From Billgrantia tianxiuensis (lineage in GTDB: Bacteria > Pseudomonadota > Gammaproteobacteria > Pseudomonadales > Halomonadaceae), in assembly GCF_009834345.1 (NCBI RefSeq), contig NZ_CP035042.1:1922001-1986000 (forward strand): 64,000 nucleotides of DNA. The letters are read 5' to 3'. A program made the translations under genes and the position numbers. Below are positions 1-64,000 of the stretch, in pieces. A model generated the notes under the pieces. That model did not search any database and was not told the origin of the DNA. It saw nothing but the letters and a program-made list of their open reading frames with translations. Within the stretch, counting starts at the first letter, position 1. Every line of letters begins with the position of its first letter.

Positions 1-122
1 GCCACGTCGAGCTGCTCGACTCGCACACCTTGGGCACCGGCTCCAGCCGTCGCCATGCCGAGCAGCAAGCCGCCGAACTCGCCTTGCTTCAGCTCGAAAA
101 CCAGAAGGGGGCCAGATCATGA
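1..122 (+). CDS. rnc: Ribonuclease III, C-terminal end (partial)
   Basis: The window opens inside a reading frame (first full codon at base 3) that encodes the last 39 residues of RNase III. The tail contains [18 protein letters not shown], the end of the double-stranded RNA-binding domain, where the GSSRR-xAEQ-AA pattern is diagnostic. RNase III cuts double-stranded RNA in rRNA and mRNA maturation. The stop TGA at 120-122 overlaps the ATG of era (ATGA), so the two are translationally coupled as in the usual rnc-era-recO operon. Only the C-terminus is visible; the catalytic domain lies outside the window. Confidence 0.92.
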
Positions 123-1018
123 GCGAGACCTGTGGCTTCGTGGCCATCGTCGGCCGTCCCAATGTCGGCAAGTCGACCCTGATGAACCGCATTCTCGGGC
201 AGAAGATCTCGATCACCTCGCGGCGGCCCCAGACTACCCGACACCAGGTCATGGGCATCAAGACCGAGGGGGAGGCACAGTTCATCTACGTCGACACCCC
301 GGGCATCCATATCCTCGGGCGTGACCGCAACAAGGCGATCAACCGCTTCATGAACCAGGCGGCCACCCAAGCCCTGCGCGACGTAAACTGCGTGGTATTC
401 ATCATCGACCGCACGCGCTGGACCGACGAGGACCAGGTGGTACTCTCGCGCCTGGAGCACGTCGAGGCGCCGGTGATTCTCGCCGTCAACAAGGTCGACA
501 GGCTCGAGGACAAGAGCACGCTGCTGCCCTGGCTCGCCGAGGTGGGGGCGCGGCGCGAGTTCGCCGCCATCATCCCCATTTCCGCCAAGCACGGCACCAA
601 CGTGCCCGAGCTCGAGGCGGAGGTGGCCAAGCACCTGCCCGAGAGCATTCATTACTTCCCCGACGACCAGATCACCGACAAGAGCCAGCGCTTCCTTGCG
701 GCGGAACTGGTGCGCGAGAAGATCATGCGCCAGCTCGGCGACGAACTGCCCTACCAGGTCACGGTAGAGATCGAGGAGTTTCGCGACGAGGGCAAGGTGA
801 TTCACATTAGTGCCCTGATCCTGGTGGAGCGTCCCGGACAGAAGAAGATTCTCATCGGCGACAAGGGCGAACGAATCAAGAACATTGGCCGCGAGGCACG
901 GCTCGACATGGAACGCGCGCTGGACGCCAAGGTCATGCTCAACCTGTGGGTCAAGGTGAAGCGTGGCTGGTCGGACGATGAGAGAGCCCTGAAGAGTCTG
1001 GGCTACGACCTTGACTGA
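119..1018 (+). CDS. era: GTPase Era
   Basis: Era is a 299-residue GTPase that binds the 3' end of 16S rRNA and assists 30S subunit assembly at the inner membrane. The G1 loop GRPNVGKST is at residues 12-20, G3 DTPG at about 59-62 and G4 NKVD at about 124-127. A C-terminal KH domain carries [11 protein letters not shown] near residue 250. The length is normal for the family. The start ATG overlaps the rnc stop by four bases and recO follows 29 bases downstream, which is the classic operon. The frame is intact. Confidence 0.98.
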
Positions 1019-1047
1019 ACTCGCCCCTAACTGGCAAGCGCCCGATC

Positions 1048-1748
1048 ATGCAGCCGCAGCCGGCCTTCCTCCTCCATAAGCGTCCCTATCGCGAGACCAG
1101 TGCGCTGGTCGAGCTGCTCACTCTCGATCATGGCCGCGTGCGCGCGGTGGCCCAGGGCGTGCAGCGCCCGGGCTCGCGCTCCCGCGGGCGGCTTCAGCCC
1201 TTCGCTCCATTGCATGTCACCTGGGTGGGGAAGGGGAGCTCAAGCGCCTGCGCCTGATGGAGAGCCGCGGGGCGGCAGCGTTGCTTGTTGGCGAAGGCTT
1301 GCTCTGTGGGCTCTACGCCAACGAGCTCTTGACGCGGACGCTGCCAATCGAGCTGCCGGCGGCGGAGGTCTTCGCCTTCTATACGGCGCTGCTCGAGGCA
1401 TTGCCGCGTCCCGATGGCCGCGCCGTAGCACTGCGGCGCCTGGAGTTCTCTCTGCTCGACACTCTGGATGCCGCACCACGCTTTACCACGCCGGAAGGCG
1501 GCGAACTCGACCCTCACGGCCGCTATCGCTTCGATGCCCCCTCACGGGCTTTCGTGCCTGGCGAGCCGGGGCTCGATGGCCGCACCCTGCGTCTGTTGGC
1601 CGGCGGCGACTGGGCGGCGCCGGGCCTGGCCGGTCCGGCCAAGGCGATTGCACGTGCGGCGCTGGCCCCCTTGCTCGGCTCGCGGCCGTTGCGCTCGCGC
1701 GAGCTGATGCGTCAACTTGCCGAACGACGCCGTTCCCCCTCACACTGA
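1048..1748 (+). CDS. recO: DNA repair protein RecO (frame broken by one missing base)
   Basis: RecO loads RecA through RecFOR gap repair and anneals single strands. The N-terminal OB-fold part (LLHKRPYRETSALVELLT, then RAVAQGVQRP) is read from ATG 1048. At the GGGG run 1233-1236 the frame fails and the rest (ELKRLRLMESRGAAALL, LLCGLYANELLTRTLP) continues in another frame to the stop at 1746-1748. Adding one G gives a 233-residue protein of normal RecO length with an unbroken family pattern, so this is probably a sequencing deletion rather than a real mutation. It sits between era and pdxJ as in many gammaproteobacteria. Confidence 0.9.
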
Positions 1749-1782
1749 TTGCCACTTCCCCGACCCGTAGCTGGAGAGTCTC

Positions 1783-2579
1783 ATGCATCCCCGCGCATTC
1801 TGCTTGGCGTCAATATCGACCACATTGCCACGTTGCGTCAGGCGCGCGGCACGCGCTATCCCGACCCGGTTCAGGCGGCGCTATTGGCCGAAGAGGCGGG
1901 AGCCGATGGCATCACCATTCATCTGCGTGAGGATCGACGGCACATTCAGGAGCGCGACGTGCGCCTGCTGGCCGAGGTGCTCAATACCCGCATGAACCTG
2001 GAGATGGCTGTCACCGAAGAGATGCTGGCGCTGGCCGAGGAGATCCGCCCGGCGCATGTCTGTCTGGTGCCGGAGAAGCGCGAGGAATTGACCACCGAGG
2101 GCGGCCTGGACGTGGTGGGCCATTTCGATGCGATTGCGGATGCCTGCCGGCGTCTGGCAGCGGCAGGCTGTGAGGTGTCGCTGTTCATCGATCCCGAGCC
2201 GAGCCAGATCGAGGCCTCCAGGCGTGCCGGGGCGCCGGTGATCGAGCTGCACACCGGGGCCTATGCTGAATGTACGGGGCAGGCGGCCCGCGAGGAGCAT
2301 GCACGTCTGTCAGCGGCGACGGAGATGGCGCTGGAACTGGGGCTCACGGTCAATGCCGGGCATGGCCTGCATTACCACAATGTCGAGGCCATTGCGGCGA
2401 TCCCGGGGCTGCACGAGCTCAACATCGGCCATGCCATCATCGCCCGGGCGTTGTTCGTCGGGCTCAAGGAGGCCGTAGCCGAGATGAAGCGGCTGATGAT
2501 CGCCGGTCAGGAGGCAGGGTTCATCGCCTCGCTGGAGGAGCATGATCACAGCCACGACCACGACGAACACGATCACTGA
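1783..2579 (+). CDS. pdxJ: Pyridoxine 5'-phosphate synthase (probable one-base deletion near start)
   Basis: PdxJ condenses 1-deoxyxylulose 5-phosphate with 3-amino-2-oxopropyl phosphate to make pyridoxine 5'-phosphate, the last ring-forming step of vitamin B6 synthesis. The hallmarks [40 protein letters not shown] and [11 protein letters not shown] are all present. The coding frame as given has no ATG, only a TTG at 1749 touching the recO stop. ATG 1783 has a good ribosome site (GGAGAG, 1772-1777) but is out of frame. One C missing from the CCCC run at 1789-1792 would join ATG 1783 to the frame, giving 265 residues. The C-terminus ends in an unusual His/Asp/Glu-rich tail ([14 protein letters not shown]). 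Confidence 0.93.
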
Positions 2580-2637
2580 CCATTACCGTCATCGGCACTG
2601 ACCTTGCCAGGATGGTGCGCTCCGAGGCCGCCTTCCT

Positions 2638-5367
<2,730 letters not shown>

Positions 5368-5447
5368 CGACTTTCCTTGGTTACGAGCCTGTATTTTCAG
5401 TATGCCACATTGGCAGAGCATGCCTGTCCAGTGAATGGCGGCACGGA

Positions 5448-5453
5448 TATACT
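5448..5453 (+). promoter_or_regulatory. Candidate -10 element for cysM
   Basis: TATACT lies 32 bases upstream of the cysM ATG, with a weak -35-like TGTCCA 17 bases further upstream (5425-5430). The weak -35 could mean sigma-S or activator dependence; this is inference from the hexamers alone. Confidence 0.4.
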
Positions 5454-5484
5454 AACGAAAAGACCTTACTCTAAGGACGGTTAC

Positions 5485-6380
5485 ATGCAGTTTCCTACCA
5501 TTGAGGATATCGTTGGGCATACGCCGTTGATCCGCCTCAAGCGCATTACGGCGGGTCGCAACAACACTCTGCTCGCCAAGCTGGAGGGCAACAACCCTGC
5601 CGGCTCGGTCAAGGATCGCCCAGCGCTGTCGATGCTGGAGCAGGCCGAAGCACGCGGCGACATCTCGCCAGGCGATACCCTGATCGAGGCGACGTCGGGC
5701 AATACCGGCATTGCCCTGGCGATGGCCGCGACGATCAAGGGGTACCGCATGATCCTGATCATGCCGGAGAGCGCCTCGAGTGAGCGCAAGCAGGCCATGG
5801 CTGCCTATGGCGCCAAGCTGATCACGGTCAGCAAGGAAGGCGGCATGGAGGAGGCGCGCGATCTGGCCGAGACGATGATCGCGCGTGGCGAGGGCAAGCC
5901 GCTCAACCAGTTCGCCAACCCCGACAATCCGCTGGCTCACTATCGCGGTACCGGTCCCGAGCTCTGGGAGCAGACCGGCGGAACCATTACCCACTTCGTC
6001 AGCTCCATGGGCACCACCGGCACTATCATGGGGTATCGGCGTACCTCAAGGAGCGCAACCCCGATGTCCAGATCATCGGTCTGCAGCCGGAGGATGGCGC
6101 CAGCATTGCCGGTATCCGTCGCTGGCCCAAGGAGTACCTGCCCAGTATCTTCGATGCCACCCGGGTCGACCGTGTGCTCGACATCGGCCAGCATGAAGCC
6201 GAGGAGCACATGCGTCGTCTGGCGCGGGAGGAGGGCATCCTTGCGGGTGTTTCTTCCGGGGGTGCCCTCGCCGGTGCGTTGCGCATCGCCGAGGAGGTCG
6301 AGAACGCCGTGATCGTGTTCATCGTCTGTGACCGTGGCGACCGCTATCTCTCGACCGGGCTGTTCGCCCCGGAGGCTTGA
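5485..6380 (+). CDS. cysM: Cysteine synthase B / O-acetylserine sulfhydrylase (frame broken by one missing base)
   Basis: A PLP enzyme that makes cysteine from O-acetylserine and sulfide or thiosulfate. The start is set by the AAGGACGG site at 5473-5480. The PLP lysine is in NPAGSVKDRPA (Lys43), the substrate/phosphate loop is TSGNTGIALA, and GVSSGGALAGALRIA is near the C-terminus. The frame fails at the G run 6030-6033 (IMGV should continue SAYLKERNPDVQIIGLQPE) and resumes one base off to the stop at 6378-6380. Restoring one G gives 298 residues, normal for CysM. Divergent from gacS and followed after 7 bases by rlmD. Confidence 0.93.
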
Positions 6381-6387
6381 GGTGGCA

Positions 6388-7800
6388 ATGCTTGGCAAGC
6401 GACGTCCGGCGCGCCAACGCTCCGGCGTTTCCGGGCTACACAAGCGCACGAACGAGGCGACGCCCGTAGCGACAAAGGCCGAGGATGAGTCCGTCACCAT
6501 CGAGCGTCTTGCCCATGATGGCCGGGGCGTGGCCCGTTCGACCACCGGCAAGACCCTGTTCGTCGAAGGGGCGCTGCCCGGCGAGCGTGTCGAGGTGGCG
6601 GTACATCGCACCCGCAAGCGCTACGACGAGGCTCATGTTCGCGAGCTGCTCGAGCCGGCTGGCGAGAGAGTCGTGCCCCCTTGTATCCACTACGGCCAGT
6701 GTGGTGGCTGCGACCTCCAGCACCTTGCCGTCGAGGCCCAGCGTGAGCACAAGCGTCGGGTACTCGTCGACCTGTTGAGGCGGGAGGGCATCGAGCTGTC
6801 CGCGTCGCCCGAACTGCTGGCGGCGGAGCCGCTTGGTTATCGCCGCCGCGCCCGCCTTGGCGTCAAAGTGGATGCCGAAGGCGGCGTGCATCTCGGCTTC
6901 CGCGCGCGTCATGCCAGTCGTCTGGTCGATATCCAGTCCTGCGAGGTACTGCAGCCGGAGCTGTCGGCACTGATCGCACCGCTGCGGGCGTTGCTCAGCG
7001 AGCTCGAAGCGCCGCGCCTGGTGGGACACCTGGAGCTGATCGCCGCCGATGCGACCCGCGTCGTGGTGGTGCGTCAGTTGCGGGACAGCCAAGTCGACCT
7101 GCAACGTTGGCGTGCGTTCGGTGAAGCCCATGGCGTTGCCGTCGCCTGGCTGCTGGGGCGCGAAACTCCGACCCTGGAGTGGCTGGGCGAAGCGCCGTCG
7201 CTCATCTATCGGTTGCAGGGAGGCGATGGGGAGCTAGAGCTGGGTTTCGCGCCGGGCGATTTCGTTCAGGTCAACGAGCCGGTCAATCGTGCCATGGTGG
7301 CCACGGTGCGCGAGTGGCTGGCACCGCGCTCTGGTCAACGCCTCTTGGATCTGTTCGCCGGTATCGGCAACTTCAGCCTGCCGCTGGCGGCCGACGGAGC
7401 CGCGGTAACGGCGGTGGAGGGCAATCCCGATATGGTGGACCGGCTGCATGACAATGCCGGCAGGAATGGACTCGACATCGAGGCGCTGCAGCTCGACCTC
7501 AACGACGAGGCGGCCGTGGCGCAGCTCGTGGCACGCCTTTCACCCGCGACGGTCGTGCTAGACCCGCCGCGTGACGGAGCCGATGCGGTGTGTCGGGCGC
7601 TGGTCGAACGACCCGTGACGCGACTGGTCTACATAGCCTGTGATCCTGCCACGCTGGCACGCGATGCGGCACGACTCGTGCATGGCGGTTATCGCATCGT
7701 GCGGGTGGCGGTGGCCGATATGTTCGTGCACACCTCGCACTTGGAGTCGCTGCTGTTGCTCGAGCACGGTGCAGGCCAGCCGCTATCGCAAGGAGTCTAG
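6388..7800 (+). CDS. rlmD: 23S rRNA (uracil-1939-C5)-methyltransferase RlmD
   Basis: RlmD (RumA) methylates U1939 of 23S rRNA using SAM. An N-terminal TRAM domain (ESVTIERLAHDGRGVA) is followed by the [4Fe-4S] cysteine cluster (CIHYGQCGGCDLQ plus QSCEVLQ). The SAM loop is LLDLFAGIGNFSLPLA. The catalytic motifs are VLDPPRDGA and YIACDPATLARD, the latter with the nucleophilic cysteine. ATG 6388 is preferred to the in-frame ATG 6328, which lies inside cysM. The protein has 470 residues and an intact frame. It lies just upstream of relA, an arrangement also seen in Pseudomonas. Confidence 0.95.
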   Translation: MLGKRRPARQRSGVSGLHKRTNEATPVATKAEDESVTIERLAHDGRGVARSTTGKTLFVEGALPGERVEVAVHRTRKRYDEAHVRELLEPAGERVVPPCIHYGQCGGCDLQHLAVEAQREHKRRVLVDLLRREGIELSASPELLAAEPLGYRRRARLGVKVDAEGGVHLGFRARHASRLVDIQSCEVLQPELSALIAPLRALLSELEAPRLVGHLELIAADATRVVVVRQLRDSQVDLQRWRAFGEAHGVAVAWLLGRETPTLEWLGEAPSLIYRLQGGDGELELGFAPGDFVQVNEPVNRAMVATVREWLAPRSGQRLLDLFAGIGNFSLPLAADGAAVTAVEGNPDMVDRLHDNAGRNGLDIEALQLDLNDEAAVAQLVARLSPATVVLDPPRDGADAVCRALVERPVTRLVYIACDPATLARDAARLVHGGYRIVRVAVADMFVHTSHLESLLLLEHGAGQPLSQGV

Positions 7801-7804
7801 AAAA

Positions 7805-10079
7805 ATGGTGAAAGTCCGCGACGACCAGCCGATGACCGACGATGGGGACGTCGATATCGGCCACTGGCTGGAGCGTCTCCAGGAAGACGTCAAGCTGCGC
7901 GATCCCGTTGAGATGCGTGAAGCTTGCGAGCTGGCCAAGCACCTGTCGCAGGAAGCCGACCGTCCGCACAAAGCCTGGCTCCCCCGGGACACCACCTACC
8001 GCATGGGCCTCGAGATGGCGGACATTCTGGCCCTGCTCAAGCTCGACCAGACGGCCCTCGAGGCGGCGGTGCTCTACCGTGCCGTGCGCGAGGGCCTGAT
8101 TTCGGTCGAGTCCGTGGCGCGGCGGTTCGGCAAGGAGGTGGCACACCTGATCGAGGGCGTGCTGCAGATGGCAGCCATCAGCAATGCCCAGGTTCCCAGC
8201 CAGGGACTGGTGCAGCACGACCAGCAGGACAACCTGCGCAAGATGCTGGTCACCATGATCGACGACGTGCGCGTGGCGCTGATCAAGATCGCCGAGCGCA
8301 CCTGTGCCTTGCGCCAGGTCAAGGACGCCCGCGCGAGAAACGCCTGCAGGTGGCTCGCGAGGTATTCGACATCTACGCCCCGTTGGCCCATCGCCTGGGC
8401 ATCGGTCAGGTCAAGTGGGAGCTCGAAGACCTCTCCTTCCGCTACCTGCACGAGGACGACTACAAGGCGATCGCCCGCCAGCTGGCCGAGAAGCGGCTGG
8501 ACCGCGATCGCTATATCCACGACGTAGTCGAAACCCTCAAGGGCATGCTCGAGACCCAGGGCATCACCGAGTACGAGGTCAACGGCCGCGCCAAGCACAT
8601 CTACTCGATCTGGCGCAAGATGAAGCGCAAGCGCATCGACTTTGCCCAGGTCAACGACGTGCGCGCCGTACGCATCCTGGTGCCGGAGGTGACCGACTGC
8701 TACACCGTGCTGGGGCTGGTTCACTCCGCTGGCACCATGTGCCCAACGAGTTCGACGACTACATCGCCAACCCCAAGAAGAACGGCTACCAGTCGCTGCA
8801 CACCGCTGTGTTGGGGCCGGAGAACAAGGTGCTCGAGATTCAGATCCGCACCTTTGCCATGCACGACGAGGCGGAACTGGGCGTGTGCGCCCACTGGCGC
8901 TACAAGGGCCACGACACCGGCGGCAAGAGTTCCAGTTACGAGGAGAAGATCGCCTGGCTGCGCCAGGTCCTCGAATGGCAGGACGAGGTGGGCGACTTCG
9001 GCGACCTGCGCGAGGGGCTATCCAGCGACGTGGCGCCGGACCGCATCTACGTCTTCACCCCGGACGGCCACGTCATCGACCTGCCGCGCATCGCCACGCC
9101 GATCGACTTCGCCTACCGCGTGCATACCGAAGTGGGCCACCGCTGTCGCGGGGCCAAGGTCGACGGCCGCATCGTGCCGCTCACCTACAAGCTGAAGACC
9201 GGCCAGCAGGTCGAGATCCTCACTGCCAGCAAGGGTGGGCCCAGCCGTGACTGGCTCAATCCCAGCCTCGGCTACGTGCGCACCTCGCGGGCGCGCGCCA
9301 AGATCCAGTCGTGGTTCAAGCACCAGGCCCGCGAGCAGAACGTGGAAGAGGGCAAGGCGCTGTTCGAGCGCGAGATGCGTCGCCTCGACGTGGAGGACAT
9401 GGATCTCGATACCCTGGCGCACAAGGTCAACTATCAGAGCCCCGAGGACATGTACGCCGCGCTCGGGGCCGGCGACCTGCGCATCGGGCAGGTGCTGCAC
9501 CAGGCCCAGCAGCTGTTCGGCGAGACCGACGACCAGGAGCAGCTCGACCGCCTGCTGGCCAAGCCGCGACGCGATACGGGGAAAGGTGCGGCAAGCGATA
9601 TCACCGTGCTGGGCGTGGGCAACCTCAAGACCAGCATGGCCAACTGCTGCCACCCGGTGCCTGGCGAGCCGATCGTCGGCTTCATCACCCAGGGGCGCGG
9701 CGTCACCGTGCATCGCCAGGATTGCCCTAACATACTGCAGCTGCGCATCGACGAGCCGCAGCGGGTCATCGAAGTGGAATGGGGTCAGCGCGCCCGCACC
9801 CAATATCCGGTGGACATCGAGATCCAGGCCTGGGATCGCTCCGGCCTGCTGCGTGACGTGACGGGCATTCTCGGCAATGAAAAGGTCAACGTACTGTCGG
9901 TCAATACCCTGACCGATACCAGCGATGGCATCGCCCGGATGCGCATTACCGTGGAAGTCGATGGGCTGGAGATGCTGGGTAGGCTCTTTTCACGCATCCA
10001 GCAGCTGTCTAACGTGATCGAGGTCCAGCGCCTGCGCACCGGAGCCAAGGCGATGAAACGCAAGGGGAGTGGTACATGA
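7805..10079 (+). CDS. relA: GTP pyrophosphokinase RelA (two single-base frame breaks)
   Basis: RelA makes (p)ppGpp on stalled ribosomes. The N-terminal HD-like domain lacks the hydrolase HD pair (LYRAVREG replaces it), typical of synthetase-only RelA. Then come the synthetase domain (YAPLAHRLGIGQVKWELEDL, NEFDDYIANPKKNGYQSLHT), a TGS domain (RIYVFTPDGHVIDLP), the CCHPVPGEPIVGF zinc-finger region and a C-terminal ACT domain. The frame breaks at about 8328-8330 (expected KDAPREKR) and again at about 8726-8727 (expected VHSRWHHVPNEF). Each needs one added C, giving 758 residues. It starts 5 bases after rlmD; its stop overlaps the mazG start. Confidence 0.95.
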
Positions 10080-10963
10080 GTGAGGTCCGACACGGCATCG
10101 ACGACCTACTGACGCTGATGGCCGTGCTGCGCGATCCCAGGCAGGGCTGCCCATGGGATCTCAAGCAGGACTGGGACAGCATCGTGCCGCATACCCTGGA
10201 AGAGGCCTACGAGGTGGCCGATGCCATCGAGCGTCGGGCCTTCGACGAGCTGCCGGGTGAACTCGGCGACCTGCTTTTCCAGGTGGTCTATTACAGCCAG
10301 TTCGCTCGCGAGGAGAGGCGCTTCGACTTCCACGACGTGGTGCATACCCTGACGGCCAAGATGGTGCGCCGCCATCCGCATGTGTTTCCCGACGGCACCC
10401 TGGCGTCGCGCCGCCCCGCGGGCGTCAGCGCCGAGCAGGTGGAGACCCGGCAAGTCAATAGCCGCTGGGAGTCGCTCAAGGCGGAGGAGCGCGCCGGGCG
10501 GGCCGAGGCCAGCGTCTCGGTGCTCGACGACGTGCCACGCACGCTGCCGGCACTGTCGCGTGCCGCCAAGCTCTCCAAGCGCGCGGCCCGGGTGGGGTTC
10601 GACTGGCCCGACGCCACGGGAGTGATCGCCAAGATTCGCGAAGAGCTCGACGAGGTCGAGCAGGCCCTGGCCGAGGGCGATCACCGCCATGCAGCGGAAG
10701 AAGTGGGCGACCTGCTATTCGCCGTGACCAACCTGGCACGCACTCTCAAGGCTGATCCCGAGCAGTGCCTGCGCGAGACCAATGCCAAGTTCGAGCGACG
10801 CTTTCGCCATGTCGAGGCGGCACTGGCCGAGCGTGGCATGACCACGCGCGACGTCGACCTGGACACCATGGAAGGTTACTGGCAGCAGGCCAAGCGGCTC
10901 GAGGCAGCAACGACCGATACGTCAGGACATTCCGAATCGACTTCAGGAGGAGATCGGCCATGA
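10076..10963 (+). CDS. mazG: Nucleoside triphosphate pyrophosphohydrolase MazG
   Basis: A 295-residue protein with two MazG domains. The first has CPWDLKQDWDSIVPHTLEEAYEVADAIE with GELGDLLFQVVYY. The second has KIREELDEVEQALAEG with EEVGDLLFAVTNLAR. Both show the acidic Mg2+-binding helices of all-alpha NTP pyrophosphatases. It hydrolyses (d)NTPs to monophosphates and has been linked to lowering (p)ppGpp, which fits translational coupling to relA (ATGA overlap at 10076-10079). It also overlaps ppc downstream. The C-terminal 30 residues are Ser/Thr-rich and probably disordered. Confidence 0.95.
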   Translation: MSEVRHGIDDLLTLMAVLRDPRQGCPWDLKQDWDSIVPHTLEEAYEVADAIERRAFDELPGELGDLLFQVVYYSQFAREERRFDFHDVVHTLTAKMVRRHPHVFPDGTLASRRPAGVSAEQVETRQVNSRWESLKAEERAGRAEASVSVLDDVPRTLPALSRAAKLSKRAARVGFDWPDATGVIAKIREELDEVEQALAEGDHRHAAEEVGDLLFAVTNLARTLKADPEQCLRETNAKFERRFRHVEAALAERGMTTRDVDLDTMEGYWQQAKRLEAATTDTSGHSESTSGGDRP

Positions 10964-13607
10964 GTGGCGATCTGCACGAATCCCTACGCGACAACGTACG
11001 CATCCTCGGCGACAGCCTGGGCCGCACCATCGCCGATGACCTGGGCAAGGGCTTCGTCGACCGCATCGAGACCATCCGCGGCCTGGCCAAGAGCGGCCGG
11101 CAGGGAGACGTGCAGAGCAGCCGCGAGCTGATCGAATATCTGCGCAAGCTGCCCGATCGCGACCTGCTTCCGGTGACGCGTGCCTTCAACCAGTTCCTCA
11201 ATCTGGCCAACATCGCCGAGCAGCACTACCGGGCGCGCTTTCGCCGCGTGGAAGACTACAAGCCCGGTTCTCAGCCGGTGCTTTCCGACCTGCTCCAGCG
11301 TGCCCGCGATGCCGGCCATACACCACGCAAGCTGGTCGAGAGCCTGGCCAGCATGCGCGTCGAACTGGTGCTGACCGCGCACCCCACCGAGGTCATCCGG
11401 CGCACCCTGATCCAGAAGTACGACGCCATCGACGAGTGCCTCACCGTCATCGAGTCCTCGCTCGACTACCCCGAGCGGGCCAGCCGCGCCCGTGGCCGTC
11501 TCGAAGAGCTGATCAGTCAGGCCTGGCACACCGACGAGATCCGTCACGAGCGGCCCACGCCGGTGGATGAGGCCAAGTGGGGCTTTGCGGTGATCGAAAA
11601 CTCGCTGTGGCAGGCAGTCCCTGCGTTCCACCGCGATCTCGATAGCCTGCTGCTCGAGTGCGCCGGCGAGCGATTGCCGCTGGATGCCGCACCGCTGGTC
11701 TTCGCCTCGTGGATGGGCGGCGACCGTGACGGCAATCCCAACGTCACCTCACGGGTCACCCGCGAGGTGCTGCTGCTGGGGCGCTGGATGGCGGCGGATC
11801 TCTACCTGCGTGACCTGGAACAGCTCAAGGCCGAGCTCTCCATGTGGAAGTGCAACAGCGCGCTGCGCGCCGAGGTGGGCAACGTCGCCGAGCCCTACCG
11901 CGAGCTGCTCAAGCGTCTGGTGCAGCGGGTCGAGGCGACCCGCGACTGGGCCAAGGCCCAGCTCGACGGACGCAGCTACGAGGGTGGTTCGATCATCGAG
12001 AACAGCGACCAGCTCTATGCGCCGCTGCTCACCTGTTATCGCTCGCTGTGCGATGTGGGCCTCGACACCATTGCCAACGGCGCACTGCTCGACACGCTGC
12101 GTCGGGTGGCAGTATTCGGCGTGACCCTGACCAAGCTCGACATCCGCCAGGAAGCGAGCCGTCATGCCATGGTCATGGAGGAGCTGACCCAGGCCCTGGG
12201 GCTCGGTCACTACCGCGACTGGAGCGAGGAGCAGCGCCAGGCCTTCCTGCTGGCCGAGCTCGAGTCGCGCCGGCCGCTGATCCCAAGGCGCTGGGAGTGC
12301 TCGGCCGAGACCCGCGAGGTGCTGGATACCTTCCTGGTCATTGCCAACGAGCAGTCCGAAGCGCTGGGTACCTATATCATTTCCATGGCCGGCCAGCCCT
12401 CCGACGTGCTCACGGTCGCCCTGCTGATGAAGGAGGTGGGGGTGTCGTCTCGCTGCCCATCGCGCCGCTGTTCGAGACTCTCGACGACCTCAACCGAGCC
12501 GGCGACGTGATCGACCGGCTGCTGGCGCTGCCGGGCTACCGGGCGCTGGCCGGCGAGCGCCAGGAGGTGATGATCGGCTACTCCGACTCGGCCAAGGATG
12601 CCGGCCAGTTGGCTGCGGCCTGGGCGCAATACCGGGCCCAGGAGCGTCTGGTCGAGGTGTGCCGTGGCCACGGCGTCGCCCTTACCCTGTTCCATGGACG
12701 CGGTGGAGCAGTGGGGCGCGGCGGCGGTCCGGCCTATGCGGCCATCCTCTCGCAGCCGCCGGGTTCGGTGAACGGCAGCCTACGCGTCACCGAGCAGGGC
12801 GAGATGATTCGCTTCAAGTTCGGTCAGCCCGATATTGCCCTGCGCTCGATGGAGATCTATGCCTGTGCGGTGCTGGAGGCGACCCTGCTGCCGCCTCCGG
12901 CGCCTGAGCCGCATTGGCGTGAGGAGATGGATCGGCTGGCCGAGACCGCCCATCGCGCCTATGTCGGCGTGGTGCGCGAAGACCCCGATTTCGTGCCTTA
13001 TTTCCGCGCGGTGACACCGGAGGGCGTGCTGGGGCATCTGCCGCTGGGCTCACGCCCCACCAAGCGTCGCCAGGATGGCGGGGTGGAAACGCTGCGTGCG
13101 ATCCCCTGGATCTTTGCCTGGACCCAGATCCGCCTCATGCTGCCGGCCTGGTTGGGCAGCGGCGAAGCGTTCTCGGCACGCATCGAGGAGGAGGGCGGTC
13201 TCGAGGTGCTACGCGAGATGCGCGATCGCTGGCCCTTCTTCGGCACCTACCTGGACATGCTGGAGATGCTGCTGGCCAAGGCCGACGTGGGCATCGCCTC
13301 CTACTACGAGCAGCGCCTGGTCGACGAACCGGCGCTCAAGGAGTTGGGCGCCGAGCTGCGCCAGCGCTTCACCCAGCTGCAGTCGGTGGTGCTGACGATT
13401 CTCGACCAGCCGCAGTTGTTGGAGCAGACACCGCTGATCCGCCAGGCCATCGAGGTGCGCAACCCCTACATCGACCCGCTGCATGGGCTCCAAGCGGAAC
13501 TCTTGCAGCGCAACCGCGACGCCGACGGCGCGATCAGCGGCGAACTCTCACGCGCCCTGATGGTGACCATGGCGGGTATCGCCGCAGGCCTGCGCAACAC
13601 GGGCTAA
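10960..13607 (+). CDS. ppc: Phosphoenolpyruvate carboxylase (frame broken by one missing base)
   Basis: PPC carboxylates PEP to oxaloacetate, refilling the TCA cycle. ATG 10960 overlaps the mazG stop and has an AGGAGGAG site upstream. The catalytic His loop is [12 protein letters not shown], then [30 protein letters not shown] and the conserved C-terminal RNTG. The frame breaks in or near the G run 12438-12442 (LLMKEVG continues as [17 protein letters not shown] one base off). Restoring one base gives 882 residues, the length of the E. coli enzyme. Ends before a strong hairpin at 13643-13668. Confidence 0.95.
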
Positions 13608-13642
13608 AAGTCATTGCGCTCGGTCATACCTTGTTGGAGTGA

Positions 13643-13668
13643 AACGCCCCGGCCTTGGCCGGGGCGTT
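13643..13668. terminator. Hairpin between convergent ppc and peroxiredoxin genes
   Basis: A perfect 12-bp GC-rich stem (AACGCCCCGGCC with its complement) around a TT loop. There is no long T-tract on either strand, but its place between two convergent genes fits a bidirectional terminator. Confidence 0.65.
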
Positions 13669-13693
13669 CGTGTACGGTCAACTCAGACGTGTC

Positions 13694-14352
13694 TTACTGA
13701 GGTTGCTTCACCGTACGCAGGTAGGGCTTGAGGGTGGTGAATCCTTCGGGATACTTCTTCTTCGCCTCCTCGTCGCTGACCGAGGGGGGATGATCACGTC
13801 GTCGCCGGGTCGCCAGTTCACCGGTGTGGCCACGGTATGCTTGGCGTTCAGTTGGATCGAGTCGAGCAGACGCATCACCTCGTTGAAGTCGCGGCCCGAG
13901 GTCATCGGATAGACCAGCATCGCCTTGACCTTCTTGTCCGGTCCGATTATGAACACCGAGCGCACCGTGGCGTTGTCGGCCGGCGTGCGCCCTTCGGCGC
14001 TGCCCGGTTCCTCGGCGGGGAGCATGTCATAGAGCTTGGCCACTTCGAGCTTGTCGTCGCCGATCATTGGATAATTGGGCGCGGTGCCCTGGGTTTCCTC
14101 GATATCCTTGGCCCAGGCGGTGTGGTTGTCGACCGGATCCACCGAGAGACCGATGATCTTGGTATTGCGCTTGTCGAACTCGGGCTTGAGCCTGGCCATG
14201 TAGCCCAACTCGGTGGTACAGACCGGAGTGAAGTCCTTCGGATGCGAGAACAGAATGCACCAGCTGTCGCCGATCCATTCATGGAAATTCACGGTGCCCT
14301 GGGTGGTTTGCGCCGTGAAGTCGGGCGCGGTGTCGCCGATTCTGAGACTCAT
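13694..14352 (-). CDS. 1-Cys peroxiredoxin, Prx6/AhpC-TSA family (C-terminus frameshifted)
   Basis: A thiol peroxidase reducing H2O2 and organic hydroperoxides. The peroxidatic site is HPKDFTPVCTTELGY with Cys45, and the Prx6-type features GLSVDPVDNHTAW and WRPGDDVIIPP follow. As given, the frame runs to 13708 with an Arg/Ser-rich nonsense tail. One base missing from the six-base run at 13784-13789 explains this: adding it gives SVSDEEAKKKYPEGFTTLKP and a stop at 13694-13696, a typical Prx6 C-terminus, 219 residues in all. No second conserved resolving cysteine is seen. Confidence 0.92.
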
Positions 14353-14491
14353 CGTCGTGCTCCAGGATCATGGGTTCAGGATAGGCGTCGCATGGCCGCA
14401 TGCGGACGCTGCTTGAATATAGAACACGCCTGTCAGAGTTGCAGATAATAAGGTCGCAGAGCGGCGCCTTGGGAAGAGCCGGGAAGGAAAA

Positions 14492-15148
14492 TCAGAAGGC
14501 GTAGTGAAGCGAGGCGGTAATCAGATTCAGATGGGCCATGCTGGGGGCGTCGATCTCCTCGAACTCCAAGCGGCTCACCAGGCGGTTGTGCTGCAGGCGA
14601 GCACCGAAGCCCTGGATACGGGCGGTACCGGTCGTTGCCATGTATAGCGGTTCGCTCTGTGTCACCGGGTCGCCTTCCCATTCGGCGAAGCCGGATTTCG
14701 CATAGAGGCCGAACTGCCCCAGGCGCACGCCAGCCATCAAGCTGCCGCCCAGCGTCGTGGTGTTCACCAGCAGCGCCTGGTCGGCGTGGCGGGTCGGGAC
14801 TTCGTCGCTTTCGCGATAGGTGAATTCGGCACCGAGGTCGAGCCGTGGCAGGTTGACCGGCGAGAAGCCCGCCGTGAAGCGAAAACCGGACGTATAGCCA
14901 TCGGGAGTCTGTAGGTCGCCTCCCTCCAGTACCAGGCCATTGTCGAGGTACATCAAATCGCTGGTCTTGCCAGCGTAAGAGGGCGCCTGGAATCGGGTCA
15001 TGGTCAAGGCGGCCAGCAGGTCGTGCGAAGCCTCGGTATAGGCGGCTGGCATGCCTTGCAGCGGCGCGGGCTCATCGGCCATGGCCAAGAGTGGCAACAG
15101 CGTCAGGCCGGCAACCATTGCAATGGCACCTCTGCAACACGTTCTCAT
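14492..15148 (-). CDS. Small outer-membrane beta-barrel protein
   Basis: A 218-residue exported protein. The chosen ATG 15148 gives a signal peptide (MRTCCRGAIAMVAGLTLLPL, cleavage likely after AMA). The mature part alternates polar and hydrophobic residues over many short strands (GFRFTAGF, RLDLGAEFTYRES, SLMAGVRLGQFGLYAKSGF) and ends in LHYAF, the terminal aromatic signature read by the BAM machinery. Another in-frame ATG lies at 15193. It resembles YfaZ/OmpW-like small barrels, but I cannot assign a ligand. It shares its strand with the peroxiredoxin but lies 139 bases upstream, so an operon is uncertain. Confidence 0.65.
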   Translation of the reverse strand: MRTCCRGAIAMVAGLTLLPLLAMADEPAPLQGMPAAYTEASHDLLAALTMTRFQAPSYAGKTSDLMYLDNGLVLEGGDLQTPDGYTSGFRFTAGFSPVNLPRLDLGAEFTYRESDEVPTRHADQALLVNTTTLGGSLMAGVRLGQFGLYAKSGFAEWEGDPVTQSEPLYMATTGTARIQGFGARLQHNRLVSRLEFEEIDAPSMAHLNLITASLHYAF

Positions 15149-15272
15149 GTGCCCTGACCCATTTCCCTGTACGGTGTGGCTCGTTGATGTCATGTCTCGA
15201 TGCCCTGGTTGGGGCATACGTAATCAATTAATAAAGCCTAGCAGGCTGGCTAAGTCATCGCCAAGGTTACCT

Positions 15273-16177
15273 TCAACGCCAGGGTGGCGCAGGACGTGAC
15301 AGGTGGCCGTCGAGCTCACTCAGACTGGGAACCTCAATGCCGTGGCGGTGCGCGGCGGCAATCAAAGGCCCCAGTATGGCTTCACGCTCGGTGGGCCTCT
15401 CGGCCAATACGTCTTGCAGCATTGAGGCGCGATTGCTGGCCGTGCCTGCTACCACCTGCCACACCAGGGCATGCCAGCCCGCCGCCGGGGAGTGATGCCC
15501 TCGGCCGCCATGATCGCTGCCACTTCATCGACGACACGCTCCACCATGGGGCGGAAAGGACGGTCGCGCAACTGCCCGTTGCGGATGCGGAAACGCGCCA
15601 CCAGCGGATTGATCGCGGCATTCACCGCCAGCTTGTGCCATAACCGCACGTCGATGTCCGCCACCGCCTCGGCGGTCAGGCCCGCTTGGACGAATAGCGC
15701 TGCCAGCTCCTGGCAGAGCGAGGCATGGCGCTTGGCAAGGTCGCCGATATAGGTCACTCCGCGGCCGGCATGTACGACGCCTTCGTCGCCTGCGAGCCAG
15801 GCTCCCTCGGTGGTGGAGGCGCATAGCACAGGGCCCGGATGCCGGTGGGTGAGTTCGGGCTGAATTTGGTAGCCGTTCTGCCACAACACCAGTGTCGGCG
15901 TCCCGCTCAGTCGGGCCATGACGGCGCTATAGGCAGCTTCGGCGGCGTAGGCCTTGGTGGTCAGGTGCAGGTAGGCCGGCGTCATCGGCGGCAGCGTTGC
16001 GACCTCGGTGGTGACCAAGCGCCGGGTTCGTTGCGTGCCTTCCGGCGTGGTCAGGGTCTGCTCGGAGGGCAGCGTCCGGCGTCCGGCCAGCACCACCGGT
16101 GCAGTATCGGCCAGGTGCAGGGCCAACAGCCGACCCAGGGCGCCGGGGCCGACGATCAGATGAGTCGGGTCGTTCAT
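15273..16177 (-). CDS. panE: 2-dehydropantoate 2-reductase (frame broken by one missing base)
   Basis: Ketopantoate reductase uses NADPH to make pantoate for coenzyme A synthesis. The N-terminal nucleotide loop is LIVGPGALGRLLALHLA; later motifs are LTTKAYAAEAA, NGYQIQPEL and the catalytic helix LWHKLAVNAAINPL. The frame breaks at the run 15487-15490 (EGITP should be followed by PAAGWHALVWQVV) and continues one base off through TASNRASMLQDVLAERPTE to the stop at 15273-15275. Restored length is 301 residues, normal for PanE. A pantoate role is family-based; paralogues can use other 2-keto acids. Confidence 0.85.
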
Positions 16178-16240
16178 GAGTCGCCTTGGTGAAAAGACAC
16201 ATGCAGCATACTGACATCCGGTTACCCGTTGCCAGTTCGA

Positions 16241-18169
16241 TCAGGCGCTACGCTTGGGCCTGCGCCGCGCCCGGCTGGGAGCGCTGCGCCCACGCCGGCC
16301 CTTGCCGGACGCTGCTCGTCGCTTCGCTACGCTAGCGGCTTCGCCCTGTGCCGTGGCCATGGCCTGGCGCAGGCGGCCCGCATCGGCGCTGCCCAGCAAC
16401 TGGCGCAAATCCTCGATCAACGCGGTGAGAAAGGGGGCCGGATCGTCATTGCGTTCGGCAATGCCTGCCAGTCGCTGTTCCCATAGCGCGGTGCGCTCGG
16501 GGCGAGAGGCGGCCTCGGGCAACGAGGCGATCAGACCGCTGCCCAGGCGGGTGGCACGCAGGGTCTTGTTCTGGCGTACCAGGTAGCCGCGCTCGATCAG
16601 CGTCTCGATGATCCCGGCACGGGTCGCCTCTGTGCCCAGCCCGTCATGCTCGCGCAAGGTGCGCTTGACCTCCGGGTCGTCCACGTAGCGGGCGATGTTC
16701 ATCATCGCCTTGATCAGGCTGGCGTCGGTGAACGGCTCCGGCGGGCGCGTCTCGCGATCCTCCACGCTGCAGGCCTCGACTCGGCAGGGCTCGCCCTCGC
16801 GCATGGCCGGCAGCGGCGGCGCCTCCTCGCGTGTGGTGAACAGCGGCTTCCAGCCGGGCTGGAGCAGCTCCTGGCCGCTGGCGCGGAAGCGCTCGTCGAG
16901 AATAGTGAACTCCGCTTTTACCTCACGAGCGATCAAGGGCGGATAGAACTGAGCCAGTACGTTGCGCGCGATCAGGCGGAACACGTCGGCTTCAGCGCGT
17001 TCCAGGCGCTCGAGTTCGGCCGGCTTCCCAGTGGGGGCAAGCGCATGGTGAGCGCCAACCTTCCTGTCATCCCAGGCCTTGGAGCGCAGGGTGAAGTCGG
17101 CGCCGGCGAACCATTCGCGCAGGGTTTCGTCCTGGCCGCAGGCGCTACTCAGGGTCGCGTGCGCCTGGGCCAAGTGCTCCTCGGGCAGGTAGCGGCAGTC
17201 CGAGCGTGGATAGGTGATAAGCTTGTGCCGCTCGTAGAGCCGCTGGCAGATGTCCAGTACTGCCTGGGCCGAAAGCCCGAAACGTCTTGCGGCGTCCACC
17301 TGCAGGGCCGAAAGTGAGTAAGGCAGCGGTGCGGCCTGGCGTTTTTGGCGGGTTTCGAGCGCCGTCAGTCGCCCCTCGGCGCCGGGCAGGCGTGCGGCCA
17401 AGGCTTCGGCCGGCGCTCGCTCGAGCAGGCGACCCTGATCGTCGAGGCGGTGGTTTTCGGCGGGCTGCCACCAGGCACGCAGTTGGCCGTTGGCGACCGC
17501 CAGGTCGGCCCACAAGACGTAAAAGGGATAAGGCCTGAAGTCGCGGATCTCGGCATCGCGACGTACCACCAGCCCGAGTACCGGGGTCTGCACCCGGCCC
17601 ACCGAGAGCACGCCATCATGGCCGGCCTGACGGCCGGTCAACGTCCAGGCGCGAGTCAGGTTGATACCATACAGCCAGTCGGCGCGTGCGCGGGATTCGG
17701 CGGCTCGGTAGAGCGGTTGGTAACGGGCGTTGTCTTCCAGTCGCGCCAGGGCGCGTTGAACAGCTGGTCGGTTGAGATCGCTGATCAGCAGGCGCGCCAC
17801 AGGTCCTTTCCAGCCAAGGTGCTCGATCACCTCCTGAACCAGCAGCTGCCCCTCGCGATCCGGATCGCCGGCATGCACCACTTCGCGGGCCTGCTTGAGC
17901 AACTTGCGGATGGTGGCGAGCTGCCCCCTGGCCTTGGGTCGCGGGATGAGCTGCCAGCGGCTCGGCAGGATCGGTAGATGATCCAGCCGCCACTGCTTGT
18001 AGACTGGGTCGTAGGCATCAGGAGGCGCCTGTTCCAACAGATGGCCGAGACACCAGGTCACCACGCTGTCGCCAGCGTGCAGGGCGCCATCCTCACGGCG
18101 CACTCCGCCCGGCAAGGCATCGGCGATGGCCCGGGCCAGGCTGGGTTTTTCGGCGATGATCAAACGCAC
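16241..18169 (-). CDS. topB: DNA topoisomerase III
   Basis: A 642-residue type IA topoisomerase that decatenates and unlinks DNA through single-strand passage. The TOPRIM domain has IIAEKPSLARAIADALPGG and the metal motif AGDPDREGQLL. LSVGRVQTPVLGLVVRRD is typical of TopB. The active tyrosine is in HKLITYPRSDCRYLP. The C-terminus is short and strongly basic (KRRAASGKGRRGR...), probably a DNA-binding tail, and there are no zinc fingers. The frame is intact and the gene is divergent from the ABC1 kinase. Confidence 0.96.
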   Translation of the reverse strand: MRLIIAEKPSLARAIADALPGGVRREDGALHAGDSVVTWCLGHLLEQAPPDAYDPVYKQWRLDHLPILPSRWQLIPRPKARGQLATIRKLLKQAREVVHAGDPDREGQLLVQEVIEHLGWKGPVARLLISDLNRPAVQRALARLEDNARYQPLYRAAESRARADWLYGINLTRAWTLTGRQAGHDGVLSVGRVQTPVLGLVVRRDAEIRDFRPYPFYVLWADLAVANGQLRAWWQPAENHRLDDQGRLLERAPAEALAARLPGAEGRLTALETRQKRQAAPLPYSLSALQVDAARRFGLSAQAVLDICQRLYERHKLITYPRSDCRYLPEEHLAQAHATLSSACGQDETLREWFAGADFTLRSKAWDDRKVGAHHALAPTGKPAELERLERAEADVFRLIARNVLAQFYPPLIAREVKAEFTILDERFRASGQELLQPGWKPLFTTREEAPPLPAMREGEPCRVEACSVEDRETRPPEPFTDASLIKAMMNIARYVDDPEVKRTLREHDGLGTEATRAGIIETLIERGYLVRQNKTLRATRLGSGLIASLPEAASRPERTALWEQRLAGIAERNDDPAPFLTALIEDLRQLLGSADAGRLRQAMATAQGEAASVAKRRAASGKGRRGRSAPSRARRRPKRSA

Positions 18170-18313
18170 GGCAGCTATCCAGCAGAAGTTGGGACATGGA
18201 TATTCTTACAGTTAGCGACTGGCATTGCCAGCCGTGCGGCGAGACCAAGCTTATACAGTACCTGTTGCATTGGTGGGGCGGCTATAAAGCGACAGCCAAG
18301 AGGAGTGCAACGC

Positions 18314-19558
18314 ATGCGTGAACGAGGAAGGACGCGACGCCTGCTGGGGCTCGGGGCGCGCACCGGCGGCACTCTGCTGCGCAGTCAATTCGGCGGCGAG
18401 GCCGACTGGCGTGCGCTCGGCGAAGCCCTGTTCGAGGGGCTTTCCGAACTGAAGGGGCCGGCGATGAAGCTGGCCCAGATCATGGCCCAGTGGGACGACC
18501 TGCTGCCACCGGACCTGGCCGACGAGCTGGCGCGGCTGCAGCGCCAGGCCGAACCGATGCCGTGGGAGGGCATACGGCGTACTCTAATCGAGCAATATGG
18601 CGAGCTTGAGTCCCGCTTCAGCGAGATCGAGCCACAGCCGTTCGCCAGTGCCTCCATGGGGCAGGTGCATCGGGCGATCACCCGCGAAGGGGAAACACTG
18701 GTGCTCAAGGTGCAGTACCCGGGCCTGGCCGAGGTACTGGAGGGCGATCTTGCCCAGCTCCGGCGGATCATGCGCCTGGGCCGGTGGTTCAAGGTGCCGC
18801 AGGTGCGCCTCGATGCCTTGTTCGAGGAGCTTGCCGCCAGCCTGCGCAGCGAACTCGACTACCATGCCGAAGCCTGTGCTTTGGTGCGCTATCGCGAGCG
18901 CTATGCGCACCTGAAGGGGCTGGTGATTCCCGAGCCCTTGCCCGAGCTTTCCGGGCCGCGAGTGCTGGCCATGCGCTATGTGGCCGGAACACCGCTGCGC
19001 GAACTGGAGGGCGCGGACGATGCCCTGCGCCAGCGCATTGCCACGACGTTGGCCGACTGGCTTACCGAGGAGCTGTTCACACACGGCGAGCTGCATGCCG
19101 ACCCACACGCAGGAAACTTCGCTGCCGATGGTGAAGGCCGGCTGGTGATCTATGACCTGGGGGCGGTGATTCCGGTGCCAGAGGGGCATCTCAAGGCCAT
19201 GATGCAGTTGCTCGATGCCACCCTGGCAGCGGATCCCATGGCCATGGATGACGCCCTACGCCGGCTGGGCGGACGCCAGGGGCAGGGTGCCCCTCTGGCG
19301 CTGTATCGTGAATCCGCCGAGGCGGTGGCGCCGCTATTCGAGCCCGGTGAGCAAGACTTCTCCGACGTGCGGGTGCATCGCCGTCTGCGTGATCTCACGC
19401 CCAAGGTATGGGCGGCCATGGATCGCCTGCAGCCGCCGGTGGACGTGCTGCTGCTCTCGCGCACGCTCAATGGGCACTACTGGAACCTGGTACGGCTGGG
19501 GGCCCGCCTCGACATGCATGCCCGCACGCGTCCGCTGCTGGCGTGGGCGCGTCGTTGA
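18314..19558 (+). CDS. ABC1/AarF-type atypical protein kinase
   Basis: A 414-residue member of the ABC1/UbiB/ADCK family, atypical kinases that support lipid and quinone metabolism. The segment ELKGPAMKLAQIMAQWDDLLP corresponds to the family KxGQ motif with alanine in the third position. ASASMGQVHRA is the Ala-rich nucleotide loop, VLKVQYPG carries the ATP lysine, ELDYHAEA follows, and HADPHAGNF and YDLGAVIPV match the catalytic and metal motifs. No membrane segment is evident, unlike UbiB itself. The ATG at 18314 with AGGAG upstream is chosen over distal in-frame starts. Confidence 0.85.
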   Translation: MRERGRTRRLLGLGARTGGTLLRSQFGGEADWRALGEALFEGLSELKGPAMKLAQIMAQWDDLLPPDLADELARLQRQAEPMPWEGIRRTLIEQYGELESRFSEIEPQPFASASMGQVHRAITREGETLVLKVQYPGLAEVLEGDLAQLRRIMRLGRWFKVPQVRLDALFEELAASLRSELDYHAEACALVRYRERYAHLKGLVIPEPLPELSGPRVLAMRYVAGTPLRELEGADDALRQRIATTLADWLTEELFTHGELHADPHAGNFAADGEGRLVIYDLGAVIPVPEGHLKAMMQLLDATLAADPMAMDDALRRLGGRQGQGAPLALYRESAEAVAPLFEPGEQDFSDVRVHRRLRDLTPKVWAAMDRLQPPVDVLLLSRTLNGHYWNLVRLGARLDMHARTRPLLAWARR

Positions 19559-19649
19559 GCCAATGACATGACGGCCACGATTCTTGCGCGCAACACCGAG
19601 CCACGCTTCCCTGTTACTATATGCGCCTTTTGAACTGGCGGAGAGTGCG

Positions 19650-21464
19650 ATGCTGGCAGTATGGGTGGAGCAGCTGCTGGGCTACGCTTCCGGTGCCCTG
19701 GCAGCCGTCCGTGAGGAGGAGCGCTATCCGGCGCTGATGGCCTGGGCCCGTGAGGAGGGTGCCGAGCTGATGGGGGGTGACCTGGCCATGGCTCAGGCGC
19801 TGGCGCCCATCCTATGGAGCCAGACCCCGCTCGAGCGTGCCGGCTTCACCTGCGAGCCCTTGGCGCGGCCCGGTCGCAACGAACCCTGCTGGTGCGATTC
19901 CGGGCGCAAGACCAAGCACTGCTGTGGCGCCGTTGCGATGCCGGCCGAAGTGCCGGACCACCTGATGTGGATGCTTTCGCTGCGCGACTGGAAGGGCCCT
20001 ACGCTCAAGGCGGCACTCGATAGTGGCAACGCCCCCGCCCAGGCGCTGCTCGAGGCCGGATTGATTGCGGCCGAATCGGGACAGCGCGGGCGTGCCCAGC
20101 AGATCCTGGAGTCATTGTTCCAACGCGCCGACTGGTCGCGCCTGCCGGTGCAGGCTGAGCCCGCCTTCGAGCTGTTGATCGATCTCTATCAGGAGCGCGG
20201 CTTCATTCGCAAGCGGGCCGAGCTGCTCGACGAAGTGCTCGACCGCGGTCCGCTGTTCCTGCGTGGCGTGGCCCTGGAACGGCTATGCCTGATGCACCTG
20301 GACAACGACGATCTGGACAGTGCCCGGTCCGCCTTCGTGCGGGCCCAGCAGGCACTTCCCGATTCGCCGACCCTGGCCTATATCGAGGCCATGCTGCTGC
20401 TCCACGAGGGCCATGAAGACGAGGCCGCCGAGCGTGCCCGGTTCTGGTTCCGTCGCCTGGCACGCAAGGGCGAGCTGGAGCCCGAGCAGCTGCAGTTTCT
20501 GGCCGACCTGGCGGAGAACCCTGGCGCTACCCTGGCCGATCAGTTGCTCAATGCCGAAGAGGACCTCGCTGAGCCGCTGGCTTCGCTGCAGGCGCTGCTG
20601 GCCGAGCTGCCTCCGGCGCCGGGGCTGGACATTCGGCGTACCGCGACGAGTGAACTGGAGTATCACAGCAGTGCGCGGGAAGACACACTGTTCGCCGCCT
20701 GGCAGAAGCACTTCCAGGTCGAAGTGGATGACGACAGCGCACTGGGCCTGAAGGGCGACCCCTGGGTTCAGGCCGGCGACTGGCTGCGTGAACTCTGTGC
20801 CCACCCCGAGTGGCTCGACTCCCCGCGAGTGGTGCAGGCGCTCGCTCTGGCCCTGACCAGCCGTTTCGGCAGCCTGCCATGGATGTCGCCGAGCCTGTTC
20901 GAGCCACTGGCCGACCGCCTGGAGCGTTGGCTCGAGCGAATTCATGGCGAGGGTGAGGGCACCTTCCTGTGGGATAGTGCCGACAATGCCGTGCTGCTGC
21001 GTACCGGCCTGGCGCTGGTGGTGGGCATGGAGCGGGGTGCGCGAGCGCGTTCGCGGCGCCTGGCCGAACGCCTGCTCTCGCTCGACGATCAGGACAGCTT
21101 GGGGCTGCAGGAGCTGGTGCTTGACCAGCTTTTGCGGGAAGGGCGCGATCGTGAGGCGCTGGCCGTGACCGAGACCCGCCGCGAAGAGCCGGTGTTAGGC
21201 CTTCTCATGGGCCGGGCACTGGCGCTGTTTCGCCTCGAGCGCTTTGAAGAGGCCGACGAGGCCTTGCGTGAAGTGCGCCGTCACAATCCGCATGCTCTGG
21301 CCATGTTGTGTGCCGAACAGACGCGTCCCGTGACGGTAGGGCCGGACAGCATCGCCGAGCCCGGCACTCGCGCCGAGGCGTGGCAGTACCGTACGCTGAT
21401 GCGCGACCAGTGGCGAACGACACCAGGGGCGTTGGCCTGGCTGCAGGAGCATATCGACCGCTGA
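19650..21464 (+). CDS. SEC-C motif protein with TPR-like body
   Basis: A 604-residue cytoplasmic protein. A SEC-C zinc motif (PGRNEPCWCDSGRKTKHCCG) lies at about residues 72-91; this motif is also found at the SecA C-terminus, where it binds zinc and SecB. The rest is alpha-helical with TPR-like spacing (LLIDLYQERGFIRKRAELLDEV, ARSAFVRAQQALPDSPTLAYIEAMLL). ATG 19650 follows a GGAGAG site and replaces the longer frame from 19584. Function unknown; a helper in protein quality control is plausible from the motif only. Convergent with ampG. Confidence 0.75.
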   Translation: MLAVWVEQLLGYASGALAAVREEERYPALMAWAREEGAELMGGDLAMAQALAPILWSQTPLERAGFTCEPLARPGRNEPCWCDSGRKTKHCCGAVAMPAEVPDHLMWMLSLRDWKGPTLKAALDSGNAPAQALLEAGLIAAESGQRGRAQQILESLFQRADWSRLPVQAEPAFELLIDLYQERGFIRKRAELLDEVLDRGPLFLRGVALERLCLMHLDNDDLDSARSAFVRAQQALPDSPTLAYIEAMLLLHEGHEDEAAERARFWFRRLARKGELEPEQLQFLADLAENPGATLADQLLNAEEDLAEPLASLQALLAELPPAPGLDIRRTATSELEYHSSAREDTLFAAWQKHFQVEVDDDSALGLKGDPWVQAGDWLRELCAHPEWLDSPRVVQALALALTSRFGSLPWMSPSLFEPLADRLERWLERIHGEGEGTFLWDSADNAVLLRTGLALVVGMERGARARSRRLAERLLSLDDQDSLGLQELVLDQLLREGRDREALAVTETRREEPVLGLLMGRALALFRLERFEEADEALREVRRHNPHALAMLCAEQTRPVTVGPDSIAEPGTRAEAWQYRTLMRDQWRTTPGALAWLQEHIDR

Positions 21465-21490
21465 TCGACCAGCGTCCCGCCCAAGGTCGT

Positions 21491-22858
21491 TCAGGCCACG
21501 CGTGGCGCGGGCGGCGGCACCAACTCCTTGTCACGGCTTATCCAGATCGCCAGGGCGATGGCCGGTAGTCCCAGCGCCGTGGCGATGACGAAAAAAGTCG
21601 CATAGCCTTCCGCTGCCACCACCATCCCGCCAAAGCCGCTCAGGAACTTGCCCGGTAGGGTCATCAGCGATGAGAACAGGGCGTACTGGGTGGCGGTGTA
21701 GGCGCGTGAGGTCAGGCTCGACAGGAAGGCGATAAACACCGCACTGGCCAGGCCGTTGGCCAGGTTGTCGCCAACGATGGCCATCACCAGCATCGGCAGG
21801 CTCTGGCCGGCCAGCGCCAGGGCAGCGAACAGCAGGTTGGTCAGGGTGGCGGCCGCCGCGCCAAGCACCAGGATCGGGCCGATGCCGTAGCGTGCCACCA
21901 GAAGCCCGCCCAGGATTCCGCCACTGATGCTCATGGCGATGCCGAACACATTGGTGACGTTGGCGATGGTCGCCAGTGAAAAGCCCAGGTCAATGTAAAG
22001 AGGGTTGGCCATCGAGGCCATGGCCAGGTCGCTGATACGGAACACCGCTACGAACACCAGCAGCCACAGCGCCTTGAGCCGATGGCGAGAAATGAAATCG
22101 GTGAACGGACAGACTACCGCACCGATCAGCCAGGCCCCCAGACGGCGCAGCACTCGAGGCTTGCCGCGGCTGACGCGAATGAAGGCGCGCACCCGAGGCT
22201 CGTGAATCAGTTGGGTGGTCAGCGACAGCCGCTTGGGTTCGGGGCGCAGCAGTACCGTGATCACGCCCACACCGACCAGTAGGGCCATGGTCAGGTAGGC
22301 AGCCTGCCAGGAGAGCCACGATGCCACGTAGAGGGCGCCGGCGCCGGCGGCCAGCAGGCCGCCGCGATAGCCGATGATGTAGGTCGACGCCATGGCCGCC
22401 TGGATGTCGTCAGGGGCCGACTCGATGCGGAAGGCGTCGATGGCGATGTCCTGAGTGGCCGAGCCGAAGGCCACCAGCAGGGCGAAGACGGCCACCAGCG
22501 TCAGGTTCTGCTGCGGTTCGAGGTTGGCCAGACCCACCAGCCCGCCGGCGATCATGGCCTGAGCCAGCAGCATCCAACCTCGCCGCTGACCGAAGGTACG
22601 CGTCAGCACGGGTAGGGCGAGGCGGTCCACCACTGGTGCCCAGAAGAACTTGATCGAATAAAGCATGCCGATCCAGGAGAAGAACCCAATGGCTGCGACC
22701 TGGACGCCATCGCTGCGCAGCCAGGCGGAAAGGGTCGAGAAGACCAGCAGGAACGGCAGTCCGGCCGAGAAGCCCAGGAACAGCATGGTGAGCACGGGGG
22801 CTCGCAGATAGATGGCCAGGGCAGCTCCCCAGCTGCGATGAGCGGTAGGGGTGGTCAT
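21491..22858 (-). CDS. ampG: AmpG-family muropeptide permease
   Basis: A 455-residue major-facilitator transporter with about 12 to 14 membrane segments. It begins MLFLGFSAGLPFLLVFSTLS, carries SWIGMLYSIKFFWAPVVDR and has FGSATQDIAIDAFRIE, all hallmarks of AmpG. AmpG imports GlcNAc-anhydromuropeptides from the periplasm for cell-wall recycling. The start ATG 22858 is preceded by GAGGAG at 22871-22876; the open frame extends far upstream, but that part is antisense to rfaH. The amidase at 32.6-33.5 kb acts in the same general pathway. Confidence 0.9.
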   Translation of the reverse strand: MTTPTAHRSWGAALAIYLRAPVLTMLFLGFSAGLPFLLVFSTLSAWLRSDGVQVAAIGFFSWIGMLYSIKFFWAPVVDRLALPVLTRTFGQRRGWMLLAQAMIAGGLVGLANLEPQQNLTLVAVFALLVAFGSATQDIAIDAFRIESAPDDIQAAMASTYIIGYRGGLLAAGAGALYVASWLSWQAAYLTMALLVGVGVITVLLRPEPKRLSLTTQLIHEPRVRAFIRVSRGKPRVLRRLGAWLIGAVVCPFTDFISRHRLKALWLLVFVAVFRISDLAMASMANPLYIDLGFSLATIANVTNVFGIAMSISGGILGGLLVARYGIGPILVLGAAAATLTNLLFAALALAGQSLPMLVMAIVGDNLANGLASAVFIAFLSSLTSRAYTATQYALFSSLMTLPGKFLSGFGGMVVAAEGYATFFVIATALGLPAIALAIWISRDKELVPPPAPRVA

Positions 22859-23035
22859 GCGTGGCAATACTCCTCGATGGATCGATGCCTGGGGGCGGCC
22901 CGTTACCGACAACGATGCTAGAATGGCCCACCCTGGGCGGGGATGGCCGGTCCAGGAGGACGCTTCGTCCGGCCGCTCGATTGTTGCAGAGCCCCGGCAT
23001 CGATGCCAGCAGGATATCCCGATCAGGAGGCCTTC

Positions 23036-23578
23036 ATGAGCCATGGTGAACGTCAGCCGATCGACGACGAGGACGACAGCCTGCCGCGCTGGTATGTCAT
23101 CCAATGCAAGGGCGGAGAATCCTTTCGCGCTGCGGAGCACCTGAGCAACCAGGGGTACGAACTCTTTCACCCCATTCTCCAGGTCCAGAAGAAACGCGGC
23201 GGTAAGCTGGTGTGGCTCGATGAGCCGCTGTTTCCCCATTACCTGTTCATTCGTCTCGACCGCGTTGCCAGCAACTGGCGGCCGATCCGCTCGACTCGAG
23301 GCGTGCTCAGGATCGTCACCTTCGGCAATCGCCCATTGCCGGTCGACGATGCTCTGATCGCGATGCTGCGCGAGCAGGGCGCCCAAGGGCAGGAGAATGC
23401 TACCAACGTCTATTTTCGCGCCGGCGAGAAGGTGGAGATCACCGAAGGCCCGTTCAAGGACCTGCAGGCGGTATTCGCCAGCCACAAGGGCGATGAGCGG
23501 GCCATCGTGCTGCTCAACCTGCTCAATCGTCAGCAACAGCTGGAGATGCCGGTTTCGCAGCTGCGCCCCCGAAGCTGA
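23036..23578 (+). CDS. rfaH: Transcription antitermination factor RfaH
   Basis: A 180-residue NusG paralogue. The N-terminal NGN domain (RWYVIQCKGGESFRAAEHL, PLFPHYLFIRLD, NWRPIRSTRGVLRIVTFG) is followed by a KOW region (GEKVEITEGPFKDLQAVF). RfaH binds RNA polymerase at ops sites and increases transcription through long surface-polysaccharide or toxin operons. NusG is excluded by length and by the RfaH-type QVQKKRGGKLVWLDEPLFPHY segment. ATG 23036 follows an AGGAGG site. Divergent from ampG. Confidence 0.88.
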   Translation: MSHGERQPIDDEDDSLPRWYVIQCKGGESFRAAEHLSNQGYELFHPILQVQKKRGGKLVWLDEPLFPHYLFIRLDRVASNWRPIRSTRGVLRIVTFGNRPLPVDDALIAMLREQGAQGQENATNVYFRAGEKVEITEGPFKDLQAVFASHKGDERAIVLLNLLNRQQQLEMPVSQLRPRS

Positions 23579-23614
23579 TGCCCGCCCGCCGGCTTGCGCT
23601 CACAGGAGATTGCC

Positions 23615-24121
23615 ATGAACATCGCCCCGCAGCGGGTCGTGACCCTTCATTACGTGCTCAGCGACGATCAGGGCCAGGTGCTTGACGATTCACGGGCACG
23701 CGCCAAGCCCCTCGAATACCTTCATGGGCATGACAACATCATCGCTGGCCTCGAGCAGGCGCTCGCCGGCCACCAGGCCGGCGACAGGCTGAATGTCACG
23801 CTGACCCCTGAGGAGGCCTATGGCAGCCGCCATGACGACCTGGTACAAGAGGTCGGCCGCGGTGCCTTCTCCCAGGACGACCTGGCACCCGGCATGCGTT
23901 TCCAGACGCCGGGCGACGACGGCCCGCAGATCGTGACAGTGCTCGAGGTGCGTGACGCTACGGTGCTGGTCGACACCAATCATCCATTGGCTGGACATAC
24001 TCTCGTCTATGCGCTCGAAGTTCTCGACGTGCGCGAGGCAAATCGCGCCGAGCTGGCCAAGGGGCACCCGCTTCCCGCCGATGTGGAGCCGTCTCAGGTC
24101 GAGGATCGCAAGGTTCCTTGA
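23615..24121 (+). CDS. FKBP-type peptidyl-prolyl isomerase, SlyD-like
   Basis: A 168-residue protein with the SlyD layout: an FKBP half (VVTLHYVLSDDQGQVLDDSR, PLEYLHGHDNIIAGLEQAL) carrying an inserted IF flap (EEAYGSRHDDLVQEV), then ALEVLDVREA. SlyD-like proteins are folding helpers with isomerase and chaperone action. The histidine-rich metal-binding tail of E. coli SlyD is missing. ATG 23615 follows AGGAG; the two genes are 36 bases apart, so co-transcription with rfaH is possible. Confidence 0.9.
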   Translation: MNIAPQRVVTLHYVLSDDQGQVLDDSRARAKPLEYLHGHDNIIAGLEQALAGHQAGDRLNVTLTPEEAYGSRHDDLVQEVGRGAFSQDDLAPGMRFQTPGDDGPQIVTVLEVRDATVLVDTNHPLAGHTLVYALEVLDVREANRAELAKGHPLPADVEPSQVEDRKVP

Positions 24122-24147
24122 ATCGCAACTGCTTCGAATACCCCCCA

Positions 24148-24219
24148 AAAACTGACCTGTATCAATTCGCTGCGCGCTGTTCATCGAGTCCGGAGCGAAA
24201 TTTGATGCAGGTCAGTTTT
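24148..24219. promoter_or_regulatory. Pair of inverted Anr/FNR-like sites
   Basis: Two 18-base arms form a near-perfect inverted repeat, with one mismatch, around a 36-base spacer. Each arm holds an FNR/Anr-like half-palindrome: TTGATACAGGTCAG on the minus strand at 24152-24165 and TTGATGCAGGTCAG on the plus strand at 24202-24215 (consensus TTGATNNNNATCAA). The second is centred at 24208.5, exactly 41.5 bases before a predicted start near 24250, and TAGAGT at 24238-24243 sits as the -10. That is class II activator geometry. The oxygen link is inferred. Confidence 0.55.
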
Positions 24220-24277
24220 CCCCTGCCGCCGTCAGGCTAGAGTGAAGCCATCACATCAGGTGACGGGGAGAACCACC

Positions 24278-24394
24278 ATGTACTGGGATGATGCAGTAGT
24301 GTTCGGGCTGGTAACCGTCGCGATGATGATCGCTTTCATGGGAGGCTGGATTGGCTTCGTGATTCGCGACCATCGTCGCAAGCGCAAGCACTGA
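24278..24394 (+). CDS. 38-residue single-TM protein, candidate CcoM of cbb3 oxidase
   Basis: ATG 24278 has a GGGGAG ribosome site and encodes 38 residues. A short acidic N-terminus (MYWDD) is followed by one membrane helix (AVVFGLVTVAMMIAFMGGWI) and a strongly basic tail (RDHRRKRKH), an N-out, C-in pattern. From memory this resembles CcoM, the small single-helix subunit of Pseudomonas stutzeri cbb3 oxidase. The Anr/FNR-like promoter upstream would suit a low-oxygen oxidase subunit. The match is remembered, not computed. A clean intrinsic terminator at 24443-24469 closes the unit, so it is probably monocistronic. It is shorter than usual gene-calling limits. Confidence 0.65.
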   Translation: MYWDDAVVFGLVTVAMMIAFMGGWIGFVIRDHRRKRKH

Positions 24395-24442
24395 GCCAGC
24401 CTGCTCAGCAAGTCGTCAGGGGAGGGGGATTTCCCCCCAGTA

Positions 24443-24469
24443 GCCGGCCCAATTGGGCCGGCATTTTTT
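24443..24469 (+). terminator. Rho-independent terminator of the small membrane protein gene
   Basis: An 8-bp stem GCCGGCCC / GGGCCGGC with loop AATT is followed by A and six Ts, a textbook intrinsic terminator 48 bases after the 38-residue frame. Confidence 0.88.
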
Positions 24470-24533
24470 CGTGGTAGACTCCTCGGAAAGATACGCCAAA
24501 GGCGTATCGGCAGAAGAATAAATATGGGGGGTT

Positions 24534-25016
24534 ATGCCACTATTTCATCCTGACCGTTGTATGGTGCGGCTGCTGGCAGCTCTCACCCTGCTGTTTGCCA
24601 TGCCCGCTTTGGCCGATTCCAATCGATTGTTGTTGCGTGACGGAGAGCGTGAAATCGCGCTCTCCGTTGACGAACTGCGCGCTCGTGCCGATGTCGAGTT
24701 CCGCTTCTTCGACCCCTATCTGGCCGAGGAAGTCGACATACGCGGTCTGGTCTTTCGTGAGCTGTTGGTCGAGCACTTCGGTGAGGTGCCGTCGCGGCTG
24801 CACTTCGAAGCCTGGGACGACTATGACGTGACCCTGGCGGGCTGGGACGATCCCGACTGGATCCTCGTGACCCACCAGAACGGCGAGCCGATCACGCTGC
24901 GCCACCGCGGTCCGGTGCGTCTGGTCGAGCGTGACTATGGCGACCGCGATCCCTCCAGCCTGCGCAACTTCAACGACTGGATCTGGATGATTAGGCGTAT
25001 CGAGGCGGTATGGTAG
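24534..25016 (+). CDS. Periplasmic molybdopterin-oxidoreductase-fold protein without the cofactor cysteine
   Basis: A 160-residue protein with a signal peptide (LLAALTLLFAMPALA, cut after ALA). The mature part follows the small sulfite-oxidase/YedY-like fold (LSVDELRARADVEFRFFDP, LVFRELLVEHFG, WDDYDVTLAGWDDPDWILVTHQNGEPITLRHRGPVRLV, NDWIWMIRRIEA). The mature protein has no cysteine, so it cannot hold the usual Mo-coordinating thiolate. It overlaps the next gene, a membrane GGDEF protein, by 7 bases, which suggests a ligand-binding or sensory partner rather than an enzyme. That role is inference. Confidence 0.7.
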   Translation: MPLFHPDRCMVRLLAALTLLFAMPALADSNRLLLRDGEREIALSVDELRARADVEFRFFDPYLAEEVDIRGLVFRELLVEHFGEVPSRLHFEAWDDYDVTLAGWDDPDWILVTHQNGEPITLRHRGPVRLVERDYGDRDPSSLRNFNDWIWMIRRIEAVW

Positions 25017-26140
25017 AACCGCGCCAGCCTTTGAGGCGCCACGTTCGCTGGTTATGGCTCAGCGTGATGAGCTTCACCGCCCTGATGCTGCTCATCGCTT
25101 ACCAGACACGCTGGGTCTATCCCGAGATACACGCCTATTTCAGCCAGTCGGGCAATCTCACCGGCCAGCAATTGGCCACCCGCGCTCGGGTCTACCTGCA
25201 GCAGGGTCTCGACCTGCTGCTGACACTGCCCCGGGACAGCGATACCCGCGAGCGTGCCTACTTCCAGCTCAAGCTTGCCTACAGCCTGTTCGACATTGGT
25301 CTTTATCGGCGCGACTACCCTTGTACGGAGCCAAGCCTGGCGGCGATGGACGACTTGTTGGTTCGCTTGCAGGGAAATGATGTCCTCGAGACCGGCCATT
25401 TGCGCGAAAGCCTGCTGGAGCCGATGCGCTGCCTCACTGAGATCGAGATGCACCAGCTCGACCGGCGCAGTACCGTGACGGCGGAATTCGTCGAACAGAC
25501 CCGACGCCACCAAGGACAGGTATTGCTTGGTAGCCTGGTGATCTTCGTGATGGGGCTAGGCTTCTGGCTGATGCACGAGTTGCAGCGTCGACGGGCCGCC
25601 AGATCCGCTCGCGAGAGCCTGGAGTGGATGGCGAAAGCCCTGTGCGATCCACTGACCGGCGTCGGAAACCGCAGTGCCATGCACGATCACGTAACGGCTG
25701 CATGGGGGAGCCCGATGGGGCTGCTGCTGGTCGATATCGATTTTTTCAAGCAGTACAACGATAGCCTGGGACATCCCGACGGGGACCGACTGTTGCGCCG
25801 CCTGGTGCAACTGATCGAGGGCAACCTGGAGCACGAAGCAAGACTCTATCGGCTTGGGGGCGACGAGTTTGCGGTATTGTTCGCGTGCCACGATGCCGAG
25901 ACCCTGGACGAAACCTGCCGCAGCCTCGTTGAATCGCTGCGTGCCGCCAACCTGCCGCATCCTTCGCATCCTCACTCCGAGCATGTGACCTTCAGCGTCG
26001 GGGCAGTGCGCTTCACGGCGAGCCACGCCGGGCTGGAGGCCGGCTATGTTGCCGCCGATGGAGCGCTTTATCAGGTCAAGTCGCGGGGACGCGATGGCTG
26101 GGCGATCGCCTCATTGGACATGAACGAGGTAAGTGGCTAG
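25010..26140 (+). CDS. Membrane-bound diguanylate cyclase (GGDEF)
   Basis: A 376-residue protein. TM1 (LWLSVMSFTALMLLIAYQT) is followed by a periplasmic helical domain of about 140 residues, TM2 (VLLGSLVIFVMGLGFWLMHE) and a cytoplasmic GGDEF domain. The domain begins DPLTGVGNRSAMHD, carries LLLVDIDFFKQYNDSLGHPDGD and has the intact active site RLGGDEFAVLF, so it probably makes c-di-GMP from two GTP. It is translationally coupled to the periplasmic protein before it, which may deliver the signal. No EAL domain. Confidence 0.9.
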   Translation: MVEPRQPLRRHVRWLWLSVMSFTALMLLIAYQTRWVYPEIHAYFSQSGNLTGQQLATRARVYLQQGLDLLLTLPRDSDTRERAYFQLKLAYSLFDIGLYRRDYPCTEPSLAAMDDLLVRLQGNDVLETGHLRESLLEPMRCLTEIEMHQLDRRSTVTAEFVEQTRRHQGQVLLGSLVIFVMGLGFWLMHELQRRRAARSARESLEWMAKALCDPLTGVGNRSAMHDHVTAAWGSPMGLLLVDIDFFKQYNDSLGHPDGDRLLRRLVQLIEGNLEHEARLYRLGGDEFAVLFACHDAETLDETCRSLVESLRAANLPHPSHPHSEHVTFSVGAVRFTASHAGLEAGYVAADGALYQVKSRGRDGWAIASLDMNEVSG

Positions 26141-26234
26141 TGTCCCGGGTACGTACTTGACCGGATAAGCACGGGCCGTTTGCACGCAACGTCCGGCCGA
26201 TCACCACCAAGGACGAAATGACAGGGGAGCCGGG

Positions 26235-27191
26235 ATGACCACCCCTAGCGAGGACAGGGAAACCCTTGGGGGCGATGGTGCAACCGCTGTGGCGGGCCCC
26301 TCCAGGATAAGTCGGCGCCGCTTCCTGTGGCTGACCGGTGCGGGAAGCTTGACGCTGACCCTGGCCGGTTGCGGCGATAATGACGCGGGACTTCTTGCAC
26401 CGGAATTTCCGCCATTCGATGAGTGGCTGGACCGTGGGCCTCTCGAGCCGCAGCGAACCCTGGTGCGTGGCGTTTCGCTGCATGCCCTGGTGGCGACCGA
26501 GGCGGCTCCGGCCAATGCGCCACCGTTGGTGCTGATCCATGGCTCGGGCCTCTCCGGTCGCTACATGATTCCCACCGCGCGTGAGCTGGCAGCGGATTTC
26601 CCTGTCTACGTTCCCGACATTCCCGGTTACGGCGACAGCGGCGATCCCGGCAAGGTACTCAACATCCCCCAGATGTCGAACTGGCTGGTGGCCTGGATGG
26701 AGGCCATCGGCCTGGAGCGCGCTTCCTTTCTCGGCAACTCCTTCGGCTGCCAGGTCATCGTCGATCTGGCGATGCGTTATCCCGAGCGGGTGAACCGCCT
26801 GATTCTGCAGGGGCCCACCACGCCGCCGGACGAGCGCTCGACCTTCTGGCAATTCATCCGTTGGCGTCAGAACGAGCCCTACAATCCCGAGATGCTGGGA
26901 GAGGTGACGGCTCCCGAGTATGGCAAGGCGGGCCTTTGGCGCATGATTCGCTCCTATATCTTCCAGGTGACCGATCCTGTCGAAGAGAAGGTGCGCAAGA
27001 TAGAGGCGCCAACGCTGGTGATACGGGGCGAGCACGACCCCATCACGCATCAGGCATTCGCCGAGATGCTGGTTCGACGCCTGCCGCATGGCGAGCTTCT
27101 CATCCTGCCGGATGTGGCCCATACCCTGGTGTTTACTGCGCCGCTGGCGCTGGCCGATGCCACTCGCTCCTTCATGGAGGAGAGCGCATGA
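26235..27191 (+). CDS. Tat-exported lipoprotein alpha/beta hydrolase
   Basis: A 318-residue hydrolase. A twin-arginine signal (SRRRFLWLTGAGSLTLTLAGC) ends in a lipobox, so the protein is probably folded before export and lipid-anchored facing the periplasm. The hydrolase core has LVLIHGSGLSGRYM (oxyanion loop), the nucleophile elbow FLGNSFGCQV, the acid RGEHDPI and the histidine PDVAHTLVF: a complete Ser-Asp-His triad. Nearest families are esterases and haloalkane-dehalogenase-like or C-C hydrolases; the substrate is unknown. It overlaps the next membrane protein gene by four bases. Confidence 0.85.
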   Translation: MTTPSEDRETLGGDGATAVAGPSRISRRRFLWLTGAGSLTLTLAGCGDNDAGLLAPEFPPFDEWLDRGPLEPQRTLVRGVSLHALVATEAAPANAPPLVLIHGSGLSGRYMIPTARELAADFPVYVPDIPGYGDSGDPGKVLNIPQMSNWLVAWMEAIGLERASFLGNSFGCQVIVDLAMRYPERVNRLILQGPTTPPDERSTFWQFIRWRQNEPYNPEMLGEVTAPEYGKAGLWRMIRSYIFQVTDPVEEKVRKIEAPTLVIRGEHDPITHQAFAEMLVRRLPHGELLILPDVAHTLVFTAPLALADATRSFMEESA

Positions 27192-27619
27192 CATTGACTG
27201 CAAGAAAGCGCATCGTGCTGGCCGAAGTGCTGATCCTGTTGCTGCCCCTGACGCTGCTGATGGCGCTGCTCGTGCCGCTCACTTACGTTGCCTATCCCAT
27301 CCCCGAGCTTCAGGCGACACTGCTGGCATTCGACCTGGGCATGTTGATCAAGCTGTTGGGCATCCTGGCGGCGTGGCGGCTTGCCGTGGGCTTCCTGCGT
27401 TTCGGTGGCAGCGGCCTGTGTCGGGCTCACGCGGCCTGGTTCGTGCTGCTGCTGGCGGCGGGGGTCGTCGGTATCGCCAGCAGTGTGGTGGCTATCGAGC
27501 AGAACGTGCTTTCGTCCCTGTACCAGACCCGGGTTGGCTTCACCTTGCTGGCGCCAGCGGTCGCATTGGTGCCGTTGGCTTTGCATCTGTCATGGGAGCG
27601 GCGAGCAGGTGCCCGGTGA
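27188..27619 (+). CDS. Four-helix membrane protein of unknown function
   Basis: A 143-residue hydrophobic protein with about four membrane helices: VLAEVLILLLPLTLLMALLV, LLAFDLGMLIKLLGILAAW, AAWFVLLLAAGVVGIASSVV and VGFTLLAPAVALVPLALHL. The start ATG overlaps the hydrolase stop (ATGA at 27188-27191), so the two are co-translated. I recognise no family. The tight coupling suggests a membrane partner for the Tat-exported hydrolase. It ends before a strong hairpin shared with the convergent proS. Confidence 0.6.
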   Translation: MTLTARKRIVLAEVLILLLPLTLLMALLVPLTYVAYPIPELQATLLAFDLGMLIKLLGILAAWRLAVGFLRFGGSGLCRAHAAWFVLLLAAGVVGIASSVVAIEQNVLSSLYQTRVGFTLLAPAVALVPLALHLSWERRAGAR

Positions 27620-27711
27620 GGGCACGGGTAAGATTGCCTCGTTTCACGCTGAGACAGTGGGCGAGAAGTACCGTGAGCGGGAGTATTGCGAGCGGGAATG
27701 ATGCTACCCAA

Positions 27712-27744
27712 GGCTGGCCGCGACGAGCAGCGTCGCGGCCAGCC
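27712..27744. terminator. Hairpin between the 4-TM protein gene and proS
   Basis: A perfect 14-bp stem (GGCTGGCCGCGACG and its complement) with loop AGCAG lies between two convergent genes, ending 6 bases from the proS stop. No clear T-tract follows on either side; a bidirectional terminator is likely. Confidence 0.6.
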
Positions 27745-27749
27745 GCCGA

Positions 27750-29471
27750 TCAGACGCCGACCCGCTCGCGCAGGAACTCGACGATCGTATCGGCAGACAC
27801 CATGGTGGCTTCGCTGTCACGCCGCCCCTTGTACTCCAGCTCGCCGTTGTCCAATCCGCGGTCGCCGACCACCAGGCGATGGGGAATGCCGATCAGCTCC
27901 TGGTCGGCGAACTTCACCCCGGGGCGCAGGTCGCGGTCGTCCAGCAGCACGTCGATGCCGGCTGCCGTCAGCGCCTGGTAGAGTCGCTCGGACTCTTCAC
28001 GTACACGCTGCGACTTGTGCGCGTTCATCGGTACCAGGGCAACCTGGAAGGGGGCAATGGCGTTGGGCCAGATGATGCCGTTCTCGTCGTGGTTCTGCTC
28101 GATGGCGGCGGCTACTACGCGAGTCACACCGATGCCGTAGCAGCCCATCCAGGGGTGGGCGGCCTTGCCGTTGTCGTCGAGTACTGTGGCATTCATCGCC
28201 TCGGAGTATTTCTTGCCCAACTGGAACACGTGGCCGACCTCGATACCGCGCTTGATCGAGAGCGTGCCCTTGCCGTCCGGCGAGGGATCGCCCTCGACCA
28301 CGTTGCGGATGTCGGCGACCTTGGGCAGCGCCACGTCGCGTTCCCAGTTGATGCCGAAGTAGTGCTTGCCGTCGATGTTGGCACCGGCGCCGAAATCGCT
28401 CATCAGCGCCACGCTGCGGTCGATAATGATCGGCATGTTCAGATTCACCGGGCCCAGTGAACCGGGGCCGGCGCCGACTACCGCGCGGATCTCTTCCTCG
28501 CTGGCCATGGTCAGCGGTTCGGCCACCTCGGGCAGGTTCTCGGCCTTGATCGCGTTGAGTTCATGGTCGCCGCGAACCAGCAGGGCGATCAGGCCGCCTT
28601 CGGCGGCGTGCACCATCAGCGTCTTGATGGTCTTCTCGATGGGCAGGCCATGCTGTTCCACCAGGGCGGCAATGGTCTTGGCATTGGGTGTGTCGACCAG
28701 GCGCAGCTCCTCGCTCGGTGCGGCGCGCTCGGGCGTGGTGCCGAGCGGTGCAGGCAGCGCTTCGGCCTTCTCGATGTTGGCAGCGTAGTCCGATTCGGTG
28801 GAGAAGATGATGGCGTCCTCGCCGGAGTCGGCCAGCACGTGGAACTCATGGGAATCGGTACCGCCGATGGCGCCGGTGTCGGCCAGCACGGGACGGAAGT
28901 CCAGGCCCAGGCGGGTGAATATCCGCACGTAGGCATCGTACATTGCCTGGTAGGTTTCCTTCAGCGAGGCCTGGTCGATGTGGAAGGAATAGGCGTCCTT
29001 CATGATGAACTCGCGCGAGCGCATCACGCCGAAGCGGGGCCGGATCTCGTCGCGGAACTTGGTCTGGATCTGGTAGAAGTTGGCCGGCAGCTGCTTGTAG
29101 CTGGAGAGCTCCCGGCGCATCAGGTCGGTGATCACCTCTTCATGGGTGGGGCCGACGCAGTAGTCGCGCTCGTGGCGATCCTTCAGGCGCAGCAGTTCAG
29201 GGCCGTACATCTCCCAGCGGCCGGACTCCTGCCACAGCTCGGCGGGCTGCACCGCCGGCATCAGTACTTCCTGGGCGCCGGCGCGATCCATCTCCTCGCG
29301 CACGATACGTTCCACCTTGCGCAGGGTGCGCAGGCCGACCGGCAGCCAGGTGTACAGGCCCGAGGTAAGGCGGCGGATCATGCCGGCACGCAGCATCAGC
29401 TGATGGCTGATGACTTCGGCGTCGGCAGGCGTTTCCTTGAGGGTGGCGATCAACAGTTGAGTGGCGCGCAT
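27750..29471 (-). CDS. proS: Prolyl-tRNA synthetase
   Basis: A 573-residue bacterial-type ProRS that charges tRNA-Pro. It begins [20 protein letters not shown] and has motif 1 [23 protein letters not shown], motif 2 region [26 protein letters not shown], the YbaK-like editing insertion ([23 protein letters not shown]) and motif 3 [18 protein letters not shown]. The anticodon-binding domain ends at [13 protein letters not shown] 29471 gives the family-typical N-terminus; the open frame continues upstream without supporting signals. Confidence 0.98.
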
Positions 29472-29611
29472 GGGTCCGGCGTTTCCTTCCAGCATGGGCT
29501 GACATGAGTCGAGATGCCGCGGCGGGCGGCGTTCGGGGCATTGTACGGCCAACGACGAATTGCGGCAAAAGAGTGGGCTGCTGAACGAGCGAGGAGCGCC
29601 GAGGACAGGCC

Positions 29612-30205
29612 TCACCCCAAAGACTTCAGCCAGAACACCATCGGCTTGTCGGTCTCCTCCGGCTCGCCGATGTCCTTCCAGCGGAAGGTGGTGGCAAGTT
29701 CCGGATGCCGCTCGTAGCCCTGTGAGCGCCAGAAGCCGTGCAGCGGCACGTAGCCCTCTGGTTTCAGCGGATGGTCGTCGGGGCGCTCCACGGCGCAGAA
29801 CGCCACGGTGGAAAAGCCCCGCTTGGCCGCATGACGCTCGCGCTCGGCGAGGAAGGCCTTGCCGATACCCCGGCCGCGGTAGCTCGGCAGCAGTACCGAC
29901 TCGCCGTAGTAGAACACGCTGCCGATATCGAAGCCGGCCTGCTCGAACGGTGTGCGGAACTCTTCGACGTCCTCGGCCAGCGGCATGCCCGTGGCGGCAC
30001 CTACCAAGGCATCGCCATCCTCGGCCAGCACGAACAGGCTTTCGGGACACTCGGCATAGCGGCGCAGGTAGTTGGCCTCATACTCGAAGCTGCCGTCGTA
30101 GAGATAGGGAAAATCACGGAACACGGTGATGCGCAGATGAGCCAGTTCCTCCAGCCGTGGCTCGATGGCGCTGCCCTGGCAGGTATGCAATGCGGTTTCG
30201 CTCAT
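29612..30205 (-). CDS. GNAT-family N-acetyltransferase
   Basis: A 197-residue acetyltransferase. The acetyl-CoA loop is [18 protein letters not shown] (R/Q-x-x-G-x-G/A), preceded by the strand [10 protein letters not shown] and followed by [21 protein letters not shown]. The acceptor is unknown. ATG 30205 has GGAGG upstream. It lies upstream of proS on the same strand but 140 bases away, and is divergent from the lipoprotein gene. Confidence 0.85.
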
Positions 30206-30337
30206 GAGGGCCTCCGTGAAAAAAGTAAACGCTCGTATTAGTTGCCGTTGTGGTAATCTCCCGCCATTCTCCATGGCGGCGCCAGGGGCGGCAACGTCCG
30301 GTGCCGGTAACCCGACCTTCTGCGGAGCATTCCTTTC

Positions 30338-30775
30338 ATGAGGATCCAGATCCGTCGTGCCCTGACCGGGTTGGTGCTTGGCGTTTCCATCACCGCCCTG
30401 GTGGGCTGCGGTACCGTCTTCCATCCCGAACGTAAGGGTCAGATGAGCGGCCGTATCGACCCGGTGGTTGCCATTGCCAATGGCGTGGGGTTGCTGTTCT
30501 TCATCGTTCCGGGCGTGATCGCCTACGCCGTGGATTTCTCCAATGGCACCATCTACCTGCCTGGCACCCACGACAGCGCCAGTGTCGATACCCTGAAGAT
30601 GGACGAGAACATGGACGTGCCGACCCTGGAGCGGCTGCTTTCCGAGAAGACCGGCAAGCCGGTCAGCCTCGACAACGAGCTGGTCAGAGTCGAAGAAGTG
30701 GAAAGCCTCGACGAGGCCCTGGCGCTGGTGCGTATGGCCGGCATCAACGATCAGGAGCGTCTGGCTACGATGTAA
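30338..30775 (+). CDS. Small lipoprotein of unknown function
   Basis: A 145-residue protein with a lipoprotein signal (ALTGLVLGVSITALVGC, lipobox LVGC). A hydrophobic stretch follows (AIANGVGLLFFIVPGVIAYAVDF), then GTIYLPG and an acidic C-terminal helix region. The layout resembles the YceK/YidQ group of small lipoproteins. Function not known. Divergent from the GNAT gene; followed by an imperfect hairpin with a short T-run at about 30789-30839. Confidence 0.7.
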   Translation: MRIQIRRALTGLVLGVSITALVGCGTVFHPERKGQMSGRIDPVVAIANGVGLLFFIVPGVIAYAVDFSNGTIYLPGTHDSASVDTLKMDENMDVPTLERLLSEKTGKPVSLDNELVRVEEVESLDEALALVRMAGINDQERLATM

Positions 30776-30788
30776 CTCCTCATGCGTG

Positions 30789-30839
30789 AAAAGGGCTTTG
30801 CCCTACGGCCTGCTGAGTGTCGGCAAAGGCAGCGCTTTT
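30789..30839 (+). terminator. Imperfect terminator-like hairpin
   Basis: Complementary arms around GGCTTTGCC and GGCAAAGGC are separated by about 19 bases and followed by GCTTTT, just after the lipoprotein stop. Confidence 0.35.
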
Positions 30840-30846
30840 CCCTCCG

Positions 30847-31389
30847 CTACAGTGGTACCTGGTGGGTCGATACCACCTCTTTCAAACCCATGAACGAACG
30901 AATCTGGCGCACTCCGGGCAGGTACAGTAGCTGCTCGGCGTGCAGCTTGTTGAAGCTCTGACTATCACGGGTTCTGACCAGCATGAAGTAGTCGAACTCG
31001 CCAGTGACGACATGGCACTCCATGCAGCCGGTGACACGCTGCGCGGCTTCCTCGAAGGCGGCGAAAGATTCCGGCGTCGAGCGATCCAGCACCACCCCAA
31101 TCAATACCACCATGCCGGCATTGAGTCGTTCGGGATCGAGATGCGCGACGATGCCTCGAATCAAGCCTTCCTGCTTTAGCCGCTCGACGCGCCGCAGGCA
31201 GGCGGGTGGGCTGAGATTCACTTCGGCCGCCAGTGCCACGTTGGAGATCGAGGCGTCCTGTTGCAGCGTCTTGAGGATGCGCTTGTCGATACGATCCAGC
31301 TCGGTAGCGGCGACCGGCACGGAATGAGAGGGTCTGTCACGCAATTTAATTTCTCTTGTCGGGAGATTTGTGGGTTCTAAGTCGTGCAA
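30847..31389 (-). CDS. Lrp/AsnC-family regulator, candidate AcdR
   Basis: A 180-residue Lrp-type regulator: an N-terminal extension, a helix-turn-helix (LDRIDKRILKTLQQDASISN, VNLSPPACLRRVERLKQEG) and an RAM/ACT effector domain (HVVTGEFDYFMLVRTRD, LPGVRQIRSFMGLKEVV). It is divergent from acdS over a 161-base AT-rich gap. In Pseudomonas-type bacteria an Lrp protein, AcdR, is divergent from and controls ACC deaminase, so this is a strong positional candidate. Effector binding is not shown. Confidence 0.85.
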   Translation of the reverse strand: MHDLEPTNLPTREIKLRDRPSHSVPVAATELDRIDKRILKTLQQDASISNVALAAEVNLSPPACLRRVERLKQEGLIRGIVAHLDPERLNAGMVVLIGVVLDRSTPESFAAFEEAAQRVTGCMECHVVTGEFDYFMLVRTRDSQSFNKLHAEQLLYLPGVRQIRSFMGLKEVVSTHQVPL

Positions 31390-31550
31390 GGTCGGTGTTC
31401 AACTTTCTTTTATTTGAATAATCGACGTTATTTTGCAACCAGGCAACTTCTCCAGGCCGTTAGTATGAAAAAAGGCCGAGCGTGCCACTCATGAGTCGGT
31501 GGCTTGAATCGAACGGCCGCCGCCATTGCCTAGCGAGCAGGAGAGACTCC
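31390..31550. promoter_or_regulatory. Divergent regulator/acdS control region
   Basis: A 161-base gap, locally AT-rich around 31400-31435 in contrast to the rest of the window, separates the divergent regulator and acdS. It should hold both promoters and the Lrp-type operators. I could not fix hexamers with confidence. A ribosome site CAGGAGAG lies just before the acdS ATG. Confidence 0.45.
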
Positions 31551-32566
31551 ATGAACTTGCAGCGTTTTTCCCGTTATCCACTGACCTTCGGGCCGTCGCC
31601 CATTACTCGCCTGAAGCGCCTCAGCGAGCATCTGGGCGGGAGGGTCGAGCTTTATGCCAAGCGTGAAGACTGCAACAGCGGCCTTGCTTTTGGTGGCAAC
31701 AAGACACGCAAGCTCGAGTATCTGGTTCCCGAAGCCCTGGAGCAGGGTTGTGACACGCTCGTCTCCATCGGTGGCATCCAGTCTAACCAGACGCGCCAGG
31801 TCGCTGCCGTGGCGGCCCATCTCGGCATGCAGTGCGTGCTGGTACAGGAGGATTGGGTCAACTACTCCGATGCCGTATACGATCGGGTCGGCAACATCGA
31901 GATGTCGCGCATTATGGGTGCCGAGGTGTGCCTCGACGAGGCGGGCTTCGACATCGGTATCCGCCCCAGTTGGGAGCAAGCGCTGGAGGACGTGCGCCAG
32001 CGTGGCGGCAAGCCGTTCCCGATTCCAGCTGGCTGCTCCGAGCATCCCTATGGCGGCCTGGGCTTCGTGGGGTTTGCCGAAGAGGTACGTCAGCAAGAGC
32101 AGGCGCTCGGCTTCACGTTCGACTACATCGTGGTCTGCTCGGTGACCGGCAGCACCCAGGCTGGCATGGTGGTCGGCTTCGCTGCCGACGGCCGCGCGCG
32201 TCGGGTGATCGGCATCGATGCCTCGGCCAGGCCGGAGCGAACCCGTGAGCAGATCCTGCGCATCGCCCGCCATACGGCTGAACTGGTCGAGCTGGAAGGG
32301 GGAATTGCCGACGAAGATGTGGTGCTGGATGCCCGCTATGGCGGCCCGAGTACGGCTTGCCCAGCGAAGGTACGCTGGAGGCGATTCGTCTCTGCGCGCG
32401 CCTCGAGGGCGTGCTGACCGATCCGGTCTACGAGGGCAAGTCGATGCAGGGCATGATCGACATGGTGCGAAACGGAGAGTTCCCCGAGGGCTCGCGCGTC
32501 CTCTATGCCCACTTGGGCGGTGTGCCGGCGTTGAGCGCCTATAGCTACCTGTTCCGTAACGGTTAA
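31551..32566 (+). CDS. acdS: 1-aminocyclopropane-1-carboxylate deaminase (frame broken by one missing base)
   Basis: A PLP enzyme that opens the ACC ring to 2-oxobutyrate and ammonia, lowering plant ethylene. The PLP lysine is Lys51 in [31 protein letters not shown] and [13 protein letters not shown] are typical. The C-terminal [22 protein letters not shown] and [11 protein letters not shown] keep the Glu and Leu that family knowledge uses to separate true ACC deaminase from D-cysteine desulfhydrase. The frame breaks at CCC 32345-32347; one added C restores 338 residues, the standard length. Its TAA overlaps the opposite-strand amidase stop. Confidence 0.93.
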
Positions 32567-33483
32567 CTGTTTCGTAACGGCGACTTGAGTTCCTCCAGTG
32601 CTGCCGGACGATACTCCTCAAGCAGCGCCCAGAGAATCGCGGCGGTTTCGGCATCCGGCCGCCCGCGATAGTCGGCCGGGCGGAAGCGCATCTGGAAGGC
32701 GCGCAGCACGGCGCGAGTCTCACGGTCCAGCTCGCCGGTCGTCTCCAGCCGATATCCCCAGCTTCTGAGCGCTTGCTGAAGGGTGGCGAGTGGCACGGCC
32801 TGGGCTTCGAAACGGGCCTGCCAGCGGGCCACGGTGTCTTCCTCCGGCCATACGCCGATGCCGGCTTCATGGAGTTGGCGCCAGGGAAAATGCGGGCCAG
32901 GGTCGATCTTGCGTGTCGGCGCGATGTCGGAGTGGGCCACCACGTCGGTGGGGTGGATGTCGTGGCGTTCGATGATGTCGCGGGAGAGGGCGATCAACGC
33001 CTCGATCTGTGCCTCGGGGTAGGGTGTCCATTGGATCTCCACCGACGCCTCCGGGTCCTCTTCCAGCAGCCGTTCCACCTCGGCATAGGGGCGGTCGGGT
33101 CCGGTATTGACGATCTCGATGCCGATCGAGGTGTCGTTGATGTTGGTGCGGCCCCTCCAGGCGCTGGCGCCGGCGTGCCAGGCGCGGCGCTCCTCGTCGA
33201 CCAGTTGATAGACCAATGGTTGGCCGCGGTGGTCGCGCGCCGGCAACGGCAGTATGTAGTGGGCGCTGACATGGGGGCCGGTGAGCACGGACAGCGATTC
33301 GGCCTCGTCGACGTCGGTGTAGTGGATCACCAGGTGGCGCACGCGGCTGGTGTGCGAGGGTGATACGTGGGTGTGATCCACCACGTAGCCGTCGCGCCGC
33401 TCGAGGTGTTCCGGGGCGGCGCAGCCGGCGAGCCAAACGCCCGCCATGGCGATGCCCAACAAGGTGGCCCAGCGCTTCGGCAT
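32563..33483 (-). CDS. Lipoprotein N-acetylmuramoyl-L-alanine amidase, AmiD-like
   Basis: A 306-residue lipoprotein with signal [14 protein letters not shown] (Cys21). The Amidase_2 domain has the zinc ligands in [15 protein letters not shown] and [21 protein letters not shown], plus [26 protein letters not shown]-terminal peptidoglycan-binding region follows ([38 protein letters not shown]). It matches E. coli AmiD in layout: an outer-membrane-anchored amidase that trims anhydromuropeptides. It sits 2 bases after the DUF3307 gene in an apparent SatD-DUF3307-amidase unit. Confidence 0.92.
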
Positions 33484-33485
33484 GC

Positions 33486-34244
33486 TCAGCTCCCCTGTAC
33501 CACCAGCCGTATCAACAAGCCGAGTACCATGGCGGTCGAGACGCTGAGCAAGGTACCCATCAGCACGTATTCTGTCAGCTTGCGATCCTGTGCGCCGCGC
33601 AGTTCTCCGAAGCGCAGCACCGACTTGGCAGCCAGCAGGAAGCCGATGGCGGTCAATTGATCGAGCAGCACCAGGGTCAGTACCAGTACGCGCTCGGCCA
33701 TGCCGATGCGTGCTCCGGCAGCGATGAGCGTGCCCGGATTGTCGATCTGCGCGCTCCAGCGTTGTATCACCAGGGCAATGACGATCGACAGGGGGCGGGT
33801 GACGAGCATGTAGGCAACGACGATGCCGAGCACCGGGGGCGTGAACAGCCATTGCCAGAACGCAATCAGCGGCTGCCAGTGACCCAGCCAGGCCAGCCAC
33901 ACGCCCAGCAGCACCAGCAGATGCAGCGCCTGGTCGAGCATGAACCAACGTAGCTTTGTCGGCGACAGGTAGGCCTTGCCGAGATCGATGACGGCATGGC
34001 TCACGGCGATCATCGCCGCCCCACCCAGAACCACGCCCCAGGACGCGCCGGTTGAGCGGCTCAGGGTGGCCGCGCTCAGTACCGTCAGGGCCAAACCGCC
34101 ATGGAGTGCCGCGTGCAGGTAGAGCTGGGGGGAGCGCACCTTGCGCACAAGGCGAGCCTCGACCCAGCGGCTTGGCTGCAAGGCGAAGTCACCGAGCAAA
34201 TGGACCAGCACCAGCCCCAGCAGTAGCGAGAGATCGGCGTTCAT
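33486..34244 (-). CDS. DUF3307 membrane protein
   Basis: A 252-residue integral membrane protein with about six to seven helices. The opening LLLGLVLVHLLGDFALQPSRW (HxxxDFxLQ) is the DUF3307 signature, and SHAVIDLGKAYL keeps the second conserved His/Asp motif. Function unknown. DUF3307 genes commonly pair with SatD-like genes, as here: its ATG overlaps the SatD stop by four bases. The His/Asp residues within helices could form a metal or catalytic site, but that is speculation. Confidence 0.85.
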   Translation of the reverse strand: MNADLSLLLGLVLVHLLGDFALQPSRWVEARLVRKVRSPQLYLHAALHGGLALTVLSAATLSRSTGASWGVVLGGAAMIAVSHAVIDLGKAYLSPTKLRWFMLDQALHLLVLLGVWLAWLGHWQPLIAFWQWLFTPPVLGIVVAYMLVTRPLSIVIALVIQRWSAQIDNPGTLIAAGARIGMAERVLVLTLVLLDQLTAIGFLLAAKSVLRFGELRGAQDRKLTEYVLMGTLLSVSTAMVLGLLIRLVVQGS

Positions 34245-34888
34245 CGTGAGTCATCCTTGAAGCGTTGGCCGAGGTAGCGAAGGTAGTCCTCGAGCAGCGC
34301 CCAGCGAGCGGCTCGTAGCCGCTTGTGCACGCTGGGTTGGCTAATACCGAGCCGCTTGGCGAGCGCCTGTTGAGGCTCCTCGTACCACAGGCTGAGATAG
34401 ACGGCCTCGGCGGCGTAGCGCGACCAGCCGTCGATCAGATCGTCGACGAAACGGGTCAACAGCGCCAGGCACTCGCTGCCGTCCTCTTCGACCAGGCTGA
34501 GACGCAGGTGCGAGGCGCCTTCGCTCATGGCGTCCAGCGTCTGACCGGAGCGCACGAACACCTCGCCGCTGGCTTCGGTTACCCGCTGTTCGGGTTGCCA
34601 GCTATCCTTGCCGATGGCGACTGCGATACGCGCATCCCAGCGCTGGCGTTCCTCCGAGTGGCGAATCAGAGCCGCACGTAGCAGCACCGCGGCGGGCAGG
34701 GCAGCCGCCGGGTCGGGTAGGGCGACCTGGAACCCGTCACCACGATACCGCTCGCTTTGCCCACCGTAGCGCTCGGTGATCGTCTCGAGGGCGGTATCGA
34801 GTACCTTGAAGAGCCGCTTGGGGTCGCTGGCCTTGCGCGAATCGACCAAGTCGCCCGTGAGTACGGCAATGCGCTGCGCCATAGGCAT
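34241..34888 (-). CDS. SatD-family protein with C-terminal helix-turn-helix
   Basis: A 215-residue protein. The N-terminal half (AVLTGDLVDSRKASDPKRLF, SERYRGDGFQVALPDPAAAL, RIAVAIGKDS) is SatD-like and resembles nucleotide-cyclase folds. The C-terminus contains a sigma-like HTH (LWYEEPQQALAKRLGISQPSVHKRLRAARWALLEDYL). A DNA-binding, autoregulatory role is likely. Coupled by ATGA to DUF3307. The upstream region has a 7-bp inverted repeat, a tandem repeat and a LexA-like site. An alternative in-frame ATG is at 34882. Confidence 0.8.
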   Translation of the reverse strand: MPMAQRIAVLTGDLVDSRKASDPKRLFKVLDTALETITERYGGQSERYRGDGFQVALPDPAAALPAAVLLRAALIRHSEERQRWDARIAVAIGKDSWQPEQRVTEASGEVFVRSGQTLDAMSEGASHLRLSLVEEDGSECLALLTRFVDDLIDGWSRYAAEAVYLSLWYEEPQQALAKRLGISQPSVHKRLRAARWALLEDYLRYLGQRFKDDSR

Positions 34889-34914
34889 GTTCTACGCGTC
34901 GGTGATGTCTGGAT

Positions 34915-34934
34915 AATAGCCCTTGGAGGCTATT
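34915..34934. promoter_or_regulatory. Candidate operator upstream of satD
   Basis: AATAGCC-CTTGGA-GGCTATT is a perfect 7-bp inverted repeat 27 bases before the satD ATG. A third related copy (GGCTATA) lies at 34957-34963. Position and repetition suggest an operator or leader hairpin for the HTH-containing SatD protein. Confidence 0.4.
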
Positions 34935-34941
34935 TTTCAAA

Positions 34942-35079
34942 TTAATAACCAAAAAAGGCTATAGCGAGTCTATCCGCTCTCGTCTTCTTCGCTCTCGTCT
35001 TCTTCGCTCTCGTCTTCTTCGCTGTCTCTGCGCTATCGCCTGCCGCTTGCCTCGGACTGGCCGATAGCATGTCTGTCAT
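34942..35079 (-). CDS. Doubtful 45-residue leader frame with AKKTR repeats
   Basis: An open frame from ATG 35079 to TAA 34942 would encode 45 residues, with three tandem KKTRA units. No ribosome site precedes the ATG and a LexA-like site abuts it, so the frame may instead be untranslated leader of the satD operon. Listed because of its repeat and position; I do not recognise a family. Confidence 0.2.
   Translation of the reverse strand: MTDMLSASPRQAAGDSAETAKKTRAKKTRAKKTRADRLAIAFFGY
34975..35019. repeat. Three tandem copies of a 15-bp unit
   Basis: The unit CGCTCTCGTCTTCTT is repeated three times without mismatch, then fades into CGCTGTCTCTG. It lies between the LexA-like site and satD and encodes Lys-Lys-Thr-Arg-Ala units in the doubtful minus-strand frame. 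Confidence 0.9.
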
Positions 35080-35084
35080 ACGAA

Positions 35085-35104
35085 ATATGTATGAATATAC
35101 AGTA
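35085..35104 (-). promoter_or_regulatory. LexA-like (SOS) box upstream of satD operon
   Basis: On the minus strand the 20-mer reads TACTGTATATTCATACATAT. One half-site (TACTGTAT) is perfect and the other differs from consensus by ACAT for ACAG. It overlaps the only promoter-like AT-rich sequence before the satD-DUF3307-amidase unit. SOS control is inferred from the sequence only. Confidence 0.4.
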
Positions 35105-35169
35105 TAGGAGTGGGCTTGGAATGGGGCAAGCGATCCTGAGCCGGATCGCATTCGCTCGTAGCGCTTGGG

Positions 35170-36348
35170 TTAGCGCGCCAGGTCGCGCATGGCATTCTCG
35201 AGCCCTTCCAGGGTCATGGGGTACATGCGGTCGTCGATCAATTGACGGATCAACTGGGTGGAGTGGGTGTACTCCCAGGCTCGCGGTGGCATGGGGTTGA
35301 GCCAGGCCAGGCGGGGGAACTTGTCGGCCAGGCGCTGGAGCCATACGGCACCGGCCTCTTCGTTGAAATGCTCCACGCTACCGCCGGGATGGGTCACCTC
35401 GTAGGGCGACATGGCGGCATCGCCGACGATCACTACCTGATAGTCGCGGCCGTAGGTATGCAGCACGTCCATGGTGGGGATGCGCTCGCTGGTGCGCCGG
35501 TAGTTGTTGCGCCAGACACCTTCGTACAAGCAGTTGTGAAAATAGTAGTGCTCCAGGTGCTTGAACTCCGAACGGGCAGCGGAGAACAGCTCCTCGCAGA
35601 CGCGGATGTGATCGTCCATGGAGCCGCCCACGTCGAGGAACAGCAGCACCTTCACCGCGTTGTGGCGCTCCGGGCGCATGCGCACGTTGAGCAGGCCGGC
35701 GTCGCGGGCGGTGTCGCGGATGGTAGCATCGACGTCGAACTCTTCCGCCGCGCCCTGGCGGGCGAACTTGCGCAGCCGGCGCAGTGCCATCTTGATGTTG
35801 CGCGTGCCGAGTTCGAGGGAGTCGTCGTAGTCGCGGAAGCGGCGCTCGTCCCATACCTTCACTGCGCGGCGGTGGCGCGAGCCCTCCTGGCCGATGCGAA
35901 TGCCTTCGGGGTTATAGCCATAGGCGCCAAAGGGGCTGGTGCCACCTGTGCCGATCCACTTGTTGCCGCCGGCGTGGCGCTCCTTCTGTTCCTCCAGGCG
36001 CTGCTTGAAGGTTTCGATCAGTTTTTCCAGCCCGCCCAGCGACTCGATCTGCGCCTTCTCCTCCTCGGAGAGCTGCTTCTCGAATTCACGGCGCAGCCAG
36101 TCGTCGGGAATCAGCGCCTCGATGGCGGCATCGAGATTTTCCAGGCCGTCGAACCAGGCGGCAAAGGCGCGATCGAAGCGGTCGAAATGGCGCTCGTCCT
36201 TGACCATCACGGTGCGCGCGACCTGGTAGAACGCCTCCATGTCGGCGAATACTACGCCGCGCTCGACCACCGCATGCAGGTCGAGCAGCTCGCGCAGCGA
36301 CACCGGCACGCCGGCGCGCTTGAGGGTTTCGAACAGGCCGATGAACAT
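35170..36348 (-). CDS. CoxE-like von Willebrand factor A domain protein
   Basis: A 392-residue protein. An N-terminal helical part (FIGLFETLKRAGVPVSLRELLDL) leads to a Gly-rich linker (TGGTSPFGAYGYNPEG) and a VWA domain with the MIDAS-like LLFLDVGGSMDDHI, HYYFHNCLYEGVW and VVIVGDAAMSPYE. CoxE-type proteins work with MoxR ATPases to mature or insert metal centres in partner enzymes. The MoxR ATPase gene is directly upstream (3-base gap). The client protein is not in this window. Confidence 0.9.
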   Translation of the reverse strand: MFIGLFETLKRAGVPVSLRELLDLHAVVERGVVFADMEAFYQVARTVMVKDERHFDRFDRAFAAWFDGLENLDAAIEALIPDDWLRREFEKQLSEEEKAQIESLGGLEKLIETFKQRLEEQKERHAGGNKWIGTGGTSPFGAYGYNPEGIRIGQEGSRHRRAVKVWDERRFRDYDDSLELGTRNIKMALRRLRKFARQGAAEEFDVDATIRDTARDAGLLNVRMRPERHNAVKVLLFLDVGGSMDDHIRVCEELFSAARSEFKHLEHYYFHNCLYEGVWRNNYRRTSERIPTMDVLHTYGRDYQVVIVGDAAMSPYEVTHPGGSVEHFNEEAGAVWLQRLADKFPRLAWLNPMPPRAWEYTHSTQLIRQLIDDRMYPMTLEGLENAMRDLAR

Positions 36349-36351
36349 GGC

Positions 36352-37206
36352 TTAGCGCCTCTGGTTGCCTTGGCGACGCATCATGAACGCCAGCCGTTCG
36401 AGCAGTTGGGTATCCTGCTCGTTCTTCACCAGGGCGCCGGCCAGTGGCGGAATCGCTTTTACGGGATCGCGGTGGTAAAGCGCTTCGCGGGCCAGTTCGT
36501 CGGCCATCAGCAGCTTCAGCCAGTCCACCAGCTCGGAGGTGGAGGGCTTCTTCTTCAGCCCCGGCGCCTGGCGCAGGTCGAAGAACACCTCGAGCGCCTG
36601 GCTGACCAGCTTCGGCGCAATGTCGGGGAAGTGCACGTCGACAATGGCGGCCATGGTCTCGCGGTCGGGAAACTCGATGTAGTGGAAGAAGCAGCGGCGC
36701 AGGAAGGCGTCGGGCAGCTCCTTCTCATTGTTCGAGGTGATCACGATGATCGGCCGGTGACGAGCGCGAACGGTCTCGCCGGTCTCGTAGACATGGAACT
36801 CCATGCGATCCAGCTCCTGGAGCAGGTCGTTGGGGAATTCGATGTCGGCCTTGTCGATCTCGTCGATCAGCAGCACCACGCGCTCATCGGCGGTGAAGGC
36901 TTCCCACAGCTTGCCGGGCTTGATGTAGTTCTCGACGTTCTCCACGCCTTCGACGCCGAGCTGAGAGTCGCGAAGACGGCTTACTGCGTCGTACTCGTAG
37001 AGTCCTTGAGCGGCCTTGGTGGTGGACTTGATGTGCCAGGTGATCAGTTGAGTGCCCAGCGAGTTCGCCAGCTCCTCGGCCAGCAGGGTCTTGCCGGTGC
37101 CCGGCTCGCCCTTGATCAGCAGCGGCCGCTCCAGGGTCACGGCGGCGTTTACCGCTTGCTTCAAGGCATCGGTAGCCACGTAGGTAGAGGTCGAATCGAA
37201 AGCCAT
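36352..37206 (-). CDS. MoxR-family AAA+ ATPase
   Basis: A 284-residue AAA+ protein with Walker A LLIKGEPGTGKTLLAEELA, Walker B VVLLIDEIDKADIEFPNDLLQELD, sensor 1 IVITSNNEKELPDAFLRRCFFHYIEFPD and the MoxR lid region SELVDWLKLL. MoxR proteins remodel client complexes together with VWA proteins such as the CoxE-like product downstream. ATG 37206 is chosen because GAGG lies 7 bases upstream; in-frame ATGs also occur at 37212 and 37227. Confidence 0.93.
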   Translation of the reverse strand: MAFDSTSTYVATDALKQAVNAAVTLERPLLIKGEPGTGKTLLAEELANSLGTQLITWHIKSTTKAAQGLYEYDAVSRLRDSQLGVEGVENVENYIKPGKLWEAFTADERVVLLIDEIDKADIEFPNDLLQELDRMEFHVYETGETVRARHRPIIVITSNNEKELPDAFLRRCFFHYIEFPDRETMAAIVDVHFPDIAPKLVSQALEVFFDLRQAPGLKKKPSTSELVDWLKLLMADELAREALYHRDPVKAIPPLAGALVKNEQDTQLLERLAFMMRRQGNQRR

Positions 37207-37324
37207 GGTCATGCCTCGGCGTAGCATCGTGTAGGGGGAGAGTCAAACAAGTGTACGGAAGGGTGGGGCAAGGGACAAATCCCGCTCGAAAGCGATACCA
37301 TCAGAGCAGGGATTCGCCGGAGCC

Positions 37325-38176
37325 ATGAACATGAGCGAGATACTACTGCTTCACGAACCGCTCATCCGCCTTGGTATCTTCCTGCTGGTGCTCGCGGCGA
37401 TGGCGCTGTGGGAATTCCGCGCCGCGCGCCGTGAGCAGCGGATACGGCGCTGGCAGCGCTGGCCCGGCAACCTGTCGATCCTGGTGCTGGATACGCTGGC
37501 CGTGCGCCTGCTCTTTCCCCTGGCGGCGGTAGGGGCTGCCCTGGTGGCCGCCGAGCGTGGCTGGGGGCTGTTCCATCTGCTCTCGGCGCCGCTGTGGCTG
37601 GCGCTGCCGCTCTCGGTGCTGCTGCTGGACGCGGCGATCTATTTCCAGCATCGACTGTTCCATGCCGTGCCCTGGCTGTGGCGCCTGCACCGCATGCACC
37701 ACGCGGACCTCGAGTTCGACGTGACCACCGGACTGCGTTTCCATCCGCTGGAGATCCTTATCTCAATGGCCATCAAAGTTGCCGTGGTGACGCTGCTGGG
37801 GGCGCCTGCCGTGGCGGTGCTGATCTTCGAGGTCCTGCTCAATGCCACTTCCATGTTCAATCATGGCAATGTGCGCCTGCCCGAGTGGCTCGACCGCCGG
37901 CTGCGCCTCATCGTGGTCACGCCAGACATGCATCGCGTTCATCACTCCATCGTGCGCCGCGAAACCGACAGCAACTTCGGCTTCAACCTGCCCTGGTGGG
38001 ACCGGCTGTTCGGCACCTACCGCGACCAGCCCGGCGCCGGGCACCTCGGCATGACGCTCGGCATCGAAGCGTTCCGCGACCCCCGCGAGCTGAGGCTGGA
38101 CCGCATGCTGATCCAGCCCCTGCTGAATCCCAAGCCATCTACCGCACAGAGCGGAGGGCAGGAGCCGCAGGGTTAG
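37325..38176 (+). CDS. Sterol desaturase / fatty acid hydroxylase family protein
   Basis: A 283-residue membrane di-iron enzyme. The histidine clusters are FQHRLFHAVP, WRLHRMHHADLEFD, FHPLEI, NHGNV and DMHRVHHSI, the complete eight-His pattern of the family. Three or four membrane helices precede them (LGIFLLVLAAMALWEF and others). The substrate may be a fatty acid, hopanoid or carotenoid; I cannot tell. Its stop overlaps the convergent dehydrogenase stop. Confidence 0.9.
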   Translation: MNMSEILLLHEPLIRLGIFLLVLAAMALWEFRAARREQRIRRWQRWPGNLSILVLDTLAVRLLFPLAAVGAALVAAERGWGLFHLLSAPLWLALPLSVLLLDAAIYFQHRLFHAVPWLWRLHRMHHADLEFDVTTGLRFHPLEILISMAIKVAVVTLLGAPAVAVLIFEVLLNATSMFNHGNVRLPEWLDRRLRLIVVTPDMHRVHHSIVRRETDSNFGFNLPWWDRLFGTYRDQPGAGHLGMTLGIEAFRDPRELRLDRMLIQPLLNPKPSTAQSGGQEPQG

Positions 38177-39057
38177 GCTTTCTTCCGGCGGTATGCTTCC
38201 ACCAGCGTCGCCGGGTCGTGCTCGGCGTGGCCATGATTGACATGGGCGCGCATCAGTTGTGCGGCAAGACCGCTCATGGGCGTGGCGCTGCCGGCGCGTT
38301 GACTCTGGGCCAGCGCCAGGTCGAGATCCTTGAGCAGGGTGCGCAGGTGCCAGGCCGGGCTGTCGAACTCGCTCGCCGCCATGCGCGGAGTGAGGATCTG
38401 GAACGGCTTGGAATCGGCGAAGCCGCCGGCCAGCGCCTCGGTCAGGCGGCTGGCGTCCACACCGCTGGCCTCGGCCAGGGCCACCATCTCGGCGATCACC
38501 GCCGCCTGGCAGCCGACGATCATCTGGTTGCACACCTTGGTGACCTGGCCGGCACCCACCGGGCCCATGTGTGTGACCCGCGCCGAGAGCGGGGCGAGTA
38601 GGGGGCGTACGGCGTCGACGTCCGCTTCCGCACCGCCGCACATAATCGCCAGGCTGCCGGCCTCGGCCCCCGCCACGCCACCGGAAACCGGTGCATCCAC
38701 CCAGCGCATGCCACACTCTTCTTCCAACCGCTCGGCAAAGCTGCGCGTTGCCGCCGGGTCGCTGCTGGAGAGGTCGACCAGGCGCTGGCCCGCGCGGCCA
38801 TGCGCCGCTACGCCGCCCTCGCCGAACACCACCTCTTCCACCACGGTGGTGTTGGCCAGGCACAGCAGTACCACGTCTACGTTTGCCACCAACTCACCGA
38901 TGGAGCCGGCGAGCGTGGCGCCGGCCTCGCGCAGAGGCTCGGCCTTGGCGGGGGTGCGGTTCCATACCGTGACGGCAAAGCCGGCTTCGAGCAGGCGGCG
39001 CGTCATGGGGTCGCCCATCAGACCGATGCCGATGAAGCCGAGGCGGGGCTGTGTCAT
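38173..39057 (-). CDS. NAD(P)-dependent 3-hydroxyisobutyrate / tartronate-semialdehyde reductase family
   Basis: A 294-residue beta-hydroxyacid dehydrogenase. The nucleotide loop is LGFIGIGLMGDPMTRRLLEAG. The substrate motif DAPVSGGVAGAEAGSLAIMCGG and the catalytic lysine region GQVTKVCNQMIVG are both present. Members reduce tartronate semialdehyde, oxidise 3-hydroxyisobutyrate or reduce succinic semialdehyde; the sequence alone does not decide. ATG 39057 is preferred to 39093 because GGAGAG lies just upstream. Confidence 0.88.
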   Translation of the reverse strand: MTQPRLGFIGIGLMGDPMTRRLLEAGFAVTVWNRTPAKAEPLREAGATLAGSIGELVANVDVVLLCLANTTVVEEVVFGEGGVAAHGRAGQRLVDLSSSDPAATRSFAERLEEECGMRWVDAPVSGGVAGAEAGSLAIMCGGAEADVDAVRPLLAPLSARVTHMGPVGAGQVTKVCNQMIVGCQAAVIAEMVALAEASGVDASRLTEALAGGFADSKPFQILTPRMAASEFDSPAWHLRTLLKDLDLALAQSQRAGSATPMSGLAAQLMRAHVNHGHAEHDPATLVEAYRRKKA

Positions 39058-39225
39058 GTCGTCTCTCCAGAGTGAGTCAGGGAAGCGGAACACTTAGCAT
39101 GCTTGATGGAAGCATTTTCCATCAACTACAAGAGCGGCCCGGGCTTCGGTAGAGGCGACGGACAAGTGCGCTAACGAGCCCGTGTACGGCTACGCTTCAA
39201 GGCAGCCATTTAAATGGAGCCGGTC

Positions 39226-39645
39226 ATGAGTGATGCAAAAAACACACGAGCCACGGTGATCCCATGCCTGCGTTATCGAGATGCTCCCGCCGCCATCGAA
39301 TGGCTCTGCCAGGCATTCGGCTTCGAGAAGCAGTTCGTTGCCGCCAACGAGGATGGCACCATTGCCCATGCCCAACTGACGTTCGGCAACGGAATGATCA
39401 TGTTGGGCTCGGCCACGGACAGCGAATTCGGGCATCTGATGAAACAGCCGGATGAAATCGGTGGCGCAGAGACGCAGTGTGCCTATCTCGTCGTCTCGGA
39501 CGCCGATGCCATCTATACCCGAGCCAAAGCGGCCGGTGCCCAGATTGCCATCGAGATCAAGGACGAGGATTACGGCGGGCGGGGTTTCAGCTGCCGCGAC
39601 CCGGAAGGCCATTTATGGAACTTCGGCACCTACGACCCTTGGTAA
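39226..39645 (+). CDS. VOC-superfamily (glyoxalase-like) protein
   Basis: A 139-residue protein of the PhnB/YxeQ-like VOC group, opening with TVIPCLRYRDAPAAIEWLCQAFGFEK and ending CRDPEGHLWNFGTYDPW. Two beta-alpha-beta-beta-beta repeats are recognisable. Members bind divalent metal and act as lyases, isomerases or resistance proteins; the role here is unknown. ATG 39226 has GGAG upstream. The DUF2200 gene follows after 25 bases and may be co-transcribed. Confidence 0.8.
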   Translation: MSDAKNTRATVIPCLRYRDAPAAIEWLCQAFGFEKQFVAANEDGTIAHAQLTFGNGMIMLGSATDSEFGHLMKQPDEIGGAETQCAYLVVSDADAIYTRAKAAGAQIAIEIKDEDYGGRGFSCRDPEGHLWNFGTYDPW

Positions 39646-39670
39646 GGCCCGATGAGGCAGTTCAGGAGAC

Positions 39671-40027
39671 ATGAAGATGTCAGGGCATCGAATCTTCTCG
39701 ACACCTTTCGCGGCGGTGTATCCCATGTATGTGGAAAAGGCCAAGCGCAAAGGTCGCACGCAAGAGGAGGTGGATCGCGTTATTTGCTGGCTTACCGGCT
39801 ATGACCACGCTGGCTTACAGCTTCAGATAGAACAGGAAGCTGATTTTGAAACCTTCTTTTCTCAGGCGCCAGCGATGAATCCACGCAGCTCACTGATCAA
39901 GGGCGTAGTTTGCGGTGTCCGCGTCGAAGAGGTTACGGATCCACTGATGAAGAAGATCCGCCAGTTGGACAAGCTTGTCGATGAACTCGCCAAAGGCAAG
40001 CCCATCGAAAAGATTCTAAGGCAATGA
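39671..40027 (+). CDS. DUF2200 protein
   Basis: A 118-residue protein matching the DUF2200 pattern throughout: [60 protein letters not shown] and the C-terminal [21 protein letters not shown]. Small, soluble and widespread; the biochemical role is not known to me. In some Gram-positive bacteria related genes sit by stress loci. Ends just before a hairpin at 40031-40056. Confidence 0.88.
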
Positions 40028-40030
40028 GAC

Positions 40031-40056
40031 CCGGGCGCCTCCTTTCAGGCGCCCGG
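40031..40056. terminator. Hairpin between DUF2200 and hemerythrin genes
   Basis: A perfect 10-bp stem CCGGGCGCCT / AGGCGCCCGG with loop CCTTTC lies between two convergent genes. No long T-tract. Confidence 0.6.
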
Positions 40057-40088
40057 ATGAAGCGAAGGTTCGACCGAAGGTTTGGCGT

Positions 40089-40664
40089 TTAGCCTGTCAT
40101 TCTGCCACTGAGCTGGTCGCGCAGGCGGTCGATCATGCCGACGCCGGGGCCCACGGTCTTGTGGAACAGCTCAGAGTGGGGCGCGCTGGGGTGGGGGCGG
40201 GTCGGTGCCAGTTGCTTGGCTTTTTCCACCTTCCTGCCTAGTTCGACAAGGTCTTCGCCGGGGATGTGCTCGCGCATCTTGGGAAACTGGTCGGCTTCCT
40301 CGTCCTTGGCGTGGTGGCGTAGCAGCTCGTCTAGCTTGTGCACGCGATCCAGAAAGGCTGGTTCGGCGGCATCGGCATCTTCCAACTGCTTCATCACCTG
40401 CACGATCTCGTCGTGTTCCTCCCTGTCGTGCTCGGCTTCCTCTTTCCCGTCTGGGATACGCTTTTCCATGGCCGGGTAGACATACATCTCCTCGGCAACG
40501 GAGTGACGCATTACCTCGGCAATCAGCGTATCGGTCAGGTCGCGACGCTGTTCGGCATCGGGCGAGCGCTGGATCTGGTCGAGCAGATCCTCCATTTCGC
40601 GATGATCGATAGTGAGAATGTCGACGACGTCCTGGGCGGACGTGGTGGTGTTCTGCACGGTCAT
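40089..40664 (-). CDS. Hemerythrin HHE-domain protein
   Basis: A 191-residue four-helix protein with the HHE cation-binding pattern: ILTIDHREMEDLLDQI, RHSVAEEMYVYPAM, EHDREEHDEIVQVM and RHHAKDEEADQFPKM. These His/Glu sets would hold a di-iron site that senses or handles O2, NO or peroxide. The C-terminus (HPSAPHSELFHKTVGPGVGMIDRLRDQL) is a common tail in this group. A stress role is inferred from the family. Confidence 0.88.
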   Translation of the reverse strand: MTVQNTTTSAQDVVDILTIDHREMEDLLDQIQRSPDAEQRRDLTDTLIAEVMRHSVAEEMYVYPAMEKRIPDGKEEAEHDREEHDEIVQVMKQLEDADAAEPAFLDRVHKLDELLRHHAKDEEADQFPKMREHIPGEDLVELGRKVEKAKQLAPTRPHPSAPHSELFHKTVGPGVGMIDRLRDQLSGRMTG

Positions 40665-40833
40665 GAGACTCCCTCCATTGAGTCGTTGTGCCCTTTGCTA
40701 CGGGGCCATCTCAACATAGTCGCAAGCGTCGGCATCAGCCAAACCTGGCGCAGCCTCTCGCTGCCCGCTTATGCTGGGCCAACCCGATTGGAGCGGTGCG
40801 CCTGCCGGTGCGCCGGTGAACAAGGAGCCAGTC

Positions 40834-41595
40834 ATGCGACTCAGGGTGCTGTCGGATCTGCATCTGGAACATTTCGATGAAGGACGCGAGTTGCCGGACG
40901 TGGCGGCGGACGTCGTCATTCTTGCCGGTGACATCCACCGCCATGCGGAGGGGCTTGCCTGGGCCGCGGTGCGTTTCGCCGGGCTGCCGATCCTCTACGT
41001 GCCGGGCAACCACGAGTTCTATGGCAGCTGCATGCCGTTGCTGCGTCAGGCGCTGGCCGCAGAGGCCGAGCGGCTGGGCATTCATCTGCTCGACAATCGT
41101 TCTCTCACGCTGGGTGGCGTGCGCTTCCATGGCACCACCCTTTGGACCGACTTTGCGCTTTATGCCGATGACCCTGTCTTCGACCCGGCGCTGACCGAAG
41201 AGAAGGCGCGCTGGTTGATGCCGGATTTCAGCATCATTGAACAGCCGGAAGGGGAGACTTTCAGTCCGGCCGAAAGCCAGCGGTTGCATACTGAAGCCCT
41301 GGCTTGGCTGGCGGTGGAGCTGGCCAAGCCCTTCGACGGGCCTCGGGTGGTGATCAGCCATCACGCGCCATTGGCGGAGTGCATTCCGCCGCGCTACCGC
41401 GGCGATGCGCTGTCGCCGGCTTTTGCCTCGCATCTGCCAGCCATGATGGGACGCATGGATCTATGGATTCACGGTCACGTGCACGAGCCGGTGGATAGCG
41501 AAGTCAATGGCACGCGGGTACTGGCCAACCCGGGGGGCTACCCCGGGGAGTTCGAGCCGCCCCTGTTCGTGCCGGATCTGATCATCGATGTCTGA
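40834..41595 (+). CDS. Metallophosphoesterase
   Basis: A 253-residue calcineurin-like phosphoesterase with the full metal motifs: LSDLHLEHF, LAGDIHRH, YVPGNHEFYG, ISHHAPLAE and IHGHVHEPVD. The length and motif set resemble small bacterial phosphodiesterases; the substrate is unknown. ATG 40834 follows AAGGAGCC. The GFA gene begins 12 bases downstream and may share its transcript. Confidence 0.9.
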   Translation: MRLRVLSDLHLEHFDEGRELPDVAADVVILAGDIHRHAEGLAWAAVRFAGLPILYVPGNHEFYGSCMPLLRQALAAEAERLGIHLLDNRSLTLGGVRFHGTTLWTDFALYADDPVFDPALTEEKARWLMPDFSIIEQPEGETFSPAESQRLHTEALAWLAVELAKPFDGPRVVISHHAPLAECIPPRYRGDALSPAFASHLPAMMGRMDLWIHGHVHEPVDSEVNGTRVLANPGGYPGEFEPPLFVPDLIIDV

Positions 41596-41607
41596 GGAAA
41601 TCACGTA

Positions 41608-42003
41608 ATGAAGGGAAGTTGTCTATGCGGCTCGGTGACCTACGAGATAGATCGACTGGACATGCCGATACAGCACTGTCATTGCCGTACGTGCCAGAAG
41701 GCGCATGCGTCGGCATTTGCATCCACGGCGGGTGTCATGCGCGAGCATTTTCGTTGGCTTGCGGGGGATGAGGTGCGGGCTTTTGTCGAGTCCTCTCCCG
41801 GCAAGAAACGCTGGTTCTGTCGCGCTTGCGGTTCGCACCTTGTCGCCGAGCGCGAAGGGCTGCCGCACGTCATCGTGCGAGTCGCTACGCTGGACGCCGA
41901 TCCGGGGGCTCGGCCGGAAGCTCACATTTGGACTTCCCACGATTCACCCTGGTTGGCATACGAGGGGCTGCCTTCATACCAGGAGTGGCCGCCGGAGCGG
42001 TAA
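41608..42003 (+). CDS. GFA/CENP-V zinc protein
   Basis: A 131-residue zinc-binding protein with the GFA cysteines: GSCLCGSVTYEID, HCHCRTCQKAHASAF and WFCRACGSHLVAER. The fold is that of glutathione-dependent formaldehyde-activating enzyme, but most members have no proven activity. It follows the metallophosphoesterase closely and ends before a hairpin at 42015-42039. A second GFA protein lies at 61.8 kb. Confidence 0.88.
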   Translation: MKGSCLCGSVTYEIDRLDMPIQHCHCRTCQKAHASAFASTAGVMREHFRWLAGDEVRAFVESSPGKKRWFCRACGSHLVAEREGLPHVIVRVATLDADPGARPEAHIWTSHDSPWLAYEGLPSYQEWPPER

Positions 42004-42014
42004 CTGCGCAAGCT

Positions 42015-42039
42015 ACCCGGCGCCAATCTGGCGCCGGGT
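42015..42039. terminator. Hairpin between the GFA gene and nhaD
   Basis: A perfect 11-bp stem ACCCGGCGCCA / TGGCGCCGGGT with loop ATC between convergent genes; likely a bidirectional terminator. Confidence 0.65.
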
Positions 42040-42058
42040 TCGGTGTTGCCTGGCTACA

Positions 42059-43540
42059 TCACTGCATGACGTGGAAGCTGGCGGCATTCAGCCACAGGTG
42101 AACGAGGATGCTGGCGGCGTAGCCCAGCGCGATCACCGGTGTCCAGCGCAGATGCCCGGCAAAGGTGTAGTAGCCGCGGGCCTGGCCCATCAAGGCAACC
42201 CCGGCGGCGGAGCCGATGGAGAGCAGGCTGCCGCCGACTCCGGCCGTCAGCGTAATCAACAGCCAATGGCCATGAGACATCTCCGGCTGCATGGTCAGCA
42301 CGGCGAACATCACCGGAATGTTGTCCACCACGGCGGAAACCAGACCCAATGCGATATTGGCCCAGGTGGCATCCCAGCCGTTGTAGAGCAGCTCGGAAAC
42401 CAGGCTCAGATAGCCGAGAAAGCCCAGTCCTCCGACGCACATCACTACCCCATAGAAGAACAGCAGGGTGTCCCACTCGGCTCGTGCGACGCGGTTGAAT
42501 ACGTCGAACGGTACCACGCTGCCGAGCTGGGCCAGGCGGCGCTCGTCGCCCGCGCGGGTGTAGCGCTCACGCTTGCGTTCCAGCGAGCGGGGTAGCGTAC
42601 GGCGCAGGTAGTAGCCGAAGAACTGCAGGTAGCCCAGCCCCGTCATCATGCCCAGTACCGGTGGCAGGTGCAGCAGGCTATGGCAGGCCACGGCAGTGGC
42701 CACGGTGAGCAGGAACAGGGCGATGATGCGCCGCGCACCGCGCTTGAGGTCGATTTCCTCCTCGACGCCGTCCGGCCTGCGGTTGCCGATGAACAGGCTC
42801 ATGGCCACCGCCGGCACCAGGAAATTGACCAGCGATGGAACCAGCAGGGCGAAGAACTCGTAGAACTGCAGCATGCCGGCCTGCCACACCATCAGCGTGG
42901 TGATATCGCCGAAGGGGCTGAAGGCGCCACCGGCATTGGCCGCCACCACGATGTTGATGCAGGCCAGGTTGATGAAGCGCTTGTCGCCCTCGGCCACCTT
43001 GATCACCACGGCACACATCAGCATGGCGGTGGTCAGGTTGTCGGCCACTGGTGAGATCACGAAGGCGAGCCCGCCGGTCAACCAGAACAACTGGCGATAG
43101 CTGAAGCCCTTGCGCACCATCCAGGCACGCAGCGCATCGAACACCCGGCGCTCCTCCATGGCGTTGATATAAGTCATCGCCACCAGCAGGAACAGCATCA
43201 GCTCGGTGAACTCGAGCAGGGTTTCGCGGAAGGCATGCTCAGCCTCGTCGGGCATGCCGGCCTGCACGTAGACCCAGCCGATCATGAACCAGATCAAACC
43301 GGCCGCGACCAGCACCGGCTTGGATTTGCGCATGTGAAGTTTCTCTTCGGCCATTACCAGTGCATAGGCGAGCACGAACAGCACGACGGCGACGAAGCCG
43401 ACCATGGAATTGGTCAATACGAGCGGTCCGGTAGCGGCGTGCGCTAGCGGGCTTGTGAGGACAAGGGCAACCACGAGCAACAGCAAGGCCGGGCCACGGA
43501 AAGACCGGAGCCTGACGGAGGTGGAACAGCCGAAGGGCAT
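42059..43540 (-). CDS. nhaD: Na+/H+ antiporter NhaD
   Basis: A 493-residue antiporter. A cleavable-looking N-terminus (LLLLVVALVLTSPLAHA) is followed by about 12 helices. NhaD family motifs include FVISPVADNLTTAMLMCAVVIKV, VVAANAGGAFSPFGDITTLMVW and VSAVVDNIPVMFAVLTM, with ion-transport Asp/Asn and Ser/Thr residues in the broken helices. NhaD exchanges Na+ (or Li+) for H+ in halophiles and vibrios, keeping cytoplasmic sodium low. The gene is isolated, with its own control region toward 43541-43700. Confidence 0.94.
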   Translation of the reverse strand: MPFGCSTSVRLRSFRGPALLLLVVALVLTSPLAHAATGPLVLTNSMVGFVAVVLFVLAYALVMAEEKLHMRKSKPVLVAAGLIWFMIGWVYVQAGMPDEAEHAFRETLLEFTELMLFLLVAMTYINAMEERRVFDALRAWMVRKGFSYRQLFWLTGGLAFVISPVADNLTTAMLMCAVVIKVAEGDKRFINLACINIVVAANAGGAFSPFGDITTLMVWQAGMLQFYEFFALLVPSLVNFLVPAVAMSLFIGNRRPDGVEEEIDLKRGARRIIALFLLTVATAVACHSLLHLPPVLGMMTGLGYLQFFGYYLRRTLPRSLERKRERYTRAGDERRLAQLGSVVPFDVFNRVARAEWDTLLFFYGVVMCVGGLGFLGYLSLVSELLYNGWDATWANIALGLVSAVVDNIPVMFAVLTMQPEMSHGHWLLITLTAGVGGSLLSIGSAAGVALMGQARGYYTFAGHLRWTPVIALGYAASILVHLWLNAASFHVMQ

Positions 43541-43760
43541 GGGGAAGTGTCCTGAGAAGGGAGCGGGAGAACTCAGCGCCTATATAGCATGACATGCTGC
43601 ATTGCGATATCGCCCAAGGGGCTTTGCGCCATGCCAGTTTGACATAGGCGAAGGGGGGCCGGCGCACGCTCGGTCAGGCCATGGCTGAGGAGTATGCTAG
43701 CGTGTAGCCACCCCCTTGCGAGGGACGGGAATCGAACGAAGAGAAGAGCGGGAGGGTGGT

Positions 43761-44042
43761 ATGTACATCGCCGTGATGACGGTACGGATTTCCCTGCCTG
43801 GCTGTGCGTCGTTGAAGGAGAAGCGGCAGCGCATGGGTGGCCTGCACGAGCGCTACGGCCGCAACCCGGCAGTGGCGGTTTGCGAAAGTGGTGAGCACGA
43901 CCGGCTGGAGGCAAGCGAATGGACCTTCGTGGTGGTGGGCAACGAACGACCGAAGGTGGAGTCGCTGTGCAGTGAGATCGAGGACAAGCTGCAGCGCACG
44001 GTGGACGGCCGCGTGATGGAGGTGTCTCGGGAGCTGCTGTAG
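43761..44042 (+). CDS. DUF503 / YlxP-like protein
   Basis: A 93-residue protein of the DUF503 family: MYIAVMTVRISLPGCASLKEKRQ, then RYGRNPAVAVCESGEHDR, EWTFVVVGNERPKVESLCSEIEDKL. The compact alpha/beta fold is often encoded near ribosome-assembly factors in Firmicutes, but here it stands alone. Function unknown. ATG 43761 follows GGAGGG. Confidence 0.85.
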   Translation: MYIAVMTVRISLPGCASLKEKRQRMGGLHERYGRNPAVAVCESGEHDRLEASEWTFVVVGNERPKVESLCSEIEDKLQRTVDGRVMEVSRELL

Positions 44043-44363
44043 GCCTGAGAGGCGAGGCAGGTTTGTCGGATACGGCATCGGCTAATTTTGCATTGCATCA
44101 TAATGCAGCAAAACAGCTCTTAAGTGAGCTTCGGTGGTGCAGAAGGGGGTGAGCTGGCGGCATATGGCACAAAGCCTGCGTAGCTGTTTTTCTTGCAGGT
44201 CTTTGTTTGGTAAGGAATTCTGTAATTATTGGCGCAGTAATCGCATTATGTTGGTTAGCTAACCGATCAACGCTGCAGGAAGGTCGGCTTCACCTTCCTC
44301 GGCAACGTCGCCAACGGTTAAGGACCAGGGCGATGTACCGATGTGAGCTGGCGTGCTCCACCT
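44043..44363. other. Gene-free stretch, possible small RNA
   Basis: No protein frame I can support. The stretch contains the palindrome GGTTAGCTAACC (44253-44264) and an 8-bp hairpin AGGAAGGT / ACCTTCCT (44277-44299). It runs into a strong intrinsic terminator at 44364-44386, more than 320 bases after the last gene on this strand. A terminator without its own gene suggests a noncoding transcript, perhaps about 44230-44386. No promoter could be fixed and no known RNA family was recognised. Confidence 0.4.
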
Positions 44364-44386
44364 GACCCCCTTCGGGGGTCTTTTTT
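44364..44386 (+). terminator. Strong rho-independent terminator
   Basis: Stem GACCCCC / GGGGGTC with a TTC loop is followed by six Ts and an AT-rich tail. It faces plus-strand transcription from the gene-free stretch. Confidence 0.9.
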
Positions 44387-44460
44387 ATTTTTGGCTAGGG
44401 TGAGCGCTTGGCAACTTTGCCGCAACTCGACCTTGGTCGTGTGCAAAAAAGCGTATGCAA

Positions 44461-44491
44461 AGAAAAAGCTGCCAGGGCGCACCCTGACAGC
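44461..44491 (-). terminator. Rho-independent terminator of the KGG-repeat gene
   Basis: On the minus strand a 10-bp stem (GCTGTCAGGG / CCCTGGCAGC, one G-U-type pair) with a TGCG loop is followed by TTTTTCT. It lies 75 bases after the KGG stop. Confidence 0.88.
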
Positions 44492-44565
44492 CTATAGGGG
44501 GCTAGCCGTTCTTCGAAGCTTCCTGCTTCATGCCTCGATCCATGAGGTGGAACGGAAGAGGGCGC

Positions 44566-45057
44566 TTAGCGGCCCTGGTTCTTACCACCCTTGCGGCCGG
44601 CTTCTGAAGCCTTCTGCGGGTCGTTGGCAAAGTTGCCGCCGCTTTGCTGGCCGCCCTTGTGGCCGGCTTCGGAGGCGCGCTGCGGGTCGTTGGCGAAGTT
44701 GCCACCGCTTTCGTGGCCACCTTTCTGGCCAGCCTCGGAAGCGCGCTGCGGGTCGTTGGCGAAGTTGCCGCCGCTTTGCTGGCCGCCCTTGTGGCCGGCT
44801 TCGGAAGCGCGCTGCGGGTCGTTGGCGAAGTTGCCGCCGCTTTGCTGGCCGCCCTTGTGGCCGGCTTCGGAAGCGCGCTGTGGATCATTGGCGAAATTCC
44901 CGCCGCTCTGCTGGCCGCCTTTCTGGCCAGCCTCGGATGCTTTCTGCGGGTCATTGGCAAAGTTGCCACCGCTGTGTTGGCCACCTTTTTGGCCGGCCTG
45001 AGAGGCTTTTTGCGGATCGTTGGCAAAGTTACCCGGATTCTGGTTGCGCTGTGCCAT
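44566..45057 (-). CDS. KGG-repeat stress protein (seven repeats)
   Basis: A 163-residue hydrophilic protein: MAQRNQNPG followed by seven tandem 22-residue units, each with NFANDPQ-K/R-AS-x-AG-x-KGG and ending near QxSGG. KGG-motif (con-10/YciG-like) proteins are glycine-rich, probably disordered, and linked to general stress or desiccation. E. coli YciG is about 60 residues with two to three motifs, so this version is long. A strong AGGAAGGAG site precedes ATG 45057 and a clear terminator follows. Confidence 0.9.
   Translation of the reverse strand: MAQRNQNPGNFANDPQKASQAGQKGGQHSGGNFANDPQKASEAGQKGGQQSGGNFANDPQRASEAGHKGGQQSGGNFANDPQRASEAGHKGGQQSGGNFANDPQRASEAGQKGGHESGGNFANDPQRASEAGHKGGQQSGGNFANDPQKASEAGRKGGKNQGR
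44569..45030 (-). repeat. Seven in-frame tandem 66-bp repeats
   Basis: 462 bases make exactly seven 66-bp units inside the KGG gene, with high but not perfect identity between neighbours. Such arrays change copy number by slippage or recombination, and they create long spurious frames on the other strand. Confidence 0.9.
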
Positions 45058-45360
45058 GTCAGATCTCCTTCCTAAGTTTGCCTGTGCATCACAAGCGAGA
45101 TCGTACGTCCATTTACCGGCTTTCCGGCACTGCTGGCGTCTGCCATCACGGTTAAACGTAGGAACGGCTAACCGGTGCATCAAGGCAAGTCGGGTTTCGC
45201 AATGCAAAGAAAAGTTTGCTTATCTAACGAAAGATTGCCCACAGCGGCAATTCGCTTTACGCAGCACCATTTTATTGGCGATGAGCGATGTGAAGCGATG
45301 AAGTGCTTGCTTTTGAGCTAGGGTATCGACAGGTATCCAGCAGGAGGCGAGGGAAGCGCC
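45058..45360. promoter_or_regulatory. Divergent control region of KGG and K+ channel genes
   Basis: 303 bases without a gene. On the minus strand TTGCCG (complement at 45245-45250), an 18-base spacer and TAGATA (complement at 45221-45226) form a plausible promoter for the KGG gene, leaving a leader of about 155 bases. The channel gene on the plus strand has AGGAGGCGAGG before its ATG; its promoter could not be placed. Confidence 0.4.
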
Positions 45361-46359
45361 ATGCCGGTATTCGTTGTGTCAAGCGGCTTACTGCTGATCG
45401 GGTTGGTGGTCTTCGATGCCGTCCAGACCACTCTTTCGGCTTCCCGGTCAGGACCGGTGACCAGGCTGCTGGGTCGCTTTGCCTGGTTCACGGCCCTAAG
45501 GCTGTACAAACGCCTCGCCAGGCATGCTCTGCTACAGGCCGTTGGGCCTTGGGTTACGGTCGCTCTGCTGATGACCTGGGTGGGGCTTATCTGGCTCGGC
45601 TGGTGGCTGGTGTTCAATAGTCACGAAGCCGCTGTCTTCCATCCCGACTCCGGTACCTATGCCAATGCGTTGGAGCGGCTCTATTTCGTCGGCTATACCA
45701 TCACTACCCTGGGTTACGGCGACTTCGTGCCCGGCCCGGGGAAATGGCAGGTACTGGCGATAGTGGCAGCGGCCAACGGCTTCTTTCTGCTGACGCTGGC
45801 CGTGACCTATATCCTTGCGGTCATGTCCGCTGTGGTACAGAAACGCCAGTTGGCGATCGCCATCCACGCCTTGGGGGCCACGCCCGGCGAGATCGTGCGG
45901 CGGCTGGAGGGAACGGGGGATTTCGTCGAGCTGGCCAGCCAGGTCGACGACCTGAGAATGACCATTATCAGCGTGGGACAGCAGCATCTCGCCTATCCGA
46001 TCCTTCACTACTACCACCAGGAGAACCCCAGTAGGGCTCTGCCGGTGGCTATGTTCAAGCTCTACCAGGCGCTCACCATCGTGTGCCACGCCCATGCTTC
46101 CCTGGACCCCTCGGTACGAACCAAACTGCAGGCGGCCCTTTACGCACTGGAAAGCTTCCTCTCGGTGCTCAGTCATGACTTCGTGCGTCCCGCCCGCCGT
46201 ACGCCGCGGATCGAGTCGGCTTGGCTGCCGTCATCAACGGCGTTGGACAAGTCTTCCGCTGAGATATGCGACCATTTGGAACAGTTGACAAGCCAACGCA
46301 TCTGGCTGGCTTACATCGAAAAGGATGGCTGGGAGTGGCAGGCGTTGTGGACGCATTAG
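45361..46359 (+). CDS. Two-pore-helix potassium channel family protein
   Basis: A 332-residue membrane protein. An N-terminal helix (VVSSGLLLIGLVVFDAVQTT) is followed by a second (GPWVTVALLMTWVGLIWLGWW), the pore loop YTITTLGYGDFVPG (filter TLGYGD at about 116-121) and the last helix (VLAIVAAANGFFLLTLAVTYILAVMSAVV). The C-terminal 170 residues are soluble and helical; no RCK/TrkA-N nucleotide loop is seen. K+ flux is inferred from the GYGD filter. No partner gene is adjacent. Confidence 0.85.
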   Translation: MPVFVVSSGLLLIGLVVFDAVQTTLSASRSGPVTRLLGRFAWFTALRLYKRLARHALLQAVGPWVTVALLMTWVGLIWLGWWLVFNSHEAAVFHPDSGTYANALERLYFVGYTITTLGYGDFVPGPGKWQVLAIVAAANGFFLLTLAVTYILAVMSAVVQKRQLAIAIHALGATPGEIVRRLEGTGDFVELASQVDDLRMTIISVGQQHLAYPILHYYHQENPSRALPVAMFKLYQALTIVCHAHASLDPSVRTKLQAALYALESFLSVLSHDFVRPARRTPRIESAWLPSSTALDKSSAEICDHLEQLTSQRIWLAYIEKDGWEWQALWTH

Positions 46360-46360
46360 A

Positions 46361-46374
46361 TTGATGTAGATCAA
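46361..46374. promoter_or_regulatory. Perfect FNR/Anr palindrome upstream of the chemoreceptor
   Basis: TTGATGTAGATCAA matches the FNR/Anr consensus TTGATNNNNATCAA at every fixed base. It is centred at 46367.5; a -10-like GATAGT at 46398-46403 would put the start near 46409, giving the -41.5 spacing of class II activation. It starts two bases after the channel stop. Confidence 0.75.
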
Positions 46375-46506
46375 CAAGAAGAAAAAAACCGACATTCGAT
46401 AGTCTTAGGCCTCTGGCGCGGCTTGGGCGGCTAATGCTTCATGGCAAGCGGAACGTCATCCGAATAATTCCAATACCTGCCTACTCACAGCAAGAACGGC
46501 CACGCC

Positions 46507-48303
46507 ATGAAAACGTACGCAAACAAAGGGAATGGGTTCGCCAGCTTCAAGCGGATGTTGGCGTTCAATCTGCAGAACAAGATCCTGCTACTGGTACTGG
46601 TGCCACTGATTGTCTCCTCTTCGTGCTTGCTGGTGCTCGAGGGACTGGAGCGCATCGATTCGAATCGCGTTCAATTGGCACAGCAGCGCGAGCTAATGCT
46701 CGAGTCCCGGCGGCATGGGGTCGAGAATATCGTTTCCATGGCAAGGACATTGGTCGCGAGCGTGGCCGGCGGCACTGGAGACACCGAGGCGGCTCAGAGA
46801 ACCGTCATCGAGCTGCTGCGCGACTTGCGTTTCGAAGAGGACAACTATGTGTTCGTCTTCGACGACGAGGGCACCATGCTGGTACAGCCCGCCGTACCCG
46901 AGCAGGAGGGGCGCAACATGCTGGGCGCCCAGGACCCCAACGGCAAGCCATTGATTCGGGACATGATCGAGATCGCACGCGATGGAGGCGGGCGCTACGA
47001 GTACGAATGGCGTAACCCGGCGAGCGGTGAAGTGGAGCCAAAATACTCCTTTGCCGTTGCCTTTCCCGAATGGAACTGGGTACTCGGTGCCGGTGTGTAT
47101 GCCACCGGTGTGGATGCCGACATGGCAGTAATCGAAGAGGTGGCCAGGCAGAATCTGATCCAGACGCTGTTGCGGCTCTGGGTCATTGCTTCAGTCATCA
47201 ACCTGACCATTACTTTCTTTGCCATTTGGATTACTCGCCGCACGGTCCGCCAGATTCGCCAGACCGCCAGCGATATGAACGAGATCGCCCAGGGTGTGGC
47301 CGAGGGCAGGGGCGATCTGACTCGTCGTTTGCGCGTCACCAGCCGCGATGAGATCGGTGAGCTTGCCAGGCAGTTCAATGGCTTCCTGGCGCGCATACAG
47401 AGCACGCTGAGAGAGGTGAGGGCCGGGGCCAACGATGTCTATTCGGCTTCGTTGAGCATCGCCCGCAGCAGCGACGAGTTGGCGGTGCGCACCGATCAGG
47501 CTGCCGCCAGCCTGCAGCAGACCTCATCGGCGATGGAACAGATCACCTCGACGGTAGAGAACAATGCCGAACACACCGGGCAGGCGGACCGACTGGTGCG
47601 AGGCAGTGCCGAGGTGGCTCGCCAGGGCAAGGAGTCGATGCAAAGGGTCGAGGAGACGATGGAGCGGATCAGCGCCTCCTCGACCAAGATTGGCGAAATC
47701 GTCTCGCTCATCGACGGCATTGCCTTCCAGACCAATATTCTGGCGCTCAACGCCTCGGTCGAAGCTGCCAGGGCGGGTGAGCACGGGCGTGGCTTCGCCG
47801 TGGTGGCCCAGGAGGTGCGCTCCCTGGCGCAGCGCTCGGCAGATGCGGCCCATGAAATCAAGGCGTTGATCGAAGCATCGATCACGCATACCCGACAGGG
47901 CGCCGATATCGTGCATCAGGCCGGTGTCACCATGCAGGAGATCTTCGACAGCATCGCCAAGGTCAATGACGTCATCGCTGAGATTAGCGCCGGCTCACGC
48001 GAGCAGAGTATCGGTATTCACGAGGTCAATACGGCCGTCAGTCAGATGGATACCATGACCCAGCAGAACGCGGCGATGGTGGGCCACAACACCGATGCCG
48101 CAGCCGCCATGCGCAACCAGGCGGAAAAGCTGACACGATTGATCAACACCTTCGTGCTTGGCGGGGAGCAAGGGCAGGCTGTTGCATTGTCACCGGCGAT
48201 GGAGCATTTGCCGGCACCGGCCGCTGCTGCGACCATGGCTGTCCAAGGAAAAGAGCCTGCGCGTGGAAAGGAGCCTACCGAGGTCGAATGGGAAACCTTA
48301 TAG
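46507..48303 (+). CDS. Methyl-accepting chemotaxis protein with single Cache domain
   Basis: A 598-residue chemoreceptor. TM1 ([19 protein letters not shown]) is followed by a single Cache-type domain ([53 protein letters not shown]), TM2 ([22 protein letters not shown]), HAMP and the signalling hairpin with [44 protein letters not shown]. The last residues are EWETL, close to the NWETF-type CheR tether of E. coli receptors. Single Cache domains of this kind often bind small carboxylates. The FNR/Anr palindrome upstream suggests low-oxygen induction. Confidence 0.93.
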
Positions 48304-48366
48304 GCGGCGTTGATATTTCACCATGCTTGCCCAGGAGCGGTAGAGCAGCGACGATGAGCCAGAGGA

Positions 48367-49355
48367 ATGGAAAGGGAGTGTGTCTTGGCCGACACCACAT
48401 CGTCTAAGAGTGCCATCCCGGTAGGTATCAGTGCCTGCCTGATGGGGGAGCAGGTGCGCTACAACGGCGGGCACAAGCGTTCCCGCTACTGCCTGGAGGT
48501 GCTCCAGGAGTGCTTCGCCTTCGAGCCGTTCTGCCCCGAACTCGAGGCTGGTCTCGGTGTGCCGCGGGAGCCGATCCGCCTGGTCGGTGCCCCGGTGAGC
48601 CGCCAAGGGTGGTGGGCACCGACGACCCGACTCGCGACGTCACCGAGCGATTGCGCGAGGCCGGCGAGGCGTTCGTCGCCCGCCACCGGCACCTGCGTGG
48701 CTTCATCCTGATGAAGGGGTCGCCGAGCTGCGGACTCGAGCGGGTCAAGGTCTATCACGAGAACGGCATGCCCAGCCACGCCGACTCCGGTTTGTTCGTG
48801 CGCGTGCTGCGCGAAGGCTTCCCCGAGCTGCCGCTGGAGGAAGAGGCGCGCATGAACGATGCCGTGCTGCGCGAGAACTTCATCACCCGGGTGTTCGCCC
48901 TCGACGACTGGAAGCGCCACGTCGAAGAGGCGAACGAGTACCACGCTCTGATTCAGTTCCACAGCCGCCAGAAGTACCTGCTGATGGCGCATCACGTGGA
49001 AGCCTACCGCGAGCTGGGCCGCTATCTGGGCAGCGAGGCGCATGCCCTGCCGCTGGAGGAGGTCAAACACTCTTACTTGCAACGCTTCATGGCGGCGCTG
49101 TCGCGCCCGGCCACGCGCAAGACCCATACCAATGCGCTGATGCACGTGCTCGGCTACCTGAAGCAGGCGGTGGACAGCGAGGTCAAGCAGGACCTGCTGC
49201 AGGCGGTGGAGGAGTACCGCCTGGGCCACGTGCACCTGGCCGTGCCGGTGCGCCTGCTCAACCACTACGTGAAGCGCCACGGCTCGGCGTACATCCGCCA
49301 GCAGACTTACCTCGATCCGCACCCCTACGAGCTGGGCTTACGAAATACCATTTGA
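48367..49355 (+). CDS. DUF523-DUF1722 fusion protein (frame broken by one missing base)
   Basis: DUF523 forms the N-terminus (IPVGISACLMGEQVRYNGGHKRS, FEPFCPELEAGLGVPREPIRLVG, FILMKGSPSCGLERVKVY). DUF1722, the YbgA-like domain, forms the C-terminus (YHALIQFHSRQKYLLMAHH, ALSRPATRKTHTNALMHVLGYLK, YIRQQTYLDPHPYELGLRN). The cysteines SACL, FCPE and SPSCG could bind metal or a cluster. The frame breaks at 48602-48606; one added C restores VSRPRVVGTDDPTRDVT and 329 residues. Family knowledge places such genes beside photolyase or DUF523 thiouracil-desulfurase studies; the role is uncertain. Confidence 0.85.
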
Positions 49356-49386
49356 ACAGGGCCGAATTGATAGGGGCCGGGCGAAT

Positions 49387-51189
49387 TCATGCCTCCGCCC
49401 GGTGGCGACCGAACTGCAGCTCCGCCAGGTGGCGATAGAGCGGGCTCTGTTCGAGCAGTTCGGCATGCCGGCCGGCAGCGACGAGTTGTCCTTCGTCGAA
49501 TACCAGCAGTCGATCGGCCGCGGTCACCGTGGCCAGCCGGTGGGCGATCACCAGGCTGGTGCGCCCTGCCATCAGCCTGTCCAGTGCCTGCTGCACCAGG
49601 CGCTCGCTCTCGGCGTCCAGCGCGCTGGTGGCCTCGTCGAGCAGCAGCACGCGGGGATTCTTGAGCAGCGCGCGAGCTATCGCCAGGCGCTGGCGCTGGC
49701 CGCCGGAGAGCTGCACACCGCCCGGGCCGAGCTGGGTATCGAAGCCGTGGGGTAGGGCCTCCACGAAACCCAGTGCGTTGGCATCGCGGGCGGCGGCACG
49801 AAGCTCGTCGAGGCTGGCGTCGGGCTTGCCATAACGCAGGTTGTCGGTCACCGAGCCGGTGAACAGCACCGGCTCCTGGGCGACTAAACCCATGGCGGCG
49901 CGCAGTTCGCGTGGGTCCAGCGCGCGCAGGTCGACCCCATCGAGGCTCACGCGGCCCCGGTCGGGGTCGTGGAAGCGCAGCAGTAGCCCGAGCAGGGTGC
50001 TCTTGCCGGCCCCGGAAGGCCCCACCAGGGCGATACGCTCGCCGGGTCGAATCCACAGGTCGAGGGAATCGAGCGCCGGTATCGTGCGACCCGGGTAGGC
50101 AAAGCTCACATTCTCCAGGCGGATCTCGCCGCGCAGCGGCTGGGGCAGGGGCGTCGGCTGCGCCGATGGGCGGATGCCCGGCTCGGCGTCGAGCAGTTCG
50201 AGCAGCCGTTCGGCGGCGCCGGCGGCCCGCTGCACGTCGCCGGCAACCTCGGCCAGGGTGGCCACCGCCCCGGCGGCCAGCACCGCATAGAAGACGAAGG
50301 CGGAAAGCTCGCCCGCGCTCATCTCGCCGGCCAGCACCGCCTGGCCGCCTTGCCACAGCATCAGGCCCACCGCGGCGAATACCGCCAGCATGGCCGCTCC
50401 AGTCAGCCAGGCGCGCTGGCGGGTGCGCACCACGGCGGTGGCGAAGGCTTGCTCGACGCGCTCACCGTAGTCGTGGCGGTCGATGTCTTCGTGGGTGAAG
50501 GCCTGCACGGTGCGGATTCCGTCGAGAGTCTCGCTGGCGTAGCGGCCAAGCTCGGCCACCCGGTCCTGGCTGTAGCGCGAGAGACGGCGCACGCGGCGAC
50601 CGAACCACAGGATCGGTAGCACCGTGGCGGGGATGCCGATCAGCACCAGCGCGGAGAGCCAGGGCTGGGTGATCAGCATCAGCGCCACCGCGCCCAGCAG
50701 CATCACCAGGTTGCGTAGTGCCAGCGAGATCGACGAGCCGAACAGGGTCTGCAGCACGCTGGTGTCGGTGGTCAGCCGCGAGGCGATCTCGGCGGGGCCG
50801 CGGTCGCGGTGGGCCGCGCTCTCGAAGAAGGCCGGCTCGAGGTCGAGCAGGTGGTCGTATACCTGTCGGCGCAGATCGGCGGCCAGCCGCTCGCCGATCC
50901 AGCTCACTTGGTAGTAGCGCAGTGCGGAAGCTCCGGCCAGCACGCTGACCACGCCGAGCATGGCGGCCAGCGTCTGGTTGAGGCGGGCGCTGTCCTCGGC
51001 GAGGAAGCCCTGGTCGATCACCAGGCGCAGCCCCTGGCCCAGCATCAGCACGCTGGCGGAGGCCAGCAGCAGCGCCAGGGCAGCGATGGCCAGCCGGGTA
51101 CGATAGGGCGCCAGCAACGCAATCAGGCGCAGCAGAATGCGGGGGTCGGGGCGAGAGGTCATGGTGGGCGCGTCGCTCGTGGCAGGCAT
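49387..51189 (-). CDS. ABC exporter, fused membrane and ATPase domains (MsbA-like)
   Basis: A 600-residue half-transporter. Six helices begin at LLRLIALLAPYRTRLAIAALALLL and include the coupling segment RYASETLDGIRTVQAFTHED. The ATPase has Walker A LVGPSGAGKSTLLGLLLRF, Q-loop VAQEPVLF, signature QLSGGQRQRLAIARALL, Walker B VLLLDEATSALDAES and H-loop VIAHRLAT. It works as a dimer to export lipids, peptides or drugs. ATG 51189 or 51162 are both possible starts; no ribosome site decides. Confidence 0.9.
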   Translation of the reverse strand: MPATSDAPTMTSRPDPRILLRLIALLAPYRTRLAIAALALLLASASVLMLGQGLRLVIDQGFLAEDSARLNQTLAAMLGVVSVLAGASALRYYQVSWIGERLAADLRRQVYDHLLDLEPAFFESAAHRDRGPAEIASRLTTDTSVLQTLFGSSISLALRNLVMLLGAVALMLITQPWLSALVLIGIPATVLPILWFGRRVRRLSRYSQDRVAELGRYASETLDGIRTVQAFTHEDIDRHDYGERVEQAFATAVVRTRQRAWLTGAAMLAVFAAVGLMLWQGGQAVLAGEMSAGELSAFVFYAVLAAGAVATLAEVAGDVQRAAGAAERLLELLDAEPGIRPSAQPTPLPQPLRGEIRLENVSFAYPGRTIPALDSLDLWIRPGERIALVGPSGAGKSTLLGLLLRFHDPDRGRVSLDGVDLRALDPRELRAAMGLVAQEPVLFTGSVTDNLRYGKPDASLDELRAAARDANALGFVEALPHGFDTQLGPGGVQLSGGQRQRLAIARALLKNPRVLLLDEATSALDAESERLVQQALDRLMAGRTSLVIAHRLATVTAADRLLVFDEGQLVAAGRHAELLEQSPLYRHLAELQFGRHRAEA

Positions 51190-51286
51190 ACAGACACGAT
51201 ACCAGCGGCCTGGGATCGCCAAAAGCGACGAGGCGCCCAGCGGCGTCTCGTCGCAAGGTGAGACCTGTGTGTCTGGTCGTGACTTT

Positions 51287-53761
51287 TCAGGCCAGCAGTC
51301 GACTCCAGCTGCCGTACTCGCCGCGGATCGCGCCTCGCCGCAGGCTCAGTGCGATCACCGCCGCGCCGCAGGCCAGGCTATTGACGGTCGCCAGCAGGTC
51401 GGCCCCGTGCAGGAAGGGCACGAAGAACAGCATGCTGCCCAGCGGGATCAGCAACCAGCGTACGGGGCGGGCCGATTCGGCCATGGCGATCACGCCCACG
51501 GTGATGATCAGCGCGCCGACCAGGTGATCCCAGTTGGCCAAGGTGCCTTCGGCACCGAAGGTCACCCGCGTGAACATCAGCCAGGCGCCGATCAGGATAC
51601 ACAGGGCGAGGTTCCAGGGCAGGTTCACGCCGGTGGAAAGCGCGTCGCCGATGATGGTGGTGGGCTTGCGCTGGAAATCCTCGTCCACCGATTCGTTGGG
51701 TCCTTCGTCGGTGTCGCCGGTGAAGAAGATCTTGAGCACCGGAGCACCGGCCTTGTGGCGCCGCTTGAGGAACTCGCCGGTGGCGACGAACTCGTTGAAG
51801 GCATAGGCGATCTGCAACAGCATCGCGCCGGCCTGGATCAGGCACAGGGTACACCAAGTGCCGATCAGGATCGGCTGGATGATGATGAAGGTCACCGAGA
51901 CCACGCCGAGCGGCACGATCAGCACGCCGAACGAGGCGACGATCCAGGGCATGGTGCGCCAGCGGTTGGCCGCACCGATGAAGCCGAGCAGGATCTCCAG
52001 CATGTAGACGATGCCGCCCAGTCCGGCATCGGGTACCGGCCACGCCTCGGAGGCTTCGGAGGTGATGATGTCTTCGGTGCCGTTGAGCCCACCGCGGGTA
52101 CCGTCGAAGAACGGGTCCCATACGGCATCGATATGGCCGAGCTGGTAGGCGGCGAGATAGCGCGAGACGAAGAAGCCGATGAAGGCCAGCACGATGATTG
52201 GCATGCGCTGGAACCAGCTCGAGGGATTGTTGTTCCAGCCTGGCGGCGTGGTGGGGCCGGTCATCGCCGCGGCGGGCGATATTCCCGGCGCCGGTCGCAC
52301 CATCGCGGCAAAGCCGATGGCCAGGGTGCCGACGATGGTACCGTTGAGGTAGGCGGCGGCACTTTCGCTCCAGAACACCAGCGGGGCGAACAGCACCCAC
52401 AGCCCGATTGCGGCGCATACCCAGCGCGCCCAGCTCAGCTTCAACGACAGCGAAAGGGCGCCGAACAGTGCCAGCAACAGGCCCGAGGCCATATCGCTCA
52501 CGGCCATGCCGCCGCCATAGCCGAGCGTGGCGGGGGAGACCACCAGCCAGGCACCCAGGGCGACGTTGAAGAAGTGCGCCCACAGGAAGCGGTAGTGCTC
52601 GCGCTGGGCGTGGGCCTGATAGTCTTCGAGCACCCGCTCCGGATTGACGCCCTTCTCCTCGGCCTCCTCGATCCAGTCGGGCGGGGTGATGCCGTTGGCC
52701 TGGTACCAGTCGTGGGGATCGGCGAGCAGATTGTCGACCATGGCCTCGAGCGTGTCGAAGACCTGATGGTGGGGCTCCCAACCCAATTGCTCCCGAGCGC
52801 GGCGGATATCGAGTTCGTAGTGGTCGTCGGCCATGTCGATCATGAACGGCCGGATGAAGGGTTTCTCGCCCTTGTCGAAATCGTCCGGTACCAGCGGTTC
52901 GCTTTTCTCCTCGAGTAGCGCGCCGGTCTTGGCCAGCGGTTTCGGCATTACCACGGTTTTCCACTTCTTCTTGCCGTGGATCAGCTCACCGAGCCGGTTC
53001 TGCAGCGCCTCGTAGCTGACGGCGTGCTCCTCACCGATGAGAATTTCGTTGCGCTCGGGCAGTTCGCGACGGCGGTCGATGGTGCGGCGGAAGGCATCGA
53101 TCATGTCTTCCTTGTGCACGCAGGCCTGGCCGGCGTTGGTGTTGCCCGAATAGAAGTGGCTCTTGAAGGTATGCTCGTAGATTCGCGCGATCTGGTGTGA
53201 AAGTGTGGGTACGCTGGTTTTCTCGTCGTACATGCCGGCGAGCCGCAGCAGGGTGTAGGGCATGCGGGCATGTTGGCGAATCACTTCTTCGGTGCGCGCC
53301 TTGGACTGCGGGTAGGGCCAGGTGGGGCCGATCGGGGTCTCTTCGCTGACCCGATGGCCTGGCACCTGCGGTTCGTGTACCAGCATGGTGCTGGAGTAGA
53401 CGAAGCGCTCGACGTTCATGCCTTCGAGGGCGTCCAGCAGGTTTCTGGTGCCTTGCTCGTTGACCTTCTCGTAGAGTGGCGACTCCTCGCCGGTGAAATC
53501 GAAATAGGCGGCCAGATGCACCACTGCGGCGATGTCGCGGCCGTTTCGCTCGGCGATCTTGTCCATTGCCTCACGGATGGATGCGACGTCGGTCAGGTCG
53601 AATTCGTAGCTTTCGTCTGCCTCTTCCGCTTCGCTCCGGTCCAGGGCGATGATCCGGTAGTCGTCCTTGAGGCTATGGGTCAGGGCGGTCCCCACACCTC
53701 CCGACGCTCCGGTGATGATGACCAGCGGTTTCCTTCGGGTTGCCACTTCCTTGTCCTGCAT
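51287..53761 (-). CDS. Fusion of SDR/epimerase, SPW repeat and VKOR-like membrane domain
   Basis: An 824-residue protein in three parts. Residues 1 to about 320 are an extended SDR epimerase (IITGASGGVGTALTHSL, VVHLAAYFDF, YSSTMLVHEP, catalytic YPQSK). At about 390 to 520 there are SPW-type membrane repeats (RFLWAHFFNVALGAWLVVSPATLGYG). From about 530 follow a long multi-helix region with the VKOR-like WCTLCLIQAGAMLLQIAYAF at about 633, then a second SPW-like pair of helices. CTLC is the only CxxC, and the usual VKOR loop cysteines are not seen. ATG 53761 follows GAGGAGGG. It may couple NAD(P) chemistry to thiol or quinone chemistry; function unknown. Confidence 0.8.
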   Translation of the reverse strand: MQDKEVATRRKPLVIITGASGGVGTALTHSLKDDYRIIALDRSEAEEADESYEFDLTDVASIREAMDKIAERNGRDIAAVVHLAAYFDFTGEESPLYEKVNEQGTRNLLDALEGMNVERFVYSSTMLVHEPQVPGHRVSEETPIGPTWPYPQSKARTEEVIRQHARMPYTLLRLAGMYDEKTSVPTLSHQIARIYEHTFKSHFYSGNTNAGQACVHKEDMIDAFRRTIDRRRELPERNEILIGEEHAVSYEALQNRLGELIHGKKKWKTVVMPKPLAKTGALLEEKSEPLVPDDFDKGEKPFIRPFMIDMADDHYELDIRRAREQLGWEPHHQVFDTLEAMVDNLLADPHDWYQANGITPPDWIEEAEEKGVNPERVLEDYQAHAQREHYRFLWAHFFNVALGAWLVVSPATLGYGGGMAVSDMASGLLLALFGALSLSLKLSWARWVCAAIGLWVLFAPLVFWSESAAAYLNGTIVGTLAIGFAAMVRPAPGISPAAAMTGPTTPPGWNNNPSSWFQRMPIIVLAFIGFFVSRYLAAYQLGHIDAVWDPFFDGTRGGLNGTEDIITSEASEAWPVPDAGLGGIVYMLEILLGFIGAANRWRTMPWIVASFGVLIVPLGVVSVTFIIIQPILIGTWCTLCLIQAGAMLLQIAYAFNEFVATGEFLKRRHKAGAPVLKIFFTGDTDEGPNESVDEDFQRKPTTIIGDALSTGVNLPWNLALCILIGAWLMFTRVTFGAEGTLANWDHLVGALIITVGVIAMAESARPVRWLLIPLGSMLFFVPFLHGADLLATVNSLACGAAVIALSLRRGAIRGEYGSWSRLLA

Positions 53762-53954
53762 GGCCAGGGTTCCCTCCTCGCTGCTGCATTGAAGCGCCTT
53801 CGCGCTACTGCACATTCAAGCTAGTCGGGTTTGGGCCGTCACAGCAAACGCGACTTGTCGCCTCGCGCGTTTCTCAGTACAAGAAAGAGAGGCATGCGCT
53901 GGTCGTTATGGCCGCTTGTCGTATCGTCAGGAAGGGAAAAGGAGTTTCTTGCTC

Positions 53955-54680
53955 ATGAAGAGTGTCGTTGCCATTCGCCACGTTGCCTTCGAGGATCTCG
54001 GCATTTTCGAACCGATTCTCGAGGAGTTCGGCTATCGGATTCGCTACCTCGACCCGGGGCTGCTGGGGCCGGATGCCCTCGAGGCGCTGGACGTCGACAG
54101 CCCCGAGCTGATGGTGGTGCTTGGCGCACCCATCGGGGCCAACGACGATGCGCTCTATCCTTTCCTGTCCGCGGAGCTGGACGCCATTCGCCATCGTCTC
54201 GACTCGGGACGTCCGCTGCTTGGCATCTGCCTCGGTGCCCAAATGATCGCCCGGGCGATGGGCGGCAGAGTGTTTCGCATGCCGCAGAAGGAGATCGGCT
54301 TCGCCGATGTCTCGTTGACCCGCGACGGCCAGGAAGGGCCGCTGCGCCATGTCGGTAACCCGGACGTCGTGCTGCACTGGCATGGCGATATGTTCGAGAC
54401 GCCGCCCGGCGCCACACGCCTGGCGTATAGCCACGCCTGCTCCCACCAGGCCTTCGCCGTGGGCGAGCAGGTGCTTGGCCTTCAGTTTCACCTCGAGGTG
54501 GACCCCGCCAGGATCGAACCGTGGCTGATCGGTCACGCCGCCGAGCTGGCAGCGGCGGAAATCGATCCGGTAGAGCTGCGCGAGCAGGCCGTACGCTACG
54601 GCCCCGGGCTCAAGCAGCGTGGGCAGCAGGTCCTGCGCGAGTGGCTCGCGACGACGGAAGCGGCCTACGGCATCGAGTAG
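53955..54680 (+). CDS. Class I glutamine amidotransferase
   Basis: A 241-residue GuaA-type glutaminase-fold protein. The catalytic cysteine is in PLLGICLGAQMIARAMGG, and the His and Glu are in LGLQFHLEVDP. VVLGAPIGANDD and VVLHWHGDMFETPPGATRLAYS are typical of the stand-alone YfeJ-like group. It may release ammonia for an unknown acceptor, or act as a gamma-glutamyl hydrolase. Divergent from the SDR-VKOR fusion and convergent with yejK; no synthetase partner is adjacent. Confidence 0.88.
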   Translation: MKSVVAIRHVAFEDLGIFEPILEEFGYRIRYLDPGLLGPDALEALDVDSPELMVVLGAPIGANDDALYPFLSAELDAIRHRLDSGRPLLGICLGAQMIARAMGGRVFRMPQKEIGFADVSLTRDGQEGPLRHVGNPDVVLHWHGDMFETPPGATRLAYSHACSHQAFAVGEQVLGLQFHLEVDPARIEPWLIGHAAELAAAEIDPVELREQAVRYGPGLKQRGQQVLREWLATTEAAYGIE

Positions 54681-54709
54681 CGACCACTCCGTGAAATGGC
54701 GCGCCGGGG

Positions 54710-55726
54710 TCAGCCCTGGCGTTTCTTCAACTGCTCCTTCAATTGCTTGGGCACCTGCTTGATGATCAGGCGATCCTGGTTCTCGTCGTACTCGATACTG
54801 GAACCGAGCAGATGGGAGTCGAAGCTGATCGACATGCCGCCGGCGCGCCCGGTGAAGCGGCGGAACTGCCGCAGGGTGCGCTTGTCGGGCGGAATCTCGG
54901 GGGAGAGGCCGTAGTCGGCGTTGCGAATATGGTCGTAGAAGGCCTTGGGCTGCTGCTCGTCGAGTAGCTCGGAGAGCTCCTCCAGGGTGATCGGCTCGCC
55001 GCGGCCGGCCTGCTCGTTGGCATAGTCGATCAGCGCTTCGGTCTTCTCCCGGCTCTGCTCCTCGGGCATGTCCTCTTGCTCCACATAGTCGCTGAAGGCC
55101 TTGAGCAGCGCGCGGGTCTCGCCGGTGGCGTCGATGCCCTCGGTGGCGCCGAGCACGCCGGCCAGGTCCTCGGAGAGCTTCTTGCCGCCGCGGTCGTGAA
55201 TCCACGATAGGTAGTGCCGGGAAGCGGCGCCGTCGCGCCACTGGGTCAGGTTGATGCGCAGACCCAGACTCATGCGTGCCAGGTTGAGCTGGGTGGCGGG
55301 TACGACTTGTAGCGAGTCGGTGACACCGAACCCTTCGCGCTGATGCAGCAGCGCTAGGGCGAAGTAGTGCGTCTCGCCCTGACGGTAATCGATGCACAGC
55401 AGATGGCCCGAGACCGAGAGGTGGGCATCGACCACGGGCAGCAGTCGCTCGGCGGCCTCGCGGGTGAAGCCTGTGAAATCGCGCTTGCCGTCGAGATAGT
55501 CGGCCAGGATGGTGGCGAGCCCGGCAGACGCCTCGGCCTGGTCGTCGCTTGCGGTCACGAAGTGCCCCCAGGCCTTGGTCTTGGCATGGTAGGCATCGTG
55601 GAAGCGCGAGAGCAGCTCCTCCAGCAGTGCCGTGGTCGTCAGCTCCGCGGTAGCCGGCTTCAGGCTGGCGGGCTGGTCGCTTCCGGCCTTGTCGATGTCG
55701 TGAACGATGCAATGCTGTATCGGCAT
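54710..55726 (-). CDS. yejK: Nucleoid-associated protein YejK/NdpA
   Basis: A 338-residue member of the 37-kDa nucleoid-associated family, opening MPIQHCIVHDIDK and carrying LDGKRDFTGFTREAAERLLPVVDAHL, HYFALALLHQREGF, SLGLRINLTQWRDG and YLSWIHDRGGKKLSEDL. The C-terminal part has FRRFTGRAGGMSISFDSHLLG. It binds DNA, and some members interact with topoisomerase IV. The length matches the family and the frame is intact. Confidence 0.95.
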   Translation of the reverse strand: MPIQHCIVHDIDKAGSDQPASLKPATAELTTTALLEELLSRFHDAYHAKTKAWGHFVTASDDQAEASAGLATILADYLDGKRDFTGFTREAAERLLPVVDAHLSVSGHLLCIDYRQGETHYFALALLHQREGFGVTDSLQVVPATQLNLARMSLGLRINLTQWRDGAASRHYLSWIHDRGGKKLSEDLAGVLGATEGIDATGETRALLKAFSDYVEQEDMPEEQSREKTEALIDYANEQAGRGEPITLEELSELLDEQQPKAFYDHIRNADYGLSPEIPPDKRTLRQFRRFTGRAGGMSISFDSHLLGSSIEYDENQDRLIIKQVPKQLKEQLKKRQG

Positions 55727-55866
55727 GACTTGTGATCCTGCGAAGCGAAGGGAGGCTGCGAGAGGGCACGGGAGGGCTGTGCCGGCAAGCAGAAGGGCGA
55801 ATCATACCCGGCTCATGGGCCAGTTCAACCCAGGGGACGGCTCATACCAAGAGCCGGACGGGCGAC

Positions 55867-57093
55867 TCAGGCCCTGGCGACGATCGAGGAAGGGGCTTCA
55901 CCTGCTACTACCACGCAGTTGCGTCCACGGGCCTTGCCTGCGTAGAGCGCGTCATCGGCGCGTTGCAGCGCCAACTCGAGTCTCGCCTCATTGGGTTCGA
56001 CCTGGCTGATGCCCACCGTTACGGAGAGATGCTGGCCTTCATCGAGCATCGGCAGACGCAGCGATGTCACCTTGTGGCGCAAGCGTTCGGCGATGAAGGT
56101 CGCGGTTTCGAGGTCTGCCTGGGGCAGGGCGATGACGAACTCCTCGCCACCGTAGCGGCCGATGATGTCCGTCTCGCGCAGCATCGAGGCGCAGCATGAG
56201 GCGACGGTGGTCAGCACCAAATCGCCGGTGGCATGCCCGTGGTGATCATTGAGTGTCTTGAACAGATCGATATCGACCATAAAGATTGCCAGAGGCGTGC
56301 CTTCACGTTGTGCCCGGCGGAATTCGCGCTCCGCCAGCTCGAAGAAGTGACGCCGGTTGGCAATGCCGGTCAGCGGATCGGTACTGGCCATGTGGCGCAG
56401 CTGAGCTTCGAGCAACTGGCGCTCTTCGATCTCCTTTTGCAGCTTGCGGTTGACCTCGCGTTCCGCCACCAGCAGGGCGAACTGCTTGCGCTGGAGTCGG
56501 TTGAGGCGACTATAGGTCAACCAGCCCATCAGGTTGGCGAAGGAGAGAATCAGGATACTGCTGACCAACATGCCGGGAGAGAGGGGCTTCCACAGCGCTG
56601 CCACCAGAATGAAGCCACCCGCCAGGTAGCCGTTCCAGGCCAATATCCACGGCAGGCGGTTGGGCACCAGGAGATAGATGGCCAAGCTTGATACCGCCAC
56701 GCTTGAAATATGCAGGCCCACGCTGCCGGGATGCAGCAGGATGGATAGCAGCAAGCCGGAGATGGCGATGAAGTACACCAGGTTGAGCGGCCTGGGGCGA
56801 TGTGCCTGGGCCGGCTGACGGCCGATCAGGCGTGCCAGTGCCAGGCAACTGAGCGCCACGACGAGGCGGATCAGCAGCAGGGCAAGCAGCTGTAGGCTCG
56901 CGCCGAGCAAGATGTAGTCCGCTGCACCGAACAGCAGAAAGATACCTGCAATGATCCACAAGGCATACCGCAACTGCTGTGCGTCCTGCAACTGCATGGT
57001 ACGGCGATACAGGGCTTCCAGCGCCGAGTCCTGGAACTCGTCACGCCAGTCGAGCGAAGCCCCCTCCCCAGCCTCGTTCTTGCCAGCAGTCAT
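55867..57093 (-). CDS. Membrane diguanylate cyclase (GGEEF)
   Basis: A 408-residue protein. Six hydrophobic helices (WIIAGIFLLFGAADYILLGA, LLALLLIRLVVALSCLALA and others) form an MHYT/MASE-like membrane sensor. A coiled coil (EREVNRKLQKEIEERQLLEAQLRHMA) leads to a GGDEF domain with DPLTGIANRRHFFELAER, MVDIDLFKTLNDHHGHATGD and active-site RYGGEEFVIALPQ. It probably makes c-di-GMP. An AAGGGA ribosome site lies 7 bases before the ATG, just after a leader hairpin at about 57111-57131. Confidence 0.92.
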   Translation of the reverse strand: MTAGKNEAGEGASLDWRDEFQDSALEALYRRTMQLQDAQQLRYALWIIAGIFLLFGAADYILLGASLQLLALLLIRLVVALSCLALARLIGRQPAQAHRPRPLNLVYFIAISGLLLSILLHPGSVGLHISSVAVSSLAIYLLVPNRLPWILAWNGYLAGGFILVAALWKPLSPGMLVSSILILSFANLMGWLTYSRLNRLQRKQFALLVAEREVNRKLQKEIEERQLLEAQLRHMASTDPLTGIANRRHFFELAEREFRRAQREGTPLAIFMVDIDLFKTLNDHHGHATGDLVLTTVASCCASMLRETDIIGRYGGEEFVIALPQADLETATFIAERLRHKVTSLRLPMLDEGQHLSVTVGISQVEPNEARLELALQRADDALYAGKARGRNCVVVAGEAPSSIVARA

Positions 57094-57499
57094 GTAGTGT
57101 TCCCTTGAAAGGAGGCGTCAGGGTCGTGACGCCCTCCAGCGGAGCTTCTTGGTTATTGCCTTGCCCTGTGACTCTTCTATTACTTTTTGTTACGTGGAGT
57201 CAGTCTCTAAAGAATGGCCAATAAAGCCGGCGGGTGCCAGTCGCGACTATGCCAAAACGCTGCGGTAGGAAAAATAATGACGTGTGAGTGACAGAAGTGG
57301 GCGTTGGGCTTGTTCGATAAAGAGTAAGGAATATACATTTATTTCAATGAGATATCTCGACGCATGTTGCTCGTCGAGGCGATCGGACCGACCATGGGTC
57401 CGCGTGCCGGGGCGAAGCCGAAGAAGCCAAGTATGCTTCGCTCCAGAGATTTCACGCTGTGTGCACGATACCCGCTGCGTACACGATAATGGTGCTCCG
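57094..57499. other. 406-base gene-free stretch
   Basis: I support no gene here. Near the cyclase start lies an imperfect hairpin, GGAGGCGTCA with TGACGCCCTCC (57111-57131). The middle (57160-57350) is AT-richer than its surroundings and may hold the cyclase promoter on the minus strand. Two 18-base near-repeats (57453-57470, 57471-57488) end 11 bases from the ABC permease stop. A 35-residue frame without a ribosome site on the minus strand is not considered real. Confidence 0.5.
57453..57488. repeat. Two adjacent 18-bp near-repeats
   Basis: CACGCTGTGTGCACGATA is followed directly by CCCGCTGCGTACACGATA (four differences). The pair lies just beyond the 3' end of the ABC-2 permease gene. Confidence 0.6.
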
Positions 57500-58261
57500 T
57501 CACGGCTTGAGGCGATAGCCGGTACGGAAGATCCAACTGATCACCGCCAGTGCGACGCCGAGGAACAGCACGATGATGGCCAGGCTGGCCCAGATGCTGA
57601 CATCGCCGGAGCCATAGAAACTCCAGCGAAACCCGCTGACCAGATAAACCACCGGATTGAGCAGGGTCACGGCTTGCCAGAAGGGCGGCAACATGTCGAT
57701 GGAGTAGAAGGTACCGCCAAGGAAGGTCAGCGGTGTGACGATCAGCAGCGGCACCAGTTGGAGCTTCTCGAAGCCGTCGGCCCAGATACCGATGATGAAG
57801 CCGAGCAGGCTGAAGGTCAGCGCGGTGAGCATCAGGAACAGCAGCATCACCAGCGGATGCTGAATCGAGAAGGGGACGAACAGGCGCGCCGTGACGAGTA
57901 CGATCAAGCCCAGGATTACCGACTTGGTAGCCGCCGCGCCGACATAGCCAAGCACGACCTCGAAATAGGAGATCGGCGCCGAGAGGATCTCGTAGATGGT
58001 GCCCGAGAAGCGCGGAAAGAAGATGCCGAACGAGGCGGTAGAGACGCTCTGGGTCAGCAGCATCAGCATGATCAGCCCGGGCACGATGAAGGCACCGTAG
58101 CTCACTCCGTCCACCTCGCTGATACGCGAGCCGATGGCGGCGCCGAACACCACGAAGTAGAGCGAGGTGGATACTACCGGCGAAACGATGCTCTGCAGCA
58201 CGGTGCGCAGGCTGCGGGCCATCTCGGCCAGGTAGATGGTCTTCACCGATTGCAGGTTCAT
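57500..58261 (-). CDS. ABC-2 type permease, YadH-like
   Basis: A 253-residue membrane protein with six helices, opening [62 protein letters not shown] and [18 protein letters not shown] are typical of YadH/DrrB-type permeases. It forms an exporter with the ATPase encoded just upstream; the two overlap by four bases at 58258-58261. The substrate is unknown (lipid, glycan or drug). Confidence 0.9.
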
Positions 58262-59259
58262 GCGCTCTCCCGTACCAGGTTGACGAAGATCTCCTCGAGC
58301 GAACTCTGCCGCGTATGCAGGTCCTTGACGCGCACGCCGGTAGCCTCGAGATCGGCCAGCAGCCCGGCGATGCCGGTGCCTTCGTCCTGGCGGGTGGCGT
58401 CGTAGGTGTAGACCAGCGCATGGCCCTCGTCGGCCAGCACGAGATCGTGGCCGGCGAGGGCGGCGGGCACGGCCTCGAGCGGCACGGCGAGGTGCAGTGT
58501 CAGCTCCTTGCGCCCCAGCTGGCGCATCAGCGTTGCCTTCTCCTCCACCAGTACCAGCTCGCCACGACGGATCACGCCGATGCGGTCGGCCATCTCCTCG
58601 GCTTCCTCGATATAGTGAGTGGTAAGGATGATGGTCACGCCCTGGTCACGCAGGCCGCGCACGACCTCCCACATCTCGCGCCTGAGCTCCACGTCGACAC
58701 CGGCGGTGGGCTCGTCCAGGAACAGCACCTGCGGCCTGTGCGACAGCGCCTTGGCGATCAGCACCCGACGCTTCATGCCACCGGAGAGCTCCAGCAGGCG
58801 ATTGTCGCGCTTGTCCCACAGGGTGAGTGCGCGCAGCACGTTCTCGATGTGCCCCGGATCCTTGGGCTTGCCGAACAGCCCGCGGCTGAAGCTGACCGTA
58901 TCCCATACCGTGGTGAAGGCTTCGTTGGTCAATTCCTGGGGTACCAGGCCGATGCGCTCTCGGGCTTCGCGATACTGGGTCACGTTGTCGAAGCCGTCGA
59001 CCTTGACGCTGCCGCTGCTGGCATTGACCAAACCGCAGATCACGCTGATCAGGGTCGTCTTGCCGGCCCCGTTGGGACCGAGCAGGGCGAAGATCTCTCC
59101 GCGGCGAATGGTCAGATCGACCTCCTTCAAGGCCTGAAAGCCGTCGCGGTAGGTCTTCGAGAGCTGCTCGACCTGGATCATTGGCGTCGCGCCTTCGGCG
59201 TTACCGTTGGCGGTGCTGCTCTGTTCCGGCATCGTGGTCGGGTTGGCTGAAAGGGTCAT
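58258..59259 (-). CDS. ABC transporter ATP-binding protein, YadG-like
   Basis: A 333-residue ATPase with Walker [21 protein letters not shown]-loop VPQELT, signature [15 protein letters not shown], Walker [17 protein letters not shown] and H-loop [12 protein letters not shown]. The N-terminal 26 residues are polar and probably disordered; the fold starts at [11 protein letters not shown], which could be an alternative start. A C-terminal domain of about 90 residues follows the ATPase. Translationally coupled to the YadH-like permease. Confidence 0.92.
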
Positions 59260-59335
59260 GCGGCGTCCCTATTGGCGAAAGAGCGAGTCGACATGCCCTA
59301 TCCTAGCGTGTCGAGGCCCCCAGCACAGGGCCTAT

Positions 59336-59366
59336 GAAAGGAAAAGCCGCCGGTGAGGGCGGCTTT
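59336..59366 (-). terminator. Rho-independent terminator of ppiC
   Basis: On the minus strand AAAGCCGCC and GGCGGCTTT form a 9-bp stem with a six-base loop, followed by a T-rich tail (TTCCTTT). It lies 36 bases after the ppiC stop. Confidence 0.8.
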
Positions 59367-59401
59367 GGAGACGGTAAGGGCACCGCCGGTTGAGTCGCGC
59401 T

Positions 59402-59680
59402 TCAGCTGCGGCTGGTGATTTCCAGCAGATGATAGCCGAACTGGGTCTTCACTGGACCATGGACCTTGTTCAGCTCGCCGGAGAACACCACCTCGTCGAA
59501 CTCACGCACCATCTGGCCCGGGCCGAAGCTGCCCAGATCGCCACCCTGACGGCCCGAAGGGCAGGTGGAGTACTCGCGCGCTACTTCGGCGAAGTCGCGA
59601 CCGCCCTCGATCTCGGCCTTGAGGGCCTCGCATTTCGCTTCGTCGCTTACCAGAATATGCCGTGCAGTTGCCCTGGCCAT
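59402..59680 (-). CDS. ppiC: Parvulin-type peptidyl-prolyl isomerase C
   Basis: A 92-residue single parvulin domain: ATARHILVSDEAKCEALKAEI, FAEVAREYSTCPSGRQGGDLGSFG, GQMVREFDEVVFS and VKTQFGYHLLEI. This is the stand-alone cytoplasmic PpiC, with the same length as the E. coli protein and no signal peptide. It assists slow proline isomerisation in folding. It is the last gene of a same-strand series with the small anchor protein, SDR and GST genes. Confidence 0.95.
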   Translation of the reverse strand: MARATARHILVSDEAKCEALKAEIEGGRDFAEVAREYSTCPSGRQGGDLGSFGPGQMVREFDEVVFSGELNKVHGPVKTQFGYHLLEITSRS

Positions 59681-59763
59681 GCCGTGCTCCCGTGAGGTTG
59701 GTTGGTGTCAGTGCGGCGAGCATAGCATGGGAGCCATGCTTCGCGTACTCACCCCTTATTCGA

Positions 59764-60084
59764 TCATCCTCCCACGCCGAACCTGAGTCGCAGGTTCTGC
59801 AGGCCCTCAAGCTCCATGCGCACTTCATCCGAGAATATCGGGTGGCCATGCAGGCGAATGGTGACCGTGGCATCGGCGCCGCGATAGCTGACCTCCGCGC
59901 GGATGGTGGCCTGGGTACTGAGGGGGGCCAACGGGTCGTACTCGATGCGCTGTACCTCCAGGGCGGTCAGTCCTCGTGCATCGAGCTGCTCATCGATGGC
60001 CTGCTTGACGACATGGCCGTAATAAACGTAGAGGCCGCCATAGGCCAGGGCAGCGATGAAAATAAGCGAGATGAGTCGGCCCAA
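59764..60084 (-). CDS. Small N-terminally anchored protein of unknown function
   Basis: A 106-residue protein with one N-terminal membrane helix or signal (LISLIFIAALAYGGLYVYYG). A charged beta-rich domain follows (ALEVQRIEYDPLAPLSTQATIRAEVSYRGADATVTIRLHGHP). No cysteine and no family recognised. It lies 31 bases downstream of the SDR gene on the same strand, so co-transcription is likely. Confidence 0.6.
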   Translation of the reverse strand: MGRLISLIFIAALAYGGLYVYYGHVVKQAIDEQLDARGLTALEVQRIEYDPLAPLSTQATIRAEVSYRGADATVTIRLHGHPIFSDEVRMELEGLQNLRLRFGVGG

Positions 60085-60115
60085 GAGTGTCTCCTTCGTA
60101 TGACGTTGATATCGG

Positions 60116-61000
60116 CTAGGTTCTGCGCTCGTCGCGTGTCGAGGCCAGCAGCACCCGATCCATGCCGCGCGTGGTGAGCAGTCGCTTCAGCACGCCGAAC
60201 AGGTGGGTGGGCAGGGTCACATGATAACGCGGTTTGGGGCGCCGGCTCTCCAGGGCGTGGATCAGCTTGTCGACCACGGCAGCGGGACCCAGGGTGAAGG
60301 CACCGCCGGAAGAGCCTTTGCGGCCCGCCAGCCGGGCTTCCACGGCGCGATAGGTATCGCGGTGGTAGCTGTGATCGGCATCGATGTTGGCCTTGAAGGC
60401 GCGATAGGCGTTCTCGCGGAAGCGGCTGGCGATAGGGCCTGGTTCGATCAGGCTGACATGGATACCGCTGCCGTGAAGCTCCTGGCGCAGGGTATCGGTC
60501 AAGCCCTCCAAGGCGAACTTGGAGCACACGTAGGCGCCACGATATGGCAGTGCGGCGAACCCGAGCACCGAACTGTTCTGCACGATGCGCCCGCTGCCTT
60601 GCTCCCGCATCACCGGAATGATCCGCGTGGTGAGTTCATGCGTGCCGAGCAGGTTGGCTTCCAACTGAGCGCGCAGCACCTCCCGGGAAAGATCCTCCAC
60701 CGCGCCCGGCTGGCCGTAGGCGGCATTGTTGAACAGTGCGTCGAGCCGCCCACCGGTGCGCTCCAGCACCTGCGTAATGCAGCTTTCGATCGATTCGCTG
60801 GAAGCCAGCTCCAGGGGCAGGGCTTCGAGCCCCTCTGCCTGAAGCCGTGCAAGATCCTCCTCGCGGCGAGCGGTGGTGAAGACGCGCCAGCCGCGTTGCG
60901 CCAAGGCATGTGACGCGGCATGGCCGATGCCGCTGGAGCCGCCGGTCACCAATACGCTGGGTGGCGTAGCACCGCTGGAGAGTGGGGAACGGCGACTCAT
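60116..61000 (-). CDS. Short-chain dehydrogenase/reductase
   Basis: A 294-residue classical SDR: nucleotide loop VLVTGGSSGIGHAASHALAQRG, NNAAYG, the catalytic Ser in IVQNSSVLGFAALPYRGAY, and YVCSKFALEG (YxxxK) with PGPIASRF. The C-terminal extension (SRRPKPRYHVTLPTHLFGVLKRLL) matches the retinol-dehydrogenase-like/YbbO group. ATG 61000 overlaps the GST gene stop (ATGA), so it is translationally coupled. The substrate is unknown. Confidence 0.9.
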   Translation of the reverse strand: MSRRSPLSSGATPPSVLVTGGSSGIGHAASHALAQRGWRVFTTARREEDLARLQAEGLEALPLELASSESIESCITQVLERTGGRLDALFNNAAYGQPGAVEDLSREVLRAQLEANLLGTHELTTRIIPVMREQGSGRIVQNSSVLGFAALPYRGAYVCSKFALEGLTDTLRQELHGSGIHVSLIEPGPIASRFRENAYRAFKANIDADHSYHRDTYRAVEARLAGRKGSSGGAFTLGPAAVVDKLIHALESRRPKPRYHVTLPTHLFGVLKRLLTTRGMDRVLLASTRDERRT

Positions 61001-61629
61001 GGCAGGGGAATCTCGTTGACCTTCTTCGGCACCTGGTAGCCGCGCTGAACCGCTGGGCGGTTGGCAATCCCGACGTACCAGCGCTTGACGTTCGGATAGT
61101 CGGCCAGATCGATGCGTTGCCACTCGTAACGCGACACCCAGGGCCAGCAGGCCATGTCGGCAATGGTGTATTCGTCGCCGGCCAGGTAGGTGTTATCGGC
61201 CAGCCGCGCGTCCATGACGCGGTAGAGACGTTGGGCCTCGCCATGGAAACGCTCCTCGGCGTAGGCTGCCTTGCCGGGCTTGAAGTGCAGGAAATGGTGG
61301 GCCTGGCCAAGAAGGGGGCCAAGGCCACCCATCTGCCACATCAGCCACTCCAGGGTGCGGTAGTGCTTCTCCGGCTCGCTGGGCAGGAAACGTCCGGCCT
61401 TCTCGGCCAGATAGATCATGATGGCGCCCGACTCCATCAGGGCGATGCCGGTCTCGTCATCGCGAATGGCGGGAATCTTGTTGTTGGGGCTGACCGCGAG
61501 GAAGGCTGGCTCGTGCTGCTCGCCCTGGGTGATGTCCACGGCGTGGGTGCGGTAGAGCAGGCCCAGTTCCTCGAGCAGGATGGAAACCTTGCGCCCGTTG
61601 GGAGTGGTCCAGGTCCAGAGGTCAATCAT
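60997..61629 (-). CDS. Glutathione S-transferase family, YfcG/Nu-class-like
   Basis: A 210-residue GST. The opening MIDLWTWTTPNGRKVSILLEELGL and NNKIPAIRD match the YfcG/YghU (Nu) class, in which a Thr/Asn pair rather than Tyr handles glutathione. ESGAIMIYLAEKAGRFLP holds the glutathione Glu-Ser pair. The C-terminal helical domain has WLMWQMGGLGPLLGQAHHF. Members act as disulfide reductases or peroxidases. First gene of an apparent GST-SDR-anchor-ppiC series. Confidence 0.92.
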   Translation of the reverse strand: MIDLWTWTTPNGRKVSILLEELGLLYRTHAVDITQGEQHEPAFLAVSPNNKIPAIRDDETGIALMESGAIMIYLAEKAGRFLPSEPEKHYRTLEWLMWQMGGLGPLLGQAHHFLHFKPGKAAYAEERFHGEAQRLYRVMDARLADNTYLAGDEYTIADMACWPWVSRYEWQRIDLADYPNVKRWYVGIANRPAVQRGYQVPKKVNEIPLP

Positions 61630-61813
61630 TGCGGTGTCCTTGCGCCTGAGGGGCAGCTTTCACGAAGTAGGCTGTCACGAAGTGCCTATGGGAAGTCTGC
61701 CAAGACCATACCACTCCAGCCAGACTCGGGGGTAACGGCCCAGTCGTCCTCGCCAGAGCCAAGCCAGCAGCTACGCTGAAGGAACATGCACCTTCGAACC
61801 TGCGAGGCCTGCC

Positions 61814-62284
61814 ATGCATCTGCGAGGGTCCTGCCACTGCGGAGCGGTAACGTTCGAGCTCGAATCGCCACACCCGTATCCCTACCAGCGCTGTTACTGC
61901 TCGATCTGCCGCAAGACCGCGGGAGGCGGGGGTTATGCCATCAATCTCGGTGGCAGGTACGACACGCTACGGGTAACGGGAGAGGAGGTCGTCTCGATCT
62001 ATCATGCGCTGATCGATGGCCAGCCGAGTTCCGGTGAGCGGCACTTCTGTTCCCGCTGCGGCAGTGCCCTGTGGGTCTTCGACCCGAGCTGGCCGGAGCT
62101 GGTGCATCCTTTCGCTTCGGCCATCGATACGCCTTTGCCGGTACCGCCAGAACGGGTTCATCTGCTGCTGGACAGCAAGGCCAGTTGGGTGGAGCCGGAA
62201 GTGAAGCCACGCGACAAGTGTTTCGATCACTACCCGCAAGAGAGCCTGGCGGAATGGCACGAGCGCCTGGGGCTTGTCAGGTAG
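61814..62284 (+). CDS. GFA/CENP-V zinc protein (second copy type)
   Basis: A 156-residue GFA-fold protein with zinc cysteines GSCHCGAVTFELES, CYCSICRKTAGGGGYA and HFCSRCGSALWVFD. It differs from the 41.6-kb GFA protein in length and in its C-terminal LLLDSKASWVEPEVKPRDKCFDHYP, so they are not recent duplicates. Enzymatic role unknown. Divergent from the GST gene. Confidence 0.88.
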   Translation: MHLRGSCHCGAVTFELESPHPYPYQRCYCSICRKTAGGGGYAINLGGRYDTLRVTGEEVVSIYHALIDGQPSSGERHFCSRCGSALWVFDPSWPELVHPFASAIDTPLPVPPERVHLLLDSKASWVEPEVKPRDKCFDHYPQESLAEWHERLGLVR

Positions 62285-62351
62285 GCGGGAGCCCTTGAGA
62301 ATGGCCGCCGAACGGCTTCCAGGCGAGCCGCAGCGATGGCAAGGGGGGATC

Positions 62352-62888
62352 ATGAAGCGAGAACACGTGCTGAGGACGTGGCTGGCGGCGTTGGCGCTGC
62401 TGGCCGTGGCCGGCCCTTTGGCAGCGAGTTCGCCGGAGGAACCCGAGATCGCAGGTAGCATGATGGGGTTGCTGGACGGTCAGGAGCGCGAGTGGTTCAT
62501 CGTGCGTCAGGGAGCCGACTCCAATGCTACCTTCACCGAGCTTGGCGATCACATCAAGATAGATCTCGTCGGCTTCGTCGCGCCGGACGACTGGCGAGTG
62601 AGAGACTCGCTATCCCTCAGCATCACCCTGGAAGATGGTGAGGTCACACAGTTCGACGTGCTGCATGCGATTGGCGCAACTGCCATGCCGCCGGTATTCA
62701 CTTCCGACCATGCCGCGCTCAATCTGACTCTTGATACTTTTAACGTGGAAGGCGTCAGAGCGCGCGTTTCAGGCAGGGTGCAGGGCATTCTGGCGTTGCA
62801 GAAAGCGTTGGATGAGGAACCCAGCGTGGACGAGGGTATCGGCATTTCGGTGGAGTTCGATGCCGAAGCATCCCGCCTGGAATACTGA
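62352..62888 (+). CDS. Secreted protein of unknown function
   Basis: A 178-residue protein with a signal peptide (RTWLAALALLAVAGPLAAS). The mature part is acidic and beta-rich (EREWFIVRQGADSNATFTELGDHIKIDLVGF, SLSITLEDGEVTQFDVLHAIG, RARVSGRVQGILALQKALDEEP), and no cysteine is seen in it. It resembles lipid- or ligand-binding beta-sandwiches only loosely. ATG 62352 follows GGGGG. The next gene overlaps its last 29 bases, so co-translation is likely. Confidence 0.65.
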   Translation: MKREHVLRTWLAALALLAVAGPLAASSPEEPEIAGSMMGLLDGQEREWFIVRQGADSNATFTELGDHIKIDLVGFVAPDDWRVRDSLSLSITLEDGEVTQFDVLHAIGATAMPPVFTSDHAALNLTLDTFNVEGVRARVSGRVQGILALQKALDEEPSVDEGIGISVEFDAEASRLEY

Positions 62889-64000
62889 ACAGCGCTTTTC
62901 TCGTCTCACCGCGTTGCTGGCCGAGTGGCAGCCATGGTGGCAGCCGACACCGTTCACCTATCGCCTACCGCCGTGGCCGGCTGGCTTCTCCGCGCGGATC
63001 GAGGCGCTGCTCGAGCTGAATGACGAACAGGTGGCCCGGCTGCAGGCCAACCCCTGGCAGCAGTCGCCGCTGTGCGGCTGGCTGCCGGTCGATGAACTGG
63101 CCGCGCTGGTACGCCTGACACCGCTCGATGCCGCTCCGTTGTCGTTACCTGACGCATGGGGCAGCCACGTGAGCGGCCGCAAATGGCAGCAGATCGAAAC
63201 GTTCCTCCAGCACCTGCGCGTGGCGCCGCACGACCTTTTGCTGGACTGGTGCGCAGGCAAGGGGCATCTGGCTCGTGCCTTGGCTCACTGTCACGCCGCG
63301 GAGGTCTCCGCCCTGGAGTGGCAGGCTCCGCTATGCGAGGAGGCCCGGCGTCTGGCAGCACGGCAGCAGGTATCGGTGAGGGTCCAAGAACAGGACGTAC
63401 TGGCCCCCGACGCGAGTCGTTTTCTCTCTTCCAGGACTCACGCCGTCGCCCTGCATGCCTGTGGCGATCTGCATCTACGGTTGCTCGAGCTGGCGGCGGC
63501 ATCGGGTAGTGCGGTCAGCCTGGCGCCCTGTTGCTACCACCGTACGCGGGACGAGCGCTATCGTCCCGTATCGAAGCGGGGCCGTGAACTATGCCAACGC
63601 CACGGCCTGCGGCTCGACCGCCACGACCTGGCCCTGGCCGTTCAGGAAACCGTCACCGCGCCACTGGGAGTGCGTCGTCGTCGTGAGCAGGCCAATGCCT
63701 GGCGGCTTGGCTTCGACGAGCTGCAGCGCGAGTTACGCGGCGAGGACAGCTACCTGCCGGTGCCCAGCCTGGCCTATGGCCGCTTGCCCGGACGCTTCGA
63801 TGCGTTCTGTCGCTGGGCGGCGCATGGCAAAGGGCTCGAGCTGCCGGGCTCCCTCGATCTGGCACCCTATGAGCGGGCGGGCTGGAAGCGCCAGGCAAAG
63901 GTGAAACGGCTGGAGCTGGTACGCCATCTATTCCGTCGGCCGCTCGAAGTGTGGCTGGCATTGGATCGGATTTCACTGATGGAAGAGGCCGGCTTTACCG
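62860..64000 (+). CDS. SAM-dependent methyltransferase-domain protein (partial, runs off the end)
   Basis: An open frame of 380 codons from ATG 62860 to the window end without a stop. The core has LLLDWCAGKGHLARALAHC (SAM loop), EVSALEWQAPLCEEARRLA and AVALHACGDLHLRLLELAA, then LAPCCYHR. This HACGDL plus PCCYH arrangement is that of the Methyltransf_32 group, some of which modify RNA or proteins. A helical N-terminal region of about 100 residues precedes the core. The start overlaps the preceding gene by 29 bases; the C-terminus is missing. Confidence 0.85.
   Translation, partial: MPKHPAWNTEQRFSRLTALLAEWQPWWQPTPFTYRLPPWPAGFSARIEALLELNDEQVARLQANPWQQSPLCGWLPVDELAALVRLTPLDAAPLSLPDAWGSHVSGRKWQQIETFLQHLRVAPHDLLLDWCAGKGHLARALAHCHAAEVSALEWQAPLCEEARRLAARQQVSVRVQEQDVLAPDASRFLSSRTHAVALHACGDLHLRLLELAAASGSAVSLAPCCYHRTRDERYRPVSKRGRELCQRHGLRLDRHDLALAVQETVTAPLGVRRRREQANAWRLGFDELQRELRGEDSYLPVPSLAYGRLPGRFDAFCRWAAHGKGLELPGSLDLAPYERAGWKRQAKVKRLELVRHLFRRPLEVWLALDRISLMEEAGFT

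Follow-up and report, generated by a model that had tools for sequence, protein, structure and literature searches.

Is the 38-residue open reading frame (ORF) that follows an FKBP-type peptidyl-prolyl isomerase gene in Billgrantia tianxiuensis a genuine subunit gene of the low-oxygen cbb3 oxidase, and might its short transcript have a role beyond encoding that protein? The gene lies in a 64,000-nucleotide stretch of contig NZ_CP035042.1 (positions 1,922,001 to 1,986,000, referred to here as the window), for which an earlier reading of the letters alone, the original prediction, had proposed a CcoM-like protein behind a two-site FNR/Anr-like promoter at 24148-24394. The coordinates of that proposal are right, but its range ends before the conserved 3' element and the terminator, which extend to 24469. 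The ribosome site, the short gene and the terminator of its own that it described are all present at the positions given in Table 1.

Table 1. Features of the ccoM transcription unit and its surroundings in the window, together with an RNA match in genome G718
Feature	Position	Strand or centre	Basis
Upstream neighbour, FKBP-type peptidyl-prolyl isomerase; outside the ccoM transcript	23615..24121	+	Pfam PF00254, 51.3 bits
Distal FNR/Anr-like site CTGACCTGTATCAA	24152..24165	centre -91.5	8/10 to TTGATN4ATCAA
Proximal FNR/Anr-like site TTGATGCAGGTCAG	24202..24215	centre -41.5	8/10 to TTGATN4ATCAA
-10 element TAGAGT	24238..24243	+	TANNNT at conserved offset from proximal site
Predicted transcription start	~24250	+	-10 element and class II -41.5 geometry
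Shine-Dalgarno GGGGAG	24265..24270	+	Sequence
ccoM, 38 aa, predicted cbb3 oxidase subunit, MYWDDAVVFGLVTVAMMIAFMGGWIGFVIRDHRRKRKH	24278..24394	+	ATG 24278, TGA 24392-24394
Conserved 3' UTR element GTCGTCAGGGGAGG, candidate regulatory seed	24412..24425	+	Conservation of core GTCAGGG
Hairpin 1 of 3' UTR	24424..24438	+	Consensus fold
Intrinsic terminator GCCGGCCCAATTGGGCCGGC + A + T6	24443..24469	+	Terminator scan (hairpin 24443-24462, then T run) and consensus fold
RNA match in G718	G718:C52:85042-85211 (L227, G718:C52:84000-86500)	minus	PhrS-type 3' element and terminator

In the Halomonadaceae, 57 of 65 ccoM loci have a relative of this neighbour no more than 600 nt upstream, whereas none of the 57 loci of other families does. 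On its 3' side the gene is followed by a 160-aa protein with a signal-like start (24534-25013), for which a Pfam search returned no match at E 0.001, and then by a GGDEF protein (25010-26137).

Identity of the 38-residue protein

The ORF scored 55.3 bits against the NCBIfam CcoM equivalog model NF041600 (cut-off 40) and was the single match above that cut-off in the window genome. Its best match in the PDB was chain N of entry 5djq (E 7.3e-5, residues 1-35); the only other match had an E-value of 0.25. This chain, which is labelled in its PDB entry as a putative uncharacterized protein and which we take to be CcoM of the P. stutzeri cbb3 oxidase, has 43% identity to the window protein. With the chain taken as CcoM, the comparison with P. 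stutzeri CcoM that the original prediction had named as a check came out in its favour. Residues M1, D4, V7, F20, G23, and D31 are invariant across 11 aligned sequences, the 5djq chain among them, and an identical CcoM is present in Billgrantia zhangzhouensis. The median dN/dS for the ORF was 0.10 (17 of 17 same-genus pairs), with dS near or above 1, and hence saturated, in nine of the pairs; by this measure the ORF is under purifying selection within the genus. DUF2627 was rejected as the family of the ORF, its Pfam match being sub-threshold (16.6 bits versus a cut-off of 22.4).

The distribution of CcoM closely followed that of ccoN. Among 151 genomes of the family, CcoM above the cut-off was detected in 65 of the 87 with ccoN and in none of the 64 without it. 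In a sample of 244 genomes from the order, 195 of which have ccoN, CcoM was above the cut-off in 57 and at E 1e-4 or better in 63, and all 57 genomes with CcoM above the cut-off encode ccoN. Fisher p-values, which treat the genomes as unrelated, were 6e-24 for the family sample and 7e-7 for the order sample. CcoM is dispensable for some cbb3 oxidases, as 22 of the 87 ccoN genomes of the family have no CcoM above the cut-off. A class-wide sample was too sparse to be informative, with CcoM in three of 369 genomes, the window's own included.

The original prediction had described a stand-alone oxidase subunit gene far from ccoNOP, and the genome agrees: it has one ccoN match above the cut-off (763.7 bits, cut-off 583), at about 0.8 Mb from ccoM. 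By inspection, the ORFs around ccoN were assigned as ccoO, ccoP, ccoG, ccoH, ccoI, hemN, and an FNR/Anr gene. Three FNR-family genes of this genome exceed the NF008365 cut-off, one of which lies about 9 kb from ccoN and has a CxxCx5C motif.

Based on the equivalog score, the match to 5djq chain N and the strict co-occurrence with ccoN, all of which uphold the proposed likeness to CcoM, the 38-residue ORF very likely encodes a genuine small subunit, CcoM, of the low-oxygen cbb3 oxidase, and we would expect the window peptide to be a member of that oxidase in Billgrantia. The further remark that such a gene is easily missed by annotation stands only in part, as NCBI has a model for CcoM, NF041600, and the ORF may already carry that label in some genomes.

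Two variations on the gene were observed. In the ccoM loci of genomes G059 and G070 (L072 and L073), the codon at the place where CcoM normally starts is not ATG, GTG or TTG but another leucine codon; an unusual start codon is likely there, as the promoter sites and the sequence are kept. In genera g5 and g9, a second CcoM-like ORF of 37-41 aa (MYxDxxVxAxL...), which matches NF041600 weakly, is located downstream of a similar neighbour gene (L076-L081). It had no FNR sites of 8/10 in the 160 nt upstream in the six cases examined, out of eight genomes with such a match, and is possibly a paralogue.

The two-site promoter

The FNR consensus is TTGATN4ATCAA. In the window, the centres of the two sites that resemble it are exactly 50 bp apart and the sites are in inverted orientation, each with 8 of 10 consensus positions. 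A sigma-70 scan of 23800-24800 detected no -35/-10 promoters, as is to be expected of a class II activated promoter, and the geometry is that of this class, with a site near -41.5, a -10 element and no good -35 relative to a start that is itself predicted.

To our sample of 122 ccoM loci the family contributed 65 (above cut-off) and the order 57 (six of them below cut-off), weaker second CcoM matches being excluded. When chosen blind to the -10 element, a proximal site of at least 7/10 was present in 120 of the 122 loci. TANNNT occurred at offset 35 or 36 from the start of that site in 114 of these 120 loci; among the other offsets between 16 and 59, none was seen in more than three loci. In 78 of 121 loci a second site lies 49-52 bp upstream, whereas 200 shuffles gave 2.0 on average and 7 at most; in this count, candidates followed by a -10 were preferred as the proximal site, and in a few loci the distal site was taken for it. 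With the blind choice, the second site was at 49-52 bp in 80 of 120 loci (62 at 50, 12 at 51, three at 49, and three at 52), and no second site was found in 23 of the 120. Families f222, f211, and f226, along with most of f201 and f209, have no second site at 49-52. In another, partly overlapping collection of 80 named Halomonadaceae loci, the spacing was 49-51 in 79 and 61 in the remaining one.

Second-site spacings of 32, 41, and 61-62 occur in other lineages and are near whole helical turns from one another. With spacings below 28 dropped, a Rayleigh phase test favoured a constant helical phase, both for 21 family/spacing classes (p about 5e-5) and for the 11 genus/spacing classes outside 48-52 (p about 0.01). 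Because the classes share ancestry and include some chance matches, we regard the phase result as supportive only.

Both the inverted pair of FNR/Anr-like sites and the 41.5-base distance to a predicted start had been part of the original prediction. The site pair and its -10 element proved to be conserved across genomes, and the proximal site is centred at -41.5 from the start predicted at about 24250. We consider the two-site FNR/Anr-type promoter to be well supported by this conservation; its regulator is predicted to be of the FNR/Anr type, and ccoM to respond to oxygen.

Upstream of the window genome's own ccoN (L086), no FNR-like site of 8/10 or better was found. Two weaker sites of 7/10 are present there, at G000:C1:1144524-1144537 and 1144610-1144623, and one own-ccoN upstream site, GTGATGCAGGTCAG, differs by one base from the proximal site of ccoM. 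Judging from these sites, ccoM and ccoN may share a regulator at different strength.

By sequence, the ORF of PhrS is CcoM

A feature of this locus that the original prediction missed is that the window transcript is, by its sequence, the counterpart of the Pseudomonas RNA PhrS, with a conserved 3' UTR element. Of ten ccoM loci scanned against Rfam, the six from family f3 matched the PhrS model RF01673 over its full length (135-201 bits), and in the search of the order all eight f3 genomes with CcoM matched it. We refer to f3 as Pseudomonas-type from the near-identity of its CcoM to the 5djq chain; family f1 was likewise labelled Halomonadaceae from named records. RF01673 was above threshold in 41 of the 244 order genomes, and 40 of the 41 matches overlap a CcoM ORF, an overlap that is partly built in, as the model includes the ORF, and for which strict filters may have dropped weak matches. 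The ORF of the RF01673 consensus, with 38 residues (37 as published), scored 67.2 bits against NF041600 (cut-off 40) and matched 5djq_N at E 1e-14. By sequence, the PhrS peptide is CcoM.

In the PhrS passages of a 2021 review, PhrS is described as encoding a conserved peptide of 37 aa, the function of which "has so far remained elusive" (PMC8395346), and the corresponding passages of a 2022 review likewise call the function of the peptide unknown (PMC9308961). No statement that the PhrS peptide is CcoM was found in the accessible portions of the open-licence literature on PhrS, CcoM, and cbb3 oxidases, although it may have been noticed earlier. The CcoM passages of PMC10433244 and PMC9264385 do not mention PhrS, and in the portions considered of PMC8765459 and PMC5607611 CcoM appears only in the reference list.

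The window transcript itself aligned with RF01673 from end to end at 29.4 bits (E 1.1e-3), which falls short of the gathering score of 37 and keeps it out of the PhrS family. Its internal ORF and that of PhrS nonetheless both pass NF041600. According to the PhrS section of PMC9308961, PhrS is 213 nt long and has a 12-nt pairing element after the ORF, at nt 169-182. We infer that this published element is GCACGCAAGGCA, which is located at RF01673 model positions 170-181 and is present in all eight f3 loci. Within 420 nt of the stop codon, GCACGCAAGGCA was found in none of the 65 Halomonadaceae loci, the window's included.

One f3 genome that has ccoN, G718, had no CcoM match at E 1e-4. By eye, the locus of its RNA match (Table 1) has a -10 at offset 36 from an FNR-like site, followed by GGGCACGCAAGGCA and the terminator, with no CcoM ORF between, which suggests that the RNA part may have been kept, and be useful, alone.

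A conserved element in the Halomonadaceae 3' UTR

In the Halomonadaceae the ORF is followed by a different element. Its core, GTCAGGG, was found within 420 nt past the stop in 58 of 65 loci, as against two of 65 upstream control stretches of equal length, and the exact 14-mer GTCGTCAGGGGAGG in 38 of the 65. In the 80 named loci, for which 300 nt were searched, the core was present in 80 and the exact 14-mer in 68. The core is missing from seven loci, all from two genera; in one of these genera, the loci (six of six) have by eye a shared sequence of their own. Motif positions outside the seven searched letters are conserved at 0.86-1.0, compared with 0.31-0.59 for the preceding 10 nt and a mean of 0.63 for codon third positions. 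The predicted-unpaired part, GTCGTCAGGGGA, is not used by the consensus fold and is conserved at 0.88-1.0, although seven of its positions are the search string and only the other five count as evidence.

The fold of the 3' UTR is supported but not uniform. In 21 sequences chosen for variety, changes on both sides were seen at seven of 12 pairs of the two 3' hairpins; in hairpin 1 such changes were seen at three of four pairs, with two pairs broken in three and two of the 21 sequences. The ccoM transcript folds better than shuffles (z -3.4). A covariance model scored the window element at 77.1 bits (24412-24468), the window sequence being in the model, with the next non-overlapping match at 17.4 bits; its scores for 41 other loci, selected among those that lack the core, did not exceed 19.1 bits. 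There are 49 exact copies of the 14-mer, spread over 47 of the 151 genomes; 11 of the copies are not at a ccoM, and most of these look coding or unrelated by eye. One, L231, looks like a 3' element without ccoM and scored 17.3 bits with the covariance model.

Complements of the 14-mer, two mismatches being allowed, were not enriched in a scan of the genome to which the window belongs (44 places including the gene itself, compared with 38 for a reversed control). One of the three one-mismatch places besides the gene itself, L228 (G000:C1:117569-117582), immediately precedes the ribosome site of a gene for a DctP-type solute-binding protein, with a duplex energy of -26.4 kcal/mol. As this was seen in one genome, we treat the DctP-type 5' region as a candidate RNA target and a lead only. 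A CsrA/RsmA site in the element was considered and rejected, as one genus by eye reads GGGTAGG there, without the GGA of the motif.

Other lineages have shared strings of their own after ccoM. By eye, these are TGAGTACCTTGCC in three of eight loci of f217 (L100, L102, and L105), GGTTGTCAGGTTC in three of three loci of f183 (L101, L104, and L117), and TATATTGAACCCAT in six of six loci of f1 genus g5 (L044, L051, L055, L063, L064, and L067). It is as if the 3' element were exchangeable among lineages. On this evidence the Halomonadaceae ccoM mRNAs look like PhrS-type dual-function RNAs with another seed; the role of the element could instead lie in mRNA stability, protein binding or termination.

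Proposed mechanism and alternative readings

Taking as observed by computation the protein family, the geometry and conservation of the promoter, the correspondence of the PhrS ORF to CcoM and the conservation of the 3' element, we propose the following. The ccoM gene would be transcribed by itself, into an RNA of about 220 nt that starts near 24250 and ends with the terminator (24469). At low oxygen, an FNR/Anr-type dimer would bind at -41.5 in the class II position and a second dimer at -91.5, and the protein made from the mRNA would be CcoM, which has a single helix and would join the cbb3 oxidase that the distant cco cluster encodes. The counterpart gene in Pseudomonas would be phrS, with PhrS as the RNA and CcoM as its "orphan" peptide. 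The Halomonadaceae RNA would keep the promoter, the ORF, a 3' element of clade-specific sequence and the terminator, and probably also acts in trans on other mRNAs. We hold this explanation as a whole (a CcoM mRNA, an FNR/Anr promoter, the PhrS counterpart and probable trans action) with good confidence; for its last part taken singly, a trans-acting RNA function in the Halomonadaceae, the chances appear evenly divided on the present sequences.

A generic small membrane protein in place of an oxidase subunit might be suspected at this length, as short one-helix proteins are prone to chance matches and no Pfam family was above its cut-off; however, the passing of the equivalog cut-off, the strict dependence on ccoN and the six invariant residues in 11 sequences make this highly improbable. 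Hardly any credence attaches to the idea that the inverted repeat serves the upstream FKBP gene, as its terminator or as a hairpin, in place of two regulator sites. It does lie about 30 bp past the stop codon of that gene and, with one mismatch, forms an inverted repeat of 18 bp that has a TTTT end. Over 60 site pairs from the Halomonadaceae, however, seven of the ten FNR half-site positions are complementary at 0.92-1.0, as against values of 0.50-0.80 for the N4 cores and 0.25-0.70 for the flanks (for sites picked by a palindromic consensus, which favours half-sites), and we ruled out an upstream terminator on this difference; moreover, the site pair persists in families without an FKBP neighbour and the -10 is at a fixed distance. 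Given a two-site promoter, the distal site may be a damper, as at E. coli yfiD: a second FNR dimer there would reduce expression once oxygen is gone, with ccoM expression peaking under micro-oxic conditions. This reading is compatible with our explanation and, by analogy, we put it only slightly short of an even chance. In the relevant passages of PMC11264516, the upper FNR site of yfiD at -93.5 lowers expression and repression at melR is strong for upper sites between -85 and -95, and the 50-bp spacing places the distal site of ccoM, at -91.5, within that range and near the yfiD position. The spacings of 32, 41, and 61-62 elsewhere, however, are outside the range yet near the same helical phase, and co-activation fits equally well; the odds of the distal site helping or damping are about equal.

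A further alternative is that the transcript is a plain CcoM mRNA, with the 3' element as a stability or termination module, a G-rich hairpin ahead of the terminator, and no trans-acting RNA outside Pseudomonas. The position of the element directly before the terminator, overlapping a hairpin, is consistent with this, as are the failure to find an enriched complement in the own genome and the fact that families f187, f189, and f201 have, by eye, no shared short 3' element of this kind. Against it, the predicted-unpaired GTCGTCAGGGGA is far more conserved than the preceding 10 nt and codon third positions, and the analogous element in Pseudomonas is, according to the PhrS section of PMC9308961, a published pairing region. 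We judge the plain mRNA to be a serious contender that nevertheless falls some way below an even chance.

Implications and comparison with known systems

Work on PhrS so far has treated it as a dual-function RNA that connects oxygen with quorum sensing. Extending our preferred reading of the locus across the order, ccoM/phrS may be one old gene, a low-oxygen dual-function RNA that combines an oxidase subunit with a 3' pairing element that can be exchanged. This element would be GCACGCAAGGCA in Pseudomonas and, in most Halomonadaceae, GTCGTCAGGGGAGG or something close to it, with different sequences elsewhere in the order. Switching on the oxidase subunit would then re-tune other mRNAs as well, and the two parts could separate, as in G718. 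We rate this broader proposal, drawn from sequence comparison, as a coin-toss. If it is true, phenotypes that have been put down to only one of the two, RNA or protein, need re-reading. If the PhrS peptide is indeed CcoM, an oxidase subunit known from a solved structure, phrS deletions would also remove an oxidase subunit, ccoM deletions would also remove a regulatory RNA, and published phenotypes may be mixed. A simple logic would also emerge, as PhrS lowers cyoAB of the competing bo3 oxidase, according to the part of a review that deals with it (PMC12101431): one cue would make both a subunit of the high-affinity oxidase and an RNA that lowers cyoAB.

Several known systems resemble this locus in part. 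With CcoM of P. stutzeri (NF041600, and 5djq chain N, taken as CcoM) the window protein has in common its length, a single helix, an M-Y/F-x-D start and a basic tail; it differs from that chain in being 43% identical and in that its oxidase membership is predicted. The promoter is like that of E. coli yfiD, which has two FNR sites, one of class II near -41 and a second near -92, based on the passages on it in PMC11264516 and PMC3050613; in contrast to what is described there, the ccoM sites are near-identical, inverted, spaced by 50 and conserved in several families. A further likeness is to PhrS of Pseudomonas (RF01673), which has the same ORF, an FNR/Anr-type promoter, about the same length, a conserved 3' element and a terminator, although the window transcript has GTCGTCAGGGGAGG and an extra hairpin in the place of GCACGCAAGGCA. 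The dual-function RNAs SgrS/SgrT and VcdRP are likewise single short RNAs that combine a small ORF with a pairing region, but the protein encoded here would, unlike theirs, be a subunit of a respiratory enzyme.
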